From the NCBI GenBank assembly GCA_017457585.1, contig JAFTHD010000115.1, positions 1 to 9,687 of the forward strand: a stretch of 9,687 nucleotides of DNA. Reading direction: 5' to 3'. Positions 1 to 9,687 of this stretch are shown here, piece by piece (the stretch's first letter is position 1; each line of letters starts with the position of its first letter). This DNA is from Bacillota bacterium. GTDB taxonomy: Bacteria; Bacillota_A; Clostridia; Peptostreptococcales; Anaerovoracaceae. Under the pieces are notes generated by a model. The model had not been told where the DNA came from. It did not search any database and saw only the letters and a program-made list of their open reading frames with translations. Made by a program: the position numbers and the translations under genes.

Positions 1-46
1 ACACTATGAAGTTTTCAATATGCGCGCCGCGACTTCCGTCGCGAAC
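1..46 (-). other. Probable stable-RNA (rRNA) operon leader
   Basis: The transcript from P2 would begin with a perfect hairpin, CGCGAC-GGAA-GTCGCG (28-43), followed by TTGAAAACT (10-18). TTGAAAACT with neighbouring T/A-rich bases is a recurrent element of rRNA leaders and 16S-23S spacers in Firmicutes. The leader has no ribosome binding site and no start codon with an open frame. I infer that 16S rRNA, or possibly a tRNA cluster, begins beyond the edge of the window. No rRNA sequence itself is seen. Confidence 0.5.
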
Positions 47-52
47 TATTTA

Positions 53-81
53 AGTATACTGCCACACTTTCATCTTGTCAA
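53..81 (-). promoter_or_regulatory. Strong promoter P2 upstream of a probable rRNA/tRNA operon
   Basis: The minus strand has a perfect TTGACA (76-81), a 17-bp spacer and TATACT (53-58). It lies about 109 bp downstream of P1 and in the same direction. Paired near-consensus promoters like these are typical of stable-RNA operons in Firmicutes. A small hairpin (TTCCG/CGGAA, 102-119) lies between the two. Expected start is near 46. Confidence 0.82.
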
Positions 82-127
82 CAACTTTTTTCACTTTTTT
101 CTTCCGTTTTTCATCGGAATCCCTTTG

Positions 128-201
128 AAAAAAGAGGCTGACTTCTTGCGACAGCGTTGTAATATTACCACCGCGCTTTCTCTCTTGTCAACCTCTTTTT
201 T
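128..201 (-). terminator. Terminator-like inverted repeat enclosing a promoter
   Basis: On the minus strand AAAAAAGAGGTTGAC (187-201) pairs with GTCAGCCTCTTTTTT (128-142) over 15 positions with one G-U, separated by a 44-nt loop. The T-run at the 3' arm makes a classical intrinsic terminator, 27 bp after the U32 stop codon. The 5' arm overlaps the -35 of the first promoter, and the loop contains its -10 and start. Only transcripts coming from the U32 gene would carry both arms. The large loop lowers efficiency, so the strength is uncertain. Confidence 0.6.
162..191 (-). promoter_or_regulatory. Strong promoter P1 upstream of a probable rRNA/tRNA operon
   Basis: The minus strand has a perfect TTGACA (186-191), an 18-bp spacer and TAATAT (162-167). 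The -10 is embedded in the palindrome GTAATATTAC. It points out of the window to the left, where no gene of this window lies. Expected start is near 154. Confidence 0.75.
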
Positions 202-228
202 TATGTTTTTGCATGTTTTTAATTGGAC

Positions 229-2448
229 TTACTTTGTACTTTTTGGGGTGTTTATTCTAATAACGGACTTATCTCCACCTTGTGTCCTTGTGATGGAATA
301 TTTTGCTCCCATTCTATCCACTATATATCGAGAGTTAATCGGATGCTCCGTTATCATGAGCGGGATGTCATCTTTGAGCTCTTGTCTTGTCTCATAGGAA
401 TCACAGGCAGGAATCGCCCCCAAATCCTCAATCGCTTTTCGGCCCTGGCTATTATAGATGTTCAGTCCGGAGTCGGCGAAAACCTTTACTCCCGCTCTGA
501 CAAATCTCTCTATCCACCCAAGGTTTCCTATAATGATTCCCGTATGCTTTACTGCATTTACGATCTCGGAAAAGTTGCTCTCTATATATTCATCCAGCAC
601 GCCTTTGCTCACGGAATCAATATACGGAATCATTCCATCATTTTGGGTATCAGCACTGCTCTTCATATAATCCATAAGCGCCACTCTGTTCCAATCAACG
701 CTGCGCACGTGGCTGAAACATTCCTCTTCATCCGTTATACACGCCTGCACTTTGCCGAGAACGTCTCCTGTTGCTGCGCACCGCGACCTTTTGAATGCTC
801 TTGCTCTCGACTGATCCATCAGCTTGACCGCTTCTCTCCTGAGACCGTTTACCACCGACTTTGGAATGCTCACATTCGTTCCGATTCTTATGCGAATTCT
901 TTTGGCCTCATACACGGTACCGCCCAGTTTGACGAGTTGTTCTCTTACGTGATCTTCGGAAGCCGGCATCCTATCCGCCGCTTCAAGAGCGTTGTCACCC
1001 TTCACCGTTACCTTATCACTTCCGCATGCCATGGTCAGAACCGGCACTCTTCCTTCAAATCCCGTAAAATCGAAGGTTACCCCTGTTTTTCGCGAAAAAT
1101 CGTCAGCAAATGATTTTCTCGCCCTTTCATAAAGTTCCGCCGAAGTCACCTTGAAGATACGGTCTCCCGGGCTTACGCGCTCCTTGATATCTCCAATTCG
1201 CAAGGCATTTTTGCCAATTTTCTTCCTATATGTTACTACGTTTCCTGCCGGCTTGTGGCCTGCCGCCTCATCGCCAGGTCGTATCTCAACGCCATCACCG
1301 ATAACAATATCCTCCCCGTTTTTTAGGGAGATGTCGATGAGGGTGCTTCCTTTCTTCGAAGAAGTTACCTGACCCACATGTATGCCCATATTCTTGGGAG
1401 ACGAACCACTCAGCAAGTTTTCACCAGGATTTCCGAATAGATACCCTGATGTAAATCCGCCCCTGTTGAAAATCTGCGCAAGGTCTCTCCGATCTTCATC
1501 GGTTACACTGACCGTCCCTGTCTCGGCATACTGATCGAGATATTTCCTATATATAGATGTAACGATTGCCACGTACTCGGCGGATTTTAACCTGCCCTCA
1601 ATCTTCAGAGAATCCACACCGGCCTCGGTAAGCTGCGGAATGTAATCAATCGTACACAGATCTTTCGGGCTCAAAAGGTATGACGTTCGTCCTTTATCAT
1701 CGGTATACGGAAGTCTGCACGGCTGGGCACACATTCCCCTGTTGCCGCTTCGGCCGTTTACGCCGCCGATAAGCCTGCTCATCTGGCATTGGCCGGAGTA
1801 ACACATGCAAAGGGCGCCGTGGGCGAACACTTCGATTTGTATGCTTTCAGCTTCTGGCTTCAAGATTTGTATACTTTCAGCTTGCGGCTTCAAGATCTTC
1901 ACACTTTCAGCTTCTGGCTTCAAGATCTGTATGCTTTCAGCTTCGGGGTTTGCCGATGATATGGTGTCATGACACGCCTCTGCCAGCACCCGTATCTCTT
2001 CCAGGCTCAGCTCCCTTGCCGGCACAATACGGCTGTAGCCAAGCTCTCTTACGGCATCCAGCGCGTATTTATTATATACAGTCGCCTGGGTCGACAAATG
2101 CATGGGCATGTCGGGCAAATACTGATGAATGAGTCTCCCCAGTCCAAGGTCCTGAATGATTAGCCCATCCACACCTATGGTATAGAGAAAATGCGCATAA
2201 GAAAAAGCCTTAAACAGTTCGTCATCCCTGACGAGTGTGTTTAAGGTTACGTAAAGCTTCACATTTCTAAGATGTGCGTACTCCACAGCCTCTTTCATCT
2301 CTTCGTCGCCAAAGTTGTCTGCACGCATGCGGGCGTTAAAAAGGGACCCACCCATGTAGACTGCGTCTGCCCCATTGAGGACAGCCGCGCGAAGCTGTGA
2401 GAATCCGCCGGCCGGAGCCAAAAGCTCCGGCACAGAACGCTTCTTCAT
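229..2448 (-). CDS. Peptidase U32 family protein with DUF3656, RlhA-like
   Basis: 739 aa. The N-terminal U32 barrel opens PELLAPAGGFSQLRAAV (7-23) and contains HLSTQATVYN, the cysteine region HGALCMCYSGQC (210-221) followed by GRSGNRGMCAQPCR (232-245), LKIEGRLKS and FNRGGFTSGYL. DUF3656 follows at about 450-550. Although named collagenase or protease, characterised members of this architecture (E. coli RlhA) are needed for 5-hydroxylation of 23S rRNA C2501, and relatives modify tRNA or ubiquinone. The conserved cysteines are thought to hold an Fe-S cluster. An RNA-hydroxylation role is inferred here. Residues 168-205 are an unusual decapeptide repeat just before the cysteine region (see the repeat entry). 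The start has AGAGG upstream and PELLAPAG in the normal place. The protein is slightly longer than E. coli RlhA (653 aa), partly because of the repeat. The stop is TAA at 229. Confidence 0.9.
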   Translation of the reverse strand: MKKRSVPELLAPAGGFSQLRAAVLNGADAVYMGGSLFNARMRADNFGDEEMKEAVEYAHLRNVKLYVTLNTLVRDDELFKAFSYAHFLYTIGVDGLIIQDLGLGRLIHQYLPDMPMHLSTQATVYNKYALDAVRELGYSRIVPARELSLEEIRVLAEACHDTISSANPEAESIQILKPEAESVKILKPQAESIQILKPEAESIQIEVFAHGALCMCYSGQCQMSRLIGGVNGRSGNRGMCAQPCRLPYTDDKGRTSYLLSPKDLCTIDYIPQLTEAGVDSLKIEGRLKSAEYVAIVTSIYRKYLDQYAETGTVSVTDEDRRDLAQIFNRGGFTSGYLFGNPGENLLSGSSPKNMGIHVGQVTSSKKGSTLIDISLKNGEDIVIGDGVEIRPGDEAAGHKPAGNVVTYRKKIGKNALRIGDIKERVSPGDRIFKVTSAELYERARKSFADDFSRKTGVTFDFTGFEGRVPVLTMACGSDKVTVKGDNALEAADRMPASEDHVREQLVKLGGTVYEAKRIRIRIGTNVSIPKSVVNGLRREAVKLMDQSRARAFKRSRCAATGDVLGKVQACITDEEECFSHVRSVDWNRVALMDYMKSSADTQNDGMIPYIDSVSKGVLDEYIESNFSEIVNAVKHTGIIIGNLGWIERFVRAGVKVFADSGLNIYNSQGRKAIEDLGAIPACDSYETRQELKDDIPLMITEHPINSRYIVDRMGAKYSITRTQGGDKSVIRINTPKSTK
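1834..1953 (-). repeat. Four in-frame 30-bp tandem repeats inside the U32 gene
   Basis: Units are 1834-1863, 1864-1893, 1894-1923 and 1924-1953, the last diverging at its end. Each encodes PEAESIQILK or a close variant (PEAESVKILK, PQAESIQILK, PEAESIQIEV), occupying residues 168-205. The period is a multiple of three, so copy-number change would keep the frame. It lies between the helix ending LAEACHDT and the strand IEVFAHGALC, where relatives usually have a short linker, so the extra length looks like a local expansion. The peptide is charged and probably helical or flexible. Confidence 0.93.
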
Positions 2449-2572
2449 ATCTTTTCCTCTTATATAATTTGCCCTTATCCGACGCTTTCAGCGCTGCAAC
2501 ATATGCCTTTTTTCAAAGTTTCACGTATTACCGCATTGCTTTCCACAGCAGCAGGCTGAACCATGGCTACGC
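2449..2572. other. Intergenic region glnS to U32 gene
   Basis: 124 bp without a convincing gene. On the minus strand there are only short imperfect stems (for example CGCT-GAA-AGCG) and no T-tract, so no intrinsic terminator is clear. AT-rich TTATATAA sits too close to the ATG at 2448 to be a standard -10, and no good -35/-10 pair is visible. AGAGG (2456-2460) is the ribosome binding site of the U32 gene. The U32 gene may be read from the glnS transcript or from a weak promoter here. Confidence 0.4.
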
Positions 2573-4219
2573 TTATTTTTTCTTCCAGGAGCTCTTCAGA
2601 CCAACAATCTTGTTGAACACCTTCTCCTCATCCGTTGTCAACTTGCTATCTGCAATGTAATAGCCCTTGCGGAAGAACTGGAACCTTTCTCCTGCCTTTG
2701 CATCTCCCAGCGACGGTTCTGCATAAGCGATAGTCTCAACGAGGGATTCTGGATTCATGATCTGGTTTCCTTCTTCGTCGTCTATCATCAGATAATCGTA
2801 GTTCCTTATCCTGATCTTAACTGCTGTCTTGGCATCAACCCAGTGAATCGTACCCTTCACCTTGCGGCCTTCGAATCCGTTGCCGCTCTTGGTTTCAGGG
2901 TCATATGTGCAGAGCAGCTCCTTAATTGAGCCGTCTTCATTTTTTACAACTTCATTGCAGGTGATGAAATAAGCACCTTTGAACCTTACTTCATTTCCCG
3001 GGAAGAGTCTGAAATACTTTTTAACCGGCACTTCCATAAAGTCATCGCCGTCAACGTAGAGTTCTCTGCTGAATGGAACCTGTCTGTTTCCCAGTTCAGG
3101 AACCTCCCTGCTGTTCTCAATCTCCATCATCTCGCTCTGGTCTTCCGGGTAGTTGGTGATGATGACTTTAATAGGGTTTTCTACCACGTTTCTGTTCTCG
3201 ACCTTCGTCTTAAGATCATCCCTTACACAGGCATCCAGAAGATCCGCTTCAACCGTGCTGTTTGCCTTGGCAACGCCGATTCTCTCGCAGAAGTCTCTTA
3301 CTGCCTCAGGCGTATAGCCCCTCCTTCTGATTCCTGCTATGGTCGGCATCCTCGGATCGTCCCAGCCGTCAACGTCCCCATCGTCAACCAGCGCCTTCAG
3401 CTTTCTCTTGCTCATGACTGTATTCGTCAGGTTCAGCCTTGCAAACTCGATCTGCCTCGGCGGCTTATCCCACTTGCCTACTGCCTCGAGAACCCAGTCG
3501 TAAAGAGGTCTGTGATCCTCAAATTCCAGGGTGCAAATGGAGTGAGTAATTTTCTCAATAGCGTCCTCAATAGGATGAGCAAAATCGTACATCGGATAGA
3601 TGCACCATTTGTCACCCGTATTATGATGTGTTGCGTGCGCGATCCTGTAGATAATCGGGTCTCTCATGTTGATGTTAGGCGACGCCATATCTATCTTTGC
3701 ACGAAGAACCTTCTCGCCGTCGTCATATTTGCCTTCCTTCATCTCTTCAAAGAGTTTCAGGTTCTCCTCAACGCTTCTGTTTCTGTACGGGCTCTCGATT
3801 CCCGGCTCTTTTAACGTGCCCCTGTACTCCTTTATCTGTTCCGGTGTCAGATCACAGACGTAAGCCTTCCCGTCCTTAATGAGCTTCACCGCACACTCGT
3901 ACATCTCGTCGAAATAATCGGAGGCCCACAGTCTCTTTTCCCACTGGAATCCCAGCCACCTAACGTCTTCCTCTATGGAGTTGACATACTCCATATCCTC
4001 TTTCACAGGGTTTGTGTCATCGTACCTGAGATTGCACTTGCCGTTATACTTTGCAGCAGTCGTAAAATTGAGGCATATGGACTTGGCATGTCCTATGTGA
4101 AGATAACCGTTCGGTTCAGGCGGAAATCTCGTCAAAATATCCTGATAGCAGTTCTGTTCTTCCAGATCCTTATCTATCGCATTGTGAATAAAGTTGGTGT
4201 TTTCGAATACTTCGGCCAT
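2573..4219 (-). CDS. glnS: Glutaminyl-tRNA synthetase
   Basis: 548 aa, close to the 554 aa of the E. coli enzyme. It charges tRNA-Gln with glutamine using ATP (EC 6.1.1.18) in the cytoplasm. The class I motifs are HIGH (41-44, in [14 protein letters not shown]) and the KMSKS equivalent VMSKRKL (268-274). LRYDDTNP (64-71) and [20 protein letters not shown] mark it as GlnRS rather than GluRS. The C-terminal anticodon-binding beta-barrel region is complete, ending SSWKKK. Many Firmicutes lack this gene and make Gln-tRNA through GatCAB; those with glnS are thought to have gained it by transfer. The start is set by the AGGAGG described separately. It is last in an apparent surE-DUF2156-glnS operon. 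No clear terminator follows. Confidence 0.97.
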
Positions 4220-4225
4220 GTCTGC

Positions 4226-4231
4226 CCTCCT
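4226..4231 (-). promoter_or_regulatory. AGGAGG ribosome binding site of glnS
   Basis: A perfect AGGAGG lies six bases before ATG 4219 and shares its last-read upstream base with the TGA stop of the preceding gene. An ATG at 4234 is in frame, but this site would then be inside the coding region and nothing comparable precedes it. The site therefore fixes the start at 4219 and suggests translational coupling. Confidence 0.85.
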
Positions 4232-5166
4232 CATCTTACTGTTTCACCTATATATTTGTGCAATAACTTATACGGGTGATACGAAAGCTTCATCTCTCTG
4301 AGATTTTCAAGCCCCATATCCTCTTCCCTATTAATGAATCTTGCCCGCTCCTTTGCCTTCTCGCAAAAAGTGCTGAGAACCAGCTGGTATAGTCCTCTGT
4401 AGTTTGTATTGGCCTTCTCAATGTGCTCCACGATGGTATCCTTGCCGAACCAGCCGCCAAACGCCATGGCTTCAATCTTGCCATCAATCCTTATGACGCA
4501 CCCGAGCATATCCAGGGTGTCGGCGTTCCTGAGAAGATCCACCATAGCTTCCTCTTCCATGAGCAGGAATCTCATTTCCTCCGGTGGAATGTTCTTGCGA
4601 CCGTTAAACTCCGCTATGAATGCCATGATTTCATCGGTCATTTCCGGCCTGATATCTTCGATCTCATACTGGTAGTTTTTCAGGAAATAATTTAGGTGAT
4701 TCTTCTTGCCGTGGAGATTCCTACCTCTGAACTTGGAAAGTCTGTCGGTTTCGTATATATAGTCGAAGTTTGGTCTGTCTTCTCTAAATTCCATAAATGG
4801 CGCCGCCTGCCTCATCATATCGAGCATGTGCTCCGGCACCAGCCTTATGGTGAACGGATGGCCGGCTCTTTCGAACTTTTCCCTTGCCAGCCTTATGGTC
4901 TCCTCCAGGCTTGCAGGGTCATACTCTCCGGTTCTCGTCATCGGCGCCATCATAAAATGGGTTTCCTGCCCCGACTCAAGTTCCAGGTGACTCAGGCCCT
5001 CAATACAAAGGTAGTCGCCGATGATCTCCCACGAAAACTTGTTTATGTCACGCCACATATACAGAGATGAAAAGGACGATGCCGAGCATTCATACTCGTA
5101 ACTTTCAAAGAAATCCCTCAGAGGTTCTCTGTCTTCCGCAGCGATTGGATTCTCAAAAATAAGCAT
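4231..5166 (-). CDS. DUF2156 (phosphatidylglycerol lysyltransferase C-domain-like) protein
   Basis: 311 aa. It resembles stand-alone DUF2156 / LPG_synthase_C proteins, a doubled GNAT-like fold related to the soluble catalytic domain of MprF. Family-like stretches are [16 protein letters not shown] (146-161), the MAFGGWFG strand (234-241) and [19 protein letters not shown] (278-296). MprF moves an amino acid from aminoacyl-tRNA to phosphatidylglycerol. Here no membrane segments are present, so the protein is cytoplasmic and its acceptor is unknown. The start follows the surE stop by only 3 bp and has no strong ribosome binding site nearby (a G-run lies about 17 bases away), suggesting coupling to surE translation. 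Its TGA stop overlaps the AGGAGG of glnS. Being packed against an aminoacyl-tRNA synthetase gene fits, but does not prove, use of aminoacyl-tRNA. Confidence 0.85.
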
Positions 5167-5169
5167 AAC

Positions 5170-5934
5170 TTAATCGCAAAGCCCCCAACTTTTTATCTCT
5201 TCGATCTTGCCATAATAAGTCATGTCCCTGTGAATCGGTGTAATCGTGGCATATCCTTCCTGATCTGCAATAACGTCCAGCGTATCCGGCAATCCCTCGT
5301 ACATGAGCGGTGCTCCGCTGTAGGTGTAGTCAATTTCCGTCTTTGCCGCTTCTTCCGGCGAGATATCCTCGTCGTAGTCCCGCTCGCCGATAACGGTATA
5401 TTTCACGCCCTTGACCTGTTCTGCCGGTATGTTTGGAACGTTTATGTTAAGCACCATATCAGGTGTCATCTTCCCTTCCGATCCGGTTACAGCTCTTACT
5501 GCCAGCTTCTTCGCGTACTCGAAGTACTCCGCCTGGTGGCTGCCTACTGATACGGCCACCGCCGGCACTCCGCAAACGGTCCCCTCAATTGCCGCAGAAA
5601 CCGTCCCCGAATAAAGGGTGTCCGTTCCAAGGTTGCTGCCATGGTTGATTCCTGCAAAGACCATGTCGATCTTGATTCCCCGCGCCCTCAGAATCCTGTA
5701 TCCGATTTTGACGCAGTCTGCCGGCGTTCCCGTCATGGCAAATGCCGCAACAGCATTCTCAAAATCCACCTGGCTTGCGTGTATAGACCTGCCCGTGGTG
5801 ATGGCGTGGCTGAAGGCACTTCTCTGTCCGTCGGGCGCACAGACATAAACGTCCGCCACCTCTGACAGAGCCTCCACCAGTTCCTTTATACCCCGGGCAT
5901 TGATTCCGTCGTCATTTGATACAAGTATATTCAT
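5170..5934 (-). CDS. surE: 5'/3'-nucleotidase SurE
   Basis: 254 aa, normal family length. SurE dephosphorylates nucleoside 5'- and 3'-monophosphates (EC 3.1.3.5 / 3.1.3.6) in the cytoplasm, some members also acting on short polyphosphate. The start MNILVSNDDG carries the metal-binding Asp8-Asp9. Ser39 (in GQRSAFSH) and Asn97 (FAGINHGSN) supply the other metal ligands. GTPADCVKIG and the run LYSGTVSAAIEG followed by GVPAVAVS are further signatures. AAGGA lies a few bases before the ATG. It heads an apparent operon with the DUF2156 protein (3-bp gap) and glnS. All catalytic residues are present, so an active enzyme is expected. Confidence 0.97.
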   Translation of the reverse strand: MNILVSNDDGINARGIKELVEALSEVADVYVCAPDGQRSAFSHAITTGRSIHASQVDFENAVAAFAMTGTPADCVKIGYRILRARGIKIDMVFAGINHGSNLGTDTLYSGTVSAAIEGTVCGVPAVAVSVGSHQAEYFEYAKKLAVRAVTGSEGKMTPDMVLNINVPNIPAEQVKGVKYTVIGERDYDEDISPEEAAKTEIDYTYSGAPLMYEGLPDTLDVIADQEGYATITPIHRDMTYYGKIEEIKSWGLCD

Positions 5935-6017
5935 GAATATTCCTTAGTTATTATCGTTATTTCTGTCCTTTTATCTATCGCCTGCGATTTGCTCATATCC
6001 TGCAAATTCACCCGCAT

Positions 6018-6026
6018 ATTATAACA
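6018..6026 (-). promoter_or_regulatory. Extended -10 promoter for surE operon
   Basis: The minus strand reads TGTTATAAT, a perfect extended -10 (TGnTATAAT). No good -35 is visible at 16-18 bp; that position falls inside the terminator hairpin. Transcription would start near 6011, about 77 bp before the surE ATG. Together with the adjacent hairpin this marks a boundary between the sirtuin operon and surE-DUF2156-glnS. Confidence 0.6.
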
Positions 6027-6049
6027 CAAAAGTCCGCCATCTGCGGACT
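6022..6049 (-). terminator. Probable intrinsic terminator after the sirtuin gene
   Basis: On the minus strand AGTCCGC (6043-6049) and GCGGACT (6031-6037) form a 7-bp stem with a 5-nt loop, 8 bp past the sirtuin stop, followed by TTTGTGTT, a moderate U-tract. Further out, CGCATATTA and TAATATGCG make a second 9-bp inverted repeat (6049-6057 and 6013-6021) that brackets it. Because the T-tract is imperfect, termination may be partial. The same bases form the upstream part of the surE promoter. Confidence 0.65.
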
Positions 6050-6057
6050 AATATGCG

Positions 6058-6783
6058 CTAATCTCCCAAAACTTTGCCGATGGAATCGTGAATAACCAAA
6101 GTCGCTTCTCCATCCGCCTGAGTACTGGTCTTGTTTATGAGTATGAGGTCCTTTCCCCTGAAGTAATGAATGAGTCCTGCTGCCGGATAAACCACCAGGG
6201 ATGTGCCGCCGACTATGAGGGTATCCGCTTCAGCGATTGCATCCACCGCACCTCTTATTACGGAATCATCCAGAGGTTCCTCGTACAGAACCACGTCCGG
6301 CTTAATGATGCCGCCACATACAGGGCACTTGGGCACTCCCCTCTCACAGTTCTTCTCGTCCATTATGAACTCCAGATCGTAAAATTTGCCGCAGTCCATA
6401 CAGTTGTTTCTGAGGGTAGAGCCGTGCAGCTCGTACACCTTCTTGTTTCCTGCTTTCTGGTGAAGCCCGTCTATATTCTGGGTAACGATTCCCGTAAGCT
6501 TCCCTTCTTCTTCAAGCTTTGCAAGGGCCAGGTGAGCCTTGTTAGGCTCGGCGTCGGTATATATGAGATTCTTCTTGTAGTAGTCGAAGAAAACTTCCGT
6601 ATTCCTCTCAAAGAAGCTTCTGCTCAGCATGGTCTCAGGGGAATGTCCGTATTCGTTCATCGCATGATACAGTCCCGATTCCGATCTGAAATCAGGGATG
6701 TTGCTCTCGGTTGAGACTCCCGCTCCGCCGAAGAACACCACCTTTTTGCTTCTTTCCAGTATTTCTTTAACTCGTGCATCCAT
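6058..6783 (-). CDS. cobB: NAD-dependent protein deacylase, Sir2 family
   Basis: 241 aa, the usual bacterial sirtuin length. NAD-binding motifs are GGAGVSTESNIPDFRS (19-34), TQNIDGLHQKAG (101-112) and GTSLVVYPAAG (193-203). The catalytic histidine is H120 in ELHGS. A structural zinc is held by Cys128, Cys131, Cys153 and Cys156. The enzyme removes acetyl or other acyl groups from lysine, consuming NAD+ and releasing nicotinamide and O-acyl-ADP-ribose. The start at 6783 is chosen because AGGAGG (6790-6795) sits six bases before it and the sirtuin motif follows in normal register. An in-frame extension to 6882 would run back into the previous gene. The gap to that gene is 32 bp with no promoter seen, so this is probably the third gene of the SOS-type operon, though a repair role for it is only inference. 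The symbol follows common bacterial usage. Confidence 0.95.
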   Translation of the reverse strand: MDARVKEILERSKKVVFFGGAGVSTESNIPDFRSESGLYHAMNEYGHSPETMLSRSFFERNTEVFFDYYKKNLIYTDAEPNKAHLALAKLEEEGKLTGIVTQNIDGLHQKAGNKKVYELHGSTLRNNCMDCGKFYDLEFIMDEKNCERGVPKCPVCGGIIKPDVVLYEEPLDDSVIRGAVDAIAEADTLIVGGTSLVVYPAAGLIHYFRGKDLILINKTSTQADGEATLVIHDSIGKVLGD

Positions 6784-6815
6784 GGCGCGCCTCCTGTACA
6801 AATGAAAAAAACTGT

Positions 6816-7559
6816 CTAAACTCTTGGCAGAAATTCTATTAAGTGCTTGCGGTACCGCATGGGAACGAAGTTCCGCTGGCACCTTGGGTTTGTTCGCTCC
6901 TTGATGGCGATATTATCAAAGTAGTCCTGCCACAACCGCTGATAATCCTTTTCTTCTGAGGAATAATCCGGAATATCCACCGCATCAAAATCTGAAATAT
7001 ACCATTCTTTTTGATATGCGATAAGGGCTTTTCCCCGACCTACATCGTGAATGATAAAGGGCTGATTCTTGAATCTGTCCGTAAAGTGGTGCCAGAGCAG
7101 TTCCGTCACATCGTGATCCGGCTCTATCTGTCCGTACATCACTCCGCTCTTCAGCTCTGAAAACCTGACGAACTGGCACATCTTTTCCTTCTCTGTCCCT
7201 ATCTTCTGAACGACAGAAAGAAGACCTGCAACGGTGTCATCTCCGTGCATGAGGGTTACCTTCGGTCCGACCCTGAATCCGAGAACCGCGAATCTCAAGA
7301 TCATCATCTCTTTGCCCGGAACGCTTGACAGAAACACCTTGTACATGCACCTGACGGCGTAATGGGAGATTTTCTCCTCCATAGCGTTATATACGCGTTC
7401 CGCCTTATCCGCTTCCGTCTCAACGGTCATGTAGTTTCCCAGCATGTTCATCTGATAGTTCTCTTTTGTGAATATGCCGGAAGCCTTCTCCGTGTAGTAG
7501 TGGTGATACACGCATGTGAGCAGTCCTTCAAAGCTTCCATCGTAGAGGTAATCCATCAT
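6816..7559 (-). CDS. TIGR03915/DUF4130 family putative DNA repair protein
   Basis: 247 aa. It begins YLYDGSFEGLLTCVYHHY, the hallmark opening of the family usually found beside the TIGR03916 radical-SAM protein, and ends with NPRCQRNFVPMRYRKHLIEF, its typical closing motif. In other bacteria a domain of this kind is fused to a uracil-DNA-glycosylase-like (UdgX-type) domain, which also ties it to DNA lesions. No enzymatic motif is obvious to me, and the activity is unknown. It probably works with the radical-SAM protein as partner or substrate handler. The first ATG overlaps the upstream stop by 4 bp (ATGA). A second in-frame ATG follows at once (7556), and GGGGGTGAT just upstream fits either, with better spacing for the second. 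Translational coupling to the radical-SAM gene is likely. The protein is soluble, with no signal peptide or membrane segment. Confidence 0.9.
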   Translation of the reverse strand: MMDYLYDGSFEGLLTCVYHHYYTEKASGIFTKENYQMNMLGNYMTVETEADKAERVYNAMEEKISHYAVRCMYKVFLSSVPGKEMMILRFAVLGFRVGPKVTLMHGDDTVAGLLSVVQKIGTEKEKMCQFVRFSELKSGVMYGQIEPDHDVTELLWHHFTDRFKNQPFIIHDVGRGKALIAYQKEWYISDFDAVDIPDYSSEEKDYQRLWQDYFDNIAIKERTNPRCQRNFVPMRYRKHLIEFLPRV

Positions 7560-8962
7560 ATCACCCCCGATTCGGACAGCTTCTCCATGGCAGCTCCCTG
7601 CTCCAGGAGTTTCCAGTTGTTGTCGAACATGGACATCTGAAGTCCGTTTTCAAGTCCCAAGATAGCCCCTCGTATTTTCTCCGGCAGGAAGGGAACATCA
7701 CCGTAATACCTGCCCCTGCAGGTGAGAAAGTACTTGGCACGCTTCATGACGACACCCATCTTTTTCAGTTCATCGAAGCCTACCTGGCTGACCTTGCGCG
7801 CCCTGACGATCCGCTTGGCTGAAGTTGCCCCGATGCCGGGAATCTTGAGAAGATCCTCATAGGAAGCTCTGTTTATCTCTATCGGAAATCTGTCCAGATT
7901 CCTTATGGCCCAGGACACCTTCGGATCCATAGCCGGGTCAAGATTCTGCTCCCCGGAAGAGAAAAGATCGCTTGCTGTGAACCCGTAAAATCGCAGAAGC
8001 CAGTCTGCCTGATAGATTCGGTGCTCACGCTCTAAAGGTGGAGCTGAGGCTGCGTCGGGAAGAAGGCCTGACGTAACGACCGGAATATAGGCTGAGTAAT
8101 ATACCCTCTTCATCTTGAAGGTCCTGTACAGATTCTCACTGGTCGTCAGAATACTTGCATCGGTCTCTTTGCCCGCACCTATTATCATCTGTGTGGTCTG
8201 CCCTGCCGGCGCAAATGCACTGCCATCCCGCTTCTTCCTGTAAACCTGAGGCAGATTCCCAGAGTCTCCCACCGCCTTAAGCCCTACGAAATTCTCCGGC
8301 ACGTTCATCCTCTGCCCCTTGAACATGGTCCCGGCCCCTACAAGAGAACCCCGCTCTATGAGTGTATTCGTAATCTGTTTCATAGGCGTGAAAATCTGCT
8401 TCGGCTTCTTCTGAGGTGCAAAGGTTCTCAGGCTCTCTGCGTTTGGCATCTCGATGTTCACGCTGAGCCTGTCCGCCACAAGTCCGATTTCGTGGAGCAG
8501 CTCCGGGGAAACACCCGGTATGATCTTCGCATGGATGTACCCGGAAAACTGATACTCATACCTGAGTATGGATATCGCCTTCAGGATTCTCTCCGCAGTG
8601 TAATCCGGTGAGATTTCAACGGCAGAGCTTAAGAACAGCCCCTCTATGTAATTCCTTCTGTAGAACTCAATGGTCAGCTTTGCCAGTTCCTCCGGCTCAA
8701 AGCTTGCCCTCGGAAAATCGTTGTCACGTCTGTTCACACAGTAGGCACAGTTGTACTCGCACTTATTGGTAAAGAGCACCTTCAAAAGTGAAATGCACCT
8801 ACCGTCTGCGGACCAGGAATGACACAGTCCTGCAGCGGTTGCGCTGCCGATCGCACCGCTATTGCTCCTGCCTACACCGCTGCTGGAGCAGGAAACGTCG
8901 TACTTTGCGCTGTCGGCAAGAATCTTCAGTTTCTCCATGATCGCATTCATTGAAGTCGCCAT
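7556..8962 (-). CDS. Putative DNA modification/repair radical SAM protein (TIGR03916 type)
   Basis: 468 aa. The radical-SAM signature is CEYNCAYC (Cys68, Cys72, Cys75), which binds the 4Fe-4S cluster that cleaves S-adenosylmethionine. Ahead of it lies a family-typical stretch with KYDVSCSSSG and GLCHSWSADGRCISLLKVLF, holding three more cysteines (25, 47, 56). After the radical-SAM barrel, residues about 362-392 form a helix-hairpin-helix with PGIG (375-378), a non-specific DNA-binding fold. The radical chemistry is therefore presumably directed at DNA. The reaction is not known to me; repair of a damaged base is the usual suggestion. The start is supported by GGAGG six bases upstream of ATG 8962. 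The gene leads an operon, its stop overlaps the next start by 4 bp, and its promoter carries two LexA boxes. The family call is firm; the substrate is unknown. Confidence 0.93.
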   Translation of the reverse strand: MATSMNAIMEKLKILADSAKYDVSCSSSGVGRSNSGAIGSATAAGLCHSWSADGRCISLLKVLFTNKCEYNCAYCVNRRDNDFPRASFEPEELAKLTIEFYRRNYIEGLFLSSAVEISPDYTAERILKAISILRYEYQFSGYIHAKIIPGVSPELLHEIGLVADRLSVNIEMPNAESLRTFAPQKKPKQIFTPMKQITNTLIERGSLVGAGTMFKGQRMNVPENFVGLKAVGDSGNLPQVYRKKRDGSAFAPAGQTTQMIIGAGKETDASILTTSENLYRTFKMKRVYYSAYIPVVTSGLLPDAASAPPLEREHRIYQADWLLRFYGFTASDLFSSGEQNLDPAMDPKVSWAIRNLDRFPIEINRASYEDLLKIPGIGATSAKRIVRARKVSQVGFDELKKMGVVMKRAKYFLTCRGRYYGDVPFLPEKIRGAILGLENGLQMSMFDNNWKLLEQGAAMEKLSESGVI

Positions 8963-8982
8963 GATATACCTCCGGTAAAGGA

Positions 8983-9011
8983 ATTATATCATGGCGAGAA
9001 CGAATGTTCAA
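8983..9011 (-). promoter_or_regulatory. Promoter of the radical-SAM repair operon
   Basis: On the minus strand TTGAAC (9006-9011) is followed after exactly 17 bp by TATAAT (8983-8988). The -10 is preceded by TG one base upstream (TGATATAAT), the extended -10 motif. Transcription should start around 8976, giving a very short 5' leader before the GGAGG at 8969-8973 and the ATG at 8962. The -35 element is buried in the LexA boxes, so the promoter should be strong when derepressed. Confidence 0.8.
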
Positions 9012-9024
9012 GAACGGATGTTTA
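8997..9024. promoter_or_regulatory. Two abutting LexA/DinR (SOS) boxes
   Basis: The plus strand reads AGAACGAATGTTCA (8997-9010) directly followed by AGAACGGATGTTTA (9011-9024), a 14-bp tandem repeat identical at 12 positions. Each copy contains GAAC-RNRY-GTTY, the core of the Gram-positive LexA (DinR) consensus CGAACRNRYGTTYG; only the outermost C and G are not matched. The first box overlaps the -35 hexamer (9006-9011) and part of the spacer, and the second lies just upstream of it. LexA bound here would block RNA polymerase, and RecA-stimulated LexA cleavage after DNA damage would release it. The operator call is inferred from the motif, its position and the repair-type genes it controls. 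Confidence 0.82.
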
Positions 9025-9070
9025 CTCGGGCGCCCCTTCTGGTCTTACGGCTTATCCCGCAATTTGTCTT

Positions 9071-9089
9071 CTGCCGGCAGTCCCGGCAG
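9071..9089 (-). other. GC-rich hairpin in the gntR-radical SAM intergenic region
   Basis: CTGCCGG pairs with CCGGCAG across a 5-nt loop, about 50 bp after the GntR stop codon. No run of T follows on either strand, so it is not a convincing intrinsic terminator. It could stabilise the 3' end of the gntR transcript or be an operator. A separate 8-bp palindrome (GGGCGCCC) lies just beyond it towards the radical-SAM promoter. Apart from these, the promoter and the LexA boxes, I see nothing else in 8963-9137. Confidence 0.4.
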
Positions 9090-9137
9090 TTACGATATTT
9101 TATTCAGCTTTCGGACATTTCGCCGCCTCTGCTCCGG

Positions 9138-9687
9138 CTATACGCTTCCGCAGCGGCGCTCCTTCGTCCTGTTCATATGACGCTCCATGGCCTGTGCTCC
9201 CGACTTGACATCTCCGTCAACGAAAGCCTTAAAAATCGCCCTGTGCTCCTCCAGCACCTGCTGAAGATAGTCGTCATCGTATACGGAATCCGCGTTCTTA
9301 AACTTAACGATATTCTGATATGATGTGAGCAGCTTCTGTAGCTGTCTGTTGCCTGAGGCTTCGTAGATCACCTGATGAAATCCCGTGTTGATGGTGAGCA
9401 TCTTGTCTATGTCGTTTCGCAGTGTATAGAACTCCATAAACTCAAAGGTTTCTTCCAGTCTGTCCATCTGATCTTCGTCTATGCGCTCGATGGCCCACTT
9501 GACGGCCTGAATTTCACAGATCTTTCTGAGCTCGAACAGGTCCTGGTAATCCTGATCGCTCATTCCGACTACGAAGGCGCCTCTGTTTAATATCATCTCA
9601 ACGAGGCCGTCGGCTTCAAGCTGTTTTAGGGCTTCCCTTACAGGCGTCCTGCTGATCTGATACCTGCTGCAAAGCTCCTGTTCCGTA
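9138..9687 (-). CDS. GntR-family transcriptional regulator, FadR/FCD type (5' end outside window)
   Basis: Partial gene: the frame stays open to the window edge, so at least the first part of the winged-helix domain is missing. Upstream of the internal ATG at 9596 the frame reads TEQELCSRYQISRTPVREAL followed by KQLEADGLVE, the recognition-helix and wing region of GntR regulators (the TPVREAL motif is diagnostic). ATG 9596 is therefore not the true start. The rest is an all-helical FCD-type effector domain, with acidic and histidine residues in the expected places (FHQVIYEASGNRQL, EEHRAIFKAF, MERHM), which in this family bind a metal and a carboxylate ligand. The protein should be a cytoplasmic ligand-responsive dimeric repressor or activator. 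The ligand and targets cannot be read from here. It ends with TAG at 9138. The downstream operon has its own promoter, so co-transcription is not required. The family call is firm; the specific role is unknown. Confidence 0.93.
   Translation of the reverse strand, partial: TEQELCSRYQISRTPVREALKQLEADGLVEMILNRGAFVVGMSDQDYQDLFELRKICEIQAVKWAIERIDEDQMDRLEETFEFMEFYTLRNDIDKMLTINTGFHQVIYEASGNRQLQKLLTSYQNIVKFKNADSVYDDDYLQQVLEEHRAIFKAFVDGDVKSGAQAMERHMNRTKERRCGSV

Follow-up and report, generated by a model that had tools for sequence, protein, structure and literature searches.

Two abutting LexA-type boxes at the promoter of a predicted SOS operon encoding TIGR03916 and TIGR03915 proteins

Why would an operon of putative DNA-repair genes carry two LexA-type boxes, one directly behind the other, at a single promoter? 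This question was raised by a stretch of 9,687 nucleotides from an Anaerovoracaceae bacterium (contig JAFTHD010000115.1 of assembly GCA_017457585.1), the whole of which is referred to here as the window. The initial annotation had described in it two abutting 14-bp copies of a Gram-positive LexA box over the -35 of a near-consensus, extended -10 promoter, and direct reading confirmed this arrangement. On the + strand, a first 14-mer (AGAACGAATGTTCA, 8997-9010) and a second one (AGAACGGATGTTTA, 9011-9024) abut at 8997-9024 and are identical at 12 of their 14 letters. Their cores, GAAC-GAAT-GTTC (8998-9009) and GAAC-GGAT-GTTT (9012-9023), both fit GAAC-RNRY-GTTY, as had been claimed for the palindrome and its internal RNRY, and in a motif scan they were the sole sites of the window matching GAACN4GTTY without mismatch.

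Read on the strand of the genes, the order is the distal box (AAACATCCGTTC, or GAACGGATGTTT on the + strand; 9012..9023 (-)), TT, the proximal box (GAACATTCGTTC, 8998..9009 (-)), TG and TATAAT. The -10 hexamer TATAAT (8983..8988 (-)) is preceded by the TG of an extended -10, and is separated by a 17-bp spacer from the -35 hexamer TTGAAC (9006..9011 (-)), which straddles the junction of the boxes, its GAAC being the first half-site of the proximal box. The distal box shows one mismatch to GAACN4GTTC. A box of the GAACN4GTTC type is thus placed where it could block the promoter, as in the Gram-positive LexA regulon, and the two boxes are near enough for adjacent dimers, as in colicin-like tandem operators. 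Their centres are 14 bp apart, which corresponds to 1.33 helical turns and about 120 degrees between the dimers; the annotated statement that these would sit on different faces of the helix is therefore arithmetically right.

The first gene behind the promoter (7556..8962 (-)) encodes a TIGR03916 radical-SAM putative DNA repair protein with a helix-hairpin-helix (584.5 bits, cut-off 343.5), whose structure model is a radical-SAM barrel. It overlaps by 4 bases, on the same strand, the gene of the TIGR03915/DUF4130 partner protein (6816..7559 (-); 243 bits, cut-off 112.25), so that the two family assignments of the initial annotation were upheld above curated cut-offs. A gene for a SIR2-type NAD-dependent deacylase (6058..6783 (-); the ATG at 6783 was chosen, the listed ORF beginning with GTG at 6882) lies 32 bases further on. 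The gap between them holds no recognised terminator-like site, and one terminator-like hairpin, a possible operon end, lies 3' of the SIR2 gene (6031..6049 (-)), which is weak as a signal given that 0.7 were expected. Together, these observations make a three-gene operon likely, with the SIR2 gene as its probable third member. Upstream, no convincing terminator was found in the window between an FCD/GntR gene and the TIGR03916 operon, so read-through could bypass LexA. A fold resemblance of DUF4130 to RecJ relatives of the DHH superfamily was without support in profile comparison and stays a lead. Elsewhere in the window, a U32-peptidase-like protein (ORF 229-2448) contains an in-frame tandem repeat of PEAESIQILK-like units at 1834-1947 (-), residues about 168-205.

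The relatives were collected in one scan, which yielded 80 TIGR03916 loci, with Candidatus Colimonas fimequi near the top and Anaerovorax odorimutans further down. TIGR03915 was present in 70 of the 80, and some of the other ten end at contig ends. Of the 80 loci, 18 contain a SIR2 homologue, at most 221 bases from TIGR03915 in 12 cases; it is present in 16 of the 62 loci having at least 1.8 kb after TIGR03915; in the window's lineage, the gene order suggests that the sirtuin may be SOS-induced. For the upstream boxes, defined as GAACN4GTTY or RAACN4GTTC on the gene's strand within 260 bases, one locus (L039) was left out since it has no upstream DNA. A box was present in 75 of the remaining 79 loci, at a density of 4.64 per kb, as compared with 0.026 per kb in the remainder of the same loci, and is thus conserved at the orthologues. 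The four loci in which no upstream box was found were L057 and three from Synergistales.

The repeats, whose conservation in relatives had been proposed as a check in the initial annotation, were retained. In 31 promoters (that of the window and those of 30 relatives), the proximal box keeps a constant distance from the -10, and the distal box lies exactly 14 bp upstream of the proximal one, at the same position as in the window. The proximal box reads GAAC-GTTC in 30 of the 31. The distal box is one letter off perfect in 30 of the 31 rows, reading GAAT-GTTC in 22, AAAC-GTTC in seven and GAAC-ATTC in one, and is perfect in the last one; it conserves the inner half-site, the AA of the outer half-site and the R..Y core. 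The inner half-sites and the TT between them reach 1.79-2.0 bits over these 31 rows, a value inflated for the box columns because the rows were picked for both boxes at 7 or more of 8 letters. By contrast, the columns from -50 to -38 reach 0.04-0.49 bits in the same rows, all except one below 0.3. The absence of rows with two mismatches is for the same reason partly a matter of construction; in a listing of boxes at 6 or more letters, no 6-of-8 box occurred at the distal place beside a proximal box. Since the box columns are conserved next to an almost random stretch immediately upstream, the tandem appears to be kept by selection, and not by recent descent alone.

A tree of 44 rows was also considered, comprising the window and 43 of the 80 loci, without L039, the truncated L043 and 35 more distant ones. 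One clade has 34 rows, and 30 of them carry the 14-bp arrangement, so the selection of rows had removed little. On this tree, the 14-bp class required 4 changes, as compared with 12.0 in shuffles, none of the 500 being as low. In the other rows, the second box was located 19 or 22 bp upstream (three rows), 28-32 bp downstream, a little beyond the -10 (eight rows), or was otherwise disposed (three rows). Across the three paired classes, it is the box joined to the -35 that stays constant and the second box that shifts. A fixed helical phase as the general cause of the 14 bp was therefore rejected, given these other spacings in relatives and given that 53 of the 64 perfect pairs listed in a phylum-wide search (below) are 25-36 bp apart.

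How rare the arrangement is was analyzed in the genomes of 33 relatives. The pattern AAN5GTTCN2GAACN4GTTY was found at 27 distinct places in 26 of the 33, and a control pattern at one. Of these places, 25 were assigned to the TIGR03916 operon promoter by sequence and one (G012:C47) by identical letters, the last one lying before a helicase gene. A looser search (RAACN4GTTY twice, gap 0-20) returned 26 pairs at 12-32 bp in 21 of the 33 genomes: 13 at the TIGR03916 operon, two at recA, two at radA, one at ruvC, three at the helicase gene and five at others, of which L216, L217 and L218 were inspected (the remaining two are G008:C65 and G005:C43). The same pattern read backwards served as a control and yielded 32 forward places (13 from a single genome); the total of 26 therefore proves nothing by itself, since weak pairs can be chance. 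The signal of this search is that the pairs cluster at SOS genes and at a single spacing: 11 of the 26 pairs are spaced by 14 bp, seven of them at the TIGR03916 operon, three at helicase genes and one at a RuvC-like frame. In its strict form, the idea that tandem boxes are exclusive to the TIGR03916 operon was discarded, as pairs also occur at recA, radA, ruvC and helicase genes.

Among 398 genomes of the phylum of genome G006, pairs of perfect boxes were detected in 46, at 65 places, against 18 for the control; this pattern requires two perfect boxes and would miss the window's own pair. The 64 of these 65 pairs that were listed include five from a single repeat array (G285) and five copies in G388; none of the 64 is spaced by 14 bp, and four lie at 12, 15, 15 and 16 bp. 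The array in G285 (L249; C8:2451-2598) consists of GAACCACAGTTC-like units 22-33 bp apart and is unlike a LexA operator. Separately, a 14-bp LexA-type tandem precedes a ResIII/SNF2-like helicase gene in three genomes (L116:1501-1526, L227:1501-1526 and L229:1501-1526); two of the three helicase proteins are 65% identical, and the locus is possibly a mobile element under SOS control. In G009 (L220:1501-1526), a 14-bp pair composed of GAACAGACGTTT, GT and AAACAAATGTTT stands at the start of a RuvC-like frame, which was recognised by eye.

Neighbouring LexA boxes have precedents. The double boxes of the colicins, which share with the window two LexA boxes very near each other (PMC2994835, PMC4482635, PMC11332147), are reported as bound cooperatively (PMC11332147), and basal expression of the genes behind them as undetectable (PMC11332147, PMC2994835). 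The colicin boxes, of the E. coli type CTGTN8ACAG, overlap each other immediately downstream of the -10 and control toxin genes on plasmids, whereas those of the window are of the GAAC type, abut, cover the -35 and precede chromosomal repair-type genes. The nearest Gram-positive precedent found is dinBox1/1b at promoter P1 of the phage GIL01, which resembles the window in its Gram-positive LexA and its neighbouring boxes, one of them good and one imperfect at P1 (PMC4551915, PMC6182141). At P1, however, the boxes lie downstream of the start point, and LexA, aided by the phage protein gp7, is described as binding without cooperativity, perhaps not at both sites at once, with no doubly bound band (PMC4551915). 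At the GIL01 promoter P3 (dinBox2/dinBox3), a changed spacing is reported to be without effect on the LexA-gp7 complex (PMC6182141). As a precedent, GIL01 P1 speaks against cooperativity.

The same precedent underlies the most serious alternative to a double lock, according to which only the proximal box works as a LexA operator and the distal one is a weak or alternative site that is not co-occupied, as suggested for dinBox1/1b. This reading, which we regard as unlikely but deserving of attention, draws on the missing doubly bound band, on the single mismatch of the distal box in nearly every row, most commonly as GAAT, and on the constancy of the box joined to the -35 while the second one lies at 14, 19, 22 or 28-32 bp or is missing. 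However, an unused site would not keep its inner half-site, outer AA and R..Y core on a near-random background, and 14-bp pairs also occur at ruvC in one genome and at the helicase gene in three. In a second and distinctly improbable alternative, the operon is controlled by LexA and the tandem is an inherited ornament of one clade without special effect. The clustering of the 14-bp class on the tree indicates that shared descent is indeed part of the story, but plain descent would have erased the box just as the columns from -50 to -38 have lost their similarity in the same rows.

Whether the boxes belong to LexA at all was addressed at other SOS promoters, taken from the 33 relatives' genomes. 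A recA gene above the cut-off was present in 28 of the 33 genomes; the sample comprised 29 loci with the start region, one of them partial (the hit L170, with its start missing, was dropped). GAACN4GTTY was found upstream of recA in all 29 loci (L141-L169); 12 of these promoters have another box 56-58 bp further upstream, and two have one 29 bp further upstream. Boxes were also located in relatives before two uvrB genes, radA and a DnaQ-family exonuclease gene, as well as before genes resembling yneA (two) and Pol IV (one), for which the matches fell below curated cut-offs. The yneA-like gene of two relatives (L198:2690-2763 and L202:2326-2398), also below the curated cut-off, has two boxes 61-62 bp apart upstream. 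For lexA, which was above the cut-off in 29 of the 33 genomes (the weak hit L110 was dropped before counting), the picture differed: the strict GAACN4GTTY occurred in one of 29 upstream regions (L081-L109) and the variant AAACN4GTTT in 27, with the symmetric extended form (C)AAACN4GTTT(A/G). AAACN4GTTT was absent from 61,302 bases running from the lexA genes onward, and at lexA it may represent a weaker self-operator. Of the promoters that the initial annotation had wished compared, those of recA and two uvrB genes in relatives hence share the motif; the variant at lexA partly agrees with one of the observations that the annotation had named as refuting.

A third alternative follows from this difference, namely that the boxes are those of another repressor with a GAAC-type palindrome. 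The divergent symmetric form at lexA and the further LexA-like proteins encoded in some of the genomes are in its favor; given that the same box stands at every recA locus examined and at other SOS genes, we consider it highly improbable, and with the recA box the LexA reading stays strong despite the variant. The claim of SOS control is well supported by these comparisons at the related operons, recA and uvrB, the lexA variant counting in part against it. Chance resemblance, finally, has a negligible probability, for although single boxes with at most one mismatch are no commoner in the window than in shuffles (15 against a mean of 13.57), a pair at 14-bp spacing with at most three mismatches was expected 0.10 times and was found once, without any mismatch on the gene's strand, and it is conserved in relatives.

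The preferred reading is that of a double lock: the two boxes with their -35 and -10 are probably the SOS operator/promoter of the TIGR03916-TIGR03915 operon, probably including SIR2, held by LexA at both boxes. Control and occupancy by LexA are very likely on the sequence evidence; simultaneous occupancy of the two boxes is favored with less assurance, and cooperative binding, suggested in the initial annotation and a point on which the colicin and GIL01 precedents disagree, is somewhat less likely than not. In the undamaged cell, one LexA dimer would occupy the proximal box, part of which coincides with the -35, while a second would lie immediately upstream on the slightly imperfect distal box, keeping RNA polymerase off the -35. 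After DNA damage, RecA would trigger the self-cleavage of LexA, both boxes would empty and the strong extended -10 promoter would then fire; the promoter thus suggests induction of the operon by damage. The distal box would deepen and delay repression, and not create it.

Part of this is already known. LexA control of CAC3343-CAC3344 of Clostridium acetobutylicum, absent from RegPrecise, was predicted in 2013 and these genes were described in the wording of TIGR03916 (PMC3828012), from which CAC3343 is likely the TIGR03916 counterpart; the passages on these genes describe no tandem arrangement. For DUF4130, an enzymatic role in mutagenesis was predicted, with SplB-like radical-SAM proteins and uracil-DNA glycosylases as its associates (PMC3765255); these are the same partners, the tie to SOS came from gene neighbourhood, and no operator is described in the passages concerned. 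A literature search by name found no paper naming TIGR03916 and one naming DUF4130, and a term search of the main text of the C. difficile regulon paper, which gives GAACN4GTTC as the box of Bacillus subtilis, found neither "radical" nor "tandem" (PMC4234289). SOS control of such an operon, as a prediction (PMC3828012), and tandem LexA boxes as a kind are hence known; new within the literature searched is the abutting, clade-conserved pair, in which the box that joins the -35 is intact and its distal neighbour deviates by a single letter in 30 of 31 promoters.

We would go further only as a speculation, and a rather doubtful one: in most genomes of the clade, a double LexA lock would, among chromosomal SOS operons, be reserved for the radical-SAM/DUF4130 operon, with the sirtuin in the window's lineage. 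Keeping the distal box one letter away from perfect would let the operon open late and under heavy damage only, its product being harmful or mutagenic to intact DNA, much as colicins are double-locked elsewhere.

The function of TIGR03916 and TIGR03915 is known by prediction only. A conserved double SOS operator tells when the cell wants these proteins, after DNA damage, and hints at an activity that is costly at other times, which makes their function testable. Moreover, the relatives constitute a natural operator series, with spacings of 14, 19, 22 and 28-32 bp and a distal box that is perfect or one letter off, for relating spacing to the depth and timing of the SOS response.
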